The notes below the pieces were generated by a model, which had not been told where the DNA came from, ran no database searches, and saw only the letters and a program-made list of their open reading frames with translations. A program made the translations under genes and the position numbers. 6,207 bases of DNA from a bacterium (GTDB lineage: Bacteria > AUK180). The stretch is taken from assembly GCA_030622125.1 (NCBI GenBank), contig JAUXGM010000133.1, forward strand, positions 1 to 6,207, read 5' to 3'. Positions 1-6,207 of this stretch are shown piece after piece (within the stretch, counting starts at the first letter, position 1; each line of letters begins with the position of its first letter).

Positions 1-99
1 ACCATCCCAATTCCAATCATCATACTGTTCTGTTGTTCGGCTTAACCAAAATTGTATTGAATCAAGAATTTTTTGTCCTTTAAAAATTTTTATTTTCAC
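1..99 (-). CDS. 5' end of an unidentified protein gene (partial, leaves the window)
   Basis: An open frame of 33 codons runs off the left edge, starting at a GTG at 99. The translation begins (M)KIKIFKGQKILDSIQFW and ends in a Trp/Asp-rich stretch, YDDWNWDG. The mix of charged, aromatic and small residues looks like real protein. I do not recognise the family. The frame is open upstream only to a stop at 127-129, and the only other conventional start is a TTG at 123, so GTG 99 is preferred. There is no Shine-Dalgarno sequence before the GTG. A near-consensus promoter at 106-133 would start transcription at about 99, so the message may be leaderless. The gene lies on the same strand as the glycosyltransferase operon, about 320 bp downstream, with its own promoter, so it is probably a separate unit. 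Coding status is inferred from a short stretch only. Confidence 0.5.
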   Translation of the reverse strand, partial: MKIKIFKGQKILDSIQFWLSRTTEQYDDWNWDG

Positions 100-105
100 A
101 ATAGT

Positions 106-133
106 ATTATAACAAAAAAACAATAATTATCAA
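106..133 (-). promoter_or_regulatory. sigma70-like promoter for the partial left-edge gene
   Basis: On the minus strand a TTGATA box (128-133) is followed after 16 nt by a perfect TATAAT box (106-111). The expected start point, 6-7 nt further on, is 98-99, which coincides with the GTG of the partial gene. The spacer is a T-rich run that is also the left arm of a 15-bp inverted repeat (111-125). The region is AT-rich, so chance matches are possible, but two near-consensus boxes at good spacing next to a plausible start codon support the call. Confidence 0.5.
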
Positions 134-141
134 TATGAAAA

Positions 142-170
142 GTGAAGAAATAAAAAGATAAATTCTTCAC
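142..170. repeat. perfect 8-bp stem-loop
   Basis: GTGAAGAA (142-149) pairs exactly with TTCTTCAC (163-170) around a 13-nt A-rich loop. After one mismatch the stem regains two further A-T pairs. No T-run follows on either strand, so it is not a typical intrinsic terminator. The right arm continues into ATTCGTTCAGAATGAC, which resembles dispersed palindromic intergenic elements known from many bacterial genomes. That resemblance is from memory and needs a copy count. Confidence 0.4.
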
Positions 171-213
171 ATTCGTTCAGAATGACCTCGTAAAACGGGG
201 CAAGCTGCAGGAT

Positions 214-234
214 AACTCACAACTCATAACTCGG
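214..234 (+). repeat. heptanucleotide tandem repeat, three copies of AACTCNN
   Basis: Three contiguous 7-bp units share AACTC followed by AC, AT and GG. Two further units in the same style (AACTCGC, AACTATT) lie at 265-278. The unit length matches the other 7-bp repeats at 375-395 and 6158-6185, although the sequences differ. Confidence 0.6.
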
Positions 235-239
235 AACCA

Positions 240-260
240 CCGCACCAATATATGGAGCGG
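240..260. repeat. GC-rich stem-loop
   Basis: CCGC (240-243) pairs with GCGG (257-260), then after one A-A mismatch CCA (245-247) pairs with TGG (253-255), leaving an AATATA-type loop. It sits in the GC-richer island. No adjacent T-run is present on either strand, so it is a structural element of unknown role rather than a standard terminator. Confidence 0.4.
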
Positions 261-330
261 GGTAAACTCGCAACTATTTGACGCTGATGCTATTGTTTTT
301 TTGTTTTCGGAGTTTAATATTGTTTTCCGT

Positions 331-362
331 ATTCCCTTATTCCCTTATTTCCTTATTCTCTG
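331..362 (+). repeat. 8-bp tandem repeat, unit ATTCCCTT
   Basis: There are two perfect copies (331-338, 339-346), one with a single change, ATTTCCTT (347-354), and a decayed fourth, ATTCTCTG (355-362). It lies in non-coding DNA just downstream of the large gene. Confidence 0.6.
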
Positions 363-374
363 GTATTCTTCACT

Positions 375-395
375 AACCTCCAACCTCCAACCTCT
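375..395 (+). repeat. heptanucleotide tandem repeat, unit AACCTCC
   Basis: Two perfect copies (375-381, 382-388) are followed by AACCTCT (389-395). The last copy also forms the left arm of the hairpin at the end of the large gene, so the repeat may have helped create that hairpin. Confidence 0.6.
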
Positions 396-422
396 TGTTG
401 TTGAGGTATGTCCCAAGAGGTT
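389..422 (-). terminator. hairpin at the 3' end of the large gene, possible weak terminator
   Basis: AACCTCTTG (389-397) and CAAGAGGTT (414-422) form a perfect 9-bp inverted repeat around a 16-nt loop. In the minus-strand transcript the stem begins inside the TAA stop codon (421-423) of the large gene. The position is right for a terminator or an RNA-stabilising 3' hairpin. The sequence after it is G/T-mixed (GGAGGTTGG) and lacks the U-run of an intrinsic terminator, so termination here would be weak or need a factor. No better terminator is visible before the next gene. Confidence 0.35.
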
Positions 423-3400
423 ATTGCCAGCCAATTATTACATTTGCGACTGCCCTTGGCTCAGGCGGAAGAGTATGTACATTTTTTTCGTATTCATGAT
501 TATACGGTGAAATATTCAATGCCTTATTATTTACTACAAGTGTACTGCTTCCACCGGGGTCAAATCCCATAGCGGTAATTATTCCTTTTGATAAAAGTAT
601 TTCCGCCATATCATTATGTGTAGCACCAACCGATTCCCTTATTCTACCGTTCACTGTCAAAACAGTAAGGTTTCCATCCTTATCTAGTCCGACTGCTATT
701 TTGGGTCCGCGCATATCTAAAAAATCAAGTCGGGATGCCTGTATCTTGATGGAGTTTTCTGTTTTCCAGCCCTCTATCTCCATATTTATACATACCTTAC
801 CATCATTTACGAGCATAGGACCGGCTTCAAGTGCATATTCAACATCTCTCCAGAAATGAAGTTTGAAAATAACCTCTTTTTCTATCCTATCCCAGCTTTT
901 TGGACATAGATTTTCCGGAAATGAGAAAGTTAGTCCCACGGGCAAAATCTTGGCATTCTCACCTTTTTTAGTATGTATTATCTCCTTAATAATATTACCT
1001 GATAAACGATAAATAACTCTACCATCACCTTTAATATATTCATCGGAATACATAAGGTCATAAAAGCAAGGTTTGTCTGAGGGTACAGAAAGATTATAAT
1101 TATCTCCTGTAAGAATAATTTCCTTATTTGAGTCAATTATAGTAATGCCTTCTGAACAGTTTATACGCTTTATTTTCAAAATGCCGTCAGAAAAAATACC
1201 AAAAGCGGCTTTGTTAAACAGTGGAGGTGATAAGACTTTCTTCTTTGAGATAACCATTCCAAGTGGAGAACCGATATATGATTCTGAAATACCGAGTTTA
1301 CCAATAAGTTCAGCATTTAATATATAACCACCATTCCATGCAATTTTAGGTCGTTTTCCTGTCTTTTTATGAAAAATATCACAAAACCTTAGAACAGTCA
1401 TAGTTTTATTATCGTCACAATCCATAATACCAAACTCCCATTTCTTTCTTCCATCTTTTATTGAAACCTTTGCCATAACACCTGACCATGGCAATCCATC
1501 ATTATAAACCCCCATGATATGTGATGTTGAAATATCGCTTTTTTTATCCTTATCTGAGACAAGAGATTTTAATACTTTCATTACAGGTGAACCATTTGTC
1601 TCTGCATCTTGTTTAAGAATTTCAAGTAATTTTTTTTCACTATATTTCCTTGCGAGTTTCTTGAAAACTGAACTTTTCAATGCGTTACTGAAATCTTTAC
1701 AGTTCTGTACGGGAGTTGGGTAGGAAAGACAACTTCTCAATCCGGCAGGAACCCACTGCAAGTAACCGCTCCCAATAGGGATTCCCATTATCTTTGATGC
1801 TAATATTTTTTTTACTTTTCCAATATGAAATGCCTCAATATCTACAATATCCGTCATCATTACAGAATGGTCTCCACTTGCAATAATAAACCCATTTCTT
1901 TCTTTTACATCCTTAAGAAATTGTAATGCTTCATTTCCAAGTTGTTCAAAATCGACTCCTACTGTTACCTGATTACTATTAATTATTTTACACATTCCAT
2001 ATTCAAATAGAAGTTTGAGTTCTGATTTTGTAGAACTTGAAATATAACCCCTTAATGCATCAGCAGTAATTGATAATCCGATGGGAATATTATGTTTGAT
2101 AATATAGATCGGTGCAATGTCTTTGGCAGATTCAAGATGTTTTGCTGTAAGTTCTTCTTCTATTTTTAATCCAAGACGGTTGCGCAAGGGCTGAAGAACA
2201 AAGAATTCCATTTCATAATTTATATAATTGCCTGGAAATAATGCTATTGGAACATTCTCAGCAAGTCTCCTCTGCAATCTTTTTCTATGATCTATAACAA
2301 GTTCGGAACTATTTGTAAGCTGAAATATTGCATGGTCAAAATCAACTAATAGATCGACTTGCTTTCTAAAATCCATATACGCTGGCGGTGATACAATTTT
2401 ATTAAAAAGAATAGTAATAACACCGGTAAGTTCTTGAAATGTCAGTTCCCTATATGGATAATAATTTTTATTTCTATGTCTGTAATCCAGAGAATAGTCA
2501 ACCCTGATAGCAATCTCTCCCTTTCTATATAGAAATAAATTATCCACTGCATTATAGAATTTGTGTATTTTTTTTAAAGGAAGCGGTGTGGGATCGGGAT
2601 TGTATTTGACAAGATTGGTTGCAAATTCCATTGCCATACCGCGGAACTGCTGTTCTTCCACTCTGAAATAACTCGGATCTATTAGCGACTTGAGAAATAT
2701 CATAAATCTCATCTTTCCATATCCGGGGAGGTACTGACGGTTCTTTGTATTTAGTATATATTCAAGGTCTTTATTCTTATTTTCAGTAATCTGATTATGT
2801 TGATGAAAAGCCCATATTGCTAATTTCATATTATCTGAATTATTACAAAGTTGAAGAAATAACTTATATAACATAAGTTTAATACTTTTTTCCATTGCAT
2901 CAAGGGTATAGCGGCTCTCAACTACTTTTTTATTATGAACTGCTTCCATCATATAATCCTGTGGATAAAGTACATGGTTTACAACTTTATTTATCACCTC
3001 TTCTCTGATGTCATCATTAATAAACTCAATTACTTTAAACCTATCTTCAGATGGAAGATGTTCACCAATTACATAAGAATAGACATGCTCGGGATAATAT
3101 CTCCGCGTAAATATTGGTATTCCGCACGCAGATGCTTCTAAAATAGGCAGTCCGCGTCCTTCTGTTTCACTTGGCAGCAGAACAAGTGATGCAATGTTAT
3201 AAAGTTCTGTAATTGTGAGTGGTTCTTTATACCTCTGTTTGAATGATGCTTTATCAAATTCACTGAATAGAAATCCAAGAAATATCCTTTTTCTATAACT
3301 GGAATCTATTTCGGATAACATTTCGTTAAATAAATAGAGCAACTTTTCAGCATAATTCACATGACCCACCGCAATTGGTCCTGTTATTAGCAGTGTCAAT

Positions 3401-4590
3401 TTCAATTTTTTATTATTATCAAACAACTTTGAAAATACCTTATTTGCAAATAATTTCTTTATTAGGATAAAATTTACTTCTATTTTCTTTCGTGATATTA
3501 TTCTGGTAGGTTGTAAAAAAATAAAATTATTATCTATAAATTCCTTTAATCCTAATGTATTAGAACCACCTATAAAAATAGGCGATGGATTATCTTTTGA
3601 TATCAATTTTTTTGAAATTGCTCTATCTACTGTAATAGGAATAATATGCTTATTCCCTTTATTGAAAATATCAAATAATTGTTTAAATGCCTCTATCTTT
3701 TTTCTCCTACCGATATCTTCATAAATTTCCGTGTCTATTACTGTTCCTATCTCTGTTACATTGGCGGGATTATGTCCGTATATTTCAATAAGTTTTTGCG
3801 ATTGAGCTTTATTGATATTAACTTGTAACCAGGAGCGCGATTCCCAGGCATAAAGAACTTCAATCAAAGAAAAAACTTCACCAATATGTGAATTATGGAA
3901 AAAATGGTCTCTTGGTCCGGGTTTTATTTTTTTTGTTTTTAAATCAATCTTTCTGTTCCCGCTTTCCCAGTAAAAATCGTGATTATTGTTTATTACGGGA
4001 ATACCCATAAACTCAGAAATAAATACTGTTGCAAGTGCAAGAGATACATTTCCCGGATTTGAACAGATATTAATCAAAAATAGGAGTCTTATATCATTCT
4101 CTTCAATATATCTACCAAGTTTCTCTGTAATGGTTAGAACATCATCACGGAAATTTAGTATCAGCCTATTATAAGATTTACTTCCGCGCTCAAGGTCCTT
4201 GAGAAAAAAATCTTTGTAGTATTTCCAATGATCGAACCCGACAATTTCCGGTATCTCATACCTTTTATAAGATGAAGCTATAATGTTTTCACCTATATTA
4301 TTATAAAATTTTCCACTTATGAAATGTATAGATATATCTTTAATAATTCTCTGTAAAGCCTTTGCATATTTCCCAATTTCAAAAGTTACACCGTCAACTG
4401 AATAATTAAAAGTTAGAAATGCAATTCCTCTGGAAATTTGTTCTTTGAATTTATCAAACTCATCAATATTAAATGTATCTGTTGGCGAAATATCTCTATT
4501 TTCTCTTATCCTATCAATATGGAAACCCAGGTCGAACCAGGTTTCTATCTTTTCGGATTTAAGTGCCGACATCATCTCTTCTATATTCAT
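421..4590 (-). CDS. three-part protein: GT4-like glycosyltransferase, unassigned middle region, phosphodiester glycosidase (NAGPA-like) domain
   Basis: This 1389-residue protein has no visible signal peptide or membrane segment and is predicted cytoplasmic. After an acidic lead-in (1-55), residues 58-575 form a GT-B glycosyltransferase. The N-terminal half has DGVTFE (66-71) and HDFYWESG (204-211). The C-terminal half has PTRIISRKK (361-369) and an E-x7-E motif in ETEGRGLPILE (E477, E485). Residues 600-1020 match nothing I know. Residues 1022-1388 resemble the phosphodiester glycosidase family of human NAGPA, which cleaves sugar-1-phosphate diesters: WNGGY (1085-1089), EAGPMLV (1255-1261), the strand pair AVGLDKDGNLTVLTVNGR (1299-1316), GFDPGGSS (1342-1349) and EPRAVANV (1377-1384). 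The usual signature is DGGGS(S); here one Gly is Pro. The ATG overlaps the upstream stop codon as ATGA, with only a weak GAAG before it, so coupled translation is likely. Family calls are confident; donor, acceptor and the combined role are unknown. Confidence 0.85.
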   Translation of the reverse strand: MNIEEMMSALKSEKIETWFDLGFHIDRIRENRDISPTDTFNIDEFDKFKEQISRGIAFLTFNYSVDGVTFEIGKYAKALQRIIKDISIHFISGKFYNNIGENIIASSYKRYEIPEIVGFDHWKYYKDFFLKDLERGSKSYNRLILNFRDDVLTITEKLGRYIEENDIRLLFLINICSNPGNVSLALATVFISEFMGIPVINNNHDFYWESGNRKIDLKTKKIKPGPRDHFFHNSHIGEVFSLIEVLYAWESRSWLQVNINKAQSQKLIEIYGHNPANVTEIGTVIDTEIYEDIGRRKKIEAFKQLFDIFNKGNKHIIPITVDRAISKKLISKDNPSPIFIGGSNTLGLKEFIDNNFIFLQPTRIISRKKIEVNFILIKKLFANKVFSKLFDNNKKLKLTLLITGPIAVGHVNYAEKLLYLFNEMLSEIDSSYRKRIFLGFLFSEFDKASFKQRYKEPLTITELYNIASLVLLPSETEGRGLPILEASACGIPIFTRRYYPEHVYSYVIGEHLPSEDRFKVIEFINDDIREEVINKVVNHVLYPQDYMMEAVHNKKVVESRYTLDAMEKSIKLMLYKLFLQLCNNSDNMKLAIWAFHQHNQITENKNKDLEYILNTKNRQYLPGYGKMRFMIFLKSLIDPSYFRVEEQQFRGMAMEFATNLVKYNPDPTPLPLKKIHKFYNAVDNLFLYRKGEIAIRVDYSLDYRHRNKNYYPYRELTFQELTGVITILFNKIVSPPAYMDFRKQVDLLVDFDHAIFQLTNSSELVIDHRKRLQRRLAENVPIALFPGNYINYEMEFFVLQPLRNRLGLKIEEELTAKHLESAKDIAPIYIIKHNIPIGLSITADALRGYISSSTKSELKLLFEYGMCKIINSNQVTVGVDFEQLGNEALQFLKDVKERNGFIIASGDHSVMMTDIVDIEAFHIGKVKKILASKIMGIPIGSGYLQWVPAGLRSCLSYPTPVQNCKDFSNALKSSVFKKLARKYSEKKLLEILKQDAETNGSPVMKVLKSLVSDKDKKSDISTSHIMGVYNDGLPWSGVMAKVSIKDGRKKWEFGIMDCDDNKTMTVLRFCDIFHKKTGKRPKIAWNGGYILNAELIGKLGISESYIGSPLGMVISKKKVLSPPLFNKAAFGIFSDGILKIKRINCSEGITIIDSNKEIILTGDNYNLSVPSDKPCFYDLMYSDEYIKGDGRVIYRLSGNIIKEIIHTKKGENAKILPVGLTFSFPENLCPKSWDRIEKEVIFKLHFWRDVEYALEAGPMLVNDGKVCINMEIEGWKTENSIKIQASRLDFLDMRGPKIAVGLDKDGNLTVLTVNGRIRESVGATHNDMAEILLSKGIITAMGFDPGGSSTLVVNNKALNISPYNHEYEKNVHTLPPEPRAVANVIIGWQ

Positions 4591-5921
4591 AATTCTTCAT
4601 CCACTTTGTGCCTTTGCATTTTTGGGATAACTATTTTTATAGTTTCATCAACAAACAATTCAGTTAATTTTTCTTCCAATACTTCAAAGGAAAAATACTT
4701 TTTACCCAATTCAAAATTATATTCGGTAATTTCCTTTCTTAATTTATCATTATATATTATCTCACAAATCTCACTTATTGCTTCATCTGTTAAGATATTA
4801 TCTTCAATCATCACCGTTTTAAAACCTTTAGAACCTATATCAGTCCAAAAAACCGGTTTGTAATTGTTTACAAAGACAGGACATTTTGCTAATACCGCTT
4901 CAATAAATGCATTTCCAAATCCTTCATATCTGCTAAAATATGTACATGCTCTTGCGGATGCGTAAGCATCAGATAGAGAATATATCTTTTTCCCTATAGA
5001 AGATTTCTCCCTTTTACTAAGTATCCTGTTACGAGAAAAAAATACTCTGTCATTGAGTCCCTTATCCTTTATAAGTTGTACAAGTTCCTTATAATAACCG
5101 AATCTTTCATCATCGGCATAACTTCCGGTAATTACCAGTTTAACTTTCTTATCTTTAATCCGTTCAATAAGTTCTATTGCGGTCTCAATCCCTTTTCGTC
5201 TTACAATTCTTGTGGCTTGAAAAATAGGAATATCGTCTTTTTTCAATCCAATATCATCAAGCATACACCTATTATATCCATCTATTTCCGCATAACGCTT
5301 ATTAAAATCCATTACATTTGGAACAAGAAGCGATTCAAGACCGAATTTTTCCTTTAATATATTTTTTGAATAGGTATTTATTACTGCATGTTTGACATTC
5401 GGGGAAATAAGCGGAAATGTACCATGAACAAGATCATTTATTTCTTTAAATGGTGATTCATACCTATCTCCCCTTTCCCAGAAAAAATCATGATCATGAC
5501 ACACTACCTTAATATTTGTATTTTTAACAATCTTTTTTATACCCATTCCCATAGAGAGATGAGCGGGTAACGCAGAAGCATTTTCAGAAAGTATTACATC
5601 AATTCTATTGGAAATAATCCATTTAAAAATATGAACTGCTATTTTATTGGAAGCATATTCAAGTTGCTCAAGAAGTTCATCAAGATCTTCTAATCTCGGA
5701 AAGAAAAATGCTCTCTTTTGTTCCCATTCGCATTCAGGTGAAAAGAAAGAAAGCATTTGACCGAAGGTTTCATTTTCGGGTTCTACAATGTTTCTGGTAT
5801 ATTGCCCCGATAAGATAAATACCTTGTGTCCCATTTTTTTTAAAACTTCGATCCATTTTTCAGTCTCAAGTGCAACTCCATCCACATCGCCGATTCTGCC
5901 TATTATAACACCAATATTCAT
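4587..5921 (-). CDS. GT4-type glycosyltransferase
   Basis: This 444-residue GT-B glycosyltransferase transfers a sugar, probably from an NDP-sugar, to an unknown acceptor in the cytoplasm. The N-terminal Rossmann half starts at MNIGVIIGRIGDVDGVALE and has the GH-VFILSG strand typical of GT4 proteins. HDHDFFWERG lies at 142-151 and PNVMDF at 201-206. The C-terminal donor-binding half has ATRIVRRKGIE (236-246), a KLVITGS strand (261-267) and the E-x7-E motif in EGFGNAFIE (E333, E341). Length is normal for the family. The DGV-LE-W and HDHDFFWER motifs recall the GT4 group that includes mannosylglucosylglycerate-type synthases, but this is from memory and not enough to name a substrate. ATG 5921 is chosen because a perfect AGGAGG (5928-5933) sits 6 nt before it. 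A frame extension to TTG 5999 has no ribosome site. It shares the fold and motifs of the next gene's N-terminal domain. Confidence 0.88.
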   Translation of the reverse strand: MNIGVIIGRIGDVDGVALETEKWIEVLKKMGHKVFILSGQYTRNIVEPENETFGQMLSFFSPECEWEQKRAFFFPRLEDLDELLEQLEYASNKIAVHIFKWIISNRIDVILSENASALPAHLSMGMGIKKIVKNTNIKVVCHDHDFFWERGDRYESPFKEINDLVHGTFPLISPNVKHAVINTYSKNILKEKFGLESLLVPNVMDFNKRYAEIDGYNRCMLDDIGLKKDDIPIFQATRIVRRKGIETAIELIERIKDKKVKLVITGSYADDERFGYYKELVQLIKDKGLNDRVFFSRNRILSKREKSSIGKKIYSLSDAYASARACTYFSRYEGFGNAFIEAVLAKCPVFVNNYKPVFWTDIGSKGFKTVMIEDNILTDEAISEICEIIYNDKLRKEITEYNFELGKKYFSFEVLEEKLTELFVDETIKIVIPKMQRHKVDEEL

Positions 5922-5927
5922 AAAGAA

Positions 5928-5933
5928 CCTCCT
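5928..5933 (-). promoter_or_regulatory. strong Shine-Dalgarno site deciding the start at 5921
   Basis: On the minus strand this is AGGAGG, 6 nt before ATG 5921, a near-ideal ribosome binding site. It fixes the start of the 444-residue glycosyltransferase. The TAG stop of a 23-codon upstream frame (5932-5934) overlaps it. Confidence 0.85.
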
Positions 5934-6003
5934 AAACGGTATAGTTTCCGGGAAGATCAAATTCAAAATACATTTTATAAATTTCTTCGTACAACTCAAA
6001 CAT
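5932..6003 (-). CDS. possible 23-codon leader peptide in the 5' untranslated region
   Basis: An ATG at 6003 opens a frame of 23 residues (starting MFELYEEIYKMYFEF, ending NYTV) that stops at TAG 5932-5934, inside the Shine-Dalgarno site of the glycosyltransferase gene. It is unusually rich in aromatic residues (seven Phe/Tyr) and acidic residues. A frame ending exactly on a ribosome site could couple or tune translation of the next gene. Against this, I see no ribosome binding site before its ATG, and a 23-codon frame can arise by chance. It is listed as a candidate only. Confidence 0.2.
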   Translation of the reverse strand: MFELYEEIYKMYFEFDLPGNYTV

Positions 6004-6042
6004 TTTTTCGGTCAATAATTAGTATCTTTTTAACTCATTTTG

Positions 6043-6071
6043 ATTATACTTTTTTTTGTCGTAAAAATCAA
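6043..6071 (-). promoter_or_regulatory. sigma70-like promoter of the glycosyltransferase operon
   Basis: On the minus strand TTGATT (6066-6071) is followed after exactly 17 nt by TATAAT (6043-6048). The spacer contains a run of eight A. The predicted transcription start is about 6036, giving a leader of about 115 nt before the ATG at 5921. It is the only good promoter seen upstream of the operon, and none is needed before the overlapping second gene. Confidence 0.65.
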
Positions 6072-6111
6072 ATTTCCGTTTTGCATAGCGAAAAATGAAT
6101 CCGGGACACAT

Positions 6112-6150
6112 AAAAAAGGTTAAAAGGTTCAAAAGTTCAAAAGTTCAAGG
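6112..6150 (+). repeat. 8-9-bp tandem repeat, unit AAAAGTTC
   Basis: Two perfect copies (6131-6138, 6139-6146) are preceded by AAAAGGTTC (6122-6130) and a further degenerate unit AAAAAAGGTT (6112-6121). It is non-coding and lies upstream of the operon promoter. Confidence 0.55.
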
Positions 6151-6157
6151 AGTAATC

Positions 6158-6187
6158 GTACTAAGTACTAAGTTTTTCGTACTGAGT
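6158..6187 (+). repeat. heptanucleotide tandem repeat, unit GTACTAA
   Basis: Four 7-bp units run in phase: GTACTAA (6158-6164), GTACTAA (6165-6171), the diverged GTTTTTC (6172-6178) and GTACTGA (6179-6185), followed by GT. The unit contains the self-complementary GTAC, so 6158-6168 is also a palindrome (GTACT-A-AGTAC). Just right of it, AGAAAT (6191-6196) and ATTTCT (6200-6205) form a small inverted repeat. No gene is seen between 6004 and the right edge. Confidence 0.55.
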
Positions 6188-6207
6188 TTAAGAAATTCCA
6201 TTTCTAT

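Follow-up and report, generated by a model that had tools for sequence, protein, structure and literature searches.

The window, by which we mean the whole stretch of 6,207 nucleotides that was analysed, contains two genes on its minus strand, an upstream gene for a partner glycosyltransferase and a downstream gene for a long fusion protein (Table 1). The TGA stop codon of the partner overlaps the ATG of the fusion by four bases (ATGA), and the same overlap is found in G002. A longer TTG start at position 5999 is possible for the partner, and its homologues begin at the internal ATG. The sequence-only reading of this DNA had proposed that a single chain of 1389 residues carries both a GT4 glycosyltransferase and an NAGPA-type phosphodiester glycosidase, and this holds, with both Pfam matches lying above their cut-offs and with colinear homologues elsewhere.

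Table 1. Features of the window, with residue numbers (aa) referring to the fusion protein unless otherwise indicated.
Feature	Position	Strand	Basis and remarks
Whole fusion gene	421-4590	minus	1389 aa, ATG start; GT4, middle region and NAGPA; ORF call, Pfam, full-length homologues
NAGPA (phosphodiester glycosidase) domain, ~aa 1037-1389	424-1482	minus	PF09992, alignment to mammalian NAGPA, motifs
Middle region, ~aa 591-1036	1483-2820	minus	Between GT4 and NAGPA; ~446 residues
GT4 part (GT-B type, by sequence), ~aa 1-590	2821-4590	minus	Glycos_transf_1, NF041101, signature residues
Partner GT4, 444 aa	4587-5921	minus	NF041101 relative; upstream of and overlapping the fusion

The fusion open reading frame is a genuine conserved protein. 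Its homologues are 1382–1432 residues long and colinear with it, and outside the window's family most are 46–54% identical, the most distant being 40%. Within the family, the full-length protein is present in two other members at 73% identity, in one of them on a 271-kb contig, and in a third member the fusion is cut by a contig break at residues 494/503, the halves being 81% and 79% identical. An assembly or frameshift artefact that fused separate genes, which had been named earlier as a possible source of the architecture, might be suspected because the window is the entire 6207-base contig of a fragmented MAG, but this explanation is already refuted and we give it practically no credence: full-length homologues occur in many independent genomes, including the one on the 271-kb contig and another on a 970-kb contig, and the GT tree and the C-terminal tree agree. 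The same homologues rule out a chance open reading frame or a chimeric join.

A search for other proteins with this domain order, which had been recommended together with inspection of their neighbourhoods, shows that at least three bacterial lineages share this conserved architecture, and the neighbourhoods yield the partner GT4. Searches with the middle region found the protein in 7 of 40 Calditrichota genomes and in 25 of 393 Bacteroidales genomes, or 26 of 393 when G099, whose gene ends lie on separate contigs, is added; two further genomes were found among about 380 that mostly represent other families of the domain. All of these matches lie in open frames of about 1385–1441 codons, or in frames ended by a contig edge. 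A phylum-wide Bacteroidota sample gave none in 296, a result of little weight as that sample lacks any genome with a known match, and no relatives were found among viral contigs and plasmids. Trees built from the GT part and from the rest of the chain agree (distance correlation 0.94), showing that the GT and the remaining parts have been passed on together as a unit. In the fusion tree two Calditrichota members fall among the Bacteroidales, which indicates horizontal transfer.

By sequence, the fusion is built from known kinds of enzyme, its two recognisable domains belonging to GT4 and to PF09992. The GT4 motifs noticed earlier in the first 575 residues fall within the N-terminal part delimited in Table 1. 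Pfam Glycos_transf_1 matches residues 457–499 only (E 1.1e-7, 32 bits against a gathering cut-off of 26.4), and does so in 31 of 32 homologues, the remaining row lacking most of the GT part, with a contig that starts inside the gene. The E-x7-E donor motif (E477 and E485) and the upstream Arg/Lys pair (R363 and K368) looked for in GT4 enzymes are both present, and none of the 31 homologue rows with letters at these positions departs from them; H204 is likewise identical wherever a homologue has a letter there. The GT half also matches NF041101, the GT4 model for mannosylglucosylglycerate synthase (MggS; Petrotoga), in 28 of 32 homologues (best E 1.5e-17). A Pfam match to the anti-phage 'GT4-conflict' family was rejected, as it scores 17 bits against a cut-off of 26 and spans only the generic GT4 motif; PADLOC gives no match to anti-phage defence systems. 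Stand-alone relatives of the GT were sought in the phylum of G012, where just four genomes were covered.

At the other end of the chain, the sequence-only reading had staked its assignment of the last 370 residues on a match to PF09992, and this match is found at residues 1233–1384 (E 2.5e-19, 70.5 bits against a cut-off of 25) and recurs in all 32 homologues. The domain as we place it (Table 1) falls within those 370 residues, and its core starts before the Pfam match, since there is an invariant WNGGYILN at about residue 1085 and a weak alignment of residues ~1106–1141 to mammalian NAGPA. The stretches WNGGYILN, RGPKIAVG, GRIRESVGATH and GFDPGGSSTLV are invariant or nearly so across the 32 rows, and the three core motifs (NGG, RxP..A[VI]G and D.GGS.T) are invariant in these rows, the alignment to 6pku also bearing on their presence. 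This part of the fusion evolves under purifying selection, with a dN/dS of 0.10 between the window and L024. It aligns to the solved mammalian NAGPA structures (PDB 6pku, 6pki and 6pkg; best E 5e-9), which belong to the same PF09992 family, and keeps their NGG and D-x-GGS-x-T motifs as well as the RxP...A[VI]G motif of bacterial forms; the bacterial DUF2233/NAGPA proteins (3ohg; Slr0280, 5h3k) are likewise homologous to it. There are nonetheless differences, in that mammalian NAGPA has DGGGSAT and an arginine where the fusion has DPGGSST and K1297. This lysine is invariant in the fusions, and its position varies in separate bacterial NAGPAs, being R in L007 and L in L008.

The fused domain also differs in its setting. 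Human NAGPA is a Golgi enzyme, whereas the domain described here is joined to a GT4 and predicted to be cytoplasmic. Bacterial NAGPAs had been described as usually separate proteins, in keeping with two stand-alone examples, L008 and L009, in the window's own class; unlike the fusion, these lack the GT and middle regions and have a hydrophobic, signal-like start (2.18 and 2.28). A hydrophobic N-terminus is absent from the complete fusions tested, the top 19-residue mean within the first 40 residues being 1.07, and from this difference we infer a cytoplasmic location for the fused NAGPA. In the multi-domain surface proteins of Bacillota, which are extracellular, NAGPA is accompanied by TelC and by ligand-binding domains, so that it lies within a large multi-enzyme chain as it does here, but without GT4 (PMC12419801). 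More generally, NAGPA in multi-domain bacterial proteins other than the fusion is described as extracellular and joined to TelC, ligand-binding or calcineurin-like domains, and not to GT4 (PMC12419801, PMC11488536). The sequence-only reading knew of no description of the GT4-NAGPA architecture, and neither did we find a paper on it in the open-access literature, which is weak evidence of novelty as subscription journals lie mostly outside that scope.

Between the two domains lies the large middle region, which that reading had overlooked, as it had the accompanying second GT4. It contains several well-conserved stretches (LKSLIDPSYFRVEEQ, RxDxSxxYRHRNK, MTDIVDIxxFHIGK and VPAGLRxxLxYPTPxQ), and invariant D, R and E residues in the alignment of homologues, a combination that suggests a binding or catalytic role. 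Its dN/dS of 0.11 (window versus L024) indicates purifying selection, and in the genomes searched it is seen only inside the GT4-NAGPA architecture. Neither Pfam nor NCBIfam gives a significant match to it, and a profile search of PDB sequences gives none either. Two possible origins were rejected, an internal duplication and divergence of the region from a copy of the GT or NAGPA domain, as all profile-profile probabilities are 0.2% or less. Structure predictions from alignments of 5–6 rows were unusable (mean pLDDT 37 for the middle region and 34 for residues 560–1389). One conceivable role is that of an unrecognised sugar-1-phosphotransferase which, with NAGPA, would phosphorylate the glycan built by GT4, a sugar-1-phosphate being transferred and the covering sugar then removed; a single bacterial protein would then parallel the lysosomal pathway of mannose-6-phosphate tagging, with its phosphotransferase and uncovering enzyme. 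What prompts this idea is the presence of a large conserved region beside an NAGPA domain, nothing more specific, and we consider it very unlikely.

The partner gene provides a second line of evidence. Its product matches the NF041101 model end to end (residues 1–421, E 7.7e-67, 225.9 bits), so that it is a closer relative of MggS than is the GT half of the fusion, but because the score falls below the equivalog cut-off of 640 we classify it as a relative and not as MggS itself. At a threshold of E 1e-60, a search of the 393 Bacteroidales genomes detects the partner in 25 of 26 carriers and in no non-carrier (0 of 367); the remaining carrier, G524, has the first 131 residues of the partner where a contig breaks off (Fisher p ~3e-41, relatedness of the genomes being ignored). 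In the window's family only G003 is without the fusion, and it has no partner either. Among the Calditrichota, close partners (at least 60% identity) occur only in carriers. In one carrier there, G111, no partner was seen, and the fusion contig ends at the 5′ end of the gene, the partner's usual place. Eleven Calditrichota non-carriers have only a 32–36% relative, which lies beside a different GT4 in the two examined. Phylogenetic analysis resolves three separate clades, one of partners, one of fused GTs and one of MggS-like proteins from non-carrier Calditrichota.

Gene order varies considerably among the carriers. The partner overlaps or is adjacent upstream in the window's family, in Calditrichota and in a few Bacteroidales, the adjacent genes of the latter two groups sharing one strand. 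In many Bacteroidales it is encoded on the opposite strand some 1.1 kb downstream, and in other genomes it is unlinked to the fusion within the flanks read. It is the only neighbour that recurs across lineages, and retention of the pair despite these rearrangements argues for a functional link. The unit thus looks like a two-gene system and not a lone bifunctional enzyme. The genes nadA, ruvB, rpiB and a hemN-like gene beside the fusion in Bacteroidales were considered as further members and rejected, being housekeeping genes in order-level synteny that are absent beside the gene in the other lineages.

We tentatively favour, at a level short of probable, a soluble cytoplasmic two-gene glycan pathway with two GT4 steps and with NAGPA acting on a phosphodiester intermediate. 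The acceptor would be a small and probably acidic molecule, to which the partner and the GT4 half of the fusion would each transfer a single sugar. The NAGPA half would hydrolyse a sugar-1-phosphodiester on an intermediate and so free the phosphate or hydroxyl needed by the next step, and the middle region would be a further enzyme or else bind this intermediate or shuttle it from one active site to the other. The order of these steps, the action of both catalytic domains on one product, and the nature of that product as a small soluble glycoside, possibly an osmolyte, are all inferred. MggS, BshA and MshA glycosylate small, mostly acidic, soluble acceptors, and the NF041101 family acts on a small acid glycoside, for which reason we take the relationship to MggS as support; MggS as described is not fused to NAGPA, unlike the GT half of the fusion. 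The usual acceptor precursor for mannosylglucosylglycerate is made by glucosyl-3-phosphoglycerate synthase (GpgS, NF010496), which was found above cut-off in none of 33 carriers (and in one of 14 well-known genomes used as a control), so another enzyme must make the acceptor. It is from the small acceptors of those GT4 relatives whose substrates are known, and from the failure to find GpgS, that we propose two transfers on a small acceptor. Canonical mannosylglucosylglycerate synthesis was rejected for two reasons, the sub-threshold score of the partner and the failure to find GpgS. Three points count against the pathway: its substrate assignments would rest on distant relatives, the genes beside the fusion are, the partner apart, uninformative about a pathway, and several genomes have the pair on opposite strands or unlinked.

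The joint evolution of the GT and NAGPA parts, reflected in the 0.94 correlation of tree distances, would fit a rival reading in which NAGPA, in place of processing a glycan intermediate, hydrolyses a nucleotide sugar or a mis-made product, and so serves the GT4 half in donor-pool control or proofreading. Nucleotide sugars are sugar-1-phosphodiesters and the domain is apparently cytoplasmic, both of which agree with such a role, but a futile donor hydrolase would be costly, and the middle region of some 450 residues and the tight link to one second GT4 would be left unexplained, so that we regard this role as rather unlikely. Another reading has the GT half make a glycoside that the NAGPA half degrades, so that a storage compound or osmolyte is turned over. 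A transferase fused to a hydrolase, with signature residues intact in both, fits this; NAGPA enzymes act on phosphodiesters and not on ordinary glycosides, however, so the GT product would need a sugar-1-phosphate link, and turnover of this kind seems improbable.

A place in the synthesis of envelope glycans or lipid-linked oligosaccharides, with the GT4s working on a carrier at the inner membrane face and NAGPA trimming a phosphodiester decoration, would accord with the frequency of GT4 enzymes in envelope pathways and with weak matches to exopolysaccharide GT4 models. No polymerase, flippase or other envelope gene recurs beside the fusion, the partner alone doing so, and the N-terminus is without a membrane segment; moreover, the best family relations are with GT4s of small molecules. 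We therefore think an envelope role unlikely.

These observations define a conserved and apparently horizontally moved two-gene glycan system containing a region of 450 residues with no assigned fold, and a phosphodiester glycosidase, apparently cytoplasmic, that shares its chain with a glycosyltransferase. The partner and the middle region make a more interesting case than would the fusion alone, and the co-occurring partner makes the proposed pathway open to simple genetic and metabolite testing. If the two-gene pathway is correct, it would show how an uncovering-type enzyme is put to use within bacterial cells.

The type of glycosyltransferase (GT) that forms the GT half of the fusion also occurs unfused, as seen from the stand-alone 594-residue protein of G012, a 33–34% relative of that half that lacks both the middle and the NAGPA parts and is followed by a second, stp2-like GT4. 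Two relatives of the window's family (L022 and L023), but not L024, have a sodium:solute symporter gene a short distance 3′ of the fusion and in the same orientation. G629 carries the partner GT4 gene as a tandem pair upstream of its fusion, with both copies oriented like the fusion. Short tandem repeats (units TATTCCCT, AACCTCC and AAAAGTTC) are present in both non-coding ends of the window, and may mark where the assembly broke.

Positions of the features described
Locus	Coordinates	Feature
Window	1-420	Repeat-containing end
Window	6000-6207	Repeat-containing end
L006 (G012)	557-3251	Unfused GT and stp2-like GT4
L022	11789-13288	Symporter
L023	11514-13016	Symporter
L104 (G125)	211-2775	Partner relative and different GT4
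L106 (G100)	236-2736	Partner relative and different GT4
L142 (G629)	7196-9897	Tandem partner genes

Two fusion-less Calditrichota, G125 and G100, encode a partner relative that is 32–36% identical and, like the partner, scores under the MggS cut-off, at 242–245 bits, with a different GT4 of 410–418 residues, starting with ILHYSCPPVVGGVEE or similar, immediately downstream. This gene pair may be a second, distinct two-GT module substituting for the fusion system in these genomes.
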